64,000 nucleotides of DNA from Rhodococcus zopfii NBRC 100606 = JCM 9919 (lineage in GTDB: Bacteria > Actinomycetota > Actinomycetes > Mycobacteriales > Mycobacteriaceae). A model generated the notes under the pieces. That model was given only the letters and a program-made list of their open reading frames with translations, did not search any database and had not been told where the DNA came from. Both the position numbers and the translations under genes were made by a program. Every line of letters begins with the position of its first letter. Positions within the stretch are counted from its first letter, which is position 1. The stretch is from contig NZ_BCXI01000001.1 of the NCBI RefSeq assembly GCF_001895025.1, forward strand, positions 186,001-250,000, in the 5' to 3' direction. Shown here piece by piece: positions 1 to 64,000 of the stretch.

Positions 1-605
1 GCGGTCACGTCGGAGATCGCCAGGCCGCACAGTTCGGAGCGCCGCAACGCGCCGGCGAGTCCCATGAGCAGCAGCGCCGAATCCCGGCGTTCGGAGATGC
101 GGTCCGCCAACCCGGTTGCGGCGGTGCGCATCGTTCCCACAATCGCCCGGACGTCTTCGGTCAACAGCGGGGTGCGCCGGGCGGTGGGCGTCGCGCGGGT
201 GCGCCGGATTCCTCGCAGGAGGTCGCGGACGGTCTCGTTCCGGCCCGGTGCGGGCAGGCCCGCGAGGGAGTGCACCTTGTTGATCGTCGCGACCCACCGC
301 GCCATCGTGGCCGGCGCATACGCCCAGCGGCCGTCGGGGCGGAGCTCACCGGATTTCTCGGTGAGGTACCAGCCGAGCAGTTCCGGCGCTGCGGGAAGCG
401 GCGTGTTCCCACACCCTTCACACCAGCGGACGAACTTCTCCCAGTCTGCGGTGTGCGCGGCGCGGGTGTTGTCGGAGGCCGCCTTGTCCCGCAGCCGACG
501 CATCGCGTCGTCGGCGCCGTCCGGGAGATTCGGTGGCAGGCCGGACAGTGCGGGTCGCGAGTCATCGCGGGAAACGAGTTGTGCGCCACCGACCTCTTCC
601 GTCAC
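1..605 (-). CDS. Tyrosine recombinase/phage integrase family protein, cut off by the window edge
   Basis: This is the N-terminal part, about 201 residues, of a tyrosine recombinase that cuts and rejoins DNA through a Tyr nucleophile. The first 120 residues are a helical SAM-like core-binding domain (around DNTRAAHTADWEKFVRWC). The catalytic domain then opens and includes ALRRSELCGL, where the first catalytic Arg sits. The remaining catalytic motifs lie beyond base 1. I chose GTG at 605 because AAGGGGAG lies 7 bases upstream. No attachment site or excisionase is visible beside it. It may be the edge of an integrated element or a resident recombinase. The family call is firm, the role is not. 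Confidence 0.8.
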   Translation of the reverse strand, partial: MTEEVGGAQLVSRDDSRPALSGLPPNLPDGADDAMRRLRDKAASDNTRAAHTADWEKFVRWCEGCGNTPLPAAPELLGWYLTEKSGELRPDGRWAYAPATMARWVATINKVHSLAGLPAPGRNETVRDLLRGIRRTRATPTARRTPLLTEDVRAIVGTMRTAATGLADRISERRDSALLLMGLAGALRRSELCGLAISDVT

Positions 606-740
606 TGTGACACTCCCCTTCCGTGACCGGACTACGGCCATCCGATTCCCGCACCGTATCCAGCCCGGCGAGGCGCGGTCGGATGCGACGATGAATCGGC
701 GTGTCGGCGGGGAACGACGAAATCTTCGAGGGGTTGCGCG

Positions 741-1058
741 ATGAACATCCGGACAGTGACCGATCCCCATCGAGCCGGCGTGGCTTCCGTCTACGGCGAA
801 CCGCACGAAACAACGGACGGCACCACGATCATCACCGTGACCGGCTTCCATCGACCCTGGTTCCGACGTAACGATGCGACGCCGGTTCAGAAACCGATCG
901 GGGTGTTCGTCGTCCGCGGCGGCGAGGTCCGCTGGGAACCCGTGGTCGATGCCACGCGCATCGCACTGCTCGGCGAACTGATCGGGCTGGTCGCCGCCAC
1001 GCTCGGAACCCTCGCCATTCTCCGCCGGCCGCCGTGGCCGGACCTGCACCTGCATTGA
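741..1058 (+). CDS. GerW/YtfJ-like small protein with C-terminal membrane segment
   Basis: A 105-residue protein resembling the short GerW (YtfJ) family of actinobacteria. Residues 15-40 (SVYGEPHETTDGTTIITVTG) match the N-terminal block of that family. Residues 52-70 (PIGVFVVRGGEVRWEPVVD) match its conserved C-terminal block, followed by a hydrophobic helix (ALLGELIGLVAATLGTLAIL) that probably anchors it in the membrane. The Gly-rich centre usual in the family is almost absent, so this is a shortened member. GAGGGG lies upstream of the ATG. It converges with the Crp/Fnr gene. In non-sporulating actinobacteria the function of this family is unknown. Confidence 0.6.
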   Translation: MNIRTVTDPHRAGVASVYGEPHETTDGTTIITVTGFHRPWFRRNDATPVQKPIGVFVVRGGEVRWEPVVDATRIALLGELIGLVAATLGTLAILRRPPWPDLHLH

Positions 1059-1203
1059 TCCGCCGCCCGGCAGCAGCCGGGCCACGGTGTGGGCGGTCCG
1101 TCCCGGCACCGCCGGGGCATCGATACGGTCGTTCTTTGCGGTCTGCCCCGCGGGAAGAGTCCCCGCACCCGGGCGGTGGCGGGGTCGAGGGCGGTGGCTC
1201 GGG

Positions 1204-1938
1204 TCACGATGCGCGGCGCGCCAACCCGGTGGCATCGAGGACGTCGACGGCCCCGTACCGGATCGTGACCAGCCCGGCTCGTTCGAAGTCCTTGAGAATC
1301 TTGTTGAGCGACGGTCGTTGCACACCGAGCATCGCGGCGAGGGTGCGCTGGGCCAGTTCGACCGATCCATCGCCGGCCTCGTCCAGGAGCAGCTGGGCGA
1401 CCTGCGCGGTCAGGGTGCGGCCGAGGAGTCCGAGGATCCGGGCCTGGCTGGCAGCGAGGCGTTGGGCGACGCTCGAGAGCCAGCGACGGGCGATCGCCGG
1501 ATGCGTGGCAAGCAGCGATTCGAAGGCCGCGCGGTCGAGGAACAGGCAGACCGAGTCGGTGAGGGCGCGGGCGGTGTAGGGCATCCGCATGTCCAGAAGC
1601 AGAGGCAGGTCGCCGTCGACGTCGCCGGGGCGCAGGACGTGGATCACCGCGCGGTGGCGCCCGGCCCCGACGGACAGCTCGATCTGTCCGTGCCGCACGA
1701 TCCACACGCCACCCGGCGGTTTGTCGGCGTCGAACACCACCGTCCCTGCCGATACCGACTGGGTACGCAGAGTGTTCGCCAGTGCGGTGAGATCGCCGGG
1801 AAGTAGCGGGGCGGAGTCCCCCCGGCCGACGCAGCGCGCGATCCATGCGGCGTTCCGCACCTTCATGTCCTCGGGCCTGTGACCGCCGCCGAGCAGTCGG
1901 ATCGCGTGCCCGATGGCCCCCATCGTCTCACTGTCCAT
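1204..1938 (-). CDS. Crp/Fnr family transcriptional regulator
   Basis: A 244-residue regulator. Residues about 50-160 form the cyclic-nucleotide-binding-like beta barrel ([20 protein letters not shown], then [21 protein letters not shown]). A long helix follows, then a Crp-type winged helix at the C terminus ([20 protein letters not shown] is the recognition-helix region). The barrel does not show the full RxS phosphate-binding set of a cAMP receptor, and no Fnr-type Cys cluster is visible, so the ligand is unknown. It is transcribed divergently from the membrane protein at 2041. A perfect palindrome lies 10 bases upstream of its start, which suggests autoregulation. Confidence 0.85.
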
Positions 1939-1947
1939 CTGGCCATC

Positions 1948-1965
1948 GTGTCACCTCGCTGACAC
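1948..1965. promoter_or_regulatory. Candidate Crp/Fnr-type operator
   Basis: GTGTCA, six bases, TGACAC: a perfect 6-bp inverted repeat with the half-site spacing of Crp/Fnr proteins. It lies between the divergent regulator (start 1938) and the membrane protein gene (start 2041). Assignment to the adjacent regulator is inference. Confidence 0.5.
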
Positions 1966-2040
1966 TTTGCGGGTGCCGACCGGCGTCGATCGACTTGACT
2001 GCGGGGCGACTCAGTTCACGTTCGATCGAAGGGAACCATC

Positions 2041-2634
2041 ATGGCCACTTCAACTTCCGGCAGTACGAACTCGTCGAGTGGTTTGGGCTCCGCCGCGGCC
2101 CGCGGTGTCGGCGCCGCGGCCACCTGGGGTGCACTGGCGGGTGTGGGCGCCTCGATGACGATGGCAGCCTACGCGATGCTTGCCGCCGCGACCTATCAGC
2201 ATTCCGGGTTCTTCACTCCGCTCTATCACATCGCGTCCGTGTTCGCCTCGCCCCAGACGATGATGACCTCGATGCAGCAGGCGATGATGGGTGACTCGTT
2301 CTACTTCACCCTCGCACCCGCCGCGGCGGGTGCGGTAATCCACATGATGGTCGGCGCCGTGTTCGGGGCGTTGTTCGGGATCGGCGCGGCACTGCTGCGG
2401 CTGCGGCTGCGCGGAACGATTCTCGTCGCCGCGGCGCTGGTGTGGGGCGTGGTCGTCTTCGCGGTGAGCACCTGGGTGGGCCTGCCGCTCGCGGCAGCGA
2501 TCTTCGGCAGCGGCGATCAGATCCGCAACATGACTTCGATGGTCGGCTTCGGCACGTTCCTGATCGAGCATCTGCTGTTCGGTCTGATGCTGGGACTGCT
2601 GCTGCTCCTGGAGCACCGGTCGCACCGGCACTGA
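2041..2634 (+). CDS. Predicted multi-pass membrane protein
   Basis: A 197-residue protein with a Ser/Gly-rich N terminus and about four hydrophobic helices: roughly 25-50, 95-125, 128-155 and 170-190. The last helix is very Leu-rich (FLIEHLLFGLMLGLLLLLEH), and the protein ends with His and Arg. I do not recognise a family with a known function. GAAGGGAA lies just before the ATG, and the palindrome TTCGATCGAA lies 11 bases upstream. The divergent Crp/Fnr-type regulator and the operator between them suggest it is part of that regulator's response. Confidence 0.7.
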   Translation: MATSTSGSTNSSSGLGSAAARGVGAAATWGALAGVGASMTMAAYAMLAAATYQHSGFFTPLYHIASVFASPQTMMTSMQQAMMGDSFYFTLAPAAAGAVIHMMVGAVFGALFGIGAALLRLRLRGTILVAAALVWGVVVFAVSTWVGLPLAAAIFGSGDQIRNMTSMVGFGTFLIEHLLFGLMLGLLLLLEHRSHRH

Positions 2635-2781
2635 CCGGTCACCCGACATCGAGGCCCGGAACGAGTTGGTGAGCGCCGAGACCCCCCGCACGGACCGGGT
2701 GGAGGGAACCAGCCGCCGGTGTGTGGCGGGTGTGCAGGCAGTCGTTGGGCCGCCGTGGCCGACGCGGCCGTCGGCCACGGC

Positions 2782-2807
2782 GCCTGGTGCCTGGTGCCTG
2801 GTGCCTG
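2782..2807. repeat. 7-bp tandem repeat
   Basis: GCCTGGT occurs three times head to tail, followed by a partial GCCTG, inside the gene-free stretch. Confidence 0.85.
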
Positions 2808-3601
2808 TACGCGGCGTCCACTCCGCTAGCGGTGCTGCGATGAGCGCGGCCCGGCCCGTCGAAGTGATGGTGCGCCGGCGGGCCGGACCGGCCGTTCTGG
2901 GCGCGCCTGCTCCGAACCGCCGAGCGGGCTGGGCTCCACGTCGGGGCCGCGGCTTCTGGGACGATCCCCGGCCGCGGCCACCGGCCGCTCGATCGCTCAG
3001 GCAACGAGAGGGTGGTACCCACTGGGATCCTGCGGCCCGCGGCGACGGTAGACCCTAGCGTCACGCAGATCGTGGCGGCGGTGCGCGAGCATGCGGCGAA
3101 CCTGCTTGCGGGGACCGGCGCACTCACCCGAGCCGACCGGGGCCATCACCCGCATGCGACGGGCTCCCTGATCCACGCTCCGACACCGACCGCACTCCGC
3201 TGCTGCGAGGAATAGCCTTGCAGCTCAACCAGTTTCGCTGCACCGGCGCTCGCACCGCGTGGCGGATCTTGCGCGCGGCGGCGACGGTGACCACCTGCGG
3301 GCCGAGCGGTCGCCCCGGCGCCTGACACAAAGGGCGACCGGCACCGACCGGGTCAGCCACGGGAGAGCGCCACCCCTACCCAGTTTTCGATCCGCTCGGC
3401 GGCTCTGATCGTCATAAGTGGGGATTATGACGATTGGCGAATTTACATTCGGCTATGCGCATGTCCGCATGCAATGAGTCGAACTTTCCCGAACTGGCAG
3501 AACATGATCTCGCCGGTGCCATCTGCACATCCTCCACCTGCGATTTCGCTGGCAAACCCCCGTCTTTTCCGTTTCGTGTCTCGTTACGTTTCGCGTAATG
3601 T

Positions 3602-3619
3602 AATGATATAAGGATCATT
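3602..3619. promoter_or_regulatory. Inverted repeat over a probable promoter of the KfrA-like gene
   Basis: AATGAT, six bases, ATCATT: a perfect repeat lying over a TATAAG-like -10 element, 20 bases before the ATG at 3640. Two CGTTTCG copies lie just upstream (about 3570-3595). KfrA proteins are known to repress their own promoters, so an autoregulatory operator is plausible. Linking this repeat to the gene is inference. Confidence 0.4.
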
Positions 3620-3639
3620 CCGGAGCTGAAAGGGTCAGA

Positions 3640-4644
3640 ATGAACACAGACAACGGTGTCGAAGAGTCGAAGCCGCGCGTCGGCAGGCCGCGCAAGTACG
3701 CCTCCCCCGCCGACCGGGTGCGCGCACACCGCGAACGAGAACGACAGCGCAAGGAAGCGGCACAGCTCGCCGAGCTCACCTCCCCCGCAGACCCGGGCGA
3801 AGGCGCCGCCAACCTTGCCGCAGCGGTGTCGTCGCTGCGCACGCTGACCGCGGCGAGCCTCGAGCAGTACAGCGCGGTCGCGGCGCAGATCACCGCCGCC
3901 GTCGACAAACTCACCGATCCGGCGGCGCTCGAAGCGCAGCTGACCAGAGCGTCGACGGAACTTGCCAAGGTCAAGGCCGACGCGGACGCCAGGATCGTCC
4001 GCCTGCGCGAGCAGCTGGCGCAGGCGACCGAGGACCGGGAGAACGCCGATGCCGCGGTGGACGCGGTCGACGCGGAACTCGCCGACGCCCGCGCAGCACA
4101 CACCGAGCGGGTGCAACAACTGAACGTCGCGCACGAGGAGGAGCTGACCCGACTCAAGCAGGACCACGCGCAGACACTGAGCCAATGGCGCGAACAACTC
4201 GACGCCGCCGCAGCCGAGCACACGCGTATCACCACCGAACTACAGGAAACGATCACCGCGCAGCAGCAGCACCTGACCGATGCCATTGCGGAGCGGGACG
4301 CCCTGCGCACCGAACTCGCCCGCGCCCACGGCGACCTTGCACGAGCTCAGGCCGACGCCGACCAGCACACCGCCACCGAGACCCGGATCCGCACGGATCT
4401 CGAAGCCGAACGCACCCGAGTCGCCGAGCTACGCGATGCCCTCGAACAGGCCCGCATCACCGCCGCCACCGCGCAGGCCGCCGAGTCCGCCGCCCGCGAC
4501 CGCGGCGACGAGCTGCGGGCCGAACTCACCGATCTGCGCGCCGAAGTAGCCGGTCTGCGTGCCGAGCTCGCGGCCGTCCGAGCCGCCCAGGCCACCGAGG
4601 TCACCGAGGTCACCGATCCGGAGCAGCAGCCCCCGGCGCCATGA
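3640..4644 (+). CDS. KfrA-like coiled-coil DNA-binding protein
   Basis: A 334-residue protein. Residues about 12-42 are basic with an AT-hook-like GRPRKYASPADRVRAHRERE. From residue about 60 to 320 it is an almost continuous Ala/Glu/Arg/Leu heptad coiled coil, with a disordered tail ending PEQQPPAP. This shape (basic N-terminal DNA-binding part, very long alpha-helical tail) is that of KfrA-like proteins on plasmids and integrative elements, which act in partition or regulation. The upstream DNA is AT-richer than its surroundings and holds an inverted repeat over the promoter. It converges with the qsu operon 28 bases away. A phage or conjugative-element scaffold-like protein is the alternative. 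Confidence 0.55.
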   Translation: MNTDNGVEESKPRVGRPRKYASPADRVRAHRERERQRKEAAQLAELTSPADPGEGAANLAAAVSSLRTLTAASLEQYSAVAAQITAAVDKLTDPAALEAQLTRASTELAKVKADADARIVRLREQLAQATEDRENADAAVDAVDAELADARAAHTERVQQLNVAHEEELTRLKQDHAQTLSQWREQLDAAAAEHTRITTELQETITAQQQHLTDAIAERDALRTELARAHGDLARAQADADQHTATETRIRTDLEAERTRVAELRDALEQARITAATAQAAESAARDRGDELRAELTDLRAEVAGLRAELAAVRAAQATEVTEVTDPEQQPPAP

Positions 4645-4672
4645 ACGGTGCCGCCGACGAGCGCCGGGGAGG

Positions 4673-6481
4673 TCAGCGACGTCGCGTCGACGCGGATACG
4701 AGCCACACGTGGGTGTTCGCCGATCCGTAGCCGTCGTACCCGCCGCGACGTTCCAGGATCTCGACCTGGAACCCGCCCTCCACGGGGACGGTGTAGGCGT
4801 GCAGCAACTCTCCCCTGTCGTGCCGGTCGTAGAGCAGGTCGTGCTGCCGGAGCAGGGCGAGCAAACCGGGGTCGAGCGCGAAACGCGCATCGAGATCCGC
4901 GTAATAGTTGTCGGGCGGGCTCAGCAGTTCGACGCCGCGGGAGCGCATGCGCCGCACCGCGTCGACGACATCGGAGGTCGCGAACGCCAGCTGCGTGATG
5001 CCGTGCTGCTGCGAGCCACCACCGCTGTCGGAAACGGTGAGAGCGATACGCAGATCGCCCTTCTCCGCGCGCAGCGCACGGATGCGCAGCCGCCCCTCGG
5101 GTCGGATGTACTCCTCGGAACTCGCCGGATGCAATCCGAACAGGGTGCGGAAGAACGAGAGTTCCTCGTTGAGCTGGTCGGCGGAGACGGCGACATCGAT
5201 GTGGTCGACGCCGAGCCATCCGTCGTCCGGTGCGCCTGCATCTGCGGCGACGAAGTCGGTGCGCCAGTCGTCGCTCTCGCCGGGTTCGGCACTGACGAAC
5301 ACGTGCAGCCCGGACGGCGACGTGATCCCCGGCAGGTCGGCCTCGCCGTCACCGCGGGTCTTGTCGACCGCGGGCCACAGCAGCGCCGCGGCACGGTCGG
5401 CGACATCCGCGGCCGGCGGGGCGATCAGCCCGAACGCGGTCGCGGCGGGGCAAGGCGCGGGTGCTTCGTTGAGCACCACGTGCGCGCCGCCGTTGCGCCA
5501 CCACACGACGGGCTTGGACCGATGACGGCCCGCGACATGAAATCCCAATCCGGACAACAGCTCCGGATATGCCGATCCGGTGGGAGCTGTGAGCTCCACG
5601 AAAGCGATGTCGGTACGGCGCGGGACCGGAGGTGCGACGGCGACCTGCTCGCGGGCGGATCCGGCCAGCCGGGCTCCCAGCTGGTCCTCGAGGAACACCA
5701 GCGACCGCATACCGTCGCGGGCGGTGACGAACGGATCGGCCTCGCGCACGACGTCACTGAAGATCTCGAGGGACAGCGGCCCGCGGTAGCCGGCCGCGAC
5801 CGCCGCCGCGACGACCCCGGCGACGTCGAGTGTGCCCTGGCCGGGGAAGCACCGGAAGTGCCGGCTCCACTCGAGCACGTTCATGTCGAGCAGGGGTGCG
5901 TCGGCCACCTGCAGGAATCCGATGCGGTCACCGGGGATCCCGGCGAGGGCCGAGCCGTCGTCGCCGCGCGCGAGCATGTGGAAGGTGTCCACCGCGAGGG
6001 TGATTGCCGGGTGGCCGGCGCGGACCACCGCCGCCCACGCCTCACCGACCCGATTCACGTGCTGGCCCCAGGCGAGCGCTTCGTAGGCCACCGTGACACC
6101 GAAGGACGCGGCGAGCTCGCCGACCGCGTGCAGTTGCTCGGCCGACAGGTCCGGATCGTCGACGGCGTCGGGCAGAGCGTTGGAACACGCGAGCATCGTG
6201 CGAGCGCCGAGCGCGGTGGCAACCTCGAGCTTGCGGCGCACCCGGTGCAGCACGGCCGGGAAACGCGCGGGATCGACACCTTCGACGTCCCGCAGCGGCT
6301 GGAACAGGTCGATCGTCAGGCCCAGGTCCGCGCACCTGTGGGCGACCTCCTGCGGCGGAAGTGGCGACGCCACGAGATCGTTGTCGAAGATTTCGACGCC
6401 GTCGAACCCGGCGGCGGCGATCGCCTCGAGTTTCTCCTCGAGAATTCCGGACAAGGACACGGTCGCGATTCCACGGTGCAT
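4673..6481 (-). CDS. qsuB: 3-dehydroshikimate dehydratase, two-domain type
   Basis: A 602-residue enzyme converting 3-dehydroshikimate to protocatechuate. Residues 1-270 form a sugar-phosphate isomerase/AP-endonuclease-2 TIM barrel with the metal ligands expected in FDGVEIFD, VTVAYEAL, LAVDTFHML and LSLEIFSD. The C-terminal half is a VOC domain pair like 4-hydroxyphenylpyruvate dioxygenase (DHIDVAV, HGITQLAF, FQVEILE carry the usual His-His-Glu). It starts at ATG 6481 within TGATG shared with the upstream dehydrogenase stop, so the two are translationally coupled. It is the last gene of the operon. Protocatechuate would feed the beta-ketoadipate pathway, whose genes are not in this window. 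Confidence 0.85.
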   Translation of the reverse strand: MHRGIATVSLSGILEEKLEAIAAAGFDGVEIFDNDLVASPLPPQEVAHRCADLGLTIDLFQPLRDVEGVDPARFPAVLHRVRRKLEVATALGARTMLACSNALPDAVDDPDLSAEQLHAVGELAASFGVTVAYEALAWGQHVNRVGEAWAAVVRAGHPAITLAVDTFHMLARGDDGSALAGIPGDRIGFLQVADAPLLDMNVLEWSRHFRCFPGQGTLDVAGVVAAAVAAGYRGPLSLEIFSDVVREADPFVTARDGMRSLVFLEDQLGARLAGSAREQVAVAPPVPRRTDIAFVELTAPTGSAYPELLSGLGFHVAGRHRSKPVVWWRNGGAHVVLNEAPAPCPAATAFGLIAPPAADVADRAAALLWPAVDKTRGDGEADLPGITSPSGLHVFVSAEPGESDDWRTDFVAADAGAPDDGWLGVDHIDVAVSADQLNEELSFFRTLFGLHPASSEEYIRPEGRLRIRALRAEKGDLRIALTVSDSGGGSQQHGITQLAFATSDVVDAVRRMRSRGVELLSPPDNYYADLDARFALDPGLLALLRQHDLLYDRHDRGELLHAYTVPVEGGFQVEILERRGGYDGYGSANTHVWLVSASTRRR

Positions 6482-7341
6482 CAGCGGGTCAACTCCTCGA
6501 AATGACGCAGCATCCGGTCCGGGTCGGGTCGGCGGCCGGTGAAGTACTCGAATGCCCCGACTGCCTGGAAGACCGCCATCCCGCCTCCGGGCACGACACG
6601 GCATCCCTGTGCGCGGGCCAGCCGGACGAGTTCGGTCTCGAGTGGGAAGTAGACGACGTCCGACACCCACAGGTCGCCTCGGACGAGGTTGGCGGGCACG
6701 GGGAGTCCCGGGTGCCCGGTCATGCCGGTCGGGGTCGCGTTGATCAATCCCTGGGCGCCGGCCAGTGCGCCGGCGAGATCGGTGGTCGCGGTGATGCGGT
6801 CGTCGCCGAATCGTTTGGCGAGGCGGGTCGCACACTGCTGTGCCTTCTCGGTGTCGACGTCGACGATCGACACGTGCGCCGCGCCCTGTTCGAGCAGCGC
6901 GTAGCCGACGGCGGAGCCGGCTCCCCCCGCCCCGACGAGCACAGCGCGGTCCGACACCGCGTCGGGCAGCACGCGACGGAACGCGCGTCCCCACCCCGAC
7001 CAGTCGGTGTTGCGGCCGAGTGCGCGACCGTCCCGGAAGACCACGGTGTTGACCGCGCCCAGGTCCTCGGCGTCCTCGCTCAGTTCGTCGAGGAGCTCGA
7101 TCACGCGCTGCTTGAACGGGTGCGTGATGTTGAGTCCGTCGAACCCGAGGCGGCGAGCCCACGCGAGAACCCGCGGCAGATCGTCGGCACCGAAGCCGAG
7201 ACGTTCGGCGTCGATCAGCCGGTAGGCGAGGCCGCAGCCGGACTCGCGTCCTTCTCGTTCCTGCATCGCGGGGGTCAGTGAGCCGCCGATGCCGGCGCCG
7301 ACGAGGCCGAGGACGAAGGTGGGGTGTTCAGTGGTGGGCAT
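6481..7341 (-). CDS. qsuD: Quinate/shikimate dehydrogenase
   Basis: A 286-residue shikimate dehydrogenase family protein that oxidises quinate or shikimate to the 3-dehydro compound. The substrate domain has GAGIGGSLTPAMQERE and the catalytic Lys in NITHPFKQRVIELLDE. The nucleotide domain has GAGGAGSAVGYALLEQGA followed by IVDVD; the Asp after the second beta strand favours NAD over NADP, as in catabolic QsuD. The gene overlaps aroQ/qsuC by 14 bases upstream and qsuB by 1 base downstream. The operon context with a transporter and dehydroshikimate dehydratase supports the catabolic rather than biosynthetic (AroE) role. Confidence 0.85.
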   Translation of the reverse strand: MPTTEHPTFVLGLVGAGIGGSLTPAMQEREGRESGCGLAYRLIDAERLGFGADDLPRVLAWARRLGFDGLNITHPFKQRVIELLDELSEDAEDLGAVNTVVFRDGRALGRNTDWSGWGRAFRRVLPDAVSDRAVLVGAGGAGSAVGYALLEQGAAHVSIVDVDTEKAQQCATRLAKRFGDDRITATTDLAGALAGAQGLINATPTGMTGHPGLPVPANLVRGDLWVSDVVYFPLETELVRLARAQGCRVVPGGGMAVFQAVGAFEYFTGRRPDPDRMLRHFEELTR

Positions 7342-7819
7342 CGTGCTGTTCCTCGATCGGGCCGTCCAGGGCTTCCGGGCTGTTCAGGGTCGCGACGTGC
7401 CGGAGCGCGTACTCGTAGCCGGCGGGTCCGAATCCTGCGACGACGCCGGTCGCGACCGCCGCGATGTACGACACGTGCCGGAACGGCTCCCGGGTGTGGA
7501 CGTTGGTCAGGTGCACCTCGATCACGGGTGCGGCGACGGTCGCGAGCGCATCGCGCACGGCGACCGAGGTGTGGGTGTAGGCCGCCGCGTTGATCACGAT
7601 TCCGCGGGCCCGGTCGCGGACGTCGTGGATGTGGTCGACGAGGGTGCCCTCGTGGTTGGTCTGGCGGAAGTCGAGGTCGTAGCCGAGCTCGATTGCGGTG
7701 CGGTCGCAGAGTTTCTCGAGGTCGGCCAGGGTCGCGGTGCCGTAGAGCGCGGGTTCGCGTCGGCCGAGCAGGTTGAGGTTGGGTCCGTTGAGGACCGCGA
7801 TGGTGGGGCGTGTGGTCAT
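7328..7819 (-). CDS. qsuC: Type II 3-dehydroquinate dehydratase
   Basis: A 163-residue type II dehydroquinase interconverting 3-dehydroquinate and 3-dehydroshikimate. The signature VLNGPNLNLLGRREPALYG contains the active-site Arg, and the loop Tyr is just after it. DFRQTNHEGTLVDHIH, INAAAYTHTSVAVRDAL and EVHLTNVHTREPFRH complete the active site. The ATG at 7819 overlaps the transporter stop as ATGA. As part of this operon it most likely works in quinate breakdown. The same fold also serves aromatic biosynthesis as AroQ, so dual use is possible. Confidence 0.88.
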   Translation of the reverse strand: MTTRPTIAVLNGPNLNLLGRREPALYGTATLADLEKLCDRTAIELGYDLDFRQTNHEGTLVDHIHDVRDRARGIVINAAAYTHTSVAVRDALATVAAPVIEVHLTNVHTREPFRHVSYIAAVATGVVAGFGPAGYEYALRHVATLNSPEALDGPIEEQHDAHH

Positions 7820-9171
7820 CGCGGTGCTCCGACCGGAACCGGGGAGGTGTGCGCCTCGGGCATCGAGCCGAGATCGGGGGTCGCGACCTTGTGGGTTCCG
7901 TTCGGTCCGGTGGCGACCGCGCCGGCGGAGACGACGACCGCTCCGGCGGCGAACAGGGCCACGCGGTACCAGTTGCCCGCGTCGCCGTTCATGAGCGAAC
8001 CGGCGATGGCCGGGGTGAACCCGGCGAGGGCGAAACCGAACTGGGTTCCGATCGCCATCCCGGACAGGCGGACGCTCGTCGGGAAGTACTCGGCATATGT
8101 CGCCGGCCAGCAGGCGTTGGGCATGCTGTAGACGACGCCGGCGAGCAGGATTCCGGTGACCAGGACGAGGGGCACGTCGCCGCGGGAGATCGACCACAGG
8201 AACGCCGCGACCAGAACGGCGCTGCCGGCCAGGCCCGACAGGAACACCGGTTTGCGGCCGATTCGGTCCGAGAGCATGGCCCACAGGGGGATCGTGCCGA
8301 CGGCGATCACGTTCGCGACGATCGCGAGCCACAGCATCGTGCTGGAGGCGATACCGATGCCGTACTCGTCGTCGGTTGCGAAATTGAGGGCGAAGACCTG
8401 GAAGGCGGTGTTGACCATCGCGATGAAGGACGCGAAGAACACGCGGAGCACGCCGCGCCGGTGGTCGCGCAGGAGGAGGGACAGCGGTGCGCGGGGTACG
8501 CCTGCGTGTTCCTTTTCCGAGTGGAATTCGGGGGTCTCGTCGAGGGTGCGCCGGATGACGAATCCGACGAGGACCACGACCGCGCTGAGCCAGAACGGGA
8601 TTCGCCAGCCCCAGGCGTGCAGTTGCTCGTCCGACAGCAGTGCCGCGAGCGGAAGGAACACCGCGGGCGCCAGGACCTGTCCGCCTTGTGTGCCGCTGAG
8701 TGTCCAGCTCGTGAAGAAGCCCCGCCGGTGGTCGGGTGCATGCTCGAACGACATCGAGTTGGCTCCGGCCTGCTCGCCGGCAGCCGAGATTCCCTGGAGG
8801 AGCCGGAGGACGACGAGCATCGCCGGGGCGAGCAGGCCGACCTGACCGTAGGTGGGCAGACACCCGACGAGGAAGGTCGACACACCCATCAGCAGGAGGG
8901 TGCCGATGAGAATCTTCTTCCGTCCGTAGCGGTCGCCGACATGTCCCATCAGGAAGGAACCGAACGGCCGGGCGACGTATGCGACGCCGAAGGTGGCCAG
9001 CGACGCGACCGTGGCGGCGGCGCGGTTGCCTTCGGGGAAGAAGATCGTGGGGAACACGAGTGCGGCCGCGGTGCCGTAGATCGCAAGGTCGTAGTACTCC
9101 AGTGCGCTGCCGCTCCACGCGGCGAGCGCCGCCTTGCGCGGCGTCCGCTGCACACTCGTTGTTTCTGTCAT
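7816..9171 (-). CDS. MFS metabolite:H+ symporter, probable shikimate/quinate transporter
   Basis: A 451-residue major facilitator of the MHS subfamily (ShiA, KgtP, ProP-like) with 12 predicted membrane helices. The N-terminal ALAAWSGSALEYYDLAIYGTAA block and the loop 2-3 motif GHVGDRYGRKKILIGTLLLMG are characteristic, and the mirrored loop 8-9 motif is SDRIGRKPVFL. It is the first gene of the qsu operon and overlaps qsuC by 4 bases, which predicts shikimate or quinate as substrate. The promoter lies in the 102-base gap shared with the LacI-type regulator. Confidence 0.85.
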   Translation of the reverse strand: MTETTSVQRTPRKAALAAWSGSALEYYDLAIYGTAAALVFPTIFFPEGNRAAATVASLATFGVAYVARPFGSFLMGHVGDRYGRKKILIGTLLLMGVSTFLVGCLPTYGQVGLLAPAMLVVLRLLQGISAAGEQAGANSMSFEHAPDHRRGFFTSWTLSGTQGGQVLAPAVFLPLAALLSDEQLHAWGWRIPFWLSAVVVLVGFVIRRTLDETPEFHSEKEHAGVPRAPLSLLLRDHRRGVLRVFFASFIAMVNTAFQVFALNFATDDEYGIGIASSTMLWLAIVANVIAVGTIPLWAMLSDRIGRKPVFLSGLAGSAVLVAAFLWSISRGDVPLVLVTGILLAGVVYSMPNACWPATYAEYFPTSVRLSGMAIGTQFGFALAGFTPAIAGSLMNGDAGNWYRVALFAAGAVVVSAGAVATGPNGTHKVATPDLGSMPEAHTSPVPVGAPR

Positions 9172-9237
9172 GGGACTTCTTCCGTCGGTCGCGTCGTCAT
9201 CGGTCGTTGTCGACGGTAGGGGTGGCCGAGGTCACAC

Positions 9238-9251
9238 GGCAATCGTTTGCC
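9238..9251. promoter_or_regulatory. Candidate LacI-family operator of the qsu operon
   Basis: GGCAATC/GTTTGCC: a 14-bp palindrome with six of seven pairs matching and a CpG-type centre close to that of LacI-family operators. It lies between the divergent transporter and regulator genes. Its presence inside the longer open frame argues for the regulator start at 9274. Confidence 0.5.
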
Positions 9252-9273
9252 ATCCTTTGCCATACTTCTCGTC

Positions 9274-10290
9274 ATGGCTTCAGATCCGTTCGGTCCGCAC
9301 CCCCGCAAACGCGCCACCATCACCGATGTCGCGCGGGCGGCCGGGGTCGCGGCGTCGACCGTCTCCCGGTCGTTCACGAACCCGGACCGGGTCAACTCCA
9401 GGACCCGCGAGCACGTGCACGAAGTCGCCGCCGAGCTCGGCTATTCACCGAACCCGATGGCGCGTGCCCTCGAATCGGGGCGCACCAACACCCTCGCCCT
9501 GCTGGTACCGGACATCACCAACCCCTATTTCGCCGGCGTGATCAAAGGCGCCGAACGCGCGGCCGCGGCGGCGGGACGCACCCTGGTTCTCGGGGACACC
9601 CAGGAGAGCGCGGCAATCGAAGAGCGGTTGGTGCAACGCCTCGGGCCGGCCGTCGACGGGTTCGTTCTCAGCGCCTCGCGCATGCCCGACGACGAACTCC
9701 GGCGCGTCGGCGAGCTGAACGCGATCACACTGGTCAATCGGGCAGTACGCGGATTTTCTTGTGTAGTTGCCGATTACGAATCCGGAACCCGGCAGATCGT
9801 CGACCACCTCGCGTCGTTCGGCCATCGGTCCTTCATCTTTCTGGGCGGCCCGCCGGAATCGTGGTCGGGTGCCCGGCGCTGGCTCGGTCTTCGCGCGGCA
9901 GCGCACGCGCGCGACATGGACGTGCGCCGTTTCGGACCGTACTCCCCGACCCTGGGCGGCGGTGCGGCTGCGGCCGACGCAGCGATGGCCGCCGGCGCCA
10001 CGGCGATCGTGTGCCACAACGACATGCTCGCGATCGGTGTGCTGCGCCGGCTCCGGGAACGGGAAATCGTTGTCCCGGACCACATGAGCGTGGTCGGCTT
10101 CGACAATATCTTCGGCTCCGACCTGTGCACCCCGACCCTGACCACACTCGCCGAGCGAACAGAGGATGCGGGGTCCCGGGCGATCGAGATGCTCGGTCGG
10201 CAGGCCTACGAGCGGGTGGCGGACCCGGCCGCGAGCGTGCTGCCGACCCAGTTGGTGGTCCGGGGGTCCACGGGCGCGGTCCCGCACTGA
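9274..10290 (+). CDS. qsuR: LacI family regulator of the quinate/shikimate operon
   Basis: A 338-residue LacI-type regulator. Residues 12-60 form the helix-turn-helix and hinge helix (TITDVARAAGVAASTVSRSF, then GYSPNPMARALESGRT). The rest is a periplasmic-binding-protein-like effector domain (LALLVPDITNPYFAGVIKGA; CHNDMLAIGVL; VVGFDNIFG). I prefer ATG 9274 (MASDPFGPHP) over an upstream start at 9247, because the candidate operator would otherwise lie in the coding region. Divergent placement from the transporter predicts control of the qsu genes, as for QsuR in corynebacteria. The inducer is not visible from sequence. Confidence 0.8.
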   Translation: MASDPFGPHPRKRATITDVARAAGVAASTVSRSFTNPDRVNSRTREHVHEVAAELGYSPNPMARALESGRTNTLALLVPDITNPYFAGVIKGAERAAAAAGRTLVLGDTQESAAIEERLVQRLGPAVDGFVLSASRMPDDELRRVGELNAITLVNRAVRGFSCVVADYESGTRQIVDHLASFGHRSFIFLGGPPESWSGARRWLGLRAAAHARDMDVRRFGPYSPTLGGGAAAADAAMAAGATAIVCHNDMLAIGVLRRLREREIVVPDHMSVVGFDNIFGSDLCTPTLTTLAERTEDAGSRAIEMLGRQAYERVADPAASVLPTQLVVRGSTGAVPH

Positions 10291-10313
10291 TTTCGGTTGG
10301 GACACCCGGCGAT

Positions 10314-10856
10314 TCAGCGACCGGGTTCGGTCCTGGCCCGGTGCCGGCGGACGGCGGCGCGGTTCGCGCACCGCACGGAGCAGTAGCGCTGACGACCGTT
10401 GCGAGTGATGTCGACGACCACCGCGGAGCATGGATCGCCCGGCACCTGCCCCGCGGCGCATCGGCGGAGTCGGTGCATGCCCCGGGTGGTGAGGTGGAGC
10501 GCCGTGCCGACGCTGATCACAGCCCGGAGGACGTCCGGCAGCGATTGCTCCTCGTCGCGATAGTGCAGGTGCCATCCTTCGTCGTCGTGATCGGTCAACC
10601 GGGGGTAGGCGGTCGCCGCCGCCATCTGCGCATTGAGCAGTCGCGCACGATGCTTCGGGTCGATGGCGTCGACGACGGTGAGCCAGTCGTCGATCACGCG
10701 CCGGGTCCTCGGGTGGTCGTCGGGCGCCTCCGGAAAGCCCATCGTCATCCCCACGTCCCGGGTGCGCGCGACGATGGCGGCACGGTCGCCGGGCCAGTCG
10801 TTGGCCAGCGACGCCGCCAGCAGGACCGCGTACTCGCCGTAAGGGTTGAGATGCAC
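10314..10856 (-). CDS. CGNR zinc-finger protein with ABATE domain
   Basis: A 180-residue protein. Residues 1-115 form the ABATE (stress-related ligand-binding-like) domain. The C-terminal 45 residues are a CGNR-type zinc finger (RCAAGQVPGDPCSAVVVD, then RYCSVRCANRAAVRRHRAR), in which Cys residues bind Zn and the basic helix probably binds DNA. The start is a GTG at 10856. It is divergent from the small Cys protein with only a short gap, so both may share a promoter region. Proteins of this type are presumed transcription regulators; the target is unknown. Confidence 0.8.
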   Translation of the reverse strand: MHLNPYGEYAVLLAASLANDWPGDRAAIVARTRDVGMTMGFPEAPDDHPRTRRVIDDWLTVVDAIDPKHRARLLNAQMAAATAYPRLTDHDDEGWHLHYRDEEQSLPDVLRAVISVGTALHLTTRGMHRLRRCAAGQVPGDPCSAVVVDITRNGRQRYCSVRCANRAAVRRHRARTEPGR

Positions 10857-10882
10857 AAGGGCATTACATCATGGTGGAGCTC

Positions 10883-11119
10883 ATGATCACCCCCCAAGAT
10901 CTGAACCAGACCGGACTCCCCCGGCGGGACCCTCCGCACGAGCACGGCTGGTGCGTGGAGTCGAGCCACCCGACTTCGATCGGACGGGTTCTCTACGTTC
11001 GCTGCATCGTGTGCGGCACGCGGCGCGTGGATCTCGAAGCCCGCGATCAGGATGTGCCCGCGGCGATCAGCAAGGAGGCACAGGATCAATGTCGCGGCGG
11101 CGCAACAAAAATCGGATGA
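10883..11119 (+). CDS. Small hypothetical protein with CxxC motif
   Basis: A 78-residue protein with the core HEHGWCVESSHPTSIGRVLY, then VRCIVCGTRRVDL. The CIVC pair plus an upstream Cys and His residues suggest one bound metal. I believe short proteins with this W-ESxHxTS...YxxC pattern recur in actinobacteria, but I cannot name a family. ATG 10883 is preferred over ATG 10871 because GGTGGAG sits 4 bases before it. It lies between the CGNR gene and the WS/DGAT gene. Confidence 0.5.
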   Translation: MITPQDLNQTGLPRRDPPHEHGWCVESSHPTSIGRVLYVRCIVCGTRRVDLEARDQDVPAAISKEAQDQCRGGATKIG

Positions 11120-11191
11120 AAGCACCGAATCGGGCCGATCCGACCCATCGGTTTGCCGAAACCCTTTCGGATCGCGTACAAATTGTGTCGT

Positions 11192-11207
11192 GTCACATAT
11201 CTGTGAC
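11192..11207. promoter_or_regulatory. Palindrome upstream of the WS/DGAT gene
   Basis: GTCACA, TATC, TGTGAC: perfect 6-bp arms, 90 bases before the acyltransferase start. It resembles a regulator binding site (the TGTGA/TCACA half-sites recall Crp-like operators, although here the order is inverted and the spacing shorter). The regulator is unknown. Confidence 0.4.
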
Positions 11208-11296
11208 GTGAGCCATAGGGTGTGGTCACATCCCGGTGGGGTCGCAGGGGACTCCGCCACGACCTGCTCGTCCGCAAGCGGAGGACAACACACTTC

Positions 11297-12787
11297 ATGC
11301 GCATGCCCATGTCGCCGACCGATTCGATGTTCCTCCTCGGAGAGTCCCGTGACCGCCCCATGCATGTGGGCGGCCTGATCCTTCTACAGCCCCGCGAGGG
11401 CACGACCGTCGCCGATCTGGTCGCGCTGTTCACCGCCTCGGTCCGCGACGGGAACACCGATCCGCTGTGGCGTAAACGAGCGGTGCGGTCACTCGGGACG
11501 CTCGGCCAGTGGGCCTGGGAGGAAGACCGGGACTTCACGCTGTCCTACCACGTGCGCCGCAATGCGCTGCCGCGACCCGGCGGCCTCGACGAGCTGTGGG
11601 ATCTGGTTTCCCGGCTTCACAGCACACCACTCGACCGGAACCGGCCCCTGTGGCAGATGCACGTCATCGAGGGCCTCGCCGACGGTCGCCTGGCCGTCTA
11701 CACCAAGATCCATCACGCGCTCGCCGACGGAGTCGGCGCAATGAAGCTGCTGCGCCGGGCCCTGAGCCCGGACCCGGCGCGCACCGGCATGCCCGCGCCG
11801 TGGGAATCGATCGATATCCCGAGCCGCACGCACACCGCCGAGACCGCGCTCGGGCTCCCAGAGGCGGCGCTGCAGACCGTGCGAGCAGCCGCCGGGGAGG
11901 CGCTCGGTCTCGTTCCCGCCCTCGTCGGCACGGTGGACCGTGCGCTGCACGGCCGGGGCGGATCGCTGTCGCTCGCCGCACCCAACACCATGATCAACGT
12001 GCCCATCACCGGAACCCGCCGGTTCGCCGCCCGGTCGTGGCCGCTCGAACGGCTGCGCGCGGTTGCGAAAGCAGCCGACGTCACCGTCAACGATGTCGTG
12101 CTCGCCATGTCGTCGGGGACCCTCCGTGCGTTTCTGAACGATCACCACGAACTGCCCGACAAGCCGCTCGTCGCCATGGTGCCGGTGTGCCTGCGTCGCG
12201 ACAAGGACTGCTCGGGCAACGAACTCGGCGTCCTGATGTGCAATCTGGCCACCGACGTCGCGAACCCGGCGGACCGGCTCGCGGCGGTGTCCGCGTCGAT
12301 GGTTCAGGGCAAGGATGCGATGCACGGCATGTCCACGCTGTCCCGGCTCGCGACCAGCGCACTCGGCGTCGCCCCGCTCGCGGTGGGAATGCTCACCAGG
12401 AACCGGGCCCTGCCGCGACCACCGTTCAATGTGATCGTCTCGAACGTGCCGGGACCGGCGCACCCGCTGTACTGGAACGGCGCGCGCGTGGACGCGGTCT
12501 ATCCGCTGTCCGTTCCCGTCGACGGCCAAGCCCTGAACATCACCTGCACGAGCACCGACGACGCCATCGCCTTCGGTCTGACCTCGTGCAGCCGGAGTCT
12601 GCCGGACCTGCAACCGCTGCTCGATCACCTCGACGACGCCCTCGGCGCCCTCGAATGCGCCTACGATCTGGCACCTCGGCCGAGCGCGGCCACGGCCACC
12701 GTCGACCACCTGCCCGGCCGCGGGAACCCGGCGGGGAACCGACCCGCGCGAGGCGTGCCGGCAGCGGCACCCGCGCACGCGGGTTAG
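11297..12787 (+). CDS. WS/DGAT wax ester synthase/diacylglycerol O-acyltransferase
   Basis: A 496-residue member of the actinobacterial WS/DGAT family, which esterifies diacylglycerol or fatty alcohols with acyl-CoA for storage lipid. The N terminus MSPTDSMFLLGESRDRPMHV is family-typical. The active-site motif HHALADG (HHxxxDG) lies at about residue 140, after RPLWQMHVIEGL (the PLW motif). FNVIVSNVPGP near residue 380 is the conserved ND/NVPG block. I start at ATG 11297, after GGAGGA; MPMSP or MSPTD a few codons later are equally possible. Neutral-lipid storage through several such enzymes is typical of Rhodococcus and relatives. Confidence 0.9.
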   Translation: MRMPMSPTDSMFLLGESRDRPMHVGGLILLQPREGTTVADLVALFTASVRDGNTDPLWRKRAVRSLGTLGQWAWEEDRDFTLSYHVRRNALPRPGGLDELWDLVSRLHSTPLDRNRPLWQMHVIEGLADGRLAVYTKIHHALADGVGAMKLLRRALSPDPARTGMPAPWESIDIPSRTHTAETALGLPEAALQTVRAAAGEALGLVPALVGTVDRALHGRGGSLSLAAPNTMINVPITGTRRFAARSWPLERLRAVAKAADVTVNDVVLAMSSGTLRAFLNDHHELPDKPLVAMVPVCLRRDKDCSGNELGVLMCNLATDVANPADRLAAVSASMVQGKDAMHGMSTLSRLATSALGVAPLAVGMLTRNRALPRPPFNVIVSNVPGPAHPLYWNGARVDAVYPLSVPVDGQALNITCTSTDDAIAFGLTSCSRSLPDLQPLLDHLDDALGALECAYDLAPRPSAATATVDHLPGRGNPAGNRPARGVPAAAPAHAG

Positions 12788-13113
12788 CCCCGACGCCGGC
12801 GAGTTCGCGAACGATCGTGCCGCGGCCGGAGCTTCGCGACGCCGGGAGCGGGCACCCGCATGGGCCCCTGCTGTGGAATCGGTGGGACGAGCCGGCCGCG
12901 ATGTGCGGGTGCGTCGACCGGGACCACTGCCGGATCGGGAATGCGCGCCGGCGCCGAATCTGTGCCGGCGCGTCGGGTTCGTGACGGCGCCCCGCCGCGG
13001 CGCGCTCGTACGCGGGGGCCGTGGCTGATCGGGCGGCGGTTTCGTGGTCCCCCGGCTCGACACGGCCGGCGGGTGATGCGGGTGCGGTGCCTCGGTCCGC
13101 CTACCCTGTCACG
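12788..13113. other. Gene-free stretch before the SMC operon
   Basis: GC-rich DNA without a supported gene. Frames on both strands are Arg/Pro/Gly-rich and end without a domain. It presumably holds the jetA promoter. I see no jetD-like coding sequence and no clear terminator for the acyltransferase gene. Confidence 0.5.
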
Positions 13114-14631
13114 GTGAGTGAAACAGTGCAGTCCCACCCCGGCAGGGTCGAGGACCCGAGCGCGCGGGGTGAGCGGCTGCGGCTGTTCTCGTTCGCGACC
13201 GCGGAGAAGCGCACCGAATATCTGTGGGTGCTGCGGGCGTTCGACCATGCCCGCGCCAACTATGTGGTGTTGCTGCATGCCGGGGAGGTCGCATCGATCC
13301 TGGGGCGGATCGGCGGGGACGATCCGGCGGCGTCGTTGTCGGCGCAGGAGGTCACGCCGCTGCTCGAACAGCTGCACGTGTGGGGTCTGCTCGAGCGGAG
13401 CTACGACGGGACGCGGGCGGCGACACTCGCCGAATACCGGAACCGGCATTTTGTGTATCAGTTCACCCGGCCTGGCTATCACGCGTTCCGCGCGGTGGAG
13501 GACGTGCTGAGCAGCCGCGGGGAGGATGCGTCGCTTTCGCGCCTGGCGTTGGCGGATCTGCTGGCGGATCTGACCGATCTGGCCGCGGCGAACGCGGCCG
13601 GGGACGGCGAGCTGATCATCCGGAAGCTGATGCGGCTCGACGCGACGTTGTCGGACATGGCGGAGCGGGCGGCCCGGTTCTATCTCGTGCTCGGTGACCT
13701 GGTGCGGACCACGGAGATCACCCCCGAGACGTTCCTCGCGCACAAGGATGCGTTGCTGTCGCACATGCGCGAATTCAGTTCGGATCTGGCGCGGTTCGCG
13801 CCGAAGCTGACCGCCGCGCTCGAGCACGTGCAGGGCACCGGCGTCGAGCGATTGCTGGCGCGGGCCGCGGCGCACGACGAACGGGTCCTGTTGCCGATCG
13901 CGGAGCGGGAGGCGGACTGGCGGTCGCGGTGGCGCGGCATCGAGCACTGGTTCGTCGGGGTGGGGTCGGCGCCGAGCGAAGCCGATCGGCTGCGGGAGGG
14001 CACGATGAGCGCGATCGCGGCGGTGCTGGCGTTGTTGCGGCGGGTCACCGAGACCCGCAAGGGCGGGGTGAGCCGGGAGTCGCAGCTGCGGCATCTGGCG
14101 GGCTGGTTCGCGGCGGCCCCGAGTGAGGAGGCCGCGCACGCCCTGTTCGGGGCGGTGTTCGATCTCGGCCGGCCGCGGCATTTCGCGATGCCGCACGCGG
14201 ATGCGGAGGCCGTGCCGATCGGACTGTCGTGGTGGGAGGCCCCGCCCGTGGAGATCTCCCGGACCCTCGCGGAGACCGGCCGCGCCCCGTCGGCGGGTGC
14301 GCCGGGCAAGGTGGTCCGCAACGAGTCCGGAATCCGCCGGTTGCGGGAGGTGCAGCTGGAGGCGCAGCGTCGGCGTGCGGAGGCCGCGGCGTCGCTGGCC
14401 GCCGGTGGGGTGTGGGAGCGGGAATTGTCGGAGTCGGAGACCGAGGTGTTGTTGGGCCTGCTGGATGCGGCGCTGTCGGCGCGGGTGCCCGTCAGTGCGC
14501 AGGTGCGCGGTCCGGCGACGGGGTCGGGGAACGGGGTGACGTTGACGTTGACACCGAGCGCGGAGTCGATGGTGGTGCACACGGCGCGGGGCCGGTTGCA
14601 TCTGGACGGGCTGTCGGTGGACGTGCGGTGA
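13114..14631 (+). CDS. jetA: JetA-like subunit (TIGR02677, DUF2397) of a type II Wadjet SMC system
   Basis: A 505-residue protein of the TIGR02677 family, the kleisin-like subunit that bridges the SMC heads in type II Wadjet. The N terminus has the family-typical FSFATAEKRTEYLWVLRAFDHA and winged-helix-like segments. The middle has IIRKLMRLDATLSDMAERAARFY, and the end holds a long Arg/Glu/Ala helix (RLREVQLEAQRRRAEAAASL). GTG 13114 is chosen because homology begins there; the upstream in-frame stretch is low-complexity. It shares GTGA with jetB, so the two are coupled. Wadjet complexes recognise and cleave plasmids, but here the nuclease gene is missing. Confidence 0.85.
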   Translation: MSETVQSHPGRVEDPSARGERLRLFSFATAEKRTEYLWVLRAFDHARANYVVLLHAGEVASILGRIGGDDPAASLSAQEVTPLLEQLHVWGLLERSYDGTRAATLAEYRNRHFVYQFTRPGYHAFRAVEDVLSSRGEDASLSRLALADLLADLTDLAAANAAGDGELIIRKLMRLDATLSDMAERAARFYLVLGDLVRTTEITPETFLAHKDALLSHMREFSSDLARFAPKLTAALEHVQGTGVERLLARAAAHDERVLLPIAEREADWRSRWRGIEHWFVGVGSAPSEADRLREGTMSAIAAVLALLRRVTETRKGGVSRESQLRHLAGWFAAAPSEEAAHALFGAVFDLGRPRHFAMPHADAEAVPIGLSWWEAPPVEISRTLAETGRAPSAGAPGKVVRNESGIRRLREVQLEAQRRRAEAAASLAAGGVWERELSESETEVLLGLLDAALSARVPVSAQVRGPATGSGNGVTLTLTPSAESMVVHTARGRLHLDGLSVDVR

Positions 14632-16043
14632 GGGCGCGGAGTATTCCGTCGCTCGAGTTGGATTCGTTCCAGCGGGCGGTGCGGTTGATTCTCACGCATC
14701 ATCTGGTGACGGTGTCGTATCCGGATCCGAATGCGCTGCCGTTGGTGCGGCGGTGGGCGACGGAGTTGCGCACGGATCTGCTCGAGGCGTTCGGATACCG
14801 CCTCGAGGTGACCGAGACGACGGCCCGGTTGTTCACCGTCGCCGATCGGCTCGACCCGGGGGCGGGCACGTCGACGGTGTCGGACCGGCCGTTCGATCGG
14901 CGCCGGTACGCGTATCTCGCGTTGGCGCTGGCGGCGTTGGGGCGGGCCGGCAACCAGATCAGCCTCTCCGAGCTGGCCGAGCATGTGGCGGCGGAGGCGA
15001 CGCAGGTCGACGGGGTGGAGCTGGCGGCGGATCGGGCCGCGGATCGGGACGCGTTCGTCGATGCGGTGGCGTGGTTGTGTGCGCGGGGTGCGATCACCCT
15101 GGCCGACGGGGATGCCGGCCGGTGGGCGTCGGATCCGGAGGTCGGTGAGGCGCTGTACGACATCGACCGGGCGGTGGTGACGGCGCTGTTCCGGCCGCCG
15201 CGGGTGCTGCAGCATCTGCGGTCGGTGCGCGGGCTGCTGGCCGCCGGTGACGGCGTTGGCGATCCGGAGCGCACGGTCGGGACCGCGGAGATCGCGCGGC
15301 GGGTCCGGCGGGCGCTGGTGCAGCGGCCGGTGCTGTACGCGGAGGAGCTGGACGACGCGGAGGCGTTGCAGTTGGCGTTGCCGCGCACCGCGGCGGACGT
15401 CGAGTTGCTGACCGGTCTGGTCGCCGAACGCCGCGCCGAGGGTGTGGCGCTGGTGGATTCGTCGGGCCGCCTGTCGGATGTGCGGTTCCCCGGCACCGGG
15501 TCGGTGGCGCAGTTGGCGCTGCTGCTGGCCGGGGAAATCAGTGCCCGGGTGCTCGAGGCAGGGGTGCTCGAGGCAGGGGTGCTCGAGGCCGGTGGCGCCG
15601 GGTTGCTGCAGGTGCCGTTGCCGCCGGATCGGCACGATGCGCTGGTGACGGCGGTGGACGCCGCGATCCCGGAGGCGGGGGTGTTCGCGGCGCTCGCCGT
15701 CGAGGACCCGGCGGTTCCCGAGCCTGCAGGGGTGGACCGGGCCGAGGAGCGGCCGGCGGCACTGCATCCATTGATCGAGGACGGGTGGCTGGCCTCGACG
15801 GTCGGGCAGCTCGTCGACGCGTACGGGCGGACGTTCGCGGCGCAGTGGCAGGCCGATCCGGCCGGGTTGGCGGCGGCCGCGCTGGATCTGCTGGAGAAGC
15901 TGCGGCTGGTGGTGCGGGTGCCCGGTGGGGTGCTGGTGTTGCCGGCGTTGGCGCGGTTCCGCGGGGTGACGGTCACCGTCCGGGAGCGGGACCCGCAGAT
16001 CGATCTGTATCCGGGAGACTCGAGCGAGGCGGAGTTGTCATGA
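14628..16043 (+). CDS. jetB: JetB-like subunit (TIGR02678, DUF2398) of a type II Wadjet SMC system
   Basis: A 471-residue protein of the TIGR02678 family, the winged-helix KITE-like subunit of type II Wadjet. Recognisable stretches are ELDSFQRAVRLILTHHLVTV near the start, RRRYAYLALALAALGRAGNQ near residue 90, and ARFRGVTVTVRERDPQIDLY at the end. The start is the GTG inside the GTGA shared with jetA. Its stop shares ATGA with jetC. Residues about 308-322 are three copies of a five-residue unit (VLEAG) from a 15-bp tandem repeat, probably a length-variable loop. Confidence 0.85.
   Translation: MRARSIPSLELDSFQRAVRLILTHHLVTVSYPDPNALPLVRRWATELRTDLLEAFGYRLEVTETTARLFTVADRLDPGAGTSTVSDRPFDRRRYAYLALALAALGRAGNQISLSELAEHVAAEATQVDGVELAADRAADRDAFVDAVAWLCARGAITLADGDAGRWASDPEVGEALYDIDRAVVTALFRPPRVLQHLRSVRGLLAAGDGVGDPERTVGTAEIARRVRRALVQRPVLYAEELDDAEALQLALPRTAADVELLTGLVAERRAEGVALVDSSGRLSDVRFPGTGSVAQLALLLAGEISARVLEAGVLEAGVLEAGGAGLLQVPLPPDRHDALVTAVDAAIPEAGVFAALAVEDPAVPEPAGVDRAEERPAALHPLIEDGWLASTVGQLVDAYGRTFAAQWQADPAGLAAAALDLLEKLRLVVRVPGGVLVLPALARFRGVTVTVRERDPQIDLYPGDSSEAELS
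15549..15593 (+). repeat. 15-bp in-frame tandem repeat inside jetB
   Basis: GTGCTCGAGGCAGGG occurs twice, followed by a third, slightly diverged copy. Each encodes VLEAG, so copy changes keep the frame. Confidence 0.9.
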
Positions 16044-19000
16044 GCAGTGCCCGTTTCCGGCCGACACGGGCCGGGATCATCAACCTGTGGGACTACCGGG
16101 ACCAGGAGTTCTCGTTCGCCGACGGACGGCTGGTGCTGCGCGGCCCGAACGGGTCGGGCAAGACGAAGGCGCTCGAGGTGCTGTTCCCGTTCGTGTTCGA
16201 CGGCCGGATCGAGCCGCGCCGGTTGAATCCGTTCGCCGGTGAGGAACGCACCATGCGCTCGAACCTGCTCTATCGCGGGCAGGACAGCGCGTATTCGTAT
16301 GTATGGATGGAGTTCTGCCGCGGCGACCGCGACGATCCGGAGGCCGTGACAGTCGGGATCGGGATGCGCGCGACGCGCGGCAACGACAAGGTCACCCGCT
16401 GGTATTTCGTCGTCGACGGCCGGGTGGGTGTCGACTTCTCGCTGCTCGACGCCGAGGATCGGCCGCTGACGCGCAGGCAGTTGATCGACGAGGTCGGCGC
16501 GGATGCGGTGGTGGATCGGCCGGTGGACTACCGGGCGGCAATCGATGCGCGGCTGTTCGGGCTCGGCGCGCAGCGCTACGACCAATTGATCAATCTGATC
16601 CTGACGTTGCGGCGGCCGCAGCTCGCGAAGAATCTCGACCCGAAGGGGTTGTCGCAGGCGTTGACCGACGGGCTGCGGCCCCTCGACGACCAGCTGGTGC
16701 TCGAGGCGGCCCGCTCGTTCTCCGACATGGAGGAGGTCGCGCGGGTCCTCGAGTCACTGTCGGCGGCGGACGAGGCGGCGCAGCGTTTCGTCACCGTGTA
16801 TGGGAAGTATCTGCGGCAGCAGGCCCGCGCGGACGTCGAGCAGGTCGCGACGCGGCTGGCGGCGGTCGACGCCGGGATCGAGGCGCTGCACGGCGCGGCG
16901 GCGGATCGGCTGCACGCCGGGACCGATCGCGCCGCCGTCGAGCAGCAGCTCGCCGACACCGAGCGGGAACTCGAGCAGGCCCGCGCGAATCTCGAGGCGC
17001 TGCAACGGTCCAGCGCCTACGAGGGCAAGCAGCAGCTCGACGATCTCGCGCAGGCCGTCGCAAACCTCGAGCGCACCACGATCGCGCAGGCCGAGCAGGC
17101 CCGTCGGGCGCAGGCCACGCTCGCGCAGCGCACCGAGGAGACCGAACGGGCGTCGGCGGCGGTGACGACGGCGGTGGCGACGCTCGCGCGCGGCGAGGCG
17201 GTGCTCGCCGCGGCCGCGGAGGATGCCGGGATCGTCTGGGCGGCACCGCAACCGGACGCGCGCCCGGAGCAGGTGGCGACGGTGATCGACGCGCACGTGA
17301 CCGAACGGGAAGCCGACGTGCAGGCGGTGCGCTCGGCGCTGTCGCGGGTCGAGGGTGCCGCGTCGGCGCGGAGCCGGGCCGAGTCGTCGGCGCAGCGTGG
17401 CCGTGCCCAGCTCGACACCGCGCGGGCCGCGGTGGAGGCGTCGGAGACGATGGTCGAGCTCGCTCGCGCCGAGACGGCGAACCAGCTGCGCGCGTGGTGG
17501 GGTGAGCACGGCGACGAGTACTCGGCAGCCGGTGTCGCGGGCGGTCTGCTCAGCGTGCTCGACGCGGCGATCGCGCGGGCCGGGGACGACGATGCGCCGG
17601 CGCCGGCGGTGGTGCTCACCGCGCACGCCGGGTCCGCGGTGGAGGAATTGAGGTTCCGGCGGCGGTCGTGCGCGGCGGACGCGGAGGCGCTCGAGGCGCG
17701 GATCGTCGAACTCGAGTCGGAGCGGGCGGCGATCGCGGCCGAACACGACGACGCTCCCCCGCCGTTCGCGGCCCGGACCGGTGACCGCACGGAATTGCCC
17801 GGGGCACCATTGTGGCGGCTGGTGCGGTTCGCGGACGACATCAGGCCGGAGGCCGCTGCCGGGATCGAGGCGGCGTTGGAGGCGGCGAACCTGCTGGACG
17901 GCTGGGTGCTCGACGCACCGGCGTGCGAGATGTCGTTGCCGAACACCGAATCGGAGCAGTTCCTCGAGCCGCTTCCGGCGCAGCAGCGTCCCACCGGTCC
18001 GACCTTGGCCGACCTGCTGGTCGCCGAACCGGACGCCGGTGTCGCCGAGCAGCGGGTGCGGGATCTGCTCGCGTCGATCGCGTCGACCCCGGCGGACGCG
18101 TCGGTCACTGTGGCCGTCGACACCGAGGGCCGGTTCCGGCAGGGCGTGCAGGTGGGGCGCCATGTCAAGGCCCAGGCGGAGTTCATCGGGACGACCGCAC
18201 GCGCGCGGCGCCGGCAGAGCCGGATCGCCGACCTGGACGCGATGATCGCCGAGGCCCGCGCCGCGGTGGAGGCGCTGGGCGCGGACCGGCAGCGGCTCGG
18301 GGACCAGTTGACGCGGCTCGAGCGGGCGGCTGCGGCGTTGCCGCGCACCGGCACCGTGTCGGCGGCGTTGCGGAAGGTCACCGAGTGCGCCGGCGCGTTG
18401 CGGACCGCGACGGACTCGGCCGCGGCGGCGGACCGCGACCTCGATCAGGCGTTGGCCGAGTATGCGGCGCGGGAGCAGCAGGTGCGGGCCGCGGCGGCCG
18501 CGCACCGCGCCCCGCACACCGCGCGGGAACTCGATGCGGTGGCCGCGGCGATCCGGCATTTCCAGTCGCAGGGTCAGGCGCTGCTGCGGGCCCGGCGGGA
18601 GCACACCGCCGAACTCGAGCGGGCGCGGGACGCGGCGGTCCGACGGGACGAGGCACGCCGCGCCGCCGAGGAGTCGGCGGAGCAGGCGGCGGTCGCCGAG
18701 GAGTCGCTGACGACGCAGCAGCAGCGCCTCGAGACGCTGCGGGATGCCCTCGGCGCCTCGGCCGAACAGATCGACGAGCAGCTCGAGCAGGCGCGGGAGC
18801 GGATCGAGGCGGCGAAGGCGGCGCAGCGCACCGCCCGCAAGTCCTACGACGGGGCGATCGAGCGGATCGGCAAGGCGGAGGCGGCGCACACGGCGGCCGA
18901 GCAGGCGCTGCGCTCGGCGCTGGTGGAGGCCCTGGCCGATGCCGAGCACCTGGCCCCGTATGCGCGGCCGGAACTGTTGGGCCTGTTGAGGATCGAGCAG

Positions 19001-20209
19001 CCGCACGCGTGGCCGGCGGGGCCCGCGGCGTGGCTCGGCGCCGACCAGTTGGTGTATCGGATCCAACGCGACACCGGCGGTGACGTGCCGGTGCTGCCGC
19101 CGGAGGTGTCGGCGCTGTTCGCGTCGCTGCTGGCGGCGACGGAGTCGGTGACGGTGTCCGAGTCGGCGCGCAAGTCGACGCGCACCGCGCTGACAACGGC
19201 GTTGCAGGAGTTCGATGCGCAGCTGGCGGCGGCCGGGCAGGACTACCGGCTGCAGTGGGACGCCCCGGACGGGGTGACCGTGGTGCGGGTGCAGGACGAG
19301 CGGGGATTCTCGTCGGTCGGGCAGTTCGCAACCCGGATCGCCGCCGCGCGCCGCGAGCAGGAACTGCTGCTCACCGACGCCGAGCGTCGCATCCTCGAGG
19401 ACGCGTTGCTGACCGGGCTGGCGCAGCAGATCCACGAACGCACCGTCGACGCCCGCGCCCTGATCGCCCGGATGGCCACCGAGATGCGCAAGCGGCACAT
19501 GTCGTCGGGCAACACGATCGGGGTGCACTGGGCGCTGGCTGATCACCTCGACGACAGGTCGCGGGCGGTGTGCCGGTTGCTGGATCGGGATGCGTCGGCG
19601 TTGGGTGCGGACGAACTCGCCGACGTGCGAGCGCATTTCGCGGCGCAGATCCGCGCCGAGCGGGCGGCGCACCCGGAGCGGTCGTACCCGGAGATCCTCG
19701 CGACCACGCTGGACTACCGCCGCTGGCGGGTGTTCTCGTTCAGCCTGATCTCCGCGGACGGCACCGAGGACCGGTTGACGGTCGCGCGGCATTCGGCGTT
19801 GTCCGGTGGTGAGCAGTCGGTGTCGCTGCACCTGCCGTTGTTCGCCGCCGCGCACGTGATGCTGGACTCGGCGGATCCGCACGCGCCGCGGCTGCTGGCG
19901 TTGGACGAGGCGTTCGCCGGTGTCGACGACACCGGCCGCAGCGAGCTGCTGAGCCTGTGTGTGCAGTTCGACCTGGATCTGTTCATGACCGGGTTCGACC
20001 TGTGGATCACCTACGCCGGGGTGCCGGGGTGCGCGCACTACGACCTGGCGCATTCGGTGGCCGAGCACACGGTCGCGGCGACGCTGCTGGTGTGGTCGAG
20101 CGGGGATCTGCTGGCCGAGCACAGCGGCTCGGATCTGGCCGCGGCCCTGGGGTCGCCGGGCACGCGGCGGGTGCTCGCGCCGGTGGAGGGGTCGCTCGAG
20201 TTCGCCTGA
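16040..20209 (+). CDS. jetC: JetC-like SMC ATPase (TIGR02680) of a type II Wadjet SMC system
   Basis: A 1389-residue SMC-type ATPase. Walker A is GPNGSGKT at residues 35-42. Two long coiled-coil arms run from about 250 to 560 and 740 to 1010, around a central hinge region. The ABC signature LSGGEQ is at about 1255, and Walker B with catalytic Glu (LLALDEAFAG) at about 1285. All ATPase motifs are intact, so the motor should work. The family extrudes DNA loops with JetA and JetB. The stop is at 20209 and the next gene is thiC on the other strand 138 bases on, so there is no jetD. The protein looks full length. Confidence 0.9.
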   Translation: MSSARFRPTRAGIINLWDYRDQEFSFADGRLVLRGPNGSGKTKALEVLFPFVFDGRIEPRRLNPFAGEERTMRSNLLYRGQDSAYSYVWMEFCRGDRDDPEAVTVGIGMRATRGNDKVTRWYFVVDGRVGVDFSLLDAEDRPLTRRQLIDEVGADAVVDRPVDYRAAIDARLFGLGAQRYDQLINLILTLRRPQLAKNLDPKGLSQALTDGLRPLDDQLVLEAARSFSDMEEVARVLESLSAADEAAQRFVTVYGKYLRQQARADVEQVATRLAAVDAGIEALHGAAADRLHAGTDRAAVEQQLADTERELEQARANLEALQRSSAYEGKQQLDDLAQAVANLERTTIAQAEQARRAQATLAQRTEETERASAAVTTAVATLARGEAVLAAAAEDAGIVWAAPQPDARPEQVATVIDAHVTEREADVQAVRSALSRVEGAASARSRAESSAQRGRAQLDTARAAVEASETMVELARAETANQLRAWWGEHGDEYSAAGVAGGLLSVLDAAIARAGDDDAPAPAVVLTAHAGSAVEELRFRRRSCAADAEALEARIVELESERAAIAAEHDDAPPPFAARTGDRTELPGAPLWRLVRFADDIRPEAAAGIEAALEAANLLDGWVLDAPACEMSLPNTESEQFLEPLPAQQRPTGPTLADLLVAEPDAGVAEQRVRDLLASIASTPADASVTVAVDTEGRFRQGVQVGRHVKAQAEFIGTTARARRRQSRIADLDAMIAEARAAVEALGADRQRLGDQLTRLERAAAALPRTGTVSAALRKVTECAGALRTATDSAAAADRDLDQALAEYAAREQQVRAAAAAHRAPHTARELDAVAAAIRHFQSQGQALLRARREHTAELERARDAAVRRDEARRAAEESAEQAAVAEESLTTQQQRLETLRDALGASAEQIDEQLEQARERIEAAKAAQRTARKSYDGAIERIGKAEAAHTAAEQALRSALVEALADAEHLAPYARPELLGLLRIEQPHAWPAGPAAWLGADQLVYRIQRDTGGDVPVLPPEVSALFASLLAATESVTVSESARKSTRTALTTALQEFDAQLAAAGQDYRLQWDAPDGVTVVRVQDERGFSSVGQFATRIAAARREQELLLTDAERRILEDALLTGLAQQIHERTVDARALIARMATEMRKRHMSSGNTIGVHWALADHLDDRSRAVCRLLDRDASALGADELADVRAHFAAQIRAERAAHPERSYPEILATTLDYRRWRVFSFSLISADGTEDRLTVARHSALSGGEQSVSLHLPLFAAAHVMLDSADPHAPRLLALDEAFAGVDDTGRSELLSLCVQFDLDLFMTGFDLWITYAGVPGCAHYDLAHSVAEHTVAATLLVWSSGDLLAEHSGSDLAAALGSPGTRRVLAPVEGSLEFA

Positions 20210-20292
20210 CCCTCGAGTTCACCCGGCCACTGCACCCGCTCTCCCCCGCTCTCCGCACCGGCAACCCCAGCCCGCCGATGGTCCACACCCTT

Positions 20293-20315
20293 CGGGTGAT
20301 GGCGGCCATCACCCG
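20293..20315. terminator. Hairpin between the convergent jetC and thiC genes
   Basis: A 10-bp perfect stem (CGGGTGATGG with CCATCACCCG) and a 3-base loop. It has no long U-run, which is common for actinobacterial hairpin terminators. It could serve both strands. Confidence 0.55.
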
Positions 20316-20347
20316 GCCTGACCGGGCGTTGCCTCGGCTCACCCGGG

Positions 20348-22108
<1,761 letters not shown>

Positions 22109-22255
22109 TTGTCGAGTTGTCGCGTGGAACCGTATCAGCGTCGGCAGTTTTCGCAACCCGAGCGCATCGGCCCCGGGGAACCGGCGCCGATCGAACGCCG
22201 GTCACCGGCCGATATTCGATTGTCGGGCGACAGTGGCGGCTGCTTGGATCGGGCC

Positions 22256-22888
22256 ATGAGTGAACGCACACGTATCACCCGCAAGCCGGACCGAGGCACC
22301 GACGATTCGACGGTCCTGAACAGCCTCCTCGACGACGCGCGGGTGGCGCATGTGGCGTTCGTCCGTCACGGATATCCGGTGGTGTTGCCGATGGCGTTCG
22401 GGCGCGACGGAAATCGTCTGTTCCTGCACGGGTCGACGGGGGCCGGCGCGTTCCTCGCCGCCCGCAGCGGACTCGAGGTCTCGGTCGCCGTCACCCACCT
22501 CGACGGTCTGGTGTTCGCCCGATCGACGTTCGACAGCAGCATGAACTATCGCAGCGCGGTCATCTTCGGGGTCGCGACCCCGGTCCCGGACGACGAGAAG
22601 CACGATGCGTTGTGGACGGTCACCGAACATCTCATGCCCGGCAGGTGGAACGAGGTTCGTCCCCCGTCCGCGAAGGAGCTCGCCGCGACGGCGGTGCTCG
22701 AACTTCCGTTGGACGAGGTGAGCGTGAAGATCCGCGCGGCCGGACCCGGCGAGGCACCGGACGACGGTGAGGACCACGGTGTGTGGGCCGGGGTCGTCCC
22801 GCTGCGCACCGTCGCGGGTGCTCCGGAGCGGTCCCGGCTCACTGATTCCGCTGTGCCGCTGCCGCGCTCGGTCCGCTCACTGAGCTGA
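22256..22888 (+). CDS. Pyridoxamine 5'-phosphate oxidase-fold (NimA-like) protein
   Basis: A 210-residue FMN-binding split-barrel protein. It has the NimA/PPOX pattern: an N-terminal TRKPDRG and a helix (VLNSLLDDARVAHVAFVRHG), then YPVVLPMAFGRDGNRLFLHG, then GAFLAARSGLEVSVAVTHLDGLVFARS. This group includes heme-binding and nitroimidazole-reductase-like proteins, and the substrate is not predictable. It is divergent from thiC across the riboswitch region, and a hairpin follows its stop within 2 bases. Confidence 0.8.
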   Translation: MSERTRITRKPDRGTDDSTVLNSLLDDARVAHVAFVRHGYPVVLPMAFGRDGNRLFLHGSTGAGAFLAARSGLEVSVAVTHLDGLVFARSTFDSSMNYRSAVIFGVATPVPDDEKHDALWTVTEHLMPGRWNEVRPPSAKELAATAVLELPLDEVSVKIRAAGPGEAPDDGEDHGVWAGVVPLRTVAGAPERSRLTDSAVPLPRSVRSLS

Positions 22889-22889
22889 C

Positions 22890-22909
22890 CGAGTCGGCGA
22901 ACCGACTCG
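22890..22909 (+). terminator. Hairpin terminator after the PPOX-fold gene
   Basis: CGAGTCGG, tetraloop CGAA, CCGACTCG: a perfect 8-bp stem immediately after the stop codon. Confidence 0.65.
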
Positions 22910-23064
22910 AATGCGCAGTTCCGATTGCCGCCGCTCCGGGCGAACACCCGAGCAATAGCGCATCCGACCCCGGCCGGTGCGGGCGCCTCCACACCGGGTG
23001 CCTCAGCGAGTGTTGGTAGCGTCGCGGCCGGACATTCGGGGGAATGTCCGGCCGAGGGGGGCGA

Positions 23065-23532
23065 ATGGCGGTTGCGCAGGTCGATTCCGGGCTGTTGGTT
23101 TCGAAGATCGCGGCGTTCTGCGCGGGGTTCGGGCAGCCGGCGGAACTGTGTGCGGCGCTGCGGGACTCGACGGTGGTCGTGCCGCTGGTCGGCGACGACC
23201 GCGTCCTGAAGCTACCTCTCGGCGGTCTCGACTTGGTGTGCGCATTCACCGGAATTGCCGAGTGGGCGCGGAACCGAGAGCGATTCGACTGGACGCAACC
23301 GTGCCTGCGTGGAAGGGCCCTACTACCCGGTACTGACAGTCCGAGGCCCACACCACACCGTGTGATCTACCGGGGAAGCTCGCTTCCACGCTCAGTGACT
23401 GTGATCGCTCCGCCGCCCGCTACCGGCGGCATGTCGTTCGGGTTTTGTCCAGCCGCAGCGTCCCCTGCAAATTCCTCGTATGTTTCAGGTTCGCCATCTT
23501 CGGTGAACGGATCCTCAACCGACGGATCGTAG
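23065..23532 (+). pseudogene. Truncated SseB-like (SAV_915-type) protein
   Basis: The first about 75 residues (ALRDSTVVVPLVGDDRVLKL, then GGLDLVCAFTGIAEWARNRERF) look like the N-terminal half of SseB-like proteins, which normally continue with a second beta-strand block. After about position 23290 the sequence becomes Pro/Ser-rich, loses resemblance and overlaps another reading on the opposite strand. The likely reading is a gene whose 3' half has been replaced. Base composition also drops at this point. Calling it SseB-like rests on a short pattern only. Confidence 0.35.
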
Positions 23533-23657
23533 TCGCCCTCGATCAAAGGCTCGTCGCCCGGAGCGGGATCCTGCGAACTGAACACGGTAGTTCCCTCCTG
23601 ACTGGCAGAGTCGCTGGTGCCGGTGGAGTTGCGATGTACCACAACCGCGCCGCCCAT
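23367..23657 (-). CDS. Small acidic protein, possibly membrane-anchored, possible N-terminal frameshift
   Basis: A 96-residue frame, strongly acidic in its second half (EPLIEGDYDPSVEDPFTEDG), which is unlike a random GC-rich shadow. The annotated ATG falls in the middle of a hydrophobic run whose upstream part (VLVVTSI) is in the same frame but lacks a start. In the neighbouring frame an ATG at 23725 gives MSEENVKLTSAYLVVL, a plausible start of the same helix. One frameshift near 23690 would join them into a single-pass membrane protein. No family recognised. Confidence 0.35.
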   Translation of the reverse strand: MGGAVVVHRNSTGTSDSASQEGTTVFSSQDPAPGDEPLIEGDYDPSVEDPFTEDGEPETYEEFAGDAAAGQNPNDMPPVAGGGAITVTERGSELPR

Positions 23658-23851
23658 GATCGACGTGACAACCAGTACAGCACCACCAGGTATGCGGACG
23701 TCAGCTTCACATTCTCTTCCGACATCGTTGTCAATCTATGCGAGCAAGCTTGTCGATCTTCGATGCACCTCAACAACTACGTCCGCCGGGTCGTTCTTCC
23801 GATCCCCGAAGTGGAGAGAGTCCTGTTTGACGATCGGCGAACGGGGCGTTT

Positions 23852-24844
23852 TCACCTGGAGACGACGGCGGTCCTTTGCGCTGCGGACAGTCCTCTCTCG
23901 TGAACGAGCTGGAAGCCTTCTGACGGGACTTCATGGATGAGGACATCGTCGGCTACGCCGGTGGCGATCGTCAGGAACATCTTGGACTCTGAGTCGATGG
24001 GGACGAAGAAGTTCACATTTACCCCACGTCGGCGGGGCACACGCTGATACACCGCGGTGGCAGGTCCGATGATGGAGTTCGGGTATTGAGAGATGGCGAA
24101 CTCCACGACGTTTCGGCGGACGGTCTCAAGGTCCAGGAACTCGTCGGTCGGCTCGACCTCAGACGGCGCGAAATCAACGACGGGGAACGGAACATGCAGT
24201 AAAGCGGGCCCGGGCTGCGGCTCGACGTCGCGGCTGGACCGGTCCACGCTCCAGATCAGTGCACCGTCCTCGATCGTCGGTGTCAGAGACGAGTGTTCGG
24301 TGCCGGACTCGACGCTACGGCGAACCGACTCGATGTAGCGCGTCAACGAGGAGAACAGTGGGCCGCTCTCGTCGGATGCTTCCCAACCGAACTCGCGGAT
24401 GCAGCCTCGATACTCGCCCTGACGAGTATCGACGTAGAGGAAGTCCCCGTCGGCATACTGTGCGAACGGGACATAGGAGTCGAGGAACCGGTTTGCGGAT
24501 TCGCCGGCGAGCTGCCCCCGGATGACCTCGGGCCAGTCCAGACCGAGATCGTCGATGTCGTGCAGGGACTCCCTGGACGATCGGTGTGCGGCGAGTATCG
24601 CATCGAATCCGTAGAGCTCGAGATCCGGCAGGACCGTCCCGATCGTGCGATCGCTGATTCCGGGAAGCTCGACTCCATCGTGAAGGCTGTAGAACTCCCT
24701 CAGTTCCTCGGTCCAGGGTGCGGTCGAGTCTTCGGCGGCGCGGCGATCCGCCAGGCTCCGTGGGGGCCGGACCGCGGCAGCAGTGATCGGGGCGACATCG
24801 CGCAGAACCGACATGTATCCGTGCCACACCTCGGTGAGAGTCAT
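23852..24844 (-). CDS. SMI1/KNR4 (SUKH) family protein, possible immunity protein
   Basis: A 330-residue protein. Residues 40-190 carry the SUKH pattern: WTEELREFYSLHDGVELPG, the hydrophobic strand around LPDLELYGFDAI, FLDSYVPFAQYADGDFLYVD and GCIREFGWEASD. SUKH proteins often protect cells against contact-dependent or secreted nuclease toxins, although many have other roles. The C-terminal 130 residues are an unrecognised domain. GC content is lower than the neighbours. TATAGAT about 7 bases before the ATG suggests a leaderless transcript. No toxin gene is visible next to it. Confidence 0.7.
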   Translation of the reverse strand: MTLTEVWHGYMSVLRDVAPITAAAVRPPRSLADRRAAEDSTAPWTEELREFYSLHDGVELPGISDRTIGTVLPDLELYGFDAILAAHRSSRESLHDIDDLGLDWPEVIRGQLAGESANRFLDSYVPFAQYADGDFLYVDTRQGEYRGCIREFGWEASDESGPLFSSLTRYIESVRRSVESGTEHSSLTPTIEDGALIWSVDRSSRDVEPQPGPALLHVPFPVVDFAPSEVEPTDEFLDLETVRRNVVEFAISQYPNSIIGPATAVYQRVPRRRGVNVNFFVPIDSESKMFLTIATGVADDVLIHEVPSEGFQLVHERGLSAAQRTAVVSR

Positions 24845-25220
24845 CGCTCGAATCTATAGACCCGGTCCACTCATAGCCCGTATCTCCAACCACCCAATTT
24901 GAAGAACCACCGGTGACTGCCGAAGGCCACAACGGTGCGGATTCGGGCCCACACAGCCGCCCCTCTCGCTGTCTCCTGCCCTGTTTGGCGACCGCCCAAA
25001 CAGGACAGAATCTGAGAAGTGCTCGCGGGCTCCCACAGCGGGCCGGAGAGGACCTGGAAATCGAGCCACCCGAAGGTGTTCGTCTGCCCGTATCCGATCC
25101 GGAGCCGTGGAGAGGCACGGTTCGCTGACACCAGACTTACGTACCTAACGGTGCGGGCTCGCAGGGCAGCAAATCTCCCCGAATTACCGGGACAGGCCAG
25201 GGAGAATAACCCGGTGGCGC
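24845..25220. other. Gene-free, lower-GC stretch with a small hairpin
   Basis: No supported gene. A 9-bp hairpin (CCTGTTTGG with CCAAACAGG, 24980-25004) is present. The open frames across it show no domain. It joins the SUKH gene to the broken SDR gene. Confidence 0.5.
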
Positions 25221-25754
25221 TCAGGAGCGAAGCGGGGCGAGAATTTTCGGAGCCGTAGGCCGCGAAGCGCCGGCGGTTGCGCGGAGGTCACCGCCGGTCA
25301 CAATCGGAAAGCCACGCAGCGCGGCCATCGAGGAGATGTTCACGATCCGGCCGCCGCCGCGCTCGATCATGTTCGGGATGACGGCCCGCATGCCGAGCCA
25401 CACGCCTTTGAGGTCGGTGCCGATGACGTGGTCCCACGCCTCCTCGGTGAGTCCGACGACGCTGTCCTCGCTGAGCATGTTGACCACCCCGGCCACGTTG
25501 GCGAGCAGATCGACGCGGCCGTGACGCTCGATCACTTCGCGGACGGTGTCGGCCCAGTTCGCGGGGACGCGCACATCGAGCAGGTGGGCCTCGGCCTTGC
25601 CGCCGGCCGCGAGGATGGCGTCGACCGTCGCCCCGGCGTCCTGGATGTCCGCCGTGATCACCGTTGCGCCGTCGGCTGCCAACCGCTGGGCGGTGGCCGC
25701 GCCGATTCCCTGCGCGGCGCCGGTGACGATCGCGATCTTCCCGTTCAGTGTCAT
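25221..25754 (-). pseudogene. SDR oxidoreductase lacking the catalytic YxxxK half
   Basis: The first about 150 residues are a normal short-chain dehydrogenase: TGAAQGIGAATAQRL binds the cofactor, VITADIQD sets cofactor choice, NVAGVVNML is the NAG block, and GGGRIVNISSMAALRGFP ends at the catalytic Ser. A normal family member then continues with YxxxK about 13 residues later. Here the frame instead runs into unrelated residues (GGDLRATAGASRPTAPK) and stops. The catalytic Tyr and Lys and the C-terminal third are missing, so it should not be active. The start ATG 25754 has GGAAGGAAG upstream. The break is at about 25295, where the low-GC stretch begins. Confidence 0.75.
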
Positions 25755-25959
25755 CGTCGACTTCCTTCCGTTCAGTGGAGGTCCGACGCTCTCGATGTGA
25801 TACAGAGCACGTCGGTGAGGTCGACGGCAGGGAGGCGTTACGTCTCGCGACAGTGCCGCGCGGGACGTGTTTGGAGCCGCGCACAACGGAGTGCCGGCTG
25901 CCGTGCGGCGACATCGTGGGATGGCAGCGGAGTTCCTTCACTGATTCGAGCGGGGCGTT

Positions 25960-25989
25960 GTGTGCGACTTCCTCGTGAAAGTCGCACAC
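25960..25989 (-). terminator. Hairpin downstream of selO
   Basis: An 11-bp perfect stem (GTGTGCGACTT with AAGTCGCACAC) and an 8-base loop, 56 bases past the selO stop. There is no U-run. An operator for the SDR gene is the alternative reading. Confidence 0.5.
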
Positions 25990-26044
25990 CACCTCCCCGT
26001 CACCGAACGGGAGTGCGCCTACGGCAGTCCCGTCCGGATCACGG

Positions 26045-27553
26045 TCAGGTGCCGCAGAACGTTCGGAAGGTGTCGCTGAATCCCCGTGGCGCCGGGAGGG
26101 CGTACTCGGCCCACTCGTCGCGGCGGTCGAAGGGATGCGTGACGACCTCGAGCAGCTCCTCGAAGGGTGCGAGGTCCCCGGCGGTGCCGGCACGCAGGGC
26201 CGCATCGACCTGATGGTTCCGCGGGATGTACAGGGGGTTGACGCGGTCCATCGCGTCCGCCGTCTCCGCTGACCCGCTCCCCTGCTGCTGCAGGGCATTT
26301 CGCCAGCGCATCAGCCACGGCCCGATGTGCTCGCGCGGCACGAGTTCGTCGAGCGGCGCCGCATTTCCGCGAAGTTCGTCGGCGAGCGCCCGGAAGCTCC
26401 CCGTCCAGTCGGCACCGTGCTCGGCCATCAGGGCCAGCAGGTCGTCGATCAGCGACCGCTCGAGCGACGCACCGGAGAGACCGAGCTTCGCCGCCATCCC
26501 GGCTGTGTAGTGGTTTTCGTAGCGCTCCTCGAAGCTGCCGAGGACGGCGGTGACCGCGGTGATCGCGTCGTCGGGCGTCGAATCGACCAGCCGCAACAGG
26601 GTTTCCGCGAACCGCGCAAGATTCCACTTCAGCACGGCGGGCTGGTTGCCGAACGCGTAGCGGCCGCTGTGGTCGATGGAACTGAATACCGCCGCCGGGT
26701 CGAACGCGTCGAGGAAGGCGCACGGACCGTAGTCGATGGTCTCGCCCGAGATGGTGGTGTTGTCGGTGTTCATCACCCCGTGTACGAATCCGGTGAGCAT
26801 CCATCGCGCCACCAGCGAGGCCTGCGCCTCCAGTACCGCCTCGAAGAAGGCCAGGTAGCGATTGTCCTTCCCCGTCGCGGGCAGGTCGGTCAGCCCCGGA
26901 TAGTGGCGGGCGATCGTGTAGTCGGCCAGCGACTTCAGGATCTCGCCCCGCCGGACCGCGAACTCGAAGGTGCCCACCCGCAGGTGACTGGACGCGACCC
27001 GCGCGAGCACGGCACCGGGTTCGAAGCCGTTGCGGTGGACCGGCCGACCGGTCGCCACCACCGCCAGCGCGCGGGTGGTGGGGATGCCGAGCGCGTGCAT
27101 GGCCTCGCTGACGAGGTATTCGCGCAGCATCGGTCCGACGACCGCGAAGCCGTCGCCGCCACGGGAGAACGGGGTGGGCCCCGAGCCCTTGAGATGCAGG
27201 TCCACGCGCCCGCCGGCACCGTCCCCGAGTTCGCCGAGCAGCAACGCCCGACCGTCCCCGAGGAGCGGGGCGTACCCACCGAACTGGTGACCTGCGTACG
27301 CCATCGCGACCGGCTTCGATCCGACCGGCACCGCCGAGCCGGTCAGGACGGCGACGCCGTCGTCGCTGCGCAGCGAGGCCGCGTCCAACCCCAGCGACCC
27401 TGCGAGCTCCTCATTGAGCACGAGCAGTTTCGGGTCCGGCACCTCGGCACCCTGCCACGGCACCGACAACCCGCCCATCTCGTCGACGAAGGTGCTCTCG
27501 AGACCGGACACCGCGGTACTCGTGCCTACTGGGACATCCGGAATTGCAGCCAT
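26045..27553 (-). CDS. selO: Protein adenylyltransferase SelO (YdiU/UPF0061)
   Basis: A 502-residue pseudokinase-fold enzyme that transfers AMP from ATP to Ser, Thr or Tyr of proteins and acts in redox stress. Recognisable motifs are [57 protein letters not shown] (metal-binding Asn and Asp) and [12 protein letters not shown]. It ends in CGT; the near-terminal Cys is seen in the family, where some members carry selenocysteine. ATG 27553 (MAAIPDV) is preferred over an upstream start because the extra N-terminal residues are not family-like. Confidence 0.92.
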
Positions 27554-27649
27554 CACTCGAGAGTAACCACCGCGGCAGGCATCCCTCCCGCGCACGCTCG
27601 CCGGGCATCGTCGAGAACCCCGACGACCTGCGTTGTCCTGGACCTCGGA

Positions 27650-29266
27650 TCAACTGAACGTGGACTTCAGGTAGGTGGTGACACCGTCGGCGTCGGGCTC
27701 ACCCTGCCGGAATCCGAGATAGCCGTCGGGCCGCACCACGAACACGCTGCTGTGACCGCTCATCCCGTAGGCCTGCGCGAACTCGCCGTCCCGGTCCCGG
27801 ACGAGCGGCAGAACGGTGTCGTCGACCGCCGCCTCGGGGGACGCGACGAGGTAGGTGTCGAGGTGTCCGTGTGCGGCCGCGGCGGCCGCGGCAGCGACCG
27901 CTTCGAGATGCGCCAGCTCCTCAGGGCCGACGGACCGATCGGCGTACAGCACGAGCGTGTGACGTTCCCCGCCGAGGAGGGTGAACAGCCGGAACGGGAA
28001 CGACACGGCGTCGCGGGTGAGGCCGCGCGCGTCGGGTGCCCGCGACCCCGGTGCGGCCGAGGAGCCGTCGTCGTCGCCTGCGACGAGCGGACTGTCCGCG
28101 TAGCGGATGAGCAGCTGCGCCTCCCGGCGGATCACGTAGCCGGGATCGGTCTCCCCCGCGCCGATGCCTTCGCGTGCGCTGCGCACAGTCCGGCCCACGA
28201 CCTCCTCACCGACCGGGCGTCGTTCCGCGTCGTAGGTGTCGGTCAGTCCGGGCGCGCCGACGCCGGCCACCGCGAGCGCGAGTTTCCATGCCAGGTTGTG
28301 CGCGTCCTGGATGCCGGTGTTCATGCCCTGCGCGCCGGTCGGCGGATGAATGTGTGCGGCGTCGCCCGCCACGAACACCCGCCCGCGCCCGTAGGAATCG
28401 ACGATGCGGTGGTTGATCTTGAATACCGACGACCAGCGCAGGTTCGACGCGCGGACCGGTTCGGGCGAGAGACGATCGAGAACGGCCTGGATGTGGTGCA
28501 ATTCGGGCTTGCGGCCACCTTCGAATCCGTGCTCGACGTTGTCGGCGGACGCGGTACCTGCCGCGAGTTCGTCGGGCACCAGCATCGACATGCGGTAGCG
28601 GCGCCTGCCGGGCAACGGGATGCACACCAGCAGGTCGTCGGTGACGCCGTCGGTGACGTGCATCGACCGGATGCCCCATCCGTGGGGCTGCGACCAGTCG
28701 ACCTCGACATCACCGAGCATGTACTGCTCGGTGAACGCCGCGCCCTCGAAGGTCAGGCCCAGGGTCTTGCGCACCACACTGTGCGCGCCGTCGCACCCGG
28801 CGAGGTACTGTGCGCGGACCGTCTCGTCGCCGTCCGGTCCGGTGAGCACGGCAGTCACACCGTCGTGGTCCTGCTCGAACGACGTCAGCCGCGTTCCCCG
28901 CTCGACCCGGGTGCCGAGCGACCGCAACCGTTCGGCGAGGACACGTTCGGTCTCGTACTGCGGGATACCGACGAAGCCGAAGGGCACGTCCGGCGGCAGC
29001 GACAGCTCGAGTCGCATCTGCTCGGCCCCGTTCACGTAGACGATCTGACCCCGCATCCGGATGGCGGCATCGAGGATGGGGCGGAGCACACCCATGGCCT
29101 CGAACACCTCCAGGGTGCGGGGCTGCACACCGACCGCCTTCGCGTACCGCGGTGGCTCCAGGAGCGGGTCGACGATACGGCAGTCGACGCCCCGCCTGCG
29201 CAATTCGATTGCCGCGGTGAGACCTATCGGGCCTGCGCCCACCACCAACACGTCGGGATCGGACAC
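27650..29266 (-). CDS. FAD-dependent aromatic-ring monooxygenase (PheA/TfdB type)
   Basis: A 538-residue flavoprotein hydroxylase. DVLVVGAGPIGLTAAIELRR is the FAD-binding GxGxxG. AGCDGAHSVVRKTLG is the DG motif. GRVFVAGDAAHIHPPTGAQG is the GD motif that contacts the flavin ribityl chain. The C-terminal thioredoxin-like domain from about 410 (RLFTLLGGERHTLVLYADRS) is typical of phenol 2-monooxygenase-type enzymes. I chose GTG 29266 because GAGG lies 8 bases upstream. Substrate cannot be read from the sequence; a phenolic or polyketide-like aromatic is likely. It lies 28 bases downstream of the fusion hydrolase stop in the same direction after a short gap, so they may be co-expressed. Confidence 0.85.
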   Translation of the reverse strand: MSDPDVLVVGAGPIGLTAAIELRRRGVDCRIVDPLLEPPRYAKAVGVQPRTLEVFEAMGVLRPILDAAIRMRGQIVYVNGAEQMRLELSLPPDVPFGFVGIPQYETERVLAERLRSLGTRVERGTRLTSFEQDHDGVTAVLTGPDGDETVRAQYLAGCDGAHSVVRKTLGLTFEGAAFTEQYMLGDVEVDWSQPHGWGIRSMHVTDGVTDDLLVCIPLPGRRRYRMSMLVPDELAAGTASADNVEHGFEGGRKPELHHIQAVLDRLSPEPVRASNLRWSSVFKINHRIVDSYGRGRVFVAGDAAHIHPPTGAQGMNTGIQDAHNLAWKLALAVAGVGAPGLTDTYDAERRPVGEEVVGRTVRSAREGIGAGETDPGYVIRREAQLLIRYADSPLVAGDDDGSSAAPGSRAPDARGLTRDAVSFPFRLFTLLGGERHTLVLYADRSVGPEELAHLEAVAAAAAAAAHGHLDTYLVASPEAAVDDTVLPLVRDRDGEFAQAYGMSGHSSVFVVRPDGYLGFRQGEPDADGVTTYLKSTFS

Positions 29267-29394
29267 GGGCACCGCCTCACCACGAGAAAGTTCATCGCCC
29301 AGTATGCGCAGGGGGCGCGGGGCCGGTGGCACGATTCGTCCGAATCCCGGAATCGGTGTCGTCAGCACGTTTCGCGACGGCCGTGCAGGTCACC

Positions 29395-30990
29395 TCAGGT
29401 CGGGACGTGTGCTCCGAGGAAGTCGTCGATCGCCTGCACGACCTCCGCGGTCTGTTCGTCGTGTGGGTTGTGCCCGGCGTGATCGATGATCCGCAGTGAC
29501 GAGCCGGGAATGCCGGCCGCCAGCTCATGCTGGCATTGCGGTGGGAAGACGAAGTCGTCGCGGCCGCCGAGAACCAGGGTGGGGACTGCGATCTCGCCGA
29601 GACGGTCGACGATCGACCAGCCCTTCAGCAGGTGGCGACCGGCGAAGATGAGCGGCTCGGGCCTCGGTCTCGAACGCCACGCGCCGGTTGCGAGTTCGCG
29701 GGCCAGCACCCCGAGGCTGTAGTGGTGAAAGTATGCGCGCCCGATCCGGGCGAAGATCGGGTAGTACTCGCGGGGAGTGAACTCGCCGGTGAACCAGCGC
29801 CGGACCAACTCGGCGTCCGCGCGACCGAAGCCGCGTTCGAGGACGACCTCGGCCGCGTTGTGCCGTTGCCAGCGACTGTCGGCGCCGACATCGAGCAGGA
29901 CGAGGTTCGTGACGCGGTCGGGGTGGCGCAACGCGTACTCGAGCGCGACCTGCCCGCCGAACGAGTGCCCGAGCACCGCCCACCGCTCGAAACCGAGATG
30001 TTCACGCAGAGCGTCGGCGTCCGCAGTCAGGTTCTCCCAGGTCATCGACTCGACGGGCGCCCCGACCGAGCGTCCGTTGCAGCGATGGTCGTAGAAGACG
30101 AGGGTGTATCGATCCGCGAACGTGCGCAGGGACTGCATCGTCCACAAGTCGGCGGACGGTCCGCCGTGCATGATCACCAGCGGCGGACCCTGCCCGACGA
30201 CATCGACGTAGAGGTGGGTGTCCCGAATCGCAATGCGGCCGGGTCGAACGCGGCGCAGGCCGGCTCGTGAGGTGGCCCGCCGCCCGGCCGAGTCCGTCGC
30301 CGGTGCGGTCGTCGGCTCCGGTGTTCGACAGGCTCGTTCGATGTTGCGTTTGAGAACACTCAACATGCGCGCCTGCATGATCCACACGACCGGGGGGAAG
30401 AGCCAGAAATACACGAACTGTGCCACCCGGCGCGGACGGCCTGCCTGATACCCGCTGACGAGAAGGCGCGTGCGCCGGCCGGGCAACTCCGTCAGCTGAA
30501 AGCCCCACCATCCTTCGAGATAGGCGGGCGGGCGAGGTCGCCGGGGATCGAGGGTTTGTCCCCGCAGATCGCTCAGTCCGTGGAGACCGAGAAAACGGTT
30601 CTCTTCCAGCGTCGCAACGGTATACGCGTTTCGGGGCCCCGCACCGGGCAGCCAGTACTCGAGGGTGTCTCCGCACCGGAGGTCCTGCCACTCCGGATGA
30701 ACCCGCCGCGCGCTGGAACGGCCCGCGTTGTCCAGGTGATCCCACGAGTACCAGCCGCCCCGGTTCCAGCCCATCTGCACCAACCACGGCCAGACCTGCT
30801 CGGGCGGTGCGTCGATGGTCACGGCCATGGCTCCCGATCTGTCGCCGTCGGGCACCATCTCGGCGCCGGGAAACGGTCCCGTGAGTTCGTTGCCGGTGGC
30901 TCCCCATCGCACGAGCCGGGGGCGTATCAGGCCTGCGTAGATCGCGGCCGCCGCGGCGCCCGTGATCGCAACGGCCGGTGCGATTGCCAT
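29395..30990 (-). CDS. Fusion of a membrane-anchored SRPBCC domain and an alpha/beta hydrolase
   Basis: A 531-residue protein. It starts with one membrane helix (IAPAVAITGAAAAAIYAGLI). An SRPBCC (START-like) lipid-binding-fold domain follows at about 50-185 (VTIDAPPEQVWPWLVQMGWN, then GGWYSWDHLDN). A second hydrophobic stretch (VAQFVYFWLFPPVVWIMQA) lies around 190-215. From 255 it is a complete alpha/beta hydrolase: oxyanion HGGP at about 275, nucleophile GHSFGG (Ser at about 343), Asp in GGRDDFVFP and His in DHAGHNP. The HGGP resembles proline iminopeptidases and related hydrolases. ATG 30990 is chosen; a TTG 12 codons upstream is possible. No frameshift joins the two parts; they are one continuous frame. 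Confidence 0.8.
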   Translation of the reverse strand: MAIAPAVAITGAAAAAIYAGLIRPRLVRWGATGNELTGPFPGAEMVPDGDRSGAMAVTIDAPPEQVWPWLVQMGWNRGGWYSWDHLDNAGRSSARRVHPEWQDLRCGDTLEYWLPGAGPRNAYTVATLEENRFLGLHGLSDLRGQTLDPRRPRPPAYLEGWWGFQLTELPGRRTRLLVSGYQAGRPRRVAQFVYFWLFPPVVWIMQARMLSVLKRNIERACRTPEPTTAPATDSAGRRATSRAGLRRVRPGRIAIRDTHLYVDVVGQGPPLVIMHGGPSADLWTMQSLRTFADRYTLVFYDHRCNGRSVGAPVESMTWENLTADADALREHLGFERWAVLGHSFGGQVALEYALRHPDRVTNLVLLDVGADSRWQRHNAAEVVLERGFGRADAELVRRWFTGEFTPREYYPIFARIGRAYFHHYSLGVLARELATGAWRSRPRPEPLIFAGRHLLKGWSIVDRLGEIAVPTLVLGGRDDFVFPPQCQHELAAGIPGSSLRIIDHAGHNPHDEQTAEVVQAIDDFLGAHVPT

Positions 30991-31097
30991 GAGTTCAGCG
31001 TGCGCGCGTTCGTCGAGAGTGCGCAAGGGTGCGGTGGTCCCGTGGTCGTCGACACCGATTCCGATTCCCGATCGGCGGCGCCGAGTACGTTGGAAAT

Positions 31098-31583
31098 ATG
31101 GATGTGGCTACGGACCCCGGGCACGCTTCTGGCAGCGACGACGTGTCGCAAGCGCGAGTGGTGGTCGGCGTCGACGGATCGGACTCGTCGATCGACGCGC
31201 TGCGTTGGGCGGCCCGGCTGGCGCCTTCGCTCGGTGCCACAATCGACGCGACTATCGCGTGGCACCCTGCACACACCTACGGCTTCTACCCGTATCCGGC
31301 CGACTACCGCCCCGATCAGGAGGCCGCCGAGATGCTCTCGGACGCGATTGCCGGCGCATTCGATGGCGTCCCACCGGCCGGGATTGTCGAATCGGTGCGC
31401 GAAGGGCACCCCTCGCAGGTGCTGATCGATGCCGCCCGCCACGCGCAGATGCTCGTCCTCGGCAGTCGTGGCCACGGCGGGTTCTCCGGTCTGCTGCTGG
31501 GCTCGGTCAGCGCCTACTGCGCCGAACACGCCCCCTGTCCGGTTCTGGTGGTGCGCGCGGAAGCCGGAACCTCCGAGCAGTGA
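31098..31583 (+). CDS. Universal stress protein
   Basis: A 161-residue single-domain UspA-fold protein. It has the N-terminal strand VVVGVDGSDSSIDALRWAAR and the ATP-binding signature GSRGHGGFSGLLLGSVSAYC followed by CPVLVVR. The G2xG9xGS/T pattern indicates nucleotide binding. It converges with the second, frameshifted Usp gene. Role: general stress survival; the precise signal is unknown. Confidence 0.88.
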   Translation: MDVATDPGHASGSDDVSQARVVVGVDGSDSSIDALRWAARLAPSLGATIDATIAWHPAHTYGFYPYPADYRPDQEAAEMLSDAIAGAFDGVPPAGIVESVREGHPSQVLIDAARHAQMLVLGSRGHGGFSGLLLGSVSAYCAEHAPCPVLVVRAEAGTSEQ

Positions 31584-31638
31584 CGGGAACCGGGACCATG
31601 CCGTAGCTGCGGATCCTGCGTCGAAGGCCCGGGCCGAT

Positions 31639-31680
31639 GGTTCGCTACGGTCGATGATCGGTTCGCTACGGTCGATGATC
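31639..31680. repeat. 21-bp direct tandem repeat between the two Usp genes
   Basis: Two perfect 21-bp copies (beginning GGTTCGCTACGG and ending GATGATC) lie head to tail across the end of the minus-strand Usp gene, whose TAG stop is inside the second copy. Confidence 0.9.
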
Positions 31681-32564
31681 GCGGTGGGGAGTGCGACAGA
31701 TCAGAACCGGGCAGGGACAGTGATGGGCCAGCGCACGGCTGACCGAGCCGTAGAGTGCCCCCGCGATCCGACCTCGGCCGTGGCTGCCCACGACGATCAG
31801 CTGCGCGCCCTCGGCGCTCGCGCGCAGAACGTGCACCGGTGCCCCCTCCACCACGGCCTCGGTGGTCGGTACCTCGGGGAACCGGCGGCGGGCGAAGGAA
31901 AGCCGCTGCTCGAGCAGCCGATGGGCGTCCCGGGCGAGGGCATCGCGGTCAACGAGGTATTCGACGGTCACGTCCCCGACCTCATGATGGACGGACCAGA
32001 CGCGGACGGCGTGCACCGGCGCCTGCCACAACTGGGCCAGTTCGAATGCTCCGAGTACGGCGGCGTCGCTGAGCTCGCTGCCGTCGATCCCCACCACCAC
32101 CGCCCGCCGGTCGGGAACCTGTCCTGCTCGCCCGTGCCAGATCACAGCCGGGCACACCGATCGCTCGGCGATGTCGAGATAACTTGATGCGAGGAACGCT
32201 GCGAGAGCACCTCCGCCGCTGCCGGGCAGCACAAGCATTCGGGAGTCGATGCTTGCGGCGGTCACCACCTCCGCGGCGCGAGACCGGCGGGCCATTCCTC
32301 GTCGATGTCCAGATCCGGGTACCGGGCTCGGACGGCAGCGGCATGGTCGGGTGTCGAGGTAGCTGCCTCCAGGTTCGGGACGTCCGCAGCCGGCAAGGAG
32401 GAAATCCCACCGGAGGTGGTTTCGCGACACAGTTCAGGACGGAGGTGCACCAGGCGCAGCGTCCACCGTCTCCGCTCCGCTGTGGCCGCGGCCCACATCG
32501 AGGCGTTGCCGGCGTCGCCGGAACAGTCCATTGTCACGGTGACCACAGGATTCGCGCTGCTCAT
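31666..32564 (-). pseudogene. Tandem-domain universal stress protein with one frameshift
   Basis: The first domain starts at ATG 32564 (MSSANPVVTVTMDCSGDA) and runs to DEEWPAGLAP. Its expected continuation (AEVVTAASIDSRMLVLPGS) is in the next frame. Deleting or adding one base at about 32285-32290 restores a protein of about 298 residues. The second domain is complete, with VVVGIDGSELSDAAVLGAF and GSHGRGRIAGALYGSVSRAL. The frameshift could be real decay or a sequencing error in a GC-rich run. As written, only the second domain could be made, from an internal start. Confidence 0.7.
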
Positions 32565-32740
32565 CTCCGCTCTCCCGTTCGTCGGTGCAGCGACCAGTCC
32601 TCTCCCATCGAGGGCGGAACGGACCACATGCTGCGCTCGGTCAGGTGGGTCAGATCGTCGAGATGCTCGCTGGTTGTCAGCGATAGTCCGCGGGCGATCC
32701 GCGAGAACCGCACCCGGCGGCGCCGGCTCAGCGTGATCGG

Positions 32741-33157
32741 TCAGCCGCGGACGGTGTCGGGGGCCAGTTCGGCGATCAGCGCCTCGACGCGGGTTCTGAT
32801 GTTGTCGCGGATCGGGCGCACCGACTCGACGCCCTTGCCGGCGGGGTCCTCGAGTACCCAGTCGCGGTAGCTCTTGCCGGGAAAGACCGGGCAGGTGTCC
32901 CCGCAGCCCATGGTGATCACCACGTCGGAGGCTTCCACGGCGTCGGTGGTGAGGATCTTCGGGGATTGGGTGGAGATGTCGATGCCGACCTCGGCCATGG
33001 CCTGCACGGCGGCAGGGTTGACCTGATCGGCCGGTGCGCTTCCGGCGGAGCGGACCTCGATCGCGTCGCCGGCGAGGGCGGCGAGGAATCCGGCGGCCAT
33101 TTGGGAGCGGCCGGCGTTGTGCACGCAGACGAACAGCACGGACGGTTTGGTGGTCAT
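32741..33157 (-). CDS. arsC: Arsenate reductase of the LMW-phosphatase fold
   Basis: A 138-residue arsenate reductase. The P-loop CVHNAGRS (Cx5R) binds arsenate, and the second redox Cys pair is in TMGCGDTCPVFPG. DWVLEDPAGKG carries the catalytic Asp. In actinobacteria such enzymes use mycothiol or thioredoxin as reductant, and mshC in this window shows that mycothiol is made here. It follows acr3 by 62 bases on the same strand, so it belongs to the arsR-acr3-arsC unit. Confidence 0.9.
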   Translation of the reverse strand: MTTKPSVLFVCVHNAGRSQMAAGFLAALAGDAIEVRSAGSAPADQVNPAAVQAMAEVGIDISTQSPKILTTDAVEASDVVITMGCGDTCPVFPGKSYRDWVLEDPAGKGVESVRPIRDNIRTRVEALIAELAPDTVRG

Positions 33158-33219
33158 CGAAGAACCTTTCGGGCGTCAGGCGGTGGGAATGTCGGTGGAG
33201 TGGGCGGGCAGATCGGCGG

Positions 33220-34287
33220 CTATCCCGGGGTGGAGACGGCGAAGCGTTTGCGCAGGGCGAGCGAAACGTAGACCAGGCCGACGAGGACGGGCACCTCGAT
33301 GAGCGGCCCGACGACGCCCGCGAGGGCCTGCCCGGAGGTGACGCCGAAGGTGGCGATGGCCACGGCGATGGCGAGTTCGAAGTTGTTGCCGGCCGCGGTG
33401 AACGCGAGGGTGGTGGTGCGTTCGTAGCTCAGCCCGGCGAGCTTGCCGAGGACGAATCCGCCGCCCCACATGAGCGCGAAGTACGCGAGCAGCGGCAGGG
33501 CGATGCGGGCAACGTCGAGCGGTTGCGAGGTGATCCGATCGCCTTGCAGGGCGAACAGGATCACGATGGTGAACAGCAGCCCGTACAGCGCCCACGGGCC
33601 GATGCGCGGCAGGAAGGTCTGTTCGTACCAGGTGCGGCCCTTGGCCTTCTCGCCGAACCGGCGGGTGAGGTATCCGGCGAGCAGGGGGATGCCGAGGAAG
33701 ATCAGCACCGACTTGGCGATCTGCCACGGCGAGACGTCGAGTGTGGTCTGTTCGAGGCCGAGCCAGCCGGGTAGCACCGACAGGTAGAACCAGCCGAGGA
33801 CGGCGAACATGAGCACCTGGAACACCGAGTTGATCGCCACCAGGACCGCGGCGGCTTCGCGGTCACCGCAGGCGAGGTCGTTCCAGATGATCACCATCGC
33901 GATGCAGCGGGCCAGACCGACGATGATCAGGCCGGTGCGGTACTCGGGCAGATCCGGCAGCAGCAGCCAGGCCAGGGCGAACATCAGCGCCGGGCCGACG
34001 ATCCAGTTCAGCACCAGGGAGGTGACCAGCAGCCGGCGGTCGCCGGTGACGGTGTCCAGCCGGTCGTACCGGACCTTGGCCAGCACCGGATACATCATGA
34101 TCAGCAGGCCGAGCGCGATCGGCAGGGAGATCCCGTCGACCTCGATGAAACTCAAAGCCTCGCCCAGGCCTGGGATCAGCCGGCCCAGCAGCAGACCGGC
34201 AGCCATCGCCACACCGATACAAGCCGGCAGGAACCGGTCGAGGGTGGAGAGTCCGGCGACGACGGGATTGTGGGTCGCGGTGCTCAC
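33220..34287 (-). CDS. acr3: Arsenite efflux permease of the ACR3 family
   Basis: A 355-residue, 10-helix membrane carrier exporting arsenite. The conserved Cys of the ACR3 family is in GLARCIAMVIIWNDLACGD, and the C-terminal Glu block is FTAAGNNFELAIAVAIATFG. GTG 34287 overlaps the arsR stop as GTGA, so translation is coupled to the repressor. Together with the arsA gene on the divergent arm, ATP-driven efflux is conceivable, but ArsA normally partners ArsB and pairing with Acr3 is less usual. Confidence 0.93.
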   Translation of the reverse strand: MSTATHNPVVAGLSTLDRFLPACIGVAMAAGLLLGRLIPGLGEALSFIEVDGISLPIALGLLIMMYPVLAKVRYDRLDTVTGDRRLLVTSLVLNWIVGPALMFALAWLLLPDLPEYRTGLIIVGLARCIAMVIIWNDLACGDREAAAVLVAINSVFQVLMFAVLGWFYLSVLPGWLGLEQTTLDVSPWQIAKSVLIFLGIPLLAGYLTRRFGEKAKGRTWYEQTFLPRIGPWALYGLLFTIVILFALQGDRITSQPLDVARIALPLLAYFALMWGGGFVLGKLAGLSYERTTTLAFTAAGNNFELAIAVAIATFGVTSGQALAGVVGPLIEVPVLVGLVYVSLALRKRFAVSTPG

Positions 34288-34691
34288 GAGACGGTCTTTT
34301 CGAGACGAGCGGGCGGGACGGTAGCGCAGGCAGAGTCGGACAGCACGCCGGATTCGACGGCCAACACGGCCGAGAGCCGGTCGAGCGCCGACGGGATGAC
34401 CCGGTAGTACACCCAGGTGCCGCGGCGCTCGCAGTCCAGAAGCCCGGCCTCGCGCAGCACCTTCAGGTGGTGGGAGATGGTCGGTTGGGACAGGTCGAAC
34501 GCCGGGGAGATGTCGCACACGCAGCTCTCGCCGCCGGTGTGGCTGGCGATCAGGCTCAGCATCCGCAGGCGAACGGGATCACCCAGGGCCTTGAACATCC
34601 GCGCCAGATCACCTGCCCAGTCGGAGGTGAGGGGTGCACGGGCCAGCGGCGGGCAGCACGGTTCGCCCCGGTTCGACGATTGATTCGGCAT
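34284..34691 (-). CDS. arsR: ArsR family arsenite-responsive repressor
   Basis: A 135-residue winged-helix repressor. The metal site is in the recognition-helix region, [15 protein letters not shown] (CVC), directly before the DNA-reading helix [15 protein letters not shown]. Additional Cys residues (EPCCPP near the N terminus, SACATV near the C terminus) may complete a three-Cys arsenite site, as in some actinobacterial ArsR. It starts the minus-strand ars unit and faces the divergent arsC-arsD frame over an inverted repeat. Confidence 0.92.
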
Positions 34692-34700
34692 GCGTCTATA

Positions 34701-34727
34701 TTGACGGTTGTCGAACTACAGCGTCAA
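34701..34727. promoter_or_regulatory. Candidate ArsR operator between the divergent ars units
   Basis: TTGACG, 15 bases, CGTCAA: perfect 6-bp arms, starting 9 bases beyond the arsR ATG. A second imperfect repeat (TTGACGGTTGTCGAA) overlaps it. Position and half-sites fit ArsR control of both directions; the exact site is inference. Confidence 0.45.
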
Positions 34728-34771
34728 ACGAACAGCCGGTGAACCGGCCGGATATGAAAGGACTCGCCCCT

Positions 34772-35611
34772 GTGCCCACCCCCTCGGTGCTGTTCGTCTG
34801 CGTGAAGAACGGCGGAAAGTCCCAGATGGCCGCAGCGTTGATGCGTAAAGCAGCCGGCAACCGCATCGCCGTGTACTCGGCCGGGACCGACCCGGGAACC
34901 GCACTCAACGCCCTGTCCGTGAAGGTCCTCGACGAGGTCGGCGCCCCCGTTGCCGGCGAACACCCGAAACCGATCGATCCGCAGCGACTGCGCACCGTCG
35001 ACCTGATCGTCACCCTGGGCCGCGAAGCCCACCTCGACGCCCCCGCCGGCGCGGTCGTGGAGAACTGGGACACCGACGAACCGTCCGACCGCGGCATCGA
35101 CGGGATCGAACGCATGCGCCTGGTCCGCGACGACATCGCCGCCCGTGTCCACACCCTGGCCGCCCGCCTGCTCGACCCTATCCCCGCCCCCAACCGACAT
35201 CCCTCCAGGAGGAACCCCGTGCCCACCATCGCGGTCTTCGAACCCGCCCTCTGCTGCAACACCGGCGTGTGCGGCGACGACGTCGACCAGAACCTGGTGA
35301 CCTTCACCGCCGACCTGGCCTGGCTGACCGACCGGGGTGCGGCCATCACGCGCCACAACCTCGCCAACGATCCGCTCGCCTTCGCTCATCACCCGATCGT
35401 GAAGCGGTTTCTGGAACTGTCCGGCTCGGCCGGGCTGCCGCTGGTCCTCGTCGACGACGTCACCGTGCTCACCGGCCGCTACCCGGACCGGGCCGAACTC
35501 GTCTCGTGGGCCGGCCTCGACATCCCGGCCGCCCCGACCGGTGCCACGATCCTGGCCCTCGACGACACCACCGACGCCGGCTCCTGCTGCGGCCCCACCG
35601 GATGCTGCTGA
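34772..35611 (+). CDS. ArsC-like phosphatase-fold domain and ArsD-like domain in one continuous frame
   Basis: A 279-residue frame. Residues 1-140 resemble LMW-phosphatase-type arsenate reductases, but the P-loop is CVKNGGKS (Lys in place of Arg) and no second redox Cys pair is seen. Residues about 150-279 are an ArsD metallochaperone: [11 protein letters not shown] has the vicinal and third Cys residues, and the end is SCCGPTGCC. ArsD hands As(III) to ArsA, encoded next. GTG 34772 is chosen because AAAGGA precedes it; ATG 34754 is possible. An internal AGGAGG and GTG at 35219 could also make ArsD alone, so this may be a fusion or two genes without an intervening stop. Confidence 0.75.
35207..35221 (+). 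promoter_or_regulatory. Internal ribosome binding site and start for ArsD
   Basis: A perfect AGGAGG lies 6 bases before an in-frame GTG ([13 protein letters not shown]), inside the ArsC-ArsD frame. It would allow free ArsD to be made beside, or instead of, a fused product. Confidence 0.6.
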
Positions 35612-35660
35612 CCGACCCCCTTCCGTCACCGATTCGCCCGCGCTCGAGGAGTCTTCACCC

Positions 35661-37463
35661 ATGGCAGCTTCCGACACGAAATTCCTGACCGATCTGCCCC
35701 GGTTCGTGTTCTTCACCGGCAAGGGTGGTGTCGGCAAGACCTCCATCGCGTGTGCCTCCGCACTCGCACTCACGCGCGTCGGGAAAACGGTGCTGCTGGT
35801 CTCCACCGATCCGGCCTCGAACGTCGGGCAGGTCTTCGGCCTGACGATCGGCAACACGATCACCGCGATCGAGTCGGTGCCGGGGCTGTCGGCTCTGGAA
35901 ATCGATCCCGAACAGGCCGCCGAGGCGTATCGCGACCGTATCGTCGGCCCGGTGCGCGGGCTGCTACCCGAGGCGGAGATCGCCTCGATCACCGAACAGC
36001 TCTCCGGCTCGTGCACCACCGAGGTCGCCTCCTTCGACGAATTCACCGCCCTGCTCACCGATCCCGACGAACAGCTCTCCCAGTTCGATCACGTGCTGTT
36101 CGACACCGCCCCCACCGGCCACACCATCCGGCTGCTGCAACTGCCCGGCAACTGGACCGACTTCCTCGCCGCGGGCAAGGGCGACGCCTCATGCCTGGGA
36201 CCGCTGGCCGGGCTCGACAAGCAGAAGGCCATGTATGCCGCTGCCGTGGCCGCCCTCGCAGATCCGGATCGCACCCGCCTGGTGCTCGTCGCCCGCCCGT
36301 CCCGCTCGGCTCTGAACGAGATCGACCGCACTCACACCGAGCTGGCCGCCCTCGGCCTCGGCCGGCAGTACGTCGTCGTCAACGCGGTGCTCCCCGCACC
36401 GGTCGACGACACCGACCCCCTCGCCGCCGCGGTCCATCGCCGCGAGCAGGCCGCGCTGGCCGCCCTGCCCGCCCCGCTGGCGGCGCTGCCGCAGGATCGG
36501 CTCGAGCTCAAGGCCGCCAACATGGTCGGTCTCGACGCGCTCGCGCGCCTGTTCGACACCGCTTCGGGCGCCGTCGATAGCGCGCCGGCCCGCGATATCG
36601 GTGAGATGCCGGACCTGGCCGACGCGCCGCTGCGCGCCCTGATCGACGAGATCGAGGTGGACGGGCACGGATTGGTGATGTGCATGGGCAAGGGCGGGGT
36701 CGGCAAGACCACCGTCGCCGCCGCGATCGCCGTGGCTCTGGCCGAACGTGGCCATCCGGTGCACCTGACCACCACCGATCCGGCCGCACACCTGACCGAT
36801 ACCCTCCGCGGTGGCATCGAACACCTCCACGTCTCGCGCATCGATCCGGCCGAGGCCGCCCGCGCCTACCAGGACCGGGTGATGGCCACCAAGGGCGCGC
36901 ACCTCGACGAGGCGGGCCGCGCAACCCTCGCCGAGGATCTGCGCTCGCCGTGCACCGAGGAAGTTGCCGTCTTCCAAGCATTTTCGAAGGTGATTCAGGA
37001 GTCGCGTCACACGTTCGTCGTCGTCGACACCGCCCCCACCGGGCACACCCTGTTGCTGCTCGACGCCACCGGCTCCTACCACCGCGAGATCACCCGTCAG
37101 ATGGGCCAGGGCCTGCACTACACCACCCCGCTGATGCGGCTGCAGGACCCCGACTCCACCAAGGTCCTGCTGATCACCCTCGCCGAAACCACTCCCGTGC
37201 TCGAAGCGGCCGCACTGCAGGACGACCTGCAGCGCGCCGACATCCATCCCTGGGCGTGGGTGATCAACAACTGCGTCGCCGCGGCCGCGCCCATCTCGCC
37301 GCTGCTGCGCCGACGCGCCGACGCCGAACTCGAGCAGATCGAGACCGTCCGTACCCGCCTGTCCGACCGCTGTACCGTCATTCCCCTGCTGCCCACGGAA
37401 CCGGTCGGTGTGCCCGCCCTTGCGGCTCTCACTGCGGCCACCGCGGCGGTCCCGCTGCCGTAG
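35661..37463 (+). CDS. arsA: ArsA arsenite-transporting ATPase, two-domain
   Basis: A 600-residue ATPase with two P-loop halves: FFTGKGGVGKTSIACASAL near residue 20 and CMGKGGVGKTTVAAAIAVAL near 340. Each half has a signal-transduction Asp motif (FDTAPTGHTIRLLQLP and VDTAPTGHTLLLLDATG). Cys residues for the metalloid site are seen in SGSCTTEV and RSPCTEEV, plus NNCVAAAAP. The ATG 35661 has GAGGAG 9 bases before it, and the gene follows the ArsD end by 49 bases. It energises arsenite export once loaded by ArsD. Confidence 0.93.
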   Translation: MAASDTKFLTDLPRFVFFTGKGGVGKTSIACASALALTRVGKTVLLVSTDPASNVGQVFGLTIGNTITAIESVPGLSALEIDPEQAAEAYRDRIVGPVRGLLPEAEIASITEQLSGSCTTEVASFDEFTALLTDPDEQLSQFDHVLFDTAPTGHTIRLLQLPGNWTDFLAAGKGDASCLGPLAGLDKQKAMYAAAVAALADPDRTRLVLVARPSRSALNEIDRTHTELAALGLGRQYVVVNAVLPAPVDDTDPLAAAVHRREQAALAALPAPLAALPQDRLELKAANMVGLDALARLFDTASGAVDSAPARDIGEMPDLADAPLRALIDEIEVDGHGLVMCMGKGGVGKTTVAAAIAVALAERGHPVHLTTTDPAAHLTDTLRGGIEHLHVSRIDPAEAARAYQDRVMATKGAHLDEAGRATLAEDLRSPCTEEVAVFQAFSKVIQESRHTFVVVDTAPTGHTLLLLDATGSYHREITRQMGQGLHYTTPLMRLQDPDSTKVLLITLAETTPVLEAAALQDDLQRADIHPWAWVINNCVAAAAPISPLLRRRADAELEQIETVRTRLSDRCTVIPLLPTEPVGVPALAALTAATAAVPLP

Positions 37464-37564
37464 CGAGGGCCGCGCCGGATGTGGTTGCGTCCGTGCACCG
37501 GTACCGTCGTCTGTGGAAGAGACCCCGCGCCTCGCGCGCCCCCCCCTTTTCCGAAGGACCAACC

Positions 37565-38185
37565 ATGACCAGCGCCTCGAACACCTCGACGGTCGCCGCG
37601 CCCGCCCTCACCACCGAAGAGGTGTGGCGCGAGTTCGGCACGCAGCTGCGTGCGTTCGTGCACCGCCGCATCGCCGATCCGGACCGCGCCGACGACGTGC
37701 TCGGTGAGATCCTGCTGCGCATCCACACCCACCTCGGTCACGTCGAGGACCGCGACCATCTGCTGCGCTGGATGTATCGGATCGCCCGCACGACCATCGT
37801 CGACCACTACCGCCGCAGCGCCCGCGAACGCAACCGGTTCGTGCCCCTGACCGGTGACGAGCCCAACCCCACCGCCCCGGACTCGGACGACGACCCGGAC
37901 GATGCGTTGCGCGAACTCGCCGTCTGTGTCCGGCCGCTGCTGACCGGATTGTCGCCCGAGCAGCGACGCGCCGTCGAACTGACCGACCTCGACGGACTGA
38001 CGCAGGCGCGCGCCGCCGACCTCGAACACGTGTCACTGTCCGGGATGAAATCGCGCGTCCAGCGCGGCCGGCGCAAGCTGGCCGAGTTGCTCGGCCGCTG
38101 CTGCGAACTGAACCTCGACGCCCACGGGATGCCGATGGACTACTCCGCACCGGCCGGCTGCCGCTGCGCCGGGAACCCCGACTGA
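37565..38185 (+). CDS. ECF sigma factor (SigZ-like) with Cys-rich tail
   Basis: A 206-residue sigma-70 family protein. Region 2 is around FVHRRIADPDRADDVLGEIL and LLRWMYRIARTTIVDHYRR. Region 4 is LSPEQRRAVELTDLDGLTQA with LSGMKSRVQRGRRKLAELL. The end carries GRCCELNLDAHGMPMDYSAP and then GCRCAG: four Cys residues in two pairs, as in SigZ-like ECF factors. No anti-sigma gene is adjacent. Position between arsA and arsI suggests it senses or serves the arsenic response. The Cys pairs could bind As(III) directly, but that is inference. Confidence 0.8.
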   Translation: MTSASNTSTVAAPALTTEEVWREFGTQLRAFVHRRIADPDRADDVLGEILLRIHTHLGHVEDRDHLLRWMYRIARTTIVDHYRRSARERNRFVPLTGDEPNPTAPDSDDDPDDALRELAVCVRPLLTGLSPEQRRAVELTDLDGLTQARAADLEHVSLSGMKSRVQRGRRKLAELLGRCCELNLDAHGMPMDYSAPAGCRCAGNPD

Positions 38186-38199
38186 ATCTCGAGCCACGC

Positions 38200-38237
38200 C
38201 GGTGTGGGGCGCCGTCATCTTGCGGCGTCCCACACCG
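38200..38237. terminator. Hairpin between the convergent sigma-factor and arsI genes
   Basis: A 15-bp stem with one G-U pair (CGGTGTGGGGCGCCG facing CGGCGTCCCACACCG) and an 8-base loop, placed between two convergent stops, so probably bidirectional. Confidence 0.7.
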
Positions 38238-38243
38238 CTGAGG

Positions 38244-38753
38244 TCATCCGCAGCAGACGCTGCCGGCCGAGATGTCCTGGGCGGTGGCGTCCTGCTCGGC
38301 GGCGTCCTGACCGTTGCACGCGACCTCACACGCCGAGGTCGTCAGGCCGTCGGGGTTCGCGGGGGCGTCGTCGGTCACGACATAGAACTCCCACCATCCG
38401 TTGGGCACGTCCGGTGCCTCGACGAACACCTTGTCCTGCACCGCGTGGCAGCACAGATCCTTCTCGGCCACCGTCGCGGTGAGTCCCGCATCCCGGAACC
38501 GGGCCAACGCTGCGGAGACGTCGTCGGAACTCTGCGCCTCGACACCGAGATGATTCAGGTGCTCCCCTGCACCGGGGTTTTCGATCAGGACCAGTTTCAG
38601 TGGCGGATCCTCGACCAGGAAGTTGGCGTATCCGGCGCGCTGCTTGTGCGGCGGCACCCCGAACAGAGTCGAGTAGAACGCGGTCGCCGATGCCACATCC
38701 TCGACGTTGAGGGCGAGTTGAACTCGGGTGGTAGGGCTTGTCGATTTCGGCAT
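38244..38753 (-). CDS. arsI: ArsI/CadI family VOC dioxygenase
   Basis: A 169-residue vicinal-oxygen-chelate protein. The metal-binding residues are in RVQLALNVEDVASATAFYST and in HLNHLGVEAQ, and the substrate-thiol Cys pair is in AEKDLCCHAVQDKVFV, which matches ArsI, the Fe-dependent C-As bond lyase of organoarsenicals. The name CadI is also used for close, metal-induced relatives. The tail has extra Cys (SACEVAC and SVCCG). In the ars island the arsenic role is favoured. ATG 38753 is chosen because the upstream residues are not family-like. Confidence 0.85.
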   Translation of the reverse strand: MPKSTSPTTRVQLALNVEDVASATAFYSTLFGVPPHKQRAGYANFLVEDPPLKLVLIENPGAGEHLNHLGVEAQSSDDVSAALARFRDAGLTATVAEKDLCCHAVQDKVFVEAPDVPNGWWEFYVVTDDAPANPDGLTTSACEVACNGQDAAEQDATAQDISAGSVCCG

Positions 38754-38866
38754 TGTCGTCACCTCTCGGGATTCGGACACCGGCCCGCTCGTCCCCGTCG
38801 GACGGTCGTCACCGCGTGTCCCCCCCTACTGACGCCGGCCGGCCCCCGAGGACGCAGCTCGGCCGC

Positions 38867-38896
38867 GGTGACGAAAGCGGTGACGAAAGCGGTGAC
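38867..38896. repeat. 12-bp tandem repeat upstream of arsI
   Basis: GGTGACGAAAGC occurs twice, followed by a partial GGTGAC, about 115 bases upstream of the arsI start. Confidence 0.8.
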
Positions 38897-38993
38897 ACCG
38901 CCGGTGGGTGTACCCCTCTTGTCGCTACACCCCCCGGGGTGGCCTCGGTTTCGGTAGGTACCCCGAACCCCTTCTTCTGCAGCACCGTTCCCG

Positions 38994-39254
38994 TCAGGAA
39001 GTGTGTGCGCCGGCCGGCGGGATACGGCAACTCGCCCGCCCCAGACCGGCCTTCTCCATGATCAGGCTCGCGGGGCACCATCCGACCGCGGAGTAGAAGA
39101 GCAGGTTGGCGCCCACGAATCCGGTGAGGAGGAGCCACCAGGGCGAGAACACCAACGTCAGTCCCACACTCAGCAGGACCATCACGCCGGCCATGAGTGG
39201 AACAACGCGTTCGACTGTCCAACTCTCTTGACGAGGCAGACTTTTCACGGGCAT
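38994..39254 (-). CDS. DUF2892 (YgaP-like) small membrane protein
   Basis: An 86-residue protein with two close membrane helices: VVPLMAGVMVLLSVGLTLV and WWLLLTGFVGANLLFYSAVG. They are followed by WCPASLIMEKAGL, the conserved Cys block of DUF2892 proteins that often accompany rhodanese or persulfide-handling genes. The start ATG 39254 has GGGGAG immediately before it. A CsoR-type palindrome lies 33 bases upstream, so it is probably derepressed by copper or by reactive sulfur. No rhodanese gene is next to it. Confidence 0.8.
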   Translation of the reverse strand: MPVKSLPRQESWTVERVVPLMAGVMVLLSVGLTLVFSPWWLLLTGFVGANLLFYSAVGWCPASLIMEKAGLGRASCRIPPAGAHTS

Positions 39255-39286
39255 CTCCCCTTCTTGCGGAACAACGAACACCCAAT

Positions 39287-39302
39287 ATACCCCCTGGGGT
39301 AT
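39287..39302. promoter_or_regulatory. CsoR-type operator 1
   Basis: ATACCCC, two bases, GGGGTAT: a perfect 7-bp inverted repeat, upstream of the DUF2892 gene. It matches the A/T-flanked C-tract/G-tract palindromes bound by CsoR/RcnR-family repressors. Confidence 0.65.
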
Positions 39303-39336
39303 GCATGGTGAGGTGATCCCCACCATGCATACCCCA
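39295..39336. repeat. Large inverted repeat between mmpL and the DUF2892 gene
   Basis: Sixteen-base perfect arms (39295-39310 and 39321-39336) with a 10-base loop, 6 bases past the mmpL stop. The arms contain GGGGTATGC and its complement, the same half-site as the CsoR-type operators. It can act as the mmpL terminator and may hold a second operator copy. Confidence 0.85.
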
Positions 39337-39341
39337 TCGCA

Positions 39342-41528
39342 TCAGCCGTGCGAGAAGCTGATGTTCGGCAGGATCCGGCGGAGCCAGGCCGGTGACCACC
39401 AGGCCGCGTGGCCGGTCAGGCGCAGCAGCACCGGGAGCAGCACGAGGCGGATGAAGACCGCGTCGAGCAGGACGGCAACACCGAGGATGATGCCCATCTC
39501 CTTCGGCGGCAGCGGTTCGGCGAGAGCGAAGGTGAAGAACACCGCCACCATGACCGCCGCCGCGGCAGCGATGACCCGGCCGGAGTGCGCGAGACCCATG
39601 ACGTGCGCGACCTTCGGGTCACCCGATTCCTCGTAGTGTTCCTTGGCGGTCGAGAGCAGGAACACCGTGTAGTCCATCGCGATGGCGAAGATCATCGCGA
39701 AGAAGAACACCGGGCCCCAGCCGTCGAGGAAGCCCTGCGGGGTGAAGCCGAGGAGACCGGCGCCGTGTCCGTCCTGGAAGATCAGCTTGGCGACTCCGAA
39801 CGCAGCCGCGGTAGAGAGCAGGCTGACCACCGTGCCGAGGATGGCAATCAGCGGAGCCTGCAGCGCGACCAGCAGCAACAGGAACCCGAGTGCGAGAATG
39901 ACGCCGACGATCACGGGCAGATAGTCGTTGAGCGCCTGCTGCAGGTCGAGGTTCTCTGCGGGTGCGCCGCCGACCAGGGCCTGCGATGGCAGGTCGGAAC
40001 GCAACCGGTCCAGGATCGAGCCCATCGCATTGTCCGACGGGTCGACGTTCGGGACGGCCTGCAGCATCACAAAGTCGGAGCCGTCCATGGCCGGCATCGG
40101 CGGGGTGACCATCGCGATGCCTTCGGTCGCCCGCGCCGCGGCCGCAGTCGAGTCGGCCTCGGACGTCGGAGCGATGATCTGGAGCATGCCCGGTGCGCCC
40201 TCGCCCATCTGAGCCTGGACGAGTTCATAGCCCTGACGGACAGGGGCATCGGTCGGCACGACCTGGATCGAGGGCATTGCAACCTTGAGCCCCAACGCCG
40301 GAACCGACAGCGCGATCAGCACCACGAGCGATCCGATGGCGAACGGCCAGGGATGCTTGTGCAGCAGGTTGCCCCACGCCTCGAACTTCGGGGACCGGTG
40401 CTGCTGCCGCTTGGCGAACGGGAGCGAGCCGGCGTTGACCTTGGGGCCGAGCTTGCCCAGCACCGCCGGGAGCAGCGTCAGGGTCGCAGCAAGAACGAAC
40501 GTCACCGCGAGCATGATCCCGACAGCCATGGTCCGGACCGCGGGGGCGGGCACCAGCAGCACGGCGGACAGGCTCACCAGCACCGTCAGGCCCGACAACA
40601 CGACAGCCTTGCCGGCGGTGTCCATCGTCTCGGCGACCGCCGCGCGCGGATCACCCCCCTTGCTCAGTGCGTCTCGGAACCGCGCAACGATGAACAGGGC
40701 GTAGTCGATACCGAGCGCGAGCGCAAACATCATCGCAAAGTTCATGGCCCACACCGAGATCGGCGTGACCGTGTTGAGCAGGACCAACCCACCGGCCGAG
40801 GCGACCAGTCCCGCCAAGGTGAGCAGCAACGGCAATCCGGCGGCGACGAGGGAGCCGAAGGCGAGCACCATGATCGCGAGCGTCACGGGCCAGGAGAACA
40901 TCTCGGCCTTGATCATCGCGTCGTGGTTGGCCTTGTTGAAGTCGCTCCACAGCGCGGACGCCCCGGTTGGGTAGACCCCGATGCCATCCCCGGACAGGGC
41001 GGTGAGCTCGCCCTTGAGTTCGTCGACGGCCTTGACCATATCGTCGGTGCTCGCGTTCGCACCGGCGATCAGGATTCCGGTGTGGCCGTCCGGGCTGATC
41101 GACATGCCGGGCACAGGCGCGATGACCTCACCGAACCGTGGGTCGGCCGTGAACACCGCGGTGGCCTCGCCGAGGACTTGCTGCACCGCAGGATCGGAGA
41201 CATCCCTGGTGTCCGAGTGCACGACGACCTGGACCGCGGCGGAGGAATTTCCGCCGAAGTGCTCCTGGGCGAGCTCGCGGACCTGCACGGATTCCGAGCC
41301 GTTCGCCTGCCAGCCGGCGCCGGCGAGTGAACTGAACACGGTGGGTGCGGCAGCCCCGAGCGCCACCAGGGCGATCAGCCACGCGCCGAAAACCCACCTC
41401 GCGTGCGTGGCCATGATCGCGCCCATGCGGGCCAGTACGCCGCCCACCACGATTGGCGGGGCGGTTCCAGGTTTCTGCCTCGTCGTCCCCGACGACTGAT
41501 CGCCGAGGACAGCGTTCTTGCTGCTCAA
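39342..41528 (-). CDS. MMPL family RND transporter
   Basis: A 728-residue RND-type exporter with two repeats, each one helix, an extracytoplasmic domain and five helices. MFALALGIDYALFIVARFRDAL in repeat 1 and MIFAIAMDYTVFLLSTAKEHY in repeat 2 hold the proton-relay Asp-Tyr pairs. I choose TTG 41528 because AAGGAG lies 7 bases upstream. The longer frame would put the operator inside the coding region. Two CsoR-type palindromes sit upstream (41542 and 41652). It probably exports a lipid-like or metal-related compound under metal or sulfur stress; substrate unknown. Confidence 0.88.
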   Translation of the reverse strand: MSSKNAVLGDQSSGTTRQKPGTAPPIVVGGVLARMGAIMATHARWVFGAWLIALVALGAAAPTVFSSLAGAGWQANGSESVQVRELAQEHFGGNSSAAVQVVVHSDTRDVSDPAVQQVLGEATAVFTADPRFGEVIAPVPGMSISPDGHTGILIAGANASTDDMVKAVDELKGELTALSGDGIGVYPTGASALWSDFNKANHDAMIKAEMFSWPVTLAIMVLAFGSLVAAGLPLLLTLAGLVASAGGLVLLNTVTPISVWAMNFAMMFALALGIDYALFIVARFRDALSKGGDPRAAVAETMDTAGKAVVLSGLTVLVSLSAVLLVPAPAVRTMAVGIMLAVTFVLAATLTLLPAVLGKLGPKVNAGSLPFAKRQQHRSPKFEAWGNLLHKHPWPFAIGSLVVLIALSVPALGLKVAMPSIQVVPTDAPVRQGYELVQAQMGEGAPGMLQIIAPTSEADSTAAAARATEGIAMVTPPMPAMDGSDFVMLQAVPNVDPSDNAMGSILDRLRSDLPSQALVGGAPAENLDLQQALNDYLPVIVGVILALGFLLLLVALQAPLIAILGTVVSLLSTAAAFGVAKLIFQDGHGAGLLGFTPQGFLDGWGPVFFFAMIFAIAMDYTVFLLSTAKEHYEESGDPKVAHVMGLAHSGRVIAAAAAVMVAVFFTFALAEPLPPKEMGIILGVAVLLDAVFIRLVLLPVLLRLTGHAAWWSPAWLRRILPNISFSHG

Positions 41529-41541
41529 ATCCGAGCTCCTT

Positions 41542-41557
41542 ATACGGATGGGGGTAT
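41542..41557. promoter_or_regulatory. CsoR-type operator 2 (imperfect)
   Basis: ATACGGATGGGGGTAT, 13 bases upstream of the TTG start of mmpL. The left half deviates from the ATACCC of the other three sites. Confidence 0.5.
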
Positions 41558-41651
41558 TTGAAGGGGCGCAGTGCGTCCCGGAGAATTCACACGGCCCCGT
41601 CATGGAACCGCCCTCGGGCGGCCGGAATCGCGCGCCGTCGATCCTTACGAT

Positions 41652-41667
41652 ATACCCATGGGGGTAT
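41652..41667. promoter_or_regulatory. CsoR-type operator 3
   Basis: ATACCCATGGGGGTAT, about 124 bases upstream of mmpL. It is identical to operator 4. Confidence 0.65.
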
Positions 41668-41740
41668 CTGATTCCGACGTGGCGGCCGGGTGACGCGAAG
41701 GTTCACCGGCGTTCACCAGCGGTGCGGTTCACTCAAAAGG

Positions 41741-41767
41741 GCGGCGGGCCCGCGACGGGCCCGCCGC
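41741..41767 (-). terminator. Rho-independent terminator of the Cys-rich small gene
   Basis: A 12-bp perfect stem (GCGGCGGGCCCG with CGGGCCCGCCGC) and a 3-base loop, followed on the minus strand by CCCTTTTG. Confidence 0.75.
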
Positions 41768-41901
41768 ATTGGCGAAAACTTCCCGAACGGCAGCCAGGGC
41801 TGAGAACGACAGTGCGTCGTGGATGTCAACCCATCTGTCGCCGCGCCTACCCGGCCCACTCTTCCGGTCGAACGGTTACGACCGGCCCTGCGCTCACGGA
41901 G

Positions 41902-42072
41902 TCAGCGGCCGAAGAGTCGCCCGAAGAACCCGGAGGCGCCGCCCGACTTGGAGTCCTTCTTGCATTCGCAGCGGCGAGACGCGGGAACGGACTTCATGAC
42001 GCTGTCGACATGCGCGCCGCAGCCGCCCCAGGTCGTCTTCTTACAGGTCGAGCAGGTGACCGGGTAGCACAT
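41902..42072 (-). CDS. 56-residue Cys-rich protein
   Basis: A small gene. It begins MCYPVTCSTCKKTTWGGCGA, continues HVDSVMKSVPASRRCECKK and ends with a Gly/Phe/Arg tail (GGASGFFGRLFGR). Seven Cys in the first 37 residues, arranged C-x4-C-x2-C-x7-C with a later CxC, indicate metal binding. AAGGAG lies 5 bases before the ATG. A CsoR-type operator lies 36 bases upstream and a terminator 135 bases downstream, so it is a single-gene unit of the same regulon as mmpL. I believe short proteins of this pattern are widespread, but no function is known to me. Confidence 0.8.
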   Translation of the reverse strand: MCYPVTCSTCKKTTWGGCGAHVDSVMKSVPASRRCECKKDSKSGGASGFFGRLFGR

Positions 42073-42107
42073 AGGTTCTCCTTCGAGGTTAGAAATCAGC
42101 CTTCATA

Positions 42108-42123
42108 ATACCCATGGGGGTAT
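42108..42123. promoter_or_regulatory. CsoR-type operator 4
   Basis: ATACCCATGGGGGTAT, 36 bases upstream of the Cys-rich gene. It is identical to operator 3. Confidence 0.65.
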
Positions 42124-42324
42124 ATGGTCCGAGGTGTTGGTGATCACACGACTTCTTGGCAGGTCTCCTACATGCGGACCACACGACGCCCTGATGCTGG
42201 GGTGCGAGCCGCGACCGTCCATACTCCGCGAGCCGGGCCGACCAGGTCGATCTTCATCGGCCCTGACCTCCGACGACCGCGCCAGCTCAGATTCCCGGCT
42301 GCGCATTCACTGCTGCATCGGCCT

Positions 42325-43805
42325 TCACGGCCGGTAGATCCGCCTCGGCGCCTCCACGGCAGCACGGGCACCGGCCTCATCACCGAGCCGCTCGGCCAGG
42401 GTGCGGCGAGCCAGACCCGGCGACAGGGCCGCGGAGAACTTCAGCCCGGACACCGCGGTCGCCGCGACCTCCGGCCCCCGCCAGATGACGTTCGCGACCG
42501 CGGCGGCCACGTCGCGCGGACCGATGCCCGGCAACAAGCGCAAGGACTTCTCGTCGATGCGTTGTCGGCGATCGATCAGCGTCGGCAGGGACGCCTGCAG
42601 CGTCCGGTTCGCGGCGGTCCCGGCCCAGGTCCACCACCGTCCGCTGCCCTCGGACGGCAGCACGACGACGGACCCGTCCGGATCGATCGCGGGCTCGTAC
42701 CCGGACCGCAACTCCGCGAGGGTGGCCTGAGCTCGGCGGGTCAGGGTGACGCCGGGCGGTGTCTCCCCGAGCAGCACCGCCCGCATGCCGCGCGTGATCG
42801 CGTAGGGCAGGCCCCCGCCGAGCCCCGACCACATGGCTTTGCCGCCGGAGTCGACGGGTTCGACGAAGCAGCGCCGCCGCGGCCAGTCCACGTGGGTGAC
42901 CTTCCACGATCGACCGCCGAGCAGGAGCACGCGCGGACCCTCGACCTCCTCGACCAGCAGGTCGGTGCCGATGGTGCCGACCTCGTTGCGTCCGGCGAGC
43001 ACGGTGAATTCCGGTGGTGCGCTGAACACGGCGGTCAGGCCGGAGAAGTAGCGGCGGCCGAACCGCCGTTCGGCTTCCGGTCCGATGCGCAGGAATCCGC
43101 CGTCGCGTTCGAAATAGCCTTCGGCACAAAGGAACTGCAAGATGTCCTCGGCGGTGTCGTCGAAGATCGGCAGACTCCCCCACCAGGAGCGCCACGTCGC
43201 GGCGCCGATCAGGTGTTCCTGCAGGCACAGTGCCATCAACTGCTGCGCGGCGATGTGCCGTGGCGAGGGCGGCGGGACGATCGGTTCAACCCAGCCGCGC
43301 GCCCAGCGGTCCAGCATGCCGAGCGCGAGCAGTTCCTGTTCGTCGTCGAGGCACAGGAACAGGCAGTTGCGGGTCGTGCCCGCGCGACGGCCGGTGCCGC
43401 CGAGTCGTTGCAGGAGCGACGCGACGGTGCGGGGGCGCACCGATCTGGACTACGCGGTCGAGATCTCCGACGTCGATGCCGAGCTCGAGGCTGGAGGTCG
43501 CGACGATGACGGTGACGCGGGCTTCGGCGAAGGCTGCTTCCGACTGGCGGCGTTCGGCGGCGGACAGCGACGGGTGGGAGAGGAAGGTGCTCACGCCGCG
43601 CTCACGCAATGCGGCGCCGAGTTCTTCGGCGCGGCGGCGGGAGTCGACGAACACCAGGCGCTTCCCCCTGGTGAAGGGACGCGATCACGGTTGCTGCGTT
43701 GGTGACGGATCCGACGTAGGCGACGGTGATGTCCGTCGCGGTCGCGGGACCGTCCACCGACGGCGCGACGACCCGACCCAGCGGTCGCTGTGCACCGCGT
43801 TTCAC
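42325..43805 (-). pseudogene. C-terminal remnant of an Lhr-type DEAD/DEAH helicase
   Basis: The remnant holds helicase motifs IV to VI (LVFVDSRRRAEELGAALRE; TFLSHPSLSAAERRQSEAAF; IVATSSLELGIDVGDLDRVV; TVASLLQRLGGTGRRAGTTR) and the Lhr winged-helix and C-terminal parts. The N-terminal RecA domain with Walker A and DEAH is missing. Two frameshifts split what remains: one extra base in a G5 run near 43665-43675 and one in a G5 run at 43431-43435. Both restore Lhr-like sequence if one base is removed. The frameshifts alone could be sequencing errors; the missing N-terminal half could not. The remaining 5' end stops beside a 28-bp palindrome. Confidence 0.8.
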
Positions 43806-43845
43806 CCCTCTTCCGTCCGGTCGTTCACGTCCGTCACAACGTACC

Positions 43846-43873
43846 CGGCCACGCATCGGCCGATGCGTGGCCG
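43846..43873. repeat. 28-bp perfect palindrome upstream of the SNF2 gene
   Basis: Two 14-base arms (CGGCCACGCATCGG and its complement) meet with no loop, 20 bases before the ATG at 43894 and just beyond the Lhr remnant. It could be a dimeric repressor operator or mark a recombination junction. Confidence 0.9.
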
Positions 43874-43893
43874 TGCGCATACACTGCTCACCT

Positions 43894-46800
43894 ATGTCCA
43901 CGCGCCCCGCGTACGAGCATCTCGTCCAGTCCATGATCGCGGCGGTGGGGCCGACCACGTACTCCCGCGGCGAGCGTTACGCCGAGTCGGGTGCGGTTCT
44001 GGACTGCGGCTTCGACGAGGACGAGCTGATCGGTGTCGGCACGATCGCCGGCACCGAGATGTACCGGACGTTCATCCAGCTTCGGCCAGGCCCTCGCGGT
44101 CTCGAGTTCGAGTACGGCGAATGCTCGTGCCCCGTCGGAGTCGACTGCAAACACGCGGTGGCGCTTCTGCTCACGCTCGTCACACCGACAAGCGCCGCGG
44201 AACCTGCCGAACCGAACTGGGACGACCTGTTCGAGGCACACTTCGGTGGCGAGGAGGCCGACAGCGGCGTCCCCCTGGGTCTGCAGTTGGCGCTGTCACA
44301 GCCGGCGCACGTTCCGGCACCGAAGCTCACGGCCCGGGTGGTGCGTCCGGGTCGCACCGGATGGGTGTCCGGAAACATCTCGTGGTCGAACTTGGGCTAC
44401 GCCTACGACGTGAACAAGCAGCACAAGCAGCTGCTGCTCGAACTCGCCGCGCTGGCGCAGGCGTCCACGCGAAGCTACTACGTTTCCTCACAGAACACGC
44501 TCGACCTGTCGGCGGTATCGCCGCGGCTGTGGTCACTGCTCGACGATGCGCTCACCCTCGGCATCGAGTTGCGCTACGCGAAGAAGAAGCTAGGCGCGGT
44601 CCCGAAACCGGGAACCGCCGAGCTGTGCGTCGATGTGGCCGACACCGGAACTGGCCTGACCGTCACGCCCACACTGAGGGTGGGCGATCACGCCGTGCCT
44701 GCGGTCGGGTTCATCGGCGCACCGGCGCACGGGGTGATTCACCTGCCGCCGGGCGATCACTCGGAGATCGCGACTGCCGATCTCCCGTTCCGTATCGCAC
44801 GCCTGCACGGCGCCGCACCGGAAGGAATGCAGCGTCTGCTGCTCGGCGGTGCGGCGCTCACGGTGCCGGCGGGTCAGGTGCCGCGGTTCGCCACTACCTA
44901 CTATCCGAGGTTGCAGCGCACCGCGACAGTCGGCTCTGCCGACGGATCGTTCACGGCACCGACGGTGAGCGGCCCCACCCTGTTGATGCACGTCGCATTC
45001 CGGCCGGCGCACCGCACCGATCTGCACTCGCAATTCGTGTACACCGTGGGTGACGCCGAACACGCCGTCGAGTTGTACGAACAGCTCTCCGATTCCGTGC
45101 GCGACCGGGACGCGGAGGACGCGCTGCTGTCCGAGATTCGCGACCTCGTCGCACCATACGGCTTGGACAACACCGTCGATCGTCGACTGTTCTCGCGGGT
45201 CACCCTCGCCGGCCTCGATACGGCACGTCTGGCGTCCGAACTGTTGCCGCTGCTGTCCGACCGCGACGACGTGGACGTGCGGGTCGACGGCACTCCAGCC
45301 GACTATCGTGACGTGGGCGACAGTCTTCGGATCGGATTGTCCACCAAGGAAACCGGCGACTCAGACTGGTTCGACCTGAACATCACCATCGAGATCGACG
45401 GTGAGACGGTCCCGTTCCGCGAGGTGTTCACCGCGCTCAGCGACGGCGCGTCCTATCTGATGCTGCCCGACGGCGCCTATCTGTCGCTGGACAAACCGGA
45501 GTTGCAGCAGCTGCGCCGGCTCGTCGACGAGGCTCGCGCGCTGCACGAGGACGACCCGGATCGGTTGCGGCTGAGCCGGTTTCAGGCGGGCATCTGGGAG
45601 GAGCTGGCGGCACTCGGCGTCGTCGACCGGCAGGCCGCCGCCTGGAAGAAGCAGGTTCAGGGCCTGCTCGACGTGAAGGCGACCGCGAAAACACGTGCGC
45701 CGAAAGAACTTCAGGCGACGCTGCGGCCATATCAGCTGGACGGATTTCGCTGGTTGACGTTCCTGTGGACGCACAACCTCGGTGGGATCCTCGCCGACGA
45801 CATGGGCCTCGGCAAGACCCTGCAGTCACTCGCGTTGATCTGTCACGCCCGCGCCAAGCGTCCCGCCGACCCACCGGTGCTCATCGTCGCACCCACCTCG
45901 GTGGTGCCGAACTGGGCGGCCGAGGCGCGGCGCTTCGTCCCGGACCTGAACGTCGTCGCGATCACCGAGACGTCCGGCAAACGCGGCGTGGGACTGGGCG
46001 CGCTGCTCGACGGCATCGACGTGGTCGTCACGTCCTACACGCTGCTGCGCCTGGACATCGACGACTACCTCGAACGCGGCTGGTCGATGCTGCTGCTCGA
46101 CGAGGCACAGTTCGTCAAGAACCACCGCGCCAAGGCGTATCAGTGTGTGCGACAGGTCGAGGCGCCGCTGAAGGTCGCGATCACCGGCACCCCGATGGAA
46201 AACAACCTGATGGAGCTGTGGTCGCTGCTGTCGATCACCGCGCCCGGATTGTTCCCGAACCCCACGAAGTTCCAGGACTACTACCGCAAGCCCATCGAAA
46301 GCGGCACCAGCCCCGAACTGCTCACGCAACTGCGGCAGCGGATCCGGCCGCTGATGCTGCGCCGCACCAAAGAACAGGTCGCCACCGACCTGCCCGAGAA
46401 GCAGGAACAGGTACTCGAGGTCGATCTCTCCCCCAAACACCGCACCCTCTACGACCGGCAGCTGCAACGCGAGCGGCAGAAGATCCTCGGACTCGTCGAC
46501 GACCTGGACCGCAACCGCATCACGATCCTGCGGTCGCTGACGATACTGCGGCAGATGAGTCTCGATCCGGCCCTGTGCGACGACGCGCACGCGAAGGTCG
46601 GGTCCGCGAAGATCGACGCGCTGCTCGAGCAGCTCGACGACGTGATCGCCGGCGGGCACCGCGCGTTGGTGTTCAGCCAGTTCACCGGGTTCCTCTCCCG
46701 GGTCCGCGACCGGCTCGACGCCGCCGGCATCGACTACCTGTATCTCGACGGCAAGACCAAGCAGCGCGGAAAGCTGCTCGGCGAGTTCAGATCCGGCACG

Positions 46801-47106
46801 GCACCGGTGTTCCTCATCAGCCTGAAATCCGGCGGGTTCGGCCTGAACCTGATCGAGGCCGACTACTGTTTCCTGCTCGACCCGTGGTGGAATCCCGCAG
46901 CCGAGGCGCAGGCGATCGATCGCACCCACCGGATCGGGCAGACCCGCAACGTCATGGTGTACCGGCTGATCGCCCGCGACACCATCGAAGCGAAAGTGCG
47001 GGCGCTGCAGCTCCGCAAGTCGGAGCTGTTCTCGTCCGTCGTCGACGGCGGCGAGATGTTCTCGGCGGCGCTGACAGCCGACGACATCCGTGCGCTGCTG
47101 GCGTGA
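43894..47106 (+). CDS. SNF2 family helicase with N-terminal SWIM zinc finger
   Basis: A 1070-residue ATPase. The SWIM finger is at about 75-90 (CSCPVGVDCKHAVALLL). A long middle region without known fold follows. From about 600 it has the SNF2 core: LRPYQLDGFRWLTFLW, Walker A DDMGLGKTL near 635, DEAQ near 735, TGTPMENNLMELWSLL, then FSQFTGFLSRVRDRL, LKSGGFGLNL and AIDRTHRIGQTRNV. It probably moves on double-stranded DNA. Bacterial SWIM-SNF2 proteins are often housekeeping remodelers, including one recycling RNA polymerase; some occur in defence islands. No methylase or nuclease partner is visible here, so a defence role is not supported. Confidence 0.9.
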   Translation: MSTRPAYEHLVQSMIAAVGPTTYSRGERYAESGAVLDCGFDEDELIGVGTIAGTEMYRTFIQLRPGPRGLEFEYGECSCPVGVDCKHAVALLLTLVTPTSAAEPAEPNWDDLFEAHFGGEEADSGVPLGLQLALSQPAHVPAPKLTARVVRPGRTGWVSGNISWSNLGYAYDVNKQHKQLLLELAALAQASTRSYYVSSQNTLDLSAVSPRLWSLLDDALTLGIELRYAKKKLGAVPKPGTAELCVDVADTGTGLTVTPTLRVGDHAVPAVGFIGAPAHGVIHLPPGDHSEIATADLPFRIARLHGAAPEGMQRLLLGGAALTVPAGQVPRFATTYYPRLQRTATVGSADGSFTAPTVSGPTLLMHVAFRPAHRTDLHSQFVYTVGDAEHAVELYEQLSDSVRDRDAEDALLSEIRDLVAPYGLDNTVDRRLFSRVTLAGLDTARLASELLPLLSDRDDVDVRVDGTPADYRDVGDSLRIGLSTKETGDSDWFDLNITIEIDGETVPFREVFTALSDGASYLMLPDGAYLSLDKPELQQLRRLVDEARALHEDDPDRLRLSRFQAGIWEELAALGVVDRQAAAWKKQVQGLLDVKATAKTRAPKELQATLRPYQLDGFRWLTFLWTHNLGGILADDMGLGKTLQSLALICHARAKRPADPPVLIVAPTSVVPNWAAEARRFVPDLNVVAITETSGKRGVGLGALLDGIDVVVTSYTLLRLDIDDYLERGWSMLLLDEAQFVKNHRAKAYQCVRQVEAPLKVAITGTPMENNLMELWSLLSITAPGLFPNPTKFQDYYRKPIESGTSPELLTQLRQRIRPLMLRRTKEQVATDLPEKQEQVLEVDLSPKHRTLYDRQLQRERQKILGLVDDLDRNRITILRSLTILRQMSLDPALCDDAHAKVGSAKIDALLEQLDDVIAGGHRALVFSQFTGFLSRVRDRLDAAGIDYLYLDGKTKQRGKLLGEFRSGTAPVFLISLKSGGFGLNLIEADYCFLLDPWWNPAAEAQAIDRTHRIGQTRNVMVYRLIARDTIEAKVRALQLRKSELFSSVVDGGEMFSAALTADDIRALLA

Positions 47107-47110
47107 CCCT

Positions 47111-47152
47111 CGTGCGTGGTTCCGGTAGTCAGCGCTACCGGAACCACGCACG
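47111..47152. terminator. Bidirectional hairpin between the SNF2 and mshC genes
   Basis: An 18-bp perfect stem (starting CGTGCGTGGTTCCGG) and a 6-base loop, between two convergent stops 52 bases apart. Confidence 0.8.
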
Positions 47153-47158
47153 GGCGGG

Positions 47159-48400
47159 TCAGCGCAGCGGGACGCCGAGCAGTGCGTCGACGGCGTCGGC
47201 GAACAGACCCGGCGCCGACTCGTCGTCCCCACCGCGTTCGACCGCGAACTTCGCCCAGGCGTCCAGGGCGTCGAGGGCCTTCGGGGTGTCGAGGTCGTCG
47301 GCGAGGTGCTGACGCAGCCGGGCGATCGTGTCGGCGACCGGAGACGCCGACTCCAGCGCCGCGGCCTCACGCCACAGCGTCAGTCGCGCCTCGGCGGCGG
47401 CCAACACATCGGACGTCCACGGCCGGTCGGCGCGGTAGTGCCCGGACAGCAGACCGAGACGGATCGCGGACGGATCGACGCCCTCGCCGCGCAGCTTGGA
47501 GACGAACACCAGATTGCCGCGCGACTTCGACATCTTCTCGCCGTCGAGGCCGATCATGCCGGCGTGCACGTAGTGCCGTGCGAAGCGTCGGTCGCCGGTG
47601 ACCGATTCGGCGTGCGCAGCGGAGAACTCGTGGTGCGGGAAGATCAGGTCGCTGCCCCCGCCCTGCACGTCGAACCCGGAGCCGATGCGGTTGAGGGCGA
47701 TCGCGGCGCATTCGATGTGCCAGCCGGGCCGGCCGTCGCCGAACGGGGACGGCCACGCCGGCTCGCCCGGTCGCTGGGCGCGCCACAGCAGCGCGTCGAG
47801 CGGGTTGCGCTTGCCGGGCCGGTCCGGGTCGCCGCCGCGTTCGGCGAAGAACCGCATCATCGTCTCGTGGTCGTAGCCGGACTCGTAGCCGAACTGTTCG
47901 GTGGCGTCGACCCGGAAGTACACGTCGGGATACTGCTCGTCGTCGACGACGTAGGCGGCACCGGACGCGACGAGCTTCTCGACGAGTTCGACGACCTCGT
48001 TCACCGATTCGACGGCACCGATGTAGTCGCGGGGCGGCAGCACCCGCAGCGCTTCCATGTCCTCACGGAACAGGGCGGTCTCGCGCATGCCGAGGACCAC
48101 CCAGTCCTCGCCGTCCCGGTTCGCGCGTTCGAACAGCGGATCGTCCACGTCGGTCACATTCTGCACGTAGTGCACGTTGTGGCCGGCGTCGCGCCAGAGC
48201 CGGTTGACGAGGTCGAACGCGAGGTAGGTGGCGGCGTGCCCGAGATGCGTGGCGTCGTACGGGGTGATGCCGCAGACGTACATGGTGGCCGTGGTACCCG
48301 GGGTGACGGGACGAACCGCCCGGTCGGCGGTGTCGTACAACCGCAGCGGAGGTCCCTGACCGGGGACGGACGGGAGCGCGATATCGGACCAAGACTGCAT
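47159..48400 (-). CDS. mshC: Cysteine:1-D-myo-inosityl-2-amino-2-deoxy-alpha-D-glucopyranoside ligase (mycothiol synthesis)
   Basis: A 413-residue class I tRNA-synthetase-like ligase that joins cysteine to glucosaminyl-inositol in mycothiol synthesis. The Zn-site Cys is in [20 protein letters not shown], which also has the HIGH-like [16 protein letters not shown] and [13 protein letters not shown] give the other Zn ligands. The KMSKS loop is [11 protein letters not shown]. At about 413 residues it is shorter than CysS and lacks its tRNA-binding C terminus, as expected for MshC. It is last in a same-strand run with SCO1664-, DUF3090- and phosphatase-type genes. Confidence 0.95.
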
Positions 48401-48453
48401 GGCACGAGCCTAATGGAGACCGACGTGTGACCTGGATCGAGGCCGGTCGTCGA

Positions 48454-49260
48454 TCAGAACGCGGGCCACGGGATGCGGCGGTCCCCGAGCGGTTTCGGCA
48501 TCACGGGCCGCGCGAGCAGGGCGGTGATACGGGCGCGCAGCGCCGCGACCTCGGCGCCGGTGATGTAGGCGCGCAGTTCGTTGCCGAACTCACCGTCGAG
48601 TCGCTGGCCGAGTTTCTCGAGGTCGGTGAGCAGTTCCGGGTCGACGGTGCTGCCGGCCCAGCCCCACAGCACGGTGCGTAGCTTGTTCTCCTGGTGCAGG
48701 CAGATGCCGTGGTCGACGCCGTAGACGCCGCCGTCGAGCCCTTCCAGGGCGTGGCCGCCCTTGCGGTCGGCGTTGTTGAGGATCACGTCGAGCACGGCCA
48801 TCCGGTGCAGTCGGGGGTCGTCGGCGTGGACGAGCACGACCTCGGCGCCGTCGTAGTCGCGGGCCCGCAGGATCGGCAGCCAGCCGGTGGGGACGGCATC
48901 GGCCGGGCACAGGTCGACCAGGTCGATGCGGCCGTCCGGGGTGTCGTCGGGGTCGGGGGTGTCGATCCACTGCTGCACCATGCCGGGGCCGAACGGTCCG
49001 TCGCGCAGCACGGTTACGGGGATCACGCCCCAGCCGAGCGCCTCGCAGATCAGGTACGACGCGACCTCCCGTCCGGCGAGGGTGCCGTCGGGGAAATCCC
49101 ACAGCGGACGCTCGCCGCGGACGGGTTTGTAGACGCAGCGGACCACGACGCCGCCGAGAGTCGCGTCGCACACGAGCGTCGCGTTGCTCGCGTGCACGAC
49201 GCGGCCGACGACGGTGAGTTCACCGCGCTGCAGCACGTCGCGGACGTCCGGGGTGCTCAC
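48454..49260 (-). CDS. SCO1664 family protein, kinase-like
   Basis: A 268-residue protein of the SCO1664 family. YKPVRGERPLWDFPDG has the likely nucleotide-binding Lys. VLDVILNNADRKGGHAL holds the conserved Asn-Asp motif, and GVYGVDHGICLHQENKLRTV the DFG-like DHG. This pattern resembles PI3/PI4-kinase and HipA-like folds, so a small-molecule or protein kinase is plausible. GTG 49260 lies 4 bases after the DUF3090 stop, so the two are tightly coupled. The activity has not, to my knowledge, been shown. Confidence 0.8.
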   Translation of the reverse strand: MSTPDVRDVLQRGELTVVGRVVHASNATLVCDATLGGVVVRCVYKPVRGERPLWDFPDGTLAGREVASYLICEALGWGVIPVTVLRDGPFGPGMVQQWIDTPDPDDTPDGRIDLVDLCPADAVPTGWLPILRARDYDGAEVVLVHADDPRLHRMAVLDVILNNADRKGGHALEGLDGGVYGVDHGICLHQENKLRTVLWGWAGSTVDPELLTDLEKLGQRLDGEFGNELRAYITGAEVAALRARITALLARPVMPKPLGDRRIPWPAF

Positions 49261-49264
49261 CGGG

Positions 49265-49852
49265 TCAGGACTCCTCACCGAACCAGGATGCGGGATCGAA
49301 CCCGGGGGTGCGCAGGTAACCGTTGGTGCGGATGCACACGTGACCGCCGCCGTCGATCGGTTCACCGCACAGCGGGCAGGGGGTGCGTCCGGCGGAGACG
49401 ACCATCTCCGAGCGGGCCGCGAACTCGAGGGCCTGCTCCGGGGTGAGGAACACCCGCACCGCGTCGGGTCCTTCCTCGGTGTCGTCGAGCACCACCGACT
49501 CGTCGAGTTCGGCCTCGGTGACGGCGAGGAGTTCGACGACCACGGCACTGCTGTCGGCGTCCCAGCCCAGACCCATGGTGCCGACCCGGAACTCGGCTTC
49601 GATGGGGGTGAGCAGCGGGCTGATGTCGACGTCGGGATCCTCGGGCAGGTCGGTGCCGAACCGGCGGTGCACCTCTTCGAGGAGCAGGCCCATGCGGTCG
49701 GCGAGGATTTTGACCTGCTGCTTCTCGAGCATCACGCTCACCACGCGGGAGTCGTGCACGGCCTGCAGGTAGAACACCCGGTCGCCGGGCTCACCGACAG
49801 TGCCGGCGACGAATCTGTCCGGCGTCCGGAACACGTGTATCTCGCGGGCCAT
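49265..49852 (-). CDS. DUF3090 family protein
   Basis: A 195-residue protein. The N-terminal part (IHVFRTPDRFVAGTVGEPGD, FYLQAVHDSRVVSVMLEKQQ) and the C-terminal zinc-type motif CPLCGEPIDGGGHVCIRTNG are family-typical. Function unknown. It sits between a histidine phosphatase and the kinase-like SCO1664 protein and is nearly fused to the latter, which suggests a joint role. Confidence 0.85.
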   Translation of the reverse strand: MAREIHVFRTPDRFVAGTVGEPGDRVFYLQAVHDSRVVSVMLEKQQVKILADRMGLLLEEVHRRFGTDLPEDPDVDISPLLTPIEAEFRVGTMGLGWDADSSAVVVELLAVTEAELDESVVLDDTEEGPDAVRVFLTPEQALEFAARSEMVVSAGRTPCPLCGEPIDGGGHVCIRTNGYLRTPGFDPASWFGEES

Positions 49853-49897
49853 CGCACACCTCCTCGAGTCGAATGATTCGAAAACCGAACACTGCCA

Positions 49898-50599
49898 TTA
49901 TCCGCCGGACGCCGCCGCGGCCGGGGGGTCCGCCGCCGCGTTCACCTCCCCGCCGGGCACCGATTTCGGGGGGACGGCGAGCCCCGCCAGATCGGGGCCG
50001 GTGTCGTTGACGCGGAGCACGAACGGGCGGGTCTCGGTGTAGCGGACGACGCTGAGCGAGGCCGGTTCCGCGACGATCCGCTGGAACCCGTCGAGGTGGG
50101 TGGCGAGCGCGTCGGCGAGGACGGATTTGATGACGTCGCCGTGGCTGCACGCGATCCACACGACGTCGCGGCCGTGCTGTTCGGCGAGCCTGATGTCGTG
50201 TTCGCGGATCGCGGCGACCGCCCGGACCTGCACCTGCGCCAGTCCTTCCCCCCCGGGGAACACGGCGGCCGACGCGTGCTGCTGCACGACCTTCCACAGC
50301 GGTTCGCGCACCAGTTCGGACAGTTCCCGGCCGGTCCACTGCCCGTAGTCGACCTCGGCGAGCCGGTCGTCGACGAGCGGTGTCAGGCCACGGTCGGTGG
50401 CGAGCGGGGTGACGGTCTGCAGGCAGCGCAGCAGCGGCGAGTGCACGATCTCGGTGATCTCCAGACCGGAGAGCCGGGCAATCAGCCCCTTGGCCTGGAT
50501 GTGGCCGAGTTCGTCGAGCTCGACACCCGGGGAACGACCGGCCAGGACGTGCGACGTGTTGGCCGTCGAACGTCCGTGCCGCAGCAGGATCACCGTCAT
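49898..50599 (-). CDS. Histidine phosphatase family protein (MSMEG_4193-type)
   Basis: A 233-residue phosphoglycerate-mutase-fold protein. The catalytic phospho-His is in ILLRHGRSTANTSHVLAG. VHSPLLRCLQTV holds the second Arg, EVDYGQWTGRELSELV the acid, and VVWIACSHGDVIKSVLAD the second His. The last about 30 residues are a Pro/Ala-rich tail. The family is annotated as a phosphomutase-like group in mycobacteria, substrate unknown. It begins the phosphatase-DUF3090-SCO1664-mshC run. Confidence 0.85.
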   Translation of the reverse strand: MTVILLRHGRSTANTSHVLAGRSPGVELDELGHIQAKGLIARLSGLEITEIVHSPLLRCLQTVTPLATDRGLTPLVDDRLAEVDYGQWTGRELSELVREPLWKVVQQHASAAVFPGGEGLAQVQVRAVAAIREHDIRLAEQHGRDVVWIACSHGDVIKSVLADALATHLDGFQRIVAEPASLSVVRYTETRPFVLRVNDTGPDLAGLAVPPKSVPGGEVNAAADPPAAAASGG

Positions 50600-50654
50600 G
50601 GAATCCAGACTAGTGGGCCGCCGATGCCCGGGGCGGTCACGGCGAGGTGCGCGA

Positions 50655-51503
50655 TCACGTCGCCGAGATCACCCCGGTGGCCAGCAGGCCGAGCACGAGA
50701 ACGCCGAGCAGGATGCGGTAGCCGACGAACCAGTACATCGAGTGGTTGGCGACGAACCTGAGCAGCCAGGCGATCGCCGCGTAGCCGACCCCGAACGCGA
50801 TGACGGTGGCGACGAACAGCTGGGGACCGGACGCGTTGAGACCCTCTCCGGCCGGTTCGAAGGCGTCGGGCAGGCTGAACAGCCCCGATGCGACGACCGC
50901 GGGGATGGCGAGCAGGAACGAGTATCGGGCCGCGGCCTCACGGTTCAGGCCGAGGAACAGGCCGGCGGAGATGGTGCCGCCGGACCGGGACACACCCGGG
51001 ATCAGCGCCAGGGCCTGCGCGGTGCCCATGACCAGGCCGTCGCGCAGGGTCAGCTGTTCGATGCCGCGCTTCTTGGGTCCGTAGTACTCGGCCGCGGCGA
51101 TGACGGCGGAGAACACGATCAGCATCGTCGCGACGAGCCACAGGTTGCGGGCGACCGTGCGGACCTCGTCCTTGAGCACGAATCCGAGGATGCCGATCGG
51201 GATGGTGCCGAGCAGCACGTACCAGCCCATCTTGTAGTCGTGGTCGGCGCGCAGTTCCTTGTCGAACAGGCCGCGGAACCAGGCGACGAGGATGCGCCAG
51301 ATGTCCCGGGCGAAGAACACCAGGACGGCCGCTTCGGTGCCGAGCTGGGTGACGGCCGTGAAGGACGCGCCGGCGTCGGATCCGAAGAACACCTCGGAGA
51401 CGATGCGCAGGTGACCCGAGGAGGAGACCGGCAGGAATTCGGTCAGGCCCTGGACGATGCCGAGCACGATCGCCTGCATCCAGGTCATGGACTCGCCGAT
51501 CAT
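50655..51503 (-). CDS. uppP: Undecaprenyl-diphosphatase (bacitracin resistance type)
   Basis: A 282-residue membrane enzyme that recycles the lipid carrier of cell-wall synthesis by removing one phosphate. The two inverted active-site repeats are [20 protein letters not shown] and [20 protein letters not shown]. Eight helices are predicted. I chose ATG 51503 because GGAGG lies 7 bases upstream; the longer frame lacks family sequence. It is the first gene of the minus-strand run and is divergent from the aldo/keto-reductase-like gene. Confidence 0.95.
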
Positions 51504-51687
51504 GCGGCGACCTCCGCTCGGATGTGACTGCTGGGGCGCGCGGTGCGATCGAATCTCACTCGGGGCACAGTACGCGGCGCGCCTGAACACTTTTCGGGCC
51601 GCCGCGGCACTAGGGTTCTGTGCCAGGGTGCGGGGTCGCCGTGGCGGCCCGGCGACCCGATCGGACGGTCACGAATCGCGGGCGGTT

Positions 51688-52626
51688 ATGGAACAGAGAA
51701 CGGTGGGAGCGAGCGGGCTGCGCGTCTCGCGGCTCGGCTTGGGCACCCTGACCTGGGGTCGCGGCACCGACGGTGACGAGGCGGCGGCGCAGTTGGCGGC
51801 GTTCGTCGACGCCGGCGGCACGCTCGTCGACACGTCCTCCGCGTACGGCGACGGGATGGCGCAGCGGATCCTCGCCGAGTTGCTCGACGATGTGGTGCCG
51901 CGCGATCAGCTCGTGCTGTCGGGCAGTTCCGGGATCGACACGTCCAAGCTCGGCGAGGGGCGCGTCGACTGCTCCCGCGGGGGGCTGCTGACCCAGCTGG
52001 ATGCGACGCTGCGTGAGCTCGGTACCGATCACCTGGACGTGTGGCAGGTCGCGACGTGGGATCCGCAGACGCCGGTGGACGAGGTCGCGGCGACGCTGGA
52101 CTATGCGGTCACCAGCGGCCGGGTGCGCTACGTGGGGGTGCGCGGCTATCTGGGCTGGCAGCTGGCGACGGCCGCGACCGCGGCGACGCGGGGTGCGCGG
52201 CTGGTAAGCACGCAGGTCGAGTACTCGCTGCTGGCGCGTGGCGTCGAGGAGGAACTGATCCCGGCCGCGACCTATCACGGGGCGGGGGTGTTCGCGGCGG
52301 TGCCGCTGGCCGGCGGGGTCCTCACCGGTAAGTATCGCGGCGGGGTGCCGGTCGATTCGCGGGGCGCCGACGAGGTGCATGCGGAGGAAGTTCGTCACTA
52401 CCTCACGGAGTCAGCGGTGCGGGTGGTCGATGCGGTCGTGACCGCCGCGGACGGGCTGGGCACGTCTCCGCTTGCGGTCGCGCTGGCGTGGGTGCGGGAC
52501 CGGCCGGGGGTGGCGTCGACGCTGGTGGGCGCGCGGGATCTGGCGCAGTTGACCGGGGTGCTGGTCGCGGAGGAGTTGGAGTTGCCCCCGGCTATCGCGG
52601 CCGCACTCGACGATGTGAGCGCCTGA
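51688..52626 (+). CDS. Aldo/keto-reductase-like protein lacking catalytic Lys and His
   Basis: A 312-residue TIM-barrel protein of the aldo/keto reductase family. It has GLRVSRLGLGTLTWG and catalytic-type Asp and Tyr in LVDTSSAYGDG. Where active enzymes have a Lys (usually xATKVG) it has LSGSSG. Where they have His (usually YQVHRWDP) it has WQVATWDP. RYVGVRGYLGWQL and SPLAVALAWVRDRPGVASTL are the normal cofactor-binding parts. NADPH binding may persist, but classical reduction is doubtful. Confidence 0.85.
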   Translation: MEQRTVGASGLRVSRLGLGTLTWGRGTDGDEAAAQLAAFVDAGGTLVDTSSAYGDGMAQRILAELLDDVVPRDQLVLSGSSGIDTSKLGEGRVDCSRGGLLTQLDATLRELGTDHLDVWQVATWDPQTPVDEVAATLDYAVTSGRVRYVGVRGYLGWQLATAATAATRGARLVSTQVEYSLLARGVEEELIPAATYHGAGVFAAVPLAGGVLTGKYRGGVPVDSRGADEVHAEEVRHYLTESAVRVVDAVVTAADGLGTSPLAVALAWVRDRPGVASTLVGARDLAQLTGVLVAEELELPPAIAAALDDVSA

Positions 52627-52673
52627 ATCCGGTGCTTCCGAGGGGAAACCCTCGCTCGCATATCCTCGGAAAG

Positions 52674-52709
52674 TTAGGTTACCCTGCTCCGTAGGTTCGG
52701 GTTGCCTAC
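52674..52709. promoter_or_regulatory. Two adjacent IdeR/DtxR-type iron boxes
   Basis: TTAGGTTACCCTGCTCCGT (52674-52692) matches the first eight bases of the consensus TTAGGTTAG. GTAGGTTCGGGTTGCCTAC (52691-52709) matches it in about 14 of 19 positions and is nearly palindromic. They lie just before the hmuO ribosome site, so iron-loaded IdeR could block transcription. Confidence 0.65.
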
Positions 52710-52723
52710 AGCAGGGAGAGCAG

Positions 52724-53395
52724 ATGACCGCCACCGAGGTTGCCGGATTCGCCGAGCGCATCAAGTCCGAAACCGCCGCGGAACACAGCGAGACCGAGAA
52801 CTCCGCGTTCGTCACCGAACTCCTCGGCGGGCAGCTCAACACCGACGGCTACGCCGCCCTGCTGGCCCAGTCCTGGTACATCTACGAGGCGCTCGAGCGG
52901 ATCGGCGCCGGATACGCCGACAACGCGATCGTCGGCCCGTTCCTCGCCGACGAACTGCTGCGCACCGCCGCGCTCGAGGCGGACCTGCAGTTCCTGCTCG
53001 GCGACGGCTGGCGCGCCACCGTCGCGCCACTGACGTCCACCGCCCGCTACGTGCAGCGTCTCGAGGAGGTCGCCGCGGCCTCCCCCGAGGCCTACCTGGC
53101 GCACCACTACCTGCGATACCTGGGGGATCTGTCCGGTGGCCAGATCATCCGCCGCATGCTCGAACGCGCCTACGGGTACGAACGTGACGGCCTGCGCTTC
53201 TACACCTTCGACGGCATCCCGAAGACGAAGCCGTTCAAGGACGCCTACCGCGCGAAGCTCGACGCCGCGCCCCTGGACAGCGCACAGCAGCAGGCCGTGA
53301 TCGACGAGGCGAACCTGGTGTTCGGTCTCAACCGCGACCTGTTCGCCGATCTCGGCGCCGATCTGGACCGCTATCGGGTGGCGACGCCGCAGTGA
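52724..53395 (+). CDS. hmuO: Biliverdin-producing heme oxygenase
   Basis: A 223-residue helical heme oxygenase that opens heme to biliverdin, CO and iron. The axial His is in ETAAEHSETENS. The distal-helix motif is YLGDLSGGQIIRRM, with Gly residues that make room for oxygen. GGGAG lies before the ATG. Downstream overlap with hmuT shows one operon: uptake and degradation of heme as an iron source, under the iron boxes upstream. Confidence 0.93.
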   Translation: MTATEVAGFAERIKSETAAEHSETENSAFVTELLGGQLNTDGYAALLAQSWYIYEALERIGAGYADNAIVGPFLADELLRTAALEADLQFLLGDGWRATVAPLTSTARYVQRLEEVAAASPEAYLAHHYLRYLGDLSGGQIIRRMLERAYGYERDGLRFYTFDGIPKTKPFKDAYRAKLDAAPLDSAQQQAVIDEANLVFGLNRDLFADLGADLDRYRVATPQ

Positions 53396-54411
53396 TGAGC
53401 CGATTCCGTCGCCCCCTCCTGTTCCTTCTCCTTCCGCTGGTGACGGTGCTCGCGGTCGCCGGCTGCAGCACCGTCGACGAGTCCGGTTCGGCGGCCTCCA
53501 CCGGTGCGCGCACCGCGGTGATCGCCGACCGCGATCCGCGGCCGATCGCTCAGGACCCGGTCCCGGCCCTGCCCGTGACGGTCCGCAGCTTCGACGGGGT
53601 CGACGTCACCGTCACCGACGTCTCGCGCATCGTCACCGCAGACCGCTCCGGCACCCTCGCCCAGACCGTGTTCGCGCTCGGTCTCGGCGACAACCTCGTC
53701 GGCCGGTCCACGGCGAGTTTCCCGGCGTCGGAGCATCTGCCGAACGTCACCCCCGGCGGGCACGGCCTGAACGCCGAGGCGATCCTGGCGCTGAACCCGA
53801 CGGTGGTGCTCACCGACGCCTCGATCGGGCCGCTGGCCGTGCAGGAACAGTTGCGGGCCACCGGAATCCCGGTGGTGTTCGTCGACCCGACCCGCACCCT
53901 GGACACGGTCGCCCCCGGGATCGAGGCGGTCGCGGCGGCGCTGGGGGTGCCCGAGCAGGGTGCCGCGCTCGTGCACCGCACCGACGAGGAGATCGCCGCG
54001 GCGGCGGCGATCCCCGCGGACCGTCCCGCACCGACCGTGGCGTTCCTGTATCTGCGGGGATCGGCGATCAAGATGCTCGGAGGTCCGGGTTCCGGCGCCG
54101 ACGCGCTGATCGGTGCGCTCGGCGCCCGGGACGCCGGCACGGTCGCCGGGCTCACCGCCGAGTTCACCCCGATCACCAGCGAGGCGATGATCGCCTCCGC
54201 GCCGGACGTGATCCTGATCATGACGCACAGCCTCGACTCGGTCGGTGGTCCCGACGGTCTCGCGGCCTTACCCGGCGTCGAGCAGACGCCCGCCGGGAAG
54301 AACCGCAGCATCGTCGACATGGACGATTCGGTGCTGTTGAGCTTCGGCCCCGATACCGGCAAGGTTCTCGCCGCGCTCTCCGACGCCCTGTACCCGCAGG
54401 CCTCGGGATGA
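53395..54411 (+). CDS. hmuT: Heme ABC transporter substrate-binding lipoprotein
   Basis: A 338-residue lipoprotein. A signal peptide ends with the lipobox LAVAGC at about residue 20. The rest is a type III periplasmic-binding-like fold (SRIVTADRSGTLAQTVFALG, LNPTVVLTDASIGPLAVQEQ, GTVAGLTAEFTPITSEAM). ATG 53395 sits in the TGATG shared with the hmuO stop, and its own stop overlaps hmuU as ATGA. It delivers heme to HmuUV. Confidence 0.9.
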   Translation: MSRFRRPLLFLLLPLVTVLAVAGCSTVDESGSAASTGARTAVIADRDPRPIAQDPVPALPVTVRSFDGVDVTVTDVSRIVTADRSGTLAQTVFALGLGDNLVGRSTASFPASEHLPNVTPGGHGLNAEAILALNPTVVLTDASIGPLAVQEQLRATGIPVVFVDPTRTLDTVAPGIEAVAAALGVPEQGAALVHRTDEEIAAAAAIPADRPAPTVAFLYLRGSAIKMLGGPGSGADALIGALGARDAGTVAGLTAEFTPITSEAMIASAPDVILIMTHSLDSVGGPDGLAALPGVEQTPAGKNRSIVDMDDSVLLSFGPDTGKVLAALSDALYPQASG

Positions 54412-55493
54412 CGGCGGTCACCGACAGCACCGCGACGCCGGGCAGCACGAAGAAGGCCGGTGCCCGGCGCAGCACGCTGGTGTTCGCCGGGTTGACCGTC
54501 GCGCTGGTGGCGTTGGCATTGGTGTCCGCGTGCCTCGGGCAGGTACCGACCAGCCCGGCCGAGGTGATCGGCAGCCTGCTGCACCGCATCGGGCTGGATC
54601 TCGGGCCGATGCCCGCGCATCCGGCCGGCGACGTCACGCTGTGGCAGGTGCGGTTCCCGCGCGTGGTGCTGGCGATGCTCGTCGGTGCGGCCCTCGGCTG
54701 CGCCGGGGCGCTGCTGCAGGGGGTGTTCGCCAATCCCCTCGCCGAACCCGGTGTCATCGGCGTCTCGTCCGGTGCGGCGGTCGGTGCGTCGCTCGTGATC
54801 GTGCTGGGCGGCGCGTTCACCGCCGGCTGGGCGATCGCCGGTGCCGCGTTCGTCGCCGGCCTGATCACCACCGCCCTGGTGTATGGGCTGTCGCGGTCGA
54901 ACGGCCGCACCGAGGTCGTCACCGTCATCCTCACGGGTGTGGCCGTCAACGCCGTCGCCGGTGGGCTCATCGCGCTGTTCACGTTCGTCGCCGATCCCGC
55001 CGCCCGCGACCAGATCGTGTTCTGGCAGCTCGGCAGCCTCGGCGGCGCCACCTGGGAGATCGTGTCGGTGGTCGCGCCGCTGGCGCTCGCCGGGATCGGC
55101 GCGGCGATCGTGCTCGCCCCCAAGCTGGATCTGCTGTCGCTCGGCGAGTCCGTGGCCCGGCACCTGGGGGTCGATGTCGAACGGGTGCGGCAGGCCGCGA
55201 TCGTGATCGTCGCGGTGCTGGTGTCCGCGGGGGTCGCGTTCACCGGCATCATCCTGTTCGTGGGGCTCGTGGTGCCGCACCTGATGCGCATGGCGCTCGG
55301 TCCCGCGCATCGGCGGCTGATCTGCGCGAGCGCCCTGTGCGGTGCGGCGACGCTGCTCGCCGCCGATCTCGGTGCACGCACCCTGGTCACCAACGCGGAC
55401 CTGCCGCTGGGCATGCTCACCGCGCTGGTCGGCGGGCCGGTGTTCTTCTGGATGTTGCGCCGCACCCGCGCGAGCCAGGGAGGGTGGGCGTGA
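54408..55493 (+). CDS. hmuU: Heme ABC transporter permease
   Basis: A 361-residue FecCD-family permease with about 9-10 helices. GCAGALLQGVFANPLAEPGV and GVSSGAAVGASL are the family block following helix 2. The C-terminal cytoplasmic coupling loop is FVGLVVPHLMRMALGPAHRR. It forms a dimer with the HmuV ATPase. The GTGA overlap with hmuV shows coupling. Confidence 0.93.
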   Translation: MTAVTDSTATPGSTKKAGARRSTLVFAGLTVALVALALVSACLGQVPTSPAEVIGSLLHRIGLDLGPMPAHPAGDVTLWQVRFPRVVLAMLVGAALGCAGALLQGVFANPLAEPGVIGVSSGAAVGASLVIVLGGAFTAGWAIAGAAFVAGLITTALVYGLSRSNGRTEVVTVILTGVAVNAVAGGLIALFTFVADPAARDQIVFWQLGSLGGATWEIVSVVAPLALAGIGAAIVLAPKLDLLSLGESVARHLGVDVERVRQAAIVIVAVLVSAGVAFTGIILFVGLVVPHLMRMALGPAHRRLICASALCGAATLLAADLGARTLVTNADLPLGMLTALVGGPVFFWMLRRTRASQGGWA

Positions 55494-56380
55494 GCCGTCC
55501 TGGACTGTTCGGCCGGTGGCGCGACGACCGGCGGATCCCGGAACGGTCCGGGTCCGGTGCGGTGACGATGCGCGCGACCGGGGTGCGGTTGCAGCGCGGC
55601 GACCGGGAGATCCTGCACGACGTGGACCTCGAGGTCCGGGTCGGTGAGGTGCTCGCGCTCGTCGGGCCGAACGGCGCCGGCAAGTCGACGCTGCTGGCCG
55701 CGCTCACCGGTGATCATCCGATCTCGGCGGGTCGCATCGACGTCGACGGGCAGCCGCTCGACGACTGGGCGCCGGTCGCGTTGGCCCGGCGGCGGGCGGT
55801 GCTCCCCCAGCAGCACGCGGTCGGTTTCCCGTTCACCGCCGTCGAGGTGGTGCGGATGGGCCGGGCGGCGTGGGCGCGCACCGCTCGGCAGGGCGACGAC
55901 GACACGCTCGTCGACGCTGCCCTGACCGAATGCGATGTCACGCACCTGCGGGACCGCCCGTTCCCGGCGTTGTCCGGTGGTGAAGGGGCCCGGGTCGCGT
56001 TGGCGCGGGTGCTCGCGCAGGACACCGAGACGCTGCTGCTCGACGAACCGACCGCCGCCCTGGATCTCGGGCATCAGGAAGCGGTCATGCAGGTGGTGCG
56101 GGCCCGTGCCGATCACGGGCACGCCGTCGTCGTGGTACTGCACGATCTGGGGCTGGCCGCCGCCTACGCGGACCGGGTGTGCGTGCTCGAACAGGGCCGG
56201 GTCGTCGCGGACGGGCCCGCCGCCGAGGTACTCACCGAGGAACTGCTCAGCCGCGTCTACGCGTTTCCGGTACAGGTGGGTGTCGACCCGACGACGGGCG
56301 CTCCCCTGGTGCTGCCGCGGCGGAACCGGCCCGGCCCGTCGATAGCGACCGCCGGCTCAGCCGGCGGCACCGCCGGCTGA
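55490..56380 (+). CDS. hmuV: Heme ABC transporter ATP-binding protein
   Basis: A 296-residue ATPase. Walker A is LVGPNGAGKSTLLAAL, the signature LSGGEGARVALARVL (LSGGE, with Gly and Ala after instead of the usual Gln), and Walker B LLLDEPTAALDLGHQEAVMQ. The switch His is in VVLHDLGLAAAYAD. GTG 55490 overlaps the hmuU stop. The last ten residues are low-complexity because the coding end overlaps a 17-bp hairpin terminator. Confidence 0.93.
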   Translation: MSRPGLFGRWRDDRRIPERSGSGAVTMRATGVRLQRGDREILHDVDLEVRVGEVLALVGPNGAGKSTLLAALTGDHPISAGRIDVDGQPLDDWAPVALARRRAVLPQQHAVGFPFTAVEVVRMGRAAWARTARQGDDDTLVDAALTECDVTHLRDRPFPALSGGEGARVALARVLAQDTETLLLDEPTAALDLGHQEAVMQVVRARADHGHAVVVVLHDLGLAAAYADRVCVLEQGRVVADGPAAEVLTEELLSRVYAFPVQVGVDPTTGAPLVLPRRNRPGPSIATAGSAGGTAG

Positions 56381-56386
56381 GCCGGC
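56351..56386 (+). terminator. Hairpin overlapping the end of hmuV
   Basis: Perfect 17-bp arms (GCCGGCTCAGCCGGCGG and complement) separated by only 2 bases. The TGA of hmuV (56378-56380) lies in the right arm. Confidence 0.7.
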
Positions 56387-56528
56387 ACGTCGGCTGTGTC
56401 ACATTCGGCGGGTGCCGCGCCGAGGCGGCGTCGGTGCCCGCGCGCCGATCAGGAACACTGGAGCGAGGCGCGTCTCCGTATCGGAGGGTGCGCGCATCGG
56501 GTCGACGGTGACAGCGAGGAGCAACATG

Positions 56529-57539
56529 ATGGGTAGACCGGCAGTTCGTGCGACCGCAGTGGCGGTGGGACTTGCGGTCGCGCTGGTCACCGGCTGTTCC
56601 TCCGACACCGATCCGGAGAACCTACCTACCCGCGACCCCGCGACCGCGCTGACCGCACCCGAGGTCACTGCACCGCCTGCCGGGACGGTCCAGCAGATCG
56701 GCACCGGCATCGAGGCGCTCGCGCAGGCACCGGGTACCGATGTGATCGCCGCGCTCGTCGACGAGGGCACCCGGCTGCTGCTCACCGCTTCCGCCTCCGA
56801 CAGCGAGCCGCGCCCGGTGGCGTTGCCGCGTAGCGCGGTGACGGTCCTGCCGGGGCCCGACGGTCAGGTACTCGCGCCCGCGGCCGGTGCGGTCCTGCGC
56901 GTCGACGTCAACTCCGGTGCGGTCGGCGAGGTTCCGGTCGACGGAGAGGCCACCGCGGTCGCGGTGCTGCCGGACGGTCGCTGGGCGGTCGGCACCGCCG
57001 ACGGCACCACCTATCTCCTCGATCCGGACTCCGGGGCCGTCGAGTCCACCATCACCGGTCTCGTTTCCGTCGACGTGCTCGTCGCGGCCGGCGACGACGT
57101 GGCAGCCCTCGACCGGCATCAGACCTCGATCACCGAACTGCACCTGGGCGAGGAGCGCCTCCGGATGGCGTTGCGGGCCGGTGAGGGCGCCGCCCAGATG
57201 GTGTCCGATCCGTTCGGCCGGGTCGTGGTCACCGACACCGAGGACGACGAACTGCTGGTCTACACGCTCGACACGCTCGTGCTGCGGCAGCGGTACCCGT
57301 CCGGTCCCGGCATCTACGGCGTCGCCTACGACGAGTCGCGTGATCTGGTGTGGGTGACGTTGACCGGCAGCAACGAGGTGGTGGGCTACGATCTGTCGAC
57401 CGGGATCCCGAGGGAAAAGCAGCGCTATGCCACGGTGCGGCAGCCCAACTCGGTGTCCGTCGATTCGGATGATGCGGTGTTGGTGATCGGCTCGGCAACC
57501 GGTGATGGGTTGCAGCGGGTCCCGATCGGGGAGGTGTGA
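56529..57539 (+). CDS. Lipoprotein with beta-propeller-like repeats (YncE-like)
   Basis: A 336-residue secreted protein. It starts [20 protein letters not shown] and continues into a lipobox VTGC. It has repeats of short strands typical of YncE-like propellers ([60 protein letters not shown]). ATG 56529 is better placed to GAGGAG than ATG 56526. It overlaps the DUF5703 gene by 1 base and probably forms an operon with it and pyrD. The role is unknown; binding of a cell-wall ligand is conceivable. Confidence 0.8.
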
Positions 57540-57790
57540 TGGCAGGTGCCGGACGCCGGTTCACGCGGCTGCCCGTCGACTGGGACACCAGCAACGATGC
57601 CTACGAGTACGTGCCGTTGCGGTTGCCGCCGGACGTGTCGAGGGTCAGTGCGTCGATGCGGTTGGCGATCTCGGCCGAGTTCCACGGCTGGGAGCTGAGC
57701 CGGGTGCGGTTGTATCCGGACGGGAGCCGCCGGGTGCTGTTGCGCCGCCGCAAGACCGATCACCACGTGCCCGAACCGACCGTTCGTTGA
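57539..57790 (+). CDS. DUF5703 family protein
   Basis: An 83-residue protein with the conserved [20 protein letters not shown] and [20 protein letters not shown]. It lacks a signal peptide and membrane helix, so it is cytosolic. Function unknown. The ATG lies in the TGATG shared with the lipoprotein stop, and pyrD starts 45 bases after its stop. Confidence 0.8.
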
Positions 57791-57834
57791 CACCGACCCC
57801 GGACCGACCCGGCCCGGGATTGCAGGGAGTTCTC

Positions 57835-58899
<1,065 letters not shown>

Positions 58900-58913
58900 C
58901 TTTCCCGATAGCT

Positions 58914-58948
58914 GAAAGCCCTGGTGGTCCACAACCACCGGGGCTTTC
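58914..58948 (+). terminator. Terminator after pyrD
   Basis: A 15-bp stem with one mismatch (GAAAGCCCTGGTGGT with ACCACCGGGGCTTTC) and a short loop. The right arm ends in CTTTC, without a longer U-run. Confidence 0.7.
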
Positions 58949-59023
58949 GCATGCCCGGTTCACGAGGCTTGTCGGGTCCGGTGGCTAGGGTGATGCGTCT
59001 TCGCACACACGAAAGGGCCACGG

Positions 59024-60823
59024 TTGAAAATCGTCTTCTTGCATGGGATCGGTGACGGCGACCCGGACATGATCTGGCTCGACGGACTCAACCGCGGTCT
59101 CGCCGCGCACGGCAGGGAGCCGGTGCCGGCTTCGGAGGTTCTCGCGCCGCGATACGCGTCGTTCCTGTCGACCGAGGGGCTGGGCGCAAAGATGCCGGCG
59201 CCCAATTCCGAACCGAAGGACAACACCGCCGCCCGCCACGAGTTCCAGCGCCGCAGGGCCCGGATCCGGCGGTCGCTGGCCGAGCGCGAGGACGTCCGCG
59301 CCTTCGGTTCGATCGGTTACCACCGCGTGCCCGGTCCTGTTCTGCACGCCGGCCAGGCCGCCGCGGTCGGTTCCGGCACGACGTTCTTGAACCTGCATCA
59401 GGTCGGCCGGTACGTGAACAGCGAACCGCTGCGTGGCGCGGTCCTGCGGTACGTCCTCGATCAGCTGCCGTCCGGTGCTCACGACCTCGTGCTGATCGGT
59501 CACAGCCTGGGCAGTGTGATCGCGATCGACCTGCTCGATCACCTTCCGGACCGGTTCCGGGTTCGGCGGTTCCTGACCGTCGGCAGCCCGGCCGGCTCCC
59601 CGGTGCTGCATCGCGACGGCAACCGGATGTCGCGGCGGTTCCCGTACTCGCGGGTCGACGACTGGACGAACGTGCTGGATGTCGGCGATGTCGTCACCGG
59701 TGGGCGCGGCCTCGCGTCCATCTTCGGCGCGGCCCAAGACGTCGTCGTCGACATTCGCGGTCAGCACGGCGCGGGCCTGTATCTCGGGCACGGCGCCGTG
59801 TCCGGGCTGATCGCGGAGGTGCTGTATCCGTCGCGGGAGCTCGTGCCGATCTCGGTGCATCTGACCGTGCGGATGTCCGACGACGACGCGAACAATCTGC
59901 TCACCCTGCACTACGCGCACGCGGTCGCCGGCGCTGTCAAGGACAAGACCGTCGCCGAACGCTACCGGGGGGCGCTCGCGCAGGTGCAGGACGATCTGGT
60001 GGAGGCCACCGGACGTTTCGTCCGGGAAACCGGGCGGGCGATACCTCCGGAGATCGCCGAGCTGCTCGAGGGCCGGCTGCCGCCGCTGCCCGACCGTTGG
60101 GGACTGCGCGAACTCGTGGCGCGACTGATGGTGCTGTCGTCGACGAACCTGGTCGAGCCCTACGACATCGACACCGGGCGCGCCCAGCGGGACGCGATGC
60201 GACAGATCCTGGACCTGCTCGGATACGAGGACATGGCCGCTGTGATCGGCAGGTCGCTCGACGAGGTGCGCGGCCACGTGTCCAAGAAGGGGGGCGTGCC
60301 GTGGGGCACGATCATCCCGATCGCCGTCGGGGCGGCATTGATCGCGGCCGTGCCGCTCGGGCTGGCCGCGGTTGGCACCGCTGGGCTTGCCGGCGCCGCG
60401 GCGACGACGAGCACGCTCGCCGCGTTCGGTCCCGGCGGCATGATGGGCGGGGTCGCGACGATCGGGACGCTCGCATCGAGTGGCACGGCGGCCGCCGCCT
60501 ACGGGATGTTCTCGGGCGGCGGCTCGGTCCCGTCCGCGCTCGGCGCGAACGCCCTCGTGCTCGAGGTCGCCGTGGAATACGCGTGCAAACAACTCGCTCT
60601 CGAGGTGGACGAGACGCTGTGGTTCCGCGTCGCCGACGCGGAGTCCCAGGTGGCCGCGGAGATCCGCCGCCGTGAAGAATTCAGCGACCCCAAGTCCGCG
60701 CGGCTCGTCGAACTACGCGCGGTCCACGCGATCGTCTCGTCCCTGCTCGTGTTCCTCACCGTGCATGAACTGACCCCGCGCGAGCTCACCCCGGCACCCC
60801 CGCTGGCCGCGCTCGAGTCCTGA
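59024..60823 (+). CDS. Alpha/beta hydrolase with Gly/Ala-rich hydrophobic stretch
   Basis: A 599-residue protein. The N-terminal about 230 residues are a lipase-like alpha/beta hydrolase: KIVFLHGIGDGD at the start, nucleophile elbow VLIGHSLGSVIAIDLLDHL (Ser near 166), and SPAGSPVL after. A His candidate is in GLYLGHGAVSG. A helical region follows (about 290-420). At about 425-505 lies a Gly/Ala-rich hydrophobic stretch (AAVPLGLAAVGTAGLAGAAA; GGMMGGVATIGTLASSGTAA) that could insert into a membrane. TTG 59024 with GAAAGGG upstream is the only sensible start. The architecture recalls TMCO4/DUF726-type proteins. Substrate is unknown. Confidence 0.7.
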   Translation: MKIVFLHGIGDGDPDMIWLDGLNRGLAAHGREPVPASEVLAPRYASFLSTEGLGAKMPAPNSEPKDNTAARHEFQRRRARIRRSLAEREDVRAFGSIGYHRVPGPVLHAGQAAAVGSGTTFLNLHQVGRYVNSEPLRGAVLRYVLDQLPSGAHDLVLIGHSLGSVIAIDLLDHLPDRFRVRRFLTVGSPAGSPVLHRDGNRMSRRFPYSRVDDWTNVLDVGDVVTGGRGLASIFGAAQDVVVDIRGQHGAGLYLGHGAVSGLIAEVLYPSRELVPISVHLTVRMSDDDANNLLTLHYAHAVAGAVKDKTVAERYRGALAQVQDDLVEATGRFVRETGRAIPPEIAELLEGRLPPLPDRWGLRELVARLMVLSSTNLVEPYDIDTGRAQRDAMRQILDLLGYEDMAAVIGRSLDEVRGHVSKKGGVPWGTIIPIAVGAALIAAVPLGLAAVGTAGLAGAAATTSTLAAFGPGGMMGGVATIGTLASSGTAAAAYGMFSGGGSVPSALGANALVLEVAVEYACKQLALEVDETLWFRVADAESQVAAEIRRREEFSDPKSARLVELRAVHAIVSSLLVFLTVHELTPRELTPAPPLAALES

Positions 60824-60839
60824 CCCGCGCCGGACGAAG

Positions 60840-60874
60840 GAGGACCCGGCGACCGGAGCGGCCGCCGGGTCCTC
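60840..60874. terminator. Hairpin between the convergent hydrolase and PEBP genes
   Basis: A 12-bp perfect stem (GAGGACCCGGCG-like left arm with its complement) and an 11-base loop, between two convergent stops. Confidence 0.75.
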
Positions 60875-60885
60875 GACGCCGATGC

Positions 60886-61428
60886 CTATTTCACCTCGTA
60901 GGTACCCGTCAGCAACGCGCGAGCGATGGCGTGCCCGAACACGTTGAAACCGAGGAACGCCGGGCTGGAGTCGGCGGTAAGCCCGTCGATCGTCTCGACG
61001 TCGAGGGCGTGGACGGCGACGATGTAGCGGTGGTGGCCGTGACCGGCCGGCGGGGCGGCACCGATGAAGCCGGGGCCGCCGCCGTCGTGGCGCAGCGTGA
61101 CCGCCTCGGCGGGCAGTCCCTCACCACCGGCGCTGCCCGCACCGGCCGGCAGGTCCGTCACGGTCGCGGGGATGTTCGCGACAGCCCAGTGCCAGAAGCC
61201 CGACGCGGTCGGGGCGTCGGGATCGAACACGGTCACCGCGAAGCTCTTCGTCTCCGCGGGGAACCCGGACCACGACAGCTGCGGGGACACGTCGCCCCCG
61301 CCGGGGATCCCGAACGCGCCGCTGGCCTGCGCGAGTTTCCACTCCTCGCCTTCGGCGAAGTCCTCGCTGGTCACCTGGAACGTGGGCAGCTTCGGCAGAA
61401 ACTCGTACGGGTCGTAATCGAACGCCAT
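60886..61428 (-). CDS. YbhB/YbcL-type PEBP family protein
   Basis: A 180-residue phosphatidylethanolamine-binding-protein fold, also called Raf-kinase-inhibitor-like. The ligand pocket motifs are [20 protein letters not shown] ([13 protein letters not shown] follows) and [14 protein letters not shown]. No signal peptide is present, so it is cytosolic. Binding of a phosphorylated small molecule or lipid is expected. It lies 30 bases after the M20 peptidase start on the same strand. Confidence 0.88.
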
Positions 61429-61458
61429 CGGGGGTCCTTTCCTCGTGGGGGCGGATCT

Positions 61459-62811
61459 TCAGGAATGCAACAGGAAGTGTTCCATGACGCGGGTCCCGAA
61501 TCGCAGAGCCTCGACCGGGACACGCTCGTCGACGCCGTGGAACAGCGCCGCGAAGTCGAGATCCGGCGGCAACTGCAGGGGCGCGAACCCGAAGCACCGG
61601 ATGCCGAGCTTGGCGAACGCCTTGGCGTCGGTGCCCGCGGAGAGCATGTACGGCACGGTCCGGCCCAGCGGATCGTGCGCGAGGATCGCCGCGTTCATCG
61701 CATCGACGAGATCGCCGTCGAAGCTCGTCTCGTACGAGTCGAGGCTCGTGATCCAATCCCGGGTCACGTCGGGACCGATCAGTTCGTCGACGGTGCGTTC
61801 GAATTCGGCGAGCCGGCCGGGCAGGATGCGGCAATCGACGATGGCCTGCGCGGTCTGCGGGATGACGTTGGCCTTGTAACCGGCCTGCAGCATCGTCGGG
61901 TTGGCGGTGTCGCGGAAGGTCGCGCCGATGATGCGGGCGATGGAGCCGAGTTTGGCGAGGGTGCCTTCGATGTCCGGGGACATCGGGTCGAAGTCGAGGC
62001 CGGTTTCCTCCGAGGCCGCGGCGAGGAACTCGGCGACCGAATCGGAGATCACGAGCGGGAAGGTGTGACTGCCGAGCCGCGCGACGGCCTGCGACAGGAT
62101 CGTCACCGCGTTTTCCTCGTGCAGGAACGAACCGTGCCCGGCGCGACCCTTGGCGGTCAGCCGCATCCAGCCCAGGCCCTTCTCGGCGGTCTCGACGAGG
62201 TAGAAGCGGCGTTCTCCCCCGTCGCGTCGGGGCAGGGTCAGCGAGAAGCCGCCGACCTCCCCGACCGCTTCGGTGATGCCCTCGAACAGGTCGGGACGAT
62301 GCTTCACGAGCCATTGGCAGCCCCAGGTGCCGCCGGCTTCCTCGTCGGCGACGAACGCGAACACCAGGTCGCGGGGCGGGACGATGTTCTCGGCCTTGAA
62401 TCGGCGCGCCACGGCCAGCATCATGCCGACCATGTCCTTCATGTCGACGGCGCCGCGACCCCACACGTAGCCGTCCTCGACGGCACCGGAGAACGGGTGC
62501 ACGCTCCAGTCGGCGGGTTCGGCGGGCACGACGTCGAGGTGGCCGTGCAGCATGAGGGCGCCGCGGCTGCGGTCGGCACCGGCCAGCCGCGCGAACACGT
62601 TGCCGCGCCCCGGCTGCCCGGACTCGACATACACGGTTTCGTAGCCCACTTCCTCGAGCTGCGCCGCGACCCACTCCGCACAGGCACGTTCGCCGCGGGT
62701 GGTCGCCGGGTCGCCGGTGTTCGAGGTGTCGAACCGGATGAGCTGGGAGACGAGGTCGACGACCTCGTTCTCGGCTCGGGACGGAATATGGGCACTCACG
62801 TGTTCGGCCAT
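61459..62811 (-). CDS. M20 family metallopeptidase (ArgE/DapE/carboxypeptidase type)
   Basis: A 450-residue di-zinc amidohydrolase. The metal ligands are in LMLHGHLDVVPAEPADWSVH (His and Asp), WGRGAVDMKDMVGMMLAVAR (bridging Asp) and FVADEEAGGTWGCQWLV (Glu-Glu). KGRAGHGSFLHEENAV supplies the dimer His. The family includes the M20 peptidases annotated in mycobacteria upstream of a PEBP gene. Which amide is cleaved cannot be told. ATG 62811 is chosen; no strong ribosome site is seen. Confidence 0.9.
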   Translation of the reverse strand: MAEHVSAHIPSRAENEVVDLVSQLIRFDTSNTGDPATTRGERACAEWVAAQLEEVGYETVYVESGQPGRGNVFARLAGADRSRGALMLHGHLDVVPAEPADWSVHPFSGAVEDGYVWGRGAVDMKDMVGMMLAVARRFKAENIVPPRDLVFAFVADEEAGGTWGCQWLVKHRPDLFEGITEAVGEVGGFSLTLPRRDGGERRFYLVETAEKGLGWMRLTAKGRAGHGSFLHEENAVTILSQAVARLGSHTFPLVISDSVAEFLAAASEETGLDFDPMSPDIEGTLAKLGSIARIIGATFRDTANPTMLQAGYKANVIPQTAQAIVDCRILPGRLAEFERTVDELIGPDVTRDWITSLDSYETSFDGDLVDAMNAAILAHDPLGRTVPYMLSAGTDAKAFAKLGIRCFGFAPLQLPPDLDFAALFHGVDERVPVEALRFGTRVMEHFLLHS

Positions 62812-62928
62812 GCCTGAATGTCTACCACCGTGGGTTCGCATCTGTGCAGGTGAAGGGGGCGATTTGGGCGCGTGGACGCAGTGGGTTACTCTTTCACAGC
62901 ACCCACGGAAGCGGGTGCGAACAATTCA

Positions 62929-63014
62929 GTCCGAGTGGCGGAATGGCAGACGCGCTAGCTTGAGGTGCTAGTGTCCTATTAACGGACGTGGGGGTTCAAG
63001 TCCCCCCTCGGACA
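62929..63014 (+). tRNA. tRNA-Leu (GAG), copy 1
   Basis: An 86-nt class II tRNA. Acceptor stem GTCCGAG pairs with CTCGGAC, with discriminator A. The anticodon loop in GCTAGC-TTGAGGT-GCTAG reads GAG. The long variable arm is TGTCCTATTAACGGACG, and the T arm is GGGGGTTCAAGTCCCCC. CCA is not encoded. Confidence 0.95.
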
Positions 63015-63030
63015 CTCTGAGTTGAGACAG

Positions 63031-63072
63031 ACGGCGAAGGCCCCGAACCGACAGGTTCGGGGCCTTCGCCGT
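63031..63072 (+). terminator. Terminator after tRNA-Leu copy 1
   Basis: A 19-bp perfect stem (left arm 63031-63049, ACGGCGAAGGCCCCGAACC) with loop GACA, 17 bases past the tRNA. Confidence 0.8.
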
Positions 63073-63090
63073 TGTCGTCACCGCCCCTGC

Positions 63091-63132
63091 CGTGCGCGTT
63101 TCCGGTGGCGGGAGCAGCCGGAAACGCGCACG
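63091..63132. repeat. Inverted repeat between the two tRNA genes
   Basis: 15-bp perfect arms (CGTGCGCGTTTCCGG and complement) around a 12-base loop. Possibly a second transcription stop or a regulatory structure. Confidence 0.8.
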
Positions 63133-63247
63133 AGACCCCGGGGCAGAACGATGCCAGCGCACGAATTGGGGAATCGCGCTTCCATACGCTACTGTTCTCG
63201 TCAGCGCCCGCGGGAGCGGGAGCTACCGGCATGTCCAAGCACATCCG

Positions 63248-63333
63248 GTCCGAGTGGCGGAATGGCAGACGCGCTAGCTTGAGGTGCTAGTGTCCTATTA
63301 ACGGACGTGGGGGTTCAAGTCCCCCCTCGGACA
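63248..63333 (+). tRNA. tRNA-Leu (GAG), copy 2
   Basis: Identical over all 86 nt to copy 1, 319 bases away. The flanking sequences differ except for CTC directly after the discriminator. Confidence 0.95.
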
Positions 63334-63361
63334 CTCCGACAGTTCCCGGAACTGACATTTG

Positions 63362-63398
63362 CGAGGTCACAAACCCGACAGGGTCGTGACCTCGTTTT
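63362..63398 (+). terminator. Rho-independent terminator after tRNA-Leu copy 2
   Basis: A 9-bp stem (CGAGGTCAC with GTGACCTCG) followed by TTTT. The inner loop can also pair in part (ACCC with GGGT). Confidence 0.8.
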
Positions 63399-63405
63399 CG
63401 TTTCG

Positions 63406-63454
63406 GTTCTGTGTGGGTTTGTGTCCGCTGGGCGAACACAAACCCACACAGAAC
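63406..63454. terminator. Hairpin downstream of the PLDc_N gene
   Basis: 19-bp perfect arms (left arm GTTCTGTGTGGGTTTGTGT) and an 11-base loop, 7 bases past the stop of the minus-strand gene. Confidence 0.7.
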
Positions 63455-63460
63455 ATGTGA

Positions 63461-63682
63461 TCAGGCGCGGCGACCCTTCCGGAAGTACCAGATCGGGCCC
63501 ACGAAGTTGATCAGGGTGATCAGCGCCCACTTGCCCTTGCTGCCGTTGACCTTCTCGGCGGGACGCGTGGCGAGGTCCGCCCACGCCGTCGCCGCCAGCG
63601 ACAGCTGCACGCTCGCAAGCGTGAGGACCGCGGTCTTCTGCCACGGGGCAAGGTCGGCGAACTTCTTCTTGGCGGCGCTCAT
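63461..63682 (-). CDS. PLD-nuclease N-terminal domain (PLDc_N) small membrane protein
   Basis: A 73-residue protein with one clear N-terminal helix (WQKTAVLTLASVQLSLAATA) and a second (WALITLINFVGPIWYFRKGR). The second has the conserved PxxYFxxGR end of the PLDc_N domain, here without any phospholipase part. Such small two-helix proteins are common in actinobacteria. Function unknown. ATG 63682 is chosen because the upstream residues are not family-like. Confidence 0.8.
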   Translation of the reverse strand: MSAAKKKFADLAPWQKTAVLTLASVQLSLAATAWADLATRPAEKVNGSKGKWALITLINFVGPIWYFRKGRRA

Positions 63683-63770
63683 GATCCGGGTGCTCCTCGG
63701 GTGTGTGGACGGACGCACCTCCTGCGCCCGATACCATTCATTGCTACAGCACGACATCGGAAAAGGTTCA

Positions 63771-64000
63771 TGAACTCCCACTGCGACACTCCGGCCGCGG
63801 AGGCCGCCGCCGTCCCGCCGCGCGCAATCGACCCCGCCGAGCTCGAAACCTGCTTGAGGGTTCTCGATCTCGCGGCCGGCCTGGACGCCGGCGATCCCGA
63901 CGCGATCGCCGTGCAGCGGGCCGCCGGCCACATGTTCAAGAAGTTCAAGCGGCTGCGCCGCAACGAGGCACGCACCCGGAAGGTCGAGGCCGACCGCGAG
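63771..64000 (+). CDS. N terminus of a probable SDR-family protein, cut off by the window edge
   Basis: The first 76 residues (IDPAELETCLRVLDLAAGLD, then AIAVQRAAGHMFKKFKRLRR) resemble the helical leader found before the Rossmann domain of a group of actinobacterial short-chain dehydrogenases. No catalytic motif is included yet. AAAAGG lies 5 bases upstream of the ATG. The assignment rests on memory of the leader pattern and would be settled by the sequence beyond 64000. Confidence 0.5.

Follow-up and report, generated by a model that had tools for sequence, protein, structure and literature searches.

Type II Wadjet (JetABCD; TIGR02677–TIGR02680; JetA2, JetB2, JetC2 and JetD2 in PADLOC) combines a motor, composed of the kleisin JetA, the KITE subunit JetB and the SMC ATPase JetC, with the nuclease JetD. 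The type I system of Corynebacterium glutamicum, MksBEFG, is described as acting on plasmids while leaving chromosome organization unaffected (PMC7083940, PMC10123090). Pseudomonas aeruginosa MksBEF without MksG is a MukB-like three-subunit complex that has no known nuclease and occurs alongside canonical Smc. A review regards it as unsettled how Wadjet arose and how it relates to other SMC complexes, and speculates that MukBEF and MksBEF may have a defence-system past (PMC10586767).

The operon considered here lies in a window of 64,000 nucleotides from Rhodococcus zopfii NBRC 100606 = JCM 9919 (NZ_BCXI01000001.1, positions 186,001 to 250,000). It shares with type II Wadjet the full-length JetA, JetB and JetC, the gene order and the overlapping gene ends; however, the cutting subunit JetD was not found in this genome. 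It resembles P. aeruginosa MksBEF in being a MukB-like complex of three subunits, in having no known nuclease and in the presence of a canonical Smc in the same genome, whereas its JetC scores 1423 bits with JetC2 and 58 bits with the best JetC1 (type I) model, the PADLOC JetC1 models serving as a stand-in for the MksB family. Since JetC is type II by sequence, the complex is an analogue of MksBEF and not a member of that family. C. glutamicum MksBEFG is likewise an actinobacterial SMC-like complex, but it belongs to type I and possesses the nuclease MksG. The sole solved-structure match, in a search that covered JetC and JetA, was to the distant JetC (233 bits) and JetA (64 bits) of PDB 9qe0/9qe1. 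A Wadjet_II of three proteins is entered for R. erythropolis NI86/21 among the phage defence systems in Table 4 of PMC12915292, as the three-gene relatives of the R. erythropolis group would predict; the passage concerning it carries no remark on a missing nuclease. A literature search returned no title or abstract opening that describes type II JetABC without JetD.

The jetABC operon and the site of jetD

The first gene, jetA (13114..14631, + strand), begins with GTG and encodes a kleisin-like subunit of 505 aa (DUF2397; PF09660, 472 bits), and further in-frame starts are present upstream at 13087 and 13021. It overlaps by GTGA with jetB (14628..16043, +), which encodes a KITE-like subunit of 471 aa (DUF2398; PF09661, 221 bits) and overlaps in turn by ATGA with jetC (16040..20209, +), which encodes an SMC/MukB-like ATPase of 1389 aa with a PF13558 (Walker B) match. 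All three proteins exceed their family cut-offs (TIGR02677, 250 against 165.85 bits; TIGR02678, 135.7 against 124.65; TIGR02680, 727.7 against 462.85), and the PADLOC profiles JetA2 (610 bits), JetB2 (672 bits) and JetC2 (the score given above) are covered almost entirely, the JetC2 match spanning JetC residues 2–1365. In the translation of JetC, the Walker A motif GPNGSGKT occupies residues 35–42 (16142..16165, +), the ABC signature LSGGEQ residues 1254–1259 (19799..19816, +) and the Walker B motif LLALDEAF residues 1285–1292 (19892..19915, +). Walker A is invariant in alignment A1. Among relatives found with two peptide patterns, of which the best 80 of 178 were used, it is present in 80/80, and LSGGE and LDEAF are each kept in 79 of the 80, the remaining copy being truncated by a contig end. 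The initial annotation of overlapping, full-length genes with intact JetC ATPase motifs is thus borne out.

Behind jetC lies a gap of 138 bases (20210..20347), the place where jetD starts in four-gene relatives, in which neither jetD nor a remnant of it was found. The gap is followed by thiC on the opposite strand (20348..22000, −; NF006763, 890 bits), a converging neighbour outside the system, as had been annotated. A promoter and terminator scan of 12600–22200 found none, such a scan being uninformative in GC-rich DNA.

The initial annotation had noted nothing like a TIGR02679/DUF2399 JetD elsewhere in the window and had called for a genome-wide profile search, which extends the negative result to the whole 6.30-Mb genome (146 contigs, 100% complete) for PF09983, TIGR02679, PF09664 and a 13-row JetD alignment. 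TIGR02679 matched no control genome, and its negative therefore proves nothing; PF09664 matched 0 of 14 control genomes, yet it found JetD in two genomes of the window's genus, G011 and G010. The negative result thus rests on PF09664 and the 13-row alignment, since both detect JetD in these two genomes. In G005, G006 and G016, ORFs of 389–475 aa behind jetC, which have no Pfam or PADLOC match, were considered as a divergent JetD and rejected. Those of G005 and G006 match the JetD ORF of G011 only over the first ~61 residues, a stretch that overlaps jetC in a different frame, and we read the remainder of the three ORFs as probably one family with a signal-like start, distinct from JetD.

Distribution and ancestry of jetD

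A jetC orthologue is present in 18/18 genomes of the window's genus (partial or in pieces in G003, G004 and G010), and JetD in the two named above; in G004, where the contig ends inside jetC, the absence of JetD rests on the genome-wide searches. In G010 both jetD and jetC are split, jetD over frames, which may be sequence error in an assembly that is 75% complete. Among the best 80 of 178 named relatives, jetD stands behind jetC in 16 of the 78 that are assessable (L110 offers 477 bases there and L123 none); two of the loci (L092 and L119) lack JetA because they lie at a contig edge. In a family sample of 201 genomes, jetB of this lineage occurs in 76 (in pieces in G065, G189 and G197), of which 12 have a linked JetD, 5 have JetD only elsewhere and 59 have no PF09664 match. 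Additionally, JetA of this lineage was found in 50 of 59 sampled Nocardia genomes and in 26 of 28 from genus g24. The comparison of related strains that had been proposed with the annotation thus reveals the three-gene form as the common one among sampled Rhodococcus and Nocardia, and the absence of jetD is not local. Two of the explanations offered initially are not supported by these data: a JetD encoded elsewhere is at odds with the profile and alignment searches, which found no JetD-family gene in the genome, and a recent loss at the 3' end with the lack of JetD in 15 of the 17 other genomes of the genus. What stands of that interpretation is a type II jetABC without jetD whose intact frames are under selection.

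Clusters in the JetC tree, from which L123 was excluded, largely follow the named genus. One Rhodococcoides clade keeps jetD in 13 of 14 rows, and two sets of sister rows, L055/L056 and L082/L106, differ in it. One such contrast is within Rhodococcoides kyotonense, where JCM 23211 has jetD and KB10 lacks it. Seven Streptomyces plasmids carry the same JetABC lineage with jetD, which makes it very probable that the ancestor possessed jetD and that the gene disappeared on more than one occasion, a supported though unproven reading, as is the vertical inheritance of JetABC on the chromosome. Conversely, the ancestor might have been a three-gene complex that acquired jetD several times, the present form being the original state. 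In its favour, the minimum number of changes on the JetC tree is 5, compared with 16 losses under a strict single-origin loss, counts that rest on a quick tree in which Rhodococcoides corynebacterioides (L127) does not group with R. fascians. In the JetD tree, SMB37 and Antrihabitans are joined (93/90), which they are not in the JetC tree, a hint of jetD transfer; and when the comparison is confined to far lineages, JetC distances follow JetD distances only weakly (9 pairs, r 0.46). However, over all 120 pairs, dominated by near copies, the correlation reaches r 0.96, with 0 of 5000 permutations as high, and in 16/16 four-gene loci among the best 80 of 178 relatives jetD directly follows jetC, its start lying −3 to +26 bases from the jetC end as judged by alignment edges. 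Furthermore, in a JetD tree built with 10 of this lineage's 17 JetDs and carrying a tool warning of long branches, the JetD found beside this JetC lineage forms one Nocardiaceae clade (95/95). The sister of that clade is the JetD that accompanies the sister JetC lineage on Streptomyces plasmids (union 100/100). Repeated gain is accordingly considered quite improbable.

Selection and genomic context

Under the Nei–Gojobori method, which is crude at low dS, JetC omega is 0.03–0.16 in 12 three-gene pairs, and omega is at most 0.26 for all three-gene pairs and genes measured; purifying selection acts on the three-gene operon. For JetC, the 12 three-gene pairs have a median omega of 0.099 and the 5 four-gene pairs one of 0.061, the pairs being few and not all independent, as some share a member. 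The difference does not reach significance (raw p 0.19; p 0.48 when set against housekeeping genes, with 1 to 5 control genes per pair and one three-gene pair, whose ratio is infinite because the control dN is zero, retained in the rank test). The mixed pairs L082/L106 (JetC 0.071) and L055/L056 (0.160) belong to neither group. The dN/dS check suggested at the outset therefore indicates purifying selection and no significant relaxation on jetABC. Of the two outcomes named at the outset as refuting, strong relaxation and a co-inherited JetD encoded elsewhere, neither was observed, the latter for the JetD families searched.

These values bear on whether the operon is a Wadjet system decaying after the loss of jetD. 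The missing gene itself, the higher median in three-gene pairs and the split jetD of G010, if it is not sequence error, are what such decay would leave; but omega is low throughout the three-gene pairs and does not differ significantly from that of four-gene pairs, frames are intact across Rhodococcus and Nocardia, and every JetC copy uncut by a contig end among the best 80 of 178 relatives keeps its ATPase motifs. Decay is thus highly improbable, in agreement with the original argument from intact frames. JetC omega exceeds that of neighbouring genes 1.6–6-fold in three-gene pairs and 1.5–3-fold in four-gene pairs, as a defence protein might show.

In 58 of the best 80 of 178 relatives, housekeeping genes lie beside the operon, on one side or both. 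This context is no proof of a chromosomal role, since loci with jetD show it no less often (14/16) than loci without (44/64) and the Rhodococcoides clade keeps jetD; within the genus of the window, most loci no longer lie in the conserved neighbourhood. None of the 25 matched plasmid records comes from Rhodococcus or Nocardia, and JetA had no match among phage sequences. The possibility that the operon is a mobile island in these two genera is disfavoured by the genus-wise tree, the lack of plasmid records and the housekeeping context. A replacement effector beside the operon was also sought, and none was seen: no neighbour gene is common to the three-gene genomes, and a same-strand gene within 150 bases behind jetC, as called by a crude GC-based gene caller, occurs in 8 of 62 three-gene loci and derives from 7 different clusters. 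No nuclease appears among the clusters with a Pfam match; two have none (that of L057, judged via the G016 copy, and that of L104, via L093), and the 154-aa gene of L124 was outside the Pfam scan.

Proposed roles of a motor without its nuclease

We lean towards a Wadjet motor that works without cleavage and acts most likely as a chromosomal condensin. A type II motor would have lost the nuclease JetD and then been retained; JetABC would still bind DNA and extrude loops with ATP, and the last step would be missing, in that circular DNA is not handed to JetD for cutting. DNA would then be compacted or bridged instead of cut, the host chromosome being the likeliest site of action, alongside canonical Smc, as proposed for MksBEF without MksG; in effect, a defence system would have been domesticated into a condensin. 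The loop extrusion without cleavage contemplated in the initial annotation continues to be drawn from homology.

By eye, the N-terminus of JetB appears as conserved without JetD as with it, an observation that stands against the condensin reading. In type I, the review notes, the N-terminal end of JetB contacts JetD (PMC10586767), and another JetB partner is therefore possible. JetABC might accordingly recruit in trans a nuclease unlike JetD that is encoded elsewhere: a swapped partner would explain the conserved-looking end, and the nuclease searches of the host genome were restricted to JetD families, so that a nuclease of another family is possible. Nevertheless, the three-gene genomes share no gene beside the operon and no specific candidate was found, and recruitment in trans is improbable.

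The complex may instead control plasmids without cutting them, loading on small circular DNA and compacting or silencing it so that copy number or establishment is lowered. Homology to plasmid-acting systems, the residence of the four-gene form of the lineage on Streptomyces plasmids and a JetC omega above that of housekeeping neighbours are compatible with such a role. Against it, defence systems are not usually so widespread across species in a core setting, and in the type I system of C. glutamicum deletion of mksG changed pBHK18 copy number as deletion of mksB did, according to PMC10123090, which argues that the nuclease is needed there. Non-cleaving plasmid control is thus unlikely, albeit with a real minority chance.

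With regard to the condensin reading, it is conceivable, at somewhat less than even confidence, that repeated independent loss of the nuclease turned a plasmid-cutting Wadjet into a housekeeping loop-extruding condensin of the Rhodococcus–Nocardia lineage. If true, present-day bacteria would illustrate the path leading from immunity back to chromosome organisation that has been suggested for MukBEF and MksBEF. The JetABC lineage occurs in two states, with four genes where Streptomyces plasmids carry it and in some Nocardiaceae, and with three in most sampled Rhodococcus and Nocardia, and since it includes sister rows that differ in jetD, the question of immunity versus chromosome organisation is testable. 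According to PMC10482375, 42% of Actinobacteria have Wadjet, and in Rhodococcus 73% of genomes encode it together with an RM system and one of the two systems Eleos and PD-T4-3. Part of the surveyed Wadjets may be nuclease-free complexes, unable to cut plasmids by the known route, and the present analysis suggests that in most sampled Rhodococcus and Nocardia this defence machinery now serves a different purpose, probably on the chromosome.

The jetABC operon and JetD in the genome and genus

The operon consists of jetA (13114–14631), jetB (14628–16043; GTGA overlap with jetA), and jetC (16040–20209; ATGA overlap with jetB), with the convergent thiC lying 138 bases 3' of jetC. Translations bear out the initial annotation of three overlapping, full-length genes, and the ATPase motifs described there as intact (Walker A, ABC signature, and Walker B) are all kept in JetC. 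The proteins JetA, JetB, and JetC score above the curated thresholds of TIGR02677, TIGR02678, and TIGR02680, respectively, and match the corresponding PADLOC type II models; the JetC of Rhodococcus sp. HM1 is 92% identical. The host genome (genus Rhodococcus, 6.30 Mb, 146 contigs) also encodes a canonical Smc.

The absence of jetD, initially noted for the window, extends to the rest of the genome, where neither TIGR02679 nor PF09664 found a match; PF09983 likewise had zero matches in the whole genome. TIGR02679 was silent in all 14 control genomes as well, so that its negative result alone proves nothing. PF09664 likewise had no match in control genomes, yet, together with a 13-row JetD alignment, it detects JetD in two genomes of the genus, G011 and G010; neither search found JetD in the remaining 16. 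The jetD of G011 is intact, beginning approximately 26 bases 3' of jetC. In G010, a 75% complete assembly (locus L038, 6–2921), jetD is split over frames; since jetC is split likewise, sequence errors are a possible cause, as is decay.

A second, distant jetABC set in the same genome (L034 3718–10441, contig C19:59717–66440) is assigned to type II by PADLOC, shares about 30% identity with the window set, and likewise lacks JetD; the gene that follows it encodes an AMP-binding enzyme. Its JetC carries ISQGE as the signature and LDDAF as Walker B, a variant that marks a lineage, since it is common to the JetC of the JetD-bearing operons L134 and L135. A third type II JetABC lineage, from g14, a genus of the same family (L142 6544–13962, L144 5100–12701, and L146 5080–12346), has no JetD in the stretches examined or by PF09664. 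Three Nocardia (g23) operons (L137 756–8907, L147 4477–12641, and L148 3085–11170) have a jetD-like gene first, 5' of jetA, and not last.

Distribution and genomic place of the three-gene form

The three-gene form predominates in the Rhodococcus and Nocardia sampled. All 18 genomes of the genus have a jetC orthologue, which is incomplete or fragmented in G003, G004, and G010. Scanning the collected genomes with patterns yielded 178 relatives, of which the best 80 were examined, all named Rhodococcus, Rhodococcoides, Prescottella, Antrihabitans, or Nocardia. Among these 80, jetB lies upstream of jetC in every locus and jetA in 78, the other two being at contig edges, and the JetC motifs are intact in 79, the last being cut by a contig end. 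Where the sequence beyond jetC is long enough to judge (78 loci), jetD comes directly after it in 16; the JetD profile found no remnant behind jetC in the other assessable loci. Sampling of the family (201 genomes) gave 76 with jetB of the window type; a PF09664 JetD is linked to it in 12 of them and lies elsewhere only in 5, while 59 have no PF09664 match. Of 59 Nocardia genomes, 50 encode JetA of the window type, as do 26 of the 28 from g24, a genus that includes R. tibetensis and R. wratislaviensis.

No substitute for JetD was seen next to the operon within 150 bases behind jetC in 62 three-gene loci. A same-strand gene lies this close in eight of them, forming seven clusters; of the six scanned with Pfam, four matched (alcohol dehydrogenase, homocysteine methyltransferase, methyltransferase, and transcriptional activator) and two did not.

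Among the best 80 of 178 relatives, a proteasome assembly chaperone-like gene (a weak, below-cut-off match) lies upstream in 43 loci, and one or more of mshC, TIGR03847, MSMEG_4193, and uppP lie downstream in 36; conserved neighbours occur on both sides in 21 and on at least one side in 58. The latter holds for 14/16 loci with jetD versus 44/64 without, so the forms with and without jetD are not distinguished by genomic place. In the window's own genus, most loci are elsewhere; the R. ruber locus adjoins mshC. Upstream of jetA, Nocardia loci (e.g., L086 2646–3878) carry a same-strand gene family, at most three genes away in 24 loci and directly upstream in 17, whose L116 member matches an NsdA-family TPR-like regulator model. 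A search of 72,556 plasmid records matched 25, none from Rhodococcus or Nocardia, and JetA had no match in phages.

History of jetD

Read by genus names alone, the 87-row JetC tree mostly places sequences of one named genus together; R. corynebacterioides is among the exceptions. Outside the family, the closest relatives found are encoded on linear plasmids of Streptomyces (seven records, 47–51% JetC identity), all with jetD behind jetC by the JetD profile; two carry annotated TIGR02677, TIGR02678, and TIGR02680 genes plus one annotated as TIGR02679 or DUF2399, with transposases around them. In the JetD tree, which used 10 of the 17 JetDs of the window-type lineage, the Streptomyces plasmid JetDs are sister to the Nocardiaceae JetDs adjoining window-type JetC (union 100/100, Nocardiaceae clade 95/95, with a long-branch warning), while five JetDs of other lineages fall apart from this union. 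Across 120 pairs, JetC distance is correlated with JetD distance (r 0.96; 0/5000 permutations as high), but weakly so between far lineages alone (nine pairs, r 0.46). Based on the sister grouping and this correlation, jetD was very probably ancestral in this JetC lineage.

Strict loss requires 16 losses on the JetC tree, and the fewest changes are 5. SMB37 and Antrihabitans are joined in the JetD tree (93/90) against the JetC tree, which makes some transfer of jetD likely. Sister rows of the JetC tree also differ in jetD (L082 versus L106 and L055 versus L056); thus, gain or loss of jetD has happened more than once.

Selection on jetC and the role of JetABC

Codon-level selection, which the initial annotation had proposed to examine, is evident in jetC, whose pairwise dN/dS (omega, Nei–Gojobori) is low in 12 three-gene pairs (0.03–0.16); five four-gene pairs give 0.058–0.077, and a second pair set holds one three-gene pair at 0.23. 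The two forms do not differ significantly in raw omega (p 0.19), nor once omega is scaled to that of neighbouring genes (p 0.48; 11 and 7 pairs). JetC omega is higher than that of these neighbours, by a factor of 1.6–6 in the three-gene pairs (with one infinite ratio) and of 1.5–3 in the four-gene pairs.

A literature search, judged by titles and the openings of abstracts, found no description of a nuclease-free type II Wadjet; a genome paper tabulates a three-protein Wadjet_II in R. erythropolis (PMC12915292), and Wadjet is widespread in Rhodococcus according to one survey (PMC10482375). JetABCD is described as a shape-sensing endonuclease, in which cleavage depends on ATP and on a working ATPase in JetC, with shape sensing attributed to JetABC (PMC10586767). 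P. aeruginosa MksBEF is assumed to be a chromosome organiser, and C. glutamicum MksBEFG is reported to affect plasmids only (PMC7083940). With JetD gone, DNA loading and loop extrusion may be the remainder of the activity, and JetABC would then be a condensin, with the chromosome as its most likely substrate.
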